From positions 2,437 to 8,725 of the forward strand of contig DNKW01000084.1 in assembly GCA_003488655.1 (NCBI GenBank): DNA of 6,289 nucleotides, in the 5' to 3' direction. Source of the stretch: Candidatus Altimarinota bacterium. GTDB lineage: Bacteria > Patescibacteriota > Gracilibacteria > BD1-5 > UBA2023. The notes under the pieces are model-generated. The model saw nothing but the letters and a program-made list of their open reading frames with translations. It was not told where the DNA came from and ran no database searches. Below, piece after piece: positions 1-6,289 of the stretch (its first letter is position 1; the number at the start of each line of letters is the position of its first letter). Both the position numbers and the translations under genes were made by a program.

Positions 1-2357
1 AGGATGGTCTGGAGATTACGAATATCCTGACTGGTTTCACCGAATATAAGGTCACGTAAGAAAGTGTAGATTTCTCCAATCTTTTGTACGGCAGAAGAGG
101 TATTGTTTTCTATATAGGAGAGTCGTTTCTGTTCGAGTGTTTGATCGATAGTCGTTTCTGATTTGGGAACAACTTTTTTCGCATATGTTGTGGAAAATAT
201 CTTTATTGCTTTCAATGCTCGTTCTTTTGAAAGAATATTCTTTCCATAATCTCGGTATATCATCAGGTGAAGTACAAAATCATCATAAGCTTGCACCGAT
301 GTTTCGTATTCGTTTCTGGAGATGGTTTCACTCTCGAGAAGAGTATTGAATTTCGCAAGAACCTTGCTTTCGAGAATACTCAACGGTTTCATCAGAAGAG
401 GATTTTTTGTTCGATAGAGGGTGATGTTGTGTTCAGGAAGATAGGCACGAGTAATATATCTGTCAAGGAAGTTTTTTGCAAAAGCAACACCGGACAGAAC
501 GATGCCGACACTGAGCCGTCACTCACTTTTTACTGTTTCGGACTTATTACCGGAAACCGCATCCTGCACCCGTAAGAAGAGAAGCGTATAAGCATTGATG
601 ATGCGATTATACTCACTATAGAGGCCCGAATCTACCGACAGATAGTAGGAAATATCGGAAATTGTGAGTTTATCTCCATAAGAATTGATGAGCTTCACGA
701 TGGCACTGTGAGTAATCTTCCCAAGAAGATATGCTCGAGATTCTTCGAGAGTTAAAAAGTATCTCGTATCCATTGAGCTGGCAGAAAGACTCGAAGGGGA
801 AGAGGAGATTGTCGGAATCCAAGTTGCTACCGGTGCAATGACCGTTCCGGTGCTCGTGCTAATAACTCCAGTACTCGTTATGCTTGTCGTAGTCACTGGC
901 GAACTACATTTGCCGTCATAGAAATTCCCAGAAAGATCTCCCGTCGGACAGATATCGGCTGATATACTTCATCCGCCTCATCCGCCACCGGAAGAAGGAG
1001 GTACTGCTACGATAGTGATATTATCTGAGTAATCGGCACTTACATTCAGTGCGAGATCACGGAATCGGACATAGACTGTTTGTGTTATAAGGGCACTGGA
1101 AGCGAGACTCCAGCTTGCCTTGCTTGTTGTATAAGCCTCCCAAGTACCTCCGATAAATGTCGGGGAATTGGAAATCATCATCTCGGTAACGCCGATATTG
1201 TCGGACGCTCCGAGAGTAAGTGAAACCGTTTGGCTCGTGGTGCTGGCTGCTCCGGCATTTATGAGGATACTTCCGGTTCCTGGAGGAATCGTATCGGGTA
1301 CTATGAGGCTCGGAAAGGCCTGAGACATAACATTGATTCCAGCGGGCCAGTCGATTGCACCGGTAGTATTTGAGAGAGTGTAGGTTCCTTGCGAGAGAGA
1401 GGATGTTGGTGTGAAAACAAGAGTGCTCAAATTTCCAGTGAGACTCATGATTCCAGCAATAGCCCCGGTTCCAAGATTGAATGAGAAGCTTCCTGTGGAG
1501 CTTGGGAAGAGTGATTCTGAGAGAGTCATAGTGAGAACTCCAGTTCCGATATTGATAGCTCCAGTCGTTGTGCTGGTTCCCGCAATCGTCATAATTCGAG
1601 GTCGTGCCCCGTCTGTTTCATTAATTAGACTATTTGTAAGAGCGACCCCGTCGAATATTCCACCAACCTGGGGAGTGTTTCCAGTTCCGAGAATATTATC
1701 GGTAAATGGGAGTATCCAATTGAAACCGCTCGCTGTAGCTACGGAAGTAGTAACTCATGCGATGATCACCCCGGAAAGAGCGGGAGCAGTTACGCCGGCA
1801 CTGGTCGCAAATGAGAGGATATACGCATCGATATATCCATTGGAGTTCAAGTCTGCCGTTACAGCCTTGATGATGGAGTTCGTGGAAGTGATACCGAGAG
1901 TAATATCTTTTGCAATAGTCCAAGCCGACCCGTTTTTTAAGAGAAGGGATATGTGGGAATTTCAGACAGGAGCAGAAGAGATTACTCGATAGGTGAATTC
2001 CGTTTTTGCGAGACAACCCGCTACTCCATTGAAAGAAAAACGGAAGTTTCCGTTGCTGTTGTTCAATATGGAAAACCCCGCACAGGTTGTCCCGATAGTA
2101 TTGGATGATTGGTATGTAAAGCCTGCTGGCATACTGAGAGAATACTCCGTTGCTCCGCCACCGGATACTTCCACAAATTGGAAAGTAATATCAGTATTGA
2201 AGTAACTCACATTATTCAGGCTGGTGGCATAGGTTTCATCTCACGCAGTCGCAATTTTGACATTAAAATCCACTGTACTTACCGCAAAGGCCGTCGGAAG
2301 AAGACTCGCGATAATCGAGGAGATAAGAAAGAAACAGAGGATTTTCTTTGCGTGCAT
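1..2357 (-). CDS. Large modular secreted surface protein, adhesin-like (3' end outside the window)
   Basis: At least 785 residues are present; the frame is open at the window edge. TGA codons 39, 132, 201, 460, 463 and 613 are read as glycine. Residues 1-25 are a signal peptide (TAFA|VS). Residues 26-131 form a beta domain with Cys92 and Cys115, a possible disulfide. Residues 165-255 begin with DLNSNGYID (169-177), an EF-hand/dockerin-type calcium loop, and continue as the module that often precedes SbsA-like Ig domains, ending in TDGARPRI. Residues 256-350 look SbsA/Ig-like. Residues 355-450 match a widespread bacterial Ig-like module: DTIPP, SDNIGVTEMMIS, WEAY, then VYVRFRDLALNVS. A seven-glycine linker (457-463) leads to a Cys-bracketed motif (470-484), a Ser/Thr-rich stretch and, from about 540 on, a predicted helical region I do not recognise. 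An adhesin or S-layer-type role is inferred. Only 6 bases separate it from the IPT gene. Confidence 0.87.
969..986 (-). repeat. Tandem 9-bp repeat encoding a glycine linker with two TGA codons
   Basis: TCATCCGCC occurs twice in tandem on the plus strand (969-977 and 978-986). On the coding strand this is GGC-GGA-TGA repeated, preceded by one more GGT, giving seven consecutive glycines when TGA is read as glycine. Slippage of a nine-base unit would lengthen or shorten the linker by three glycines without a frameshift. It joins the last Ig-like domain to the Cys-bracketed motif. Confidence 0.85.
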
Positions 2358-2363
2358 AGTTTT

Positions 2364-3377
2364 TTAATTAGTGATAGTAAATTTCATATTTTTGAGCTCA
2401 TAAATAGTGACAGTATCCATGATGTTGAAATAGTATTCTCCCGAGGGAAGTCCTTTTGGGATTTTTACTCCGGCAACCTGATTGTTTATGATATTGAATT
2501 CCGCATTTTTGAGAACGAGGTTATTGCTGAGTTGAATGGAAACAATCTTGTCGAAACCATTTCACTGAATGACGACGAACCTATCCTCGTTATTTTGTAT
2601 GGTTTTCGGAGTGATATTCGCGATATTGATAGCGGAACTGGAATATTCAAAGGAGAGACGGTGTTCCGAGGTGAGGATTTTGCCATTTTTAAGGGTAAAG
2701 AATACGAAGTATTCACCGCTCTGAAAAGTGTCTCGATCTATCTGAACGAAAAGCGCTCCACTCGAATAAACCGGTCGGATACGCTTCTCTCCGATATTCA
2801 CGAACTCGATGCTGTCGAGATTCTTTCCGCGGAGAGTGACGAGGTTATTGATATTGGAATTATATCCGGTTATATCTAGGGTTATGTCGGTTGGTTCAGT
2901 TTGAGGAATTGATACCAATTTTTCTTTCTCTTCGATACTCTTGTCTTCTCTATCGGTCTCTTCCGTAGTAGTGATTTTCGGCTGTATAACGGCGTTATCG
3001 GTACTGGTATTTTTCGCTTTTCCGGTAATCTTTAGGAGAGAAGAATCTCTGATATGAATATTTCCGAGATCTTTTTCCTGTATTTCTCTGTCGTCGAATT
3101 CTATACGCTCAATATCAAGAAAGTTTTTTAGAGGGAAAATATCGAATGCAATATTTCTCGGCGAGTTTCAGGAAAATATCCAAGTATACTCGACAATATC
3201 TCCCTTTTTATAAGGGACACTCGTACGAAAATCGGTTTGCCAAGTCAGGTTTCGCATAAAAAATCTCGTATAAAAATCTGAGCTGAAATCAATATCGCGA
3301 ACTTTATAGAAGAAGAGAAAAAGTCCTCAAAGTATGAGGATGATAAGAAGAAGAGCGATTCGATAGCGTTTGTTCAT
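2364..3377 (-). CDS. Single-pass membrane protein with two IPT/TIG-like domains
   Basis: The product has 337 residues, from ATG 3377 to TAA (2364-2366), with TGA codons 17, 70 and 272 read as glycine. Residues 5-24 form a membrane anchor or signal whose middle contains the first recoded glycine. Residues about 45-125 (YKKGDIVEYTWIFSG onward) suggest a DUF11-like beta-sandwich, with low certainty. Residues about 126-160 are a charged linker. Residues about 165-250 and 252-335 look like two tandem IPT/TIG-type Ig folds: VTLRGKNLD in the first aligns with VVIQGNGFD in the second, and SGEYFVFF with SGEYYFNI. The conserved glycine is GGA at codon 184 but TGA at codon 272. IPT/TIG domains occur in adhesins and other surface proteins, so an outward-facing structural or binding role is inferred. 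It is separated by 6 bases from the large surface protein, so the two are probably one transcript. No Shine-Dalgarno sequence precedes it. Confidence 0.85.
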
Positions 3378-3398
3378 AGATAAACGGTCTTATTTTCA

Positions 3399-3510
3399 GG
3401 ATATATATTTTTCACTTTCTGCGAAACTCGCTTTTTATCTGATAGCTCAAACAGCGATGGCGGTCCTCGAGGCGTTCGAAAAATATATCCCGAATGTGGA
3501 TTATTTTTCG
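3399..3510 (-). promoter_or_regulatory. Three-arm repeat ahead of the IPT/TIG gene, candidate alternative RNA fold
   Basis: A third related arm, GGATATATATTTTTC on the plus strand (3399-3413), has the same orientation as 3498-3510. In the transcript the middle arm (3490-3477) could pair either with the arm just upstream (7-base loop) or with this downstream arm (13 bp, a two-base bulge, about 63-base loop). The downstream arm ends 21 bases before the ATG at 3377. Mutually exclusive pairing of this type is the geometry of an attenuator or translation switch. No ligand-binding domain is recognised and no convincing promoter was found in this gap. Confidence 0.33.
3477..3510 (-). terminator. Hairpin just after the small Ig-like gene, possible terminator or attenuator
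   Basis: The plus-strand arms CGAAAAATATATCC (3477-3490) and GGATTATTTTTCG (3498-3510) pair over 13 bp with one bulged base and a 7-base loop. The hairpin starts 5 bases after the TAA of the small Ig-like gene. In minus-strand RNA the 5' arm carries an A-run and the 3' arm a U-run, as in many bidirectional intrinsic terminators. The stem is poor in G+C and no long U-tail follows, so termination may be weak. Confidence 0.42.
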
Positions 3511-3515
3511 TGCTA

Positions 3516-3950
3516 TTAATAGATATACAGATGAATATCTTTATTTACCAGATTCGGACCATCGTTCAGGGTAATCGTCACGGTTGTGAGGTTTCATGCA
3601 GGAAGAGTAGCGGGGGAGAGATAGGTGAAATTTATATATGCCCCGCTTCCAGAGTCGTAATCGCCCGGGTTAATAGTCCCGTTTATGGGGTTTGTATATC
3701 CGTCCATAGGAGTAATGGTGTAAGACACCGTGTCTTTCTCATCATCGCGAAAATAGAGGGTATAATTCTGGATTTTATTCGTACCAAGAAGTTTCGGATC
3801 GCTCGATGGAGTCAGTGTGGTGATAACCGGTGAATGGTTGAGGGAACCCACGACAGCGCTTACTCCCACGGACCCGTTTGCGAATACGAAAAATAGGGAG
3901 GAAGCGCTTCCTATAAAGACAACAAGAATACTGGCAAGAAATTTTTTCAT
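3516..3950 (-). CDS. Small exported protein with one cadherin/Ig-like domain
   Basis: The product has 144 residues, from ATG 3950 to TAA (3516-3518), with TGA codon 119 read as glycine. Under the standard code it would stop at residue 118 and lose its last predicted strands. Residues 1-24 are a signal peptide (MKKFLASILVVFIG core, likely cut near FA|N). Residues about 38-144 resemble a single cadherin/Ig-like beta-sandwich: SPVITTLTP, then YTLYFRDDEKDTVSYTI with an acidic Asp/Glu cluster that could bind calcium, then a final TVTITLNDG strand and a short tail ending in LYIY. The recoded glycine lies in the turn before that last strand. The gene starts 19 bases after the DUF916-like gene and probably shares its transcript. 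A structural or adhesive partner of the neighbouring surface proteins is a guess; no enzyme motif is visible. Confidence 0.83.
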
Positions 3951-3969
3951 AAAGGCGGTGAGGATGAGA

Positions 3970-5151
3970 TTATTCCTTTCTCTTACTATCTATAGCCTCC
4001 ATGAGTTCTTTTCGGAGACGTTCCTTGGAAGCGGGAACCGCGATGAACACGTAGTATCCGAGTGCCGAAAAGAGTCCGAGGAGAATGATAATTACGAGGT
4101 AATTGATACCCACATACTGTTCTTCATACTGCACGGTAATTTTCTTCGAGTCACGGAATTCTTTCTTTTCCTTGTCTTTTCCTTCGTAAGTAAGAACGAG
4201 GTTGGCAGAAATAATTTTATCTACGGTTCGTGTGTGGATGGACTCCCAAAACTGAAGAAACGCCCGTTTCTCCGCAGCCCTATCGGCGTAATAGGAAGTA
4301 AGGTCTTTAAATTTTACGACTTTCGTTCCATCTGGTTGAAGTTCCGGATATCCAAAACCTTCCCAAACGGACTCAAAACGACGTTCCGATTTTGGAAGAA
4401 CATTTCCAAGTCCGTCATTCACGGGAATATAATCTACCATTTTCTCTCCGATAAAAGCTCCGGCAGGACTAGTTATCGCTTCTTTTCCAACATTTTTGAG
4501 GATATCTCCACGCTCATCGATGAGTTCGATTCGCCCGGTTGGTTTCAAGTGAGTATTCCCTTCATTTTTAAATCTGGTTTCAAACAGTATGGGAAATGCA
4601 TTGAAGTCGGTGGTAGAACTGAAGGTATTTTCTAGTTTTTTTCCAATCTGAAAACTCTCAAGACTTCCGGCAATTTGTATATCTCCGGGAACATTGATGA
4701 GTATGAGAACTCCGAGACGTTGCACAACTGCAACCTGTACTCCGGATGGTGCTCCCGGAGAGAAAAATATCGCTCCATAATGTCCTCCCGGTTCTCCTTT
4801 TGGAGGTACCTTTACGATAAAGCGTATTTCACGGGTTTCTTTTTTTGCGAGGGTAATATTCGCATTTTCGATTTGTATCCAGTTCGAGAGACTAAATTCG
4901 TCGGAAGTCTGATTTTGTGGTTTCACGAAAGTCGGAGTACCCGTATCATCTCCCGAGATGAAATCTTCTTTGGAAGTATAAAGAGTGATGGGAGTATCGG
5001 AATTATTCGTAACTTTTATGATTTCCGATTTTTCTTTTCCCGCTTCAACAGTGAGTTCGTGCTTGAGAGGAGATATAGAAAGATTCGCGTGAGCAAAAGA
5101 TATACTGCAAACAAAGAGTGCGAGAGCGCTCAAATATCGTAATGACTTCAT
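3970..5151 (-). CDS. Secreted, C-terminally membrane-anchored DUF916/PapD-like protein
   Basis: The product has 393 residues, from ATG 5151 to TAA (3970-3972). Residues 1-22 form a Sec signal peptide with a likely AHA|N cleavage site. Residues about 23-150 look like a PapD/DUF916-type beta-sandwich: LSISPLKHELTVEAG, then IKVTNNSDTPITLY, then VPPKGEPGGHYGAIFF. Further probable beta domains follow. Residues about 349-372 (start NYLVIIILLGLF) form one membrane helix, leaving a short basic cytoplasmic tail, so the bulk faces outward. In Gram-positive WxL systems, DUF916/DUF3324 proteins have the same order of signal, beta domains and C-terminal helix and bind cell-surface partners; a similar role is inferred. 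The frame stays open 60 codons upstream without a good start, and the signal peptide fixes ATG 5151. It contains no TGA codon, although it has about 28 glycines. The small Ig-like gene follows after 19 bases, suggesting co-transcription. Confidence 0.88.
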   Translation of the reverse strand: MKSLRYLSALALFVCSISFAHANLSISPLKHELTVEAGKEKSEIIKVTNNSDTPITLYTSKEDFISGDDTGTPTFVKPQNQTSDEFSLSNWIQIENANITLAKKETREIRFIVKVPPKGEPGGHYGAIFFSPGAPSGVQVAVVQRLGVLILINVPGDIQIAGSLESFQIGKKLENTFSSTTDFNAFPILFETRFKNEGNTHLKPTGRIELIDERGDILKNVGKEAITSPAGAFIGEKMVDYIPVNDGLGNVLPKSERRFESVWEGFGYPELQPDGTKVVKFKDLTSYYADRAAEKRAFLQFWESIHTRTVDKIISANLVLTYEGKDKEKKEFRDSKKITVQYEEQYVGINYLVIIILLGLFSALGYYVFIAVPASKERLRKELMEAIDSKRKE

Positions 5152-5184
5152 AAGAAAAATAAATAAATGGAATAGATATGTGGA

Positions 5185-5212
5185 AATATAATGATTTTCG
5201 CGAGAAATACAA
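5185..5212 (-). promoter_or_regulatory. Weak candidate promoter for the DUF916-like gene
   Basis: On the minus strand, TTGTAT (5207-5212) lies 16 bases upstream of TATATT (5185-5190). The -10 matches the sigma-70 consensus at 5 of 6 positions and the -35 only at its TTG. Transcription would begin about 25-30 bases before the ATG at 5151. The 218-base gap before this gene makes a promoter here plausible, but in AT-rich intergenic DNA such matches are common. Confidence 0.22.
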
Positions 5213-5243
5213 GAAAAAAGTCTTATAACTACAGAATTTTTCC

Positions 5244-5368
5244 AGAAATATGAAAGAATGATAATTTTCGTGTGAAAATTGCGAACTGGAGTGACCTGTA
5301 CGAAGATAGTACAGTAAACGAGGAAGTGCAAAATTTGAGCACAAAAATTGAAATTATTTCATATTTCT
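5244..5368 (-). repeat. Long-range 12-bp inverted repeat with two nested hairpins in the intergenic gap
   Basis: On the plus strand AGAAATATGAAA (5244-5255) is the exact reverse complement of TTTCATATTTCT (5357-5368). Between them lie two small perfect hairpins: 5263-5280 (7-bp stem, AATTTTC/GAAAATT, 4-base loop) and 5296-5314 (6-bp stem, CTGTAC/GTACAG, 7-base loop). The outer arm at 5357-5368 begins immediately after the TPR gene's stop codon in the transcript. Close by, 5349-5361 could form a very short AT-only hairpin followed by a U-rich run, at best a weak terminator. The arms are AT-rich, so chance matches are possible. Whether this is a terminator, a processed leader or nothing cannot be told from one sequence. 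Confidence 0.4.
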
Positions 5369-5369
5369 C

Positions 5370-6203
5370 TTACCAGTCTTTTTTCCCATCGTTGGATGGT
5401 AAAACATCCTGGAAAAATGAATCATATCCGAAGAAATTACGTATCTGGTTCGAGAGACTTCCTGCTTCTCCTCATTTTTCCGGATTCAATAACTTTCCGT
5501 TTTGTTTCTCGAATTGTTTGAGAGTTTCTAGGTATTTTTTCACTTCCTGTCGATCAATATCGGATAATTGTGAATTGAGCGCGTCTTTATTTTGTCATCC
5601 TATTGGATTATAGGATCCTCCATTGGACCAGTTCTGTTTGGGTTGCAGTGTGTCTTTTTCATTTCCCGATTGTTCAGTGGTTTCTTTTTTCCCATCACCG
5701 CTCTCTGTTTGTCGTCCTTCCCTTGGTTCCTTATTTTCCGTGTTTTCTTTTTGCTCCGGTTTAGTTTCTGTTCCGGAACCTGTTTTTTCCTCTTGTTCTT
5801 TCTTCTCTTCTTCCTTTTTTTGTTTCTGTTCTTTTTCTTCCTGTTGAATCTGCTCTCTTACGAAAGCGAGATTTTCTTCGGTTTCCCGATCGGTACGTAT
5901 GGAAAGCGATTTCGTGTAGTTTCCGACTGATTCTCCCCAGAGCCGTAGTCTCTCTATATCTTTTTCTCACTGCCCAAGTTTATAGAGAGTATTTCCGAGG
6001 TTATAGAGCGTATCCGCTTTCAGAAGAGTGCTTCCCGAAAGGTCTTTAAGGATATCCTCGTAATGTTTTTTGGCATCGGGAAGATGGTCTTTTTGATATG
6101 ATATGTCGCCAAAAAAACCAGACAAAGAATCTCACAGTGTGGAGAAATTATAGATTCCGCCGAAGGAGAGGAGAATGAGAAGAAAAACTACAAAGCGTTT
6201 CAT
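5370..6203 (-). CDS. Membrane-anchored TPR protein with charged low-complexity tail (BatC-like)
   Basis: The product has 277 residues, starts at ATG 6203 and ends at TAA (5370-5372). TGA codons 24, 79, 203 and 244 are read as glycine. Residues 4-23 are a hydrophobic anchor or uncleaved signal. Residues about 34-112 look like TPR helices: a PDAKKHYEDIL segment, then LYNLGNTLYKLGQ, then a segment ending in EENLAF. The second unit seems longer than the usual 34 residues. Residues about 116-185 are very rich in Glu, Lys and Gln, probably a coiled coil or disordered linker, followed by a Trp/Asn/Gly-rich stretch and a C-terminal segment ending in KKDW. TPR proteins of this build (anchor, YNLGN-type repeat, charged tail) occur in Bat operons beside vWA proteins, where they are thought to scaffold envelope complexes. 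The start is chosen because the anchor follows directly; no Shine-Dalgarno sequence precedes it. The family assignment is inference. Confidence 0.82.
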
Positions 6204-6289
6204 CGTTTGATAAAAGAAGAGGGAAGTAAAAGAAAGACAAGAAAAAAGAAAAAACTCGTCATGATAAATATTTGTATGGTCGCATCACC
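6188..6289 (-). CDS. 3' end of a membrane protein (5' end outside the window), possibly BatA/B-like
   Basis: Only the last 33 codons are present. The frame is open from the window edge and ends at TAG (6188-6190) if the TGA at 6200-6202 is read as glycine. The visible residues form one strongly hydrophobic segment rich in Phe and Leu (TSFFFFLVFLLLPSSF), followed by a basic IKR and a short Gly-Asn-Ala-Leu tail. This looks like a C-terminal transmembrane helix with a cytoplasmic end. The frame overlaps the start of the next gene by 16 bases, which suggests translational coupling. In Bat-type operons a vWA protein with a C-terminal helix often precedes a TPR protein such as the one downstream, so a BatA/B-like product is possible; no vWA sequence is visible here. 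A second minus-strand frame is also open across these bases but looks less protein-like. Confidence 0.5.

Follow-up and report, generated by a model that had tools for sequence, protein, structure and literature searches.

In-Frame TGA Codons Probably Decoded as Glycine in a Putative Envelope Gene Cluster of a Gracilibacteria Bacterium

Organization of the Putative Envelope Cluster

The window analyzed here is a 6,289-nucleotide stretch of contig DNKW01000084.1 (Candidatus Altimarinota bacterium, Gracilibacteria, BD1-5), and it contains five genes and the tail of a sixth (g1–g6), all on the minus strand. Three Gracilibacteria metagenome-assembled genomes (MAGs), with loci L001–L003 in genomes G001–G003, are its named relatives and show 75–92% amino-acid identity in the DUF916 gene (g4). 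In the order in which the strand is read, g6 (positions 6188–6289) is a C-terminal tail, likely of a BatB-like von Willebrand A (vWA) gene, named from the L002 copy. It has a single, ambiguous TGA (6200–6202), which lies within an ATGA overlap with the start of g5. The g5 gene (5370–6203) encodes a BatC-like TPR protein with four in-frame TGAs (5472–5474, 5595–5597, 5967–5969, and 6132–6134); its match to the Leptospira-named BatC model of NCBIfam (36.8 bits, E = 2.7e-9) is below the curated cut-off of 175 bits. The g4 gene (3970–5151) encodes a DUF916/WxL-interacting-protein-like envelope protein of 393 amino acids, in which PF06030 scores above its gathering threshold (37.0 vs. 27.3 bits, E = 4e-9). 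The window copy of g4 has no TGA, and the protein has 236 homologs in protein databases.

Downstream, g3 (3516–3950) encodes a small protein of 144 amino acids with a signal-peptide-like start, has one in-frame TGA (3594–3596), and has homologs in all three relatives. The g2 product (2364–3377) has a hydrophobic N-terminal segment and matches TIG/IPT weakly (19.6 bits for TIG against a cut-off of 20.9 bits); it is 60–84% identical to its homologs, and its gene has three in-frame TGAs (2562–2564, 3168–3170, and 3327–3329). The g1 gene (3–2357), which is cut by the window edge and has homologs in L001–L003, encodes an Ig-like surface protein that is probably secreted and contains a Gly-rich linker; it has six in-frame TGAs (519–521, 969–971, 978–980, 1755–1757, 1962–1964, and 2241–2243). 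Its own sequence has no Pfam or NCBIfam match; in the L002 homolog, a PG_binding_1 domain begins where the window edge cuts the gene. The Ig-like surface protein looks mosaic.

Judged from these domains, the six genes likely form an envelope cluster that comprises a BatB-like vWA protein, a BatC-like TPR protein, a DUF916 protein, a TIG-like protein, and an Ig-like, probably peptidoglycan-binding surface protein, and the cluster probably functions in cell-surface assembly or attachment. As in the Bat cluster, a vWA gene is followed by a TPR gene, but the BatB and BatC matches are below the curated model cut-offs. Similarly, g4 resembles the Firmicute WxL-interacting protein in its PF06030 match, whereas the Pfam matches of five window proteins include no WxL domain. 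No published study of the gene cluster was found that pairs DUF916 with Gracilibacteria or the candidate phyla radiation. A scan of viral contigs with six g4 peptides gave no relative and phage records gave no match to g5, so nothing suggests a viral origin.

Stop Codons and Reading Frames

The initial annotation counted 15 in-frame TGAs in five of the six genes, and the minus-strand ORFs called under NCBI table 25 yield the same number. Fourteen of these are solid, but the fifteenth, that of g6, is ambiguous. It is shared by L002 and L003, in which TAG or TAA follows four codons later; because it overlaps the ATG of g5, conservation of that downstream start could account for its presence, which makes it weak evidence. 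The frames run to TAA or TAG as had been proposed (the four genes complete in the window end in TAA, and the g6 tail in TAG), and tryptophan is indeed written TGG, with 14 such codons in the same genes. TAA and TAG remain stops here: both are used as gene ends and neither occurs internally in 1936 codons, although base composition alone predicts about 49 and 31, respectively. TGA occurs 14 times in these codons vs. about 31 expected from base composition; it is used in the window genes, but sparingly. Reading TGA as sense increases the coverage by ORFs of 100 or more amino acids from 0.718 to 0.966, vs. 0.660 with TAG and 0.700 with TAA as the sense codon.

Codons Opposite TGA in Related Loci

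Codon alignment of five genes with the three relatives (two for g5) gives 38 cells opposite the 14 solid TGAs, of which 16 contain TGA, 13 contain GGN, and nine contain other codons (Ser and Pro twice each; Ala, Val, Trp, His, and Lys once each), these nine being found in g1, g2, g3, and g5. A random gene-by-gene draw of other window codons reaches at least 13 GGN cells in only 2 of 20,000 draws. That the TGAs are marks of pseudogenes or sequencing errors under the standard code is extremely improbable: standard-code ORFs of the window are fragmentary, as this explanation would have it, but the frames are free of internal TAA and TAG, the TGA is common to other MAGs in the 16 cells above, and the frames are conserved with other MAGs at 51–92% amino-acid identity. 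The explanation is rejected on the intact frames and the common TGAs.

Reading of TGA as tryptophan (table 4, mycoplasma type), which the initial annotation had argued against, is also very improbable. Nine of the 22 non-TGA partner cells are not glycine, but only one is Trp, a TGG at g5 codon 24 in L002. TGG is one transition from TGA, whereas GGA is one transversion away, yet TGG is found once and GGN 13 times. The BLOSUM62 sum over the TGA partners is 65 for Gly, 1 for the next residue (Ser), and −40 for Trp. Window TGG is opposite TGG in 38 of 39 cells of the relatives.

The same pattern is seen at the DNA level in a panel of 30 g4 loci that includes the three relatives. Panel TGAs fall opposite a window Gly in 227 cells; a further 90 cells have another residue, 38 have a gap, and none has Trp. 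Against five outgroup loci from genomes with release factor 2 (RF2) over the cut-off (L079, L080, and L089 were left out, as their genomes have no RF2 over the cut-off), 793 of the 1604 residues opposite panel TGAs are Gly and none is Trp, and Trp accounts for 228 of the 308 opposite TGG; the comparison is noisy from distant partial homologs, Gly being 49% for TGA and 55% for GGA.

Table 37, in which TGA is Gly and both CGA and CGG are Trp, is the code of Absconditabacteria, the sister clade. It is as doubtful for the window as table 4. One study reports that some Gracilibacteria are predicted to read CGG as Trp (PMC8629427), and CGG stands opposite window TGG in a single g4 panel locus (among 83 ungapped cells). 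However, the 33 cells in which window CGA faces another codon encode Arg (21), Lys (5), Gln (4), His, Ser, and Pro (1 each), and the 13 such cells for CGG encode Arg (9), Lys (3), and Glu (1), with no Trp in the 46 cells, and G002 carries a tRNA-Arg with anticodon UCG. Window TGG is thus stable, and the partners of CGA and CGG are mostly Arg, without a single Trp; on this evidence, table 4 and table 37 are both rejected.

UCA-Anticodon tRNA and Release Factors

The three named relatives stand in for the window's genome in the analysis of tRNAs and release factors. A UCA-anticodon tRNA had been predicted and is present in all three, with a glycine-type acceptor end. The tRNA has 79 nucleotides and a 7-bp acceptor stem, and the G002 copy (G1:C72, C2:G71, G3:C70, and U73) is matched exactly in G003 and at 99% identity in G001. 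Its acceptor end agrees with the criteria applied to tRNA-Gly(UCA) in PMC8629427; U73 and the glycine-type acceptor further argue against tryptophan.

Although ARAGORN labels this tRNA "SeC," site-specific recoding such as selenocysteine insertion is hardly credible. No SelB is found over the cut-off in the three relatives, and the weaker hits occur alike in these and in all 14 control genomes, as expected of other translational GTPases. Recoding is rejected on this result, on the form of the tRNA (its length, acceptor stem, and U73), and on the spread of TGAs across five genes, opposite mostly Gly or TGA.

The predicted absence of RF2 is borne out as well: none of the three relatives has RF2 over the curated cut-off, although this may partly reflect missing sequence in the assemblies and the relatives are not independent. 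RF1 is over the cut-off in all three, each of which has one RF-1-domain gene. In G001, the RF1 gene has TGA at the Gly of the GR[VI]HTS motif, aligned to GRIHTS in the RF1 of PDB 4v4r. Among 99 genomes around G002, 64 have a full-length DNA match to the tRNA (81–100% identity, the anticodon being read only in G001–G003), 20 have RF2 over the cut-off, and 16 have neither; the two coincide only in G059 (2.7 Mb), which may be a mixed bin. The tRNA match and RF2 are nearly mutually exclusive in these genomes.

Assignment to Genetic Code 25

The in-frame TGAs are very likely decoded as glycine by a UCA-anticodon tRNA in a lineage that has probably lost RF2, corresponding to NCBI table 25, as the initial annotation proposed. 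According to this model, the lineage would have lost RF2, the UCA-anticodon tRNA with its glycine-type acceptor would be charged by GlyRS and read UGA, and RF1 alone would end translation at UAA and UAG; the window's own genome presumably shares this tRNA and the RF2 loss with its relatives. The window resembles code 25 of Gracilibacteria (BD1-5) and Absconditabacteria (SR1) in that TGA faces Gly and TAA and TAG are stops, and the relatives resemble it in the UCA tRNA with Gly identity elements and in having no RF2 over the cut-off. Nothing differs in kind; of the 149 glycine codons in the window genes, only 14 are TGA, vs. as much as 97% (in one gene) in AT-rich relatives. Code 37 likewise reads TGA as Gly, but differs in CGA and CGG. 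The glycine decoding is right but ordinary, as the code is already known for the group, and PMC4032931 reports peptide support for glycine at UGA in one other BD1-5 population.

Tryptophan in Database Homologs and Effects on Annotation

Homologs with Trp at the TGA columns had been named as evidence that would contradict the glycine reading. Such proteins exist in databases; in the DNA of the 30 panel loci, TGA faces window Gly in the 227 cells given above. Among the best 120 of the 236 DUF916 homologs, 72 have Trp at one or more window-Gly columns, as tryptophan decoding would predict; P0072 has 18, and its source names it "gcode 4." Given this naming and the panel-locus DNA, the database Trp probably reflects table-4 translation rather than a refutation. 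In the protein-level test, only two columns had enough Gly to pass the 70% threshold, the share of Gly being reduced by the Trp of database proteins; Trp makes up 24 of 236 residues there and occurs 14 times in the 169 other conserved columns.

Standard-code annotation was expected to split the genes, and one relative's gene is in fact public both in full (P0001) and as a fragment (P0045) that begins shortly after a TGA. Standard-code or table-4 annotation harms genes of the Gracilibacteria group, and searches, alignments, and structure models built on mis-annotated proteins carry the error onward.

Graded Use of UGA and Base Composition

Depending on the locus, TGA accounts for 0 to 97% of the DUF916 gene's glycine codons, and its share falls with GC content. 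In loci above 40% GC, including that of the window, UGA makes up 0–7% of glycine codons, and in AT-rich loci it makes up as many as 32 of 33. There is an even chance that base composition sets how far UGA has taken over glycine, in one continuous series that began once RF2 had been lost and tRNA-Gly(UCA) gained a single time. If so, the DUF916 gene can be followed through every step of the takeover and on into the RF2-bearing outgroups, where it has no TGA, and the clade would be a natural test of codon capture. The graded use across relatives is a more useful observation than the established code.

Coding Coverage With TGA as a Sense Codon

Open reading frames of at least 100 amino acids cover 0.718 of the window (6289 bases, GC 0.417) under the standard code and 0.966 of it when TGA is freed, a rise found on checking coding density with TGA as sense, as the initial annotation had proposed; the values are 0.660 with TAG freed and 0.700 with TAA freed. 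Over 260 kb of G002, the genome of a related MAG, the corresponding coverage is 0.668 (standard), 0.885 (TGA), 0.715 (TAG), and 0.764 (TAA). Provided that TGA is sense, the minus strand of the window is coding almost throughout, and in-frame TGA codons run across its genes as initially claimed: one in the likely BatB-like vWA tail g6 (6188–6289), four in the TPR gene g5 (5370–6203), none in g4 (3970–5151), one in the small gene g3 (3516–3950), three in the TIG-like g2 (2364–3377), and six in the Ig-like g1 (3–2357, cut by the window edge), all on the minus strand. The 1936 window codons include no internal TAA or TAG, and TGA occurs 14 times versus about 31 expected from base composition.

The start codon ATG of the next gene shares bases with a TGA at 6200–6203 (ATGA). 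The same overlap is present in the related loci L002 and L003, where the fourth codon after this TGA is TAG or TAA. The ATGA may be a former stop-start overlap that turned into read-through upon the code change.

Residues Facing TGA in Related Loci

A search of genome contigs with the g4 protein returned three matching loci, all titled Candidatus Gracilibacteria: L002 (STA_89), L003 (STA_21), and L001 (STC_120). In codon alignments, amino-acid identity to these loci, in that order, is 92, 86, and 75% for g4, 84, 71, and 60% for g2, and 85, 78, and 65% for g3. Homologs of g1–g4 are present in all three and those of g5 in two of three, none being found in L001. L001 (8900–10000 and 1319–8914) carries upstream a 2531-amino-acid ORF weakly similar to g1, and between it and g4 lies an ORF whose start resembles a signal peptide.

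The 14 TGA codons of g1, g2, g3, and g5 face 38 codons in these relatives, namely 16 TGA, 13 GGN (7 GGA, 5 GGG, 1 GGC), and 9 further codons, one of them TGG, which bears out the glycine contexts initially noticed. GGN or TGA stands in at least one relative at 13 of the 14 columns (GGN at 7). Summed over the columns, Gly scores 65 in BLOSUM62, Ser 1, and Trp −40. TGA differs from TGG by a single transition, yet TGG is found once and GGN 13 times, so the mutational argument also points to Gly. In the reverse direction, 27 TGA codons of the relatives that are not opposite a window TGA face 14 GGN, 4 gaps, and 9 other sense codons in the window, and no TGG. Trp is written TGG in these genes, as first noted, and TGG is retained opposite window TGG in 38 of 39 cases. 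The partners of window CGA and CGG are mostly Arg, with some Lys and Gln and single other residues; no Trp faces either codon in these alignments.

The g4 gene matched in 73 of 99 panel genomes around G002 (the three named relatives included), and the 30 loci returned by the panel search were aligned to the window. Their TGA codons never face window Trp; 227 of them stand opposite window Gly, 90 opposite other residues, and 38 opposite gaps. Opposite window g4 TGG stand 78 TGG, 2 TAC, one each of TTT, CAA, and CGG, and 7 gaps. The CGG, seen in 1 of the 30 loci, hints that some relative may translate CGG as Trp.

In five loci whose genomes bear RF2, g4 is free of TGA. In alignments against these, Gly makes up 793 of the 1604 residues opposite TGA (171 gaps not counted), a proportion close to that for GGA (641 of 1157), and 228 of the 308 residues opposite TGG are Trp. 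The TGA share of g4 glycine codons in the 30 loci ranges from 0 to 0.97 and is lower at higher local GC (Spearman −0.87 without phylogenetic correction, for 26 loci that count the window in and the five RF2-bearing ones out).

Release Factors and the UCA tRNA

Each of the three relatives' genomes (G001–G003) has one gene with an RF-1 domain, which passes the cut-off for RF1 in all three and that for RF2 in none; RF1 is thus kept without an RF2 over cut-off, in line with the loss of RF2 looked for under a glycine reading. The UCA-anticodon tRNA sought alongside is likewise found, with a glycine-type acceptor. In G002, it is 79 nt long and labeled SeC by ARAGORN; its acceptor (GCGGG...CCCGC, with U73 before CCA) matches at its ends the genome's own tRNA-Gly(UCC), and its D arm is unusual. 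The identity elements of this acceptor are those given as criteria for tRNA-Gly(UCA) in PMC8629427. An identical copy is present in G003 and one of 99% identity in G001, the anticodon being read as UCA by ARAGORN in all three. tRNA-Trp(CCA) is encoded separately in G002, and no SelB passes the cut-off in the named relatives.

The RF1 gene of G001 has a TGA at the Gly of GRIHTS, in a stretch aligned to the RF1 of PDB 4v4r (Thermus thermophilus). As the query was translated with TGA as Gly, what counts as evidence is where the TGA lies and that the solved protein has Gly there. A further TGA close to the C-terminus of this gene is uninformative.

Among the 99 panel genomes, RF2 passes the cut-off in 20, and 64 carry DNA that matches the UCA tRNA over its full length (the anticodon was read in G001–G003 only, and divergent tRNAs would escape such a match). 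One genome (G059, 2.7 Mb) has both, and 16 have neither; Fisher's test gives 6e-10, for genomes that are related to one another. G059 also has another match to a release factor, this one containing 16 TGA, and is possibly a mixed bin.

Published Code and Database Annotation

UGA=Gly is listed among known codes, and two exceptions with RF2 and without the tRNA are described, in PMC8629427. Two further papers report 97 peptides specific to a Gly reading versus 3 to a Trp reading (PMC4032931) and BD1-5 genomes with prfA and without prfB (PMC6851277). The code of Gracilibacteria is therefore already published, and the initial assignment of table 25 to the window is right and ordinary.

Standard-code annotation does fragment such genes, as predicted: among database homologs of g4, P0001 is the L002 gene translated with table 25, and P0045, whose contig is equal in length to that of P0001, is the 254-amino-acid remnant of the gene after the TGA under table 11. 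Trp stands at window-Gly columns in 72 of the best 120 of 236 homologs, at up to 23 columns in one protein. These Trp-carrying homologs are likely products of table-4 translation, because window glycines stand opposite TGA in the DNA of the panel and P0072 carries 'gcode 4' in its name.

Probable Envelope Cluster and Apparent Mosaic Structure of g1

The g4 product is a DUF916/WxLIP protein, and the resemblance of g5 to BatC is below the cut-off. Upstream in L002 lie genes for a PBP transpeptidase, a family-less product, and a BatB-like vWA protein. At the end of g1, L002 has a PG_binding_1 domain, which is lost at the window edge in the window g1. The cluster probably serves envelope assembly or attachment.

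In codon alignments, L002 is closer than L003 to the window throughout g2–g5. Within g1, L002 is closer at residues 1–60 and from 541 onward (0.72–0.87 versus 0.62–0.75 for L003, which falls to 0.15 where its g1 frame ends), L003 is closer at residues 121–420 (0.65–0.73 per 60-residue block versus 0.40–0.55 for L002), and residues 61–120 and 421–540 show mixed affinity. From these alignments, g1 looks like a mosaic in which the exposed, Ig-like middle part was possibly exchanged.
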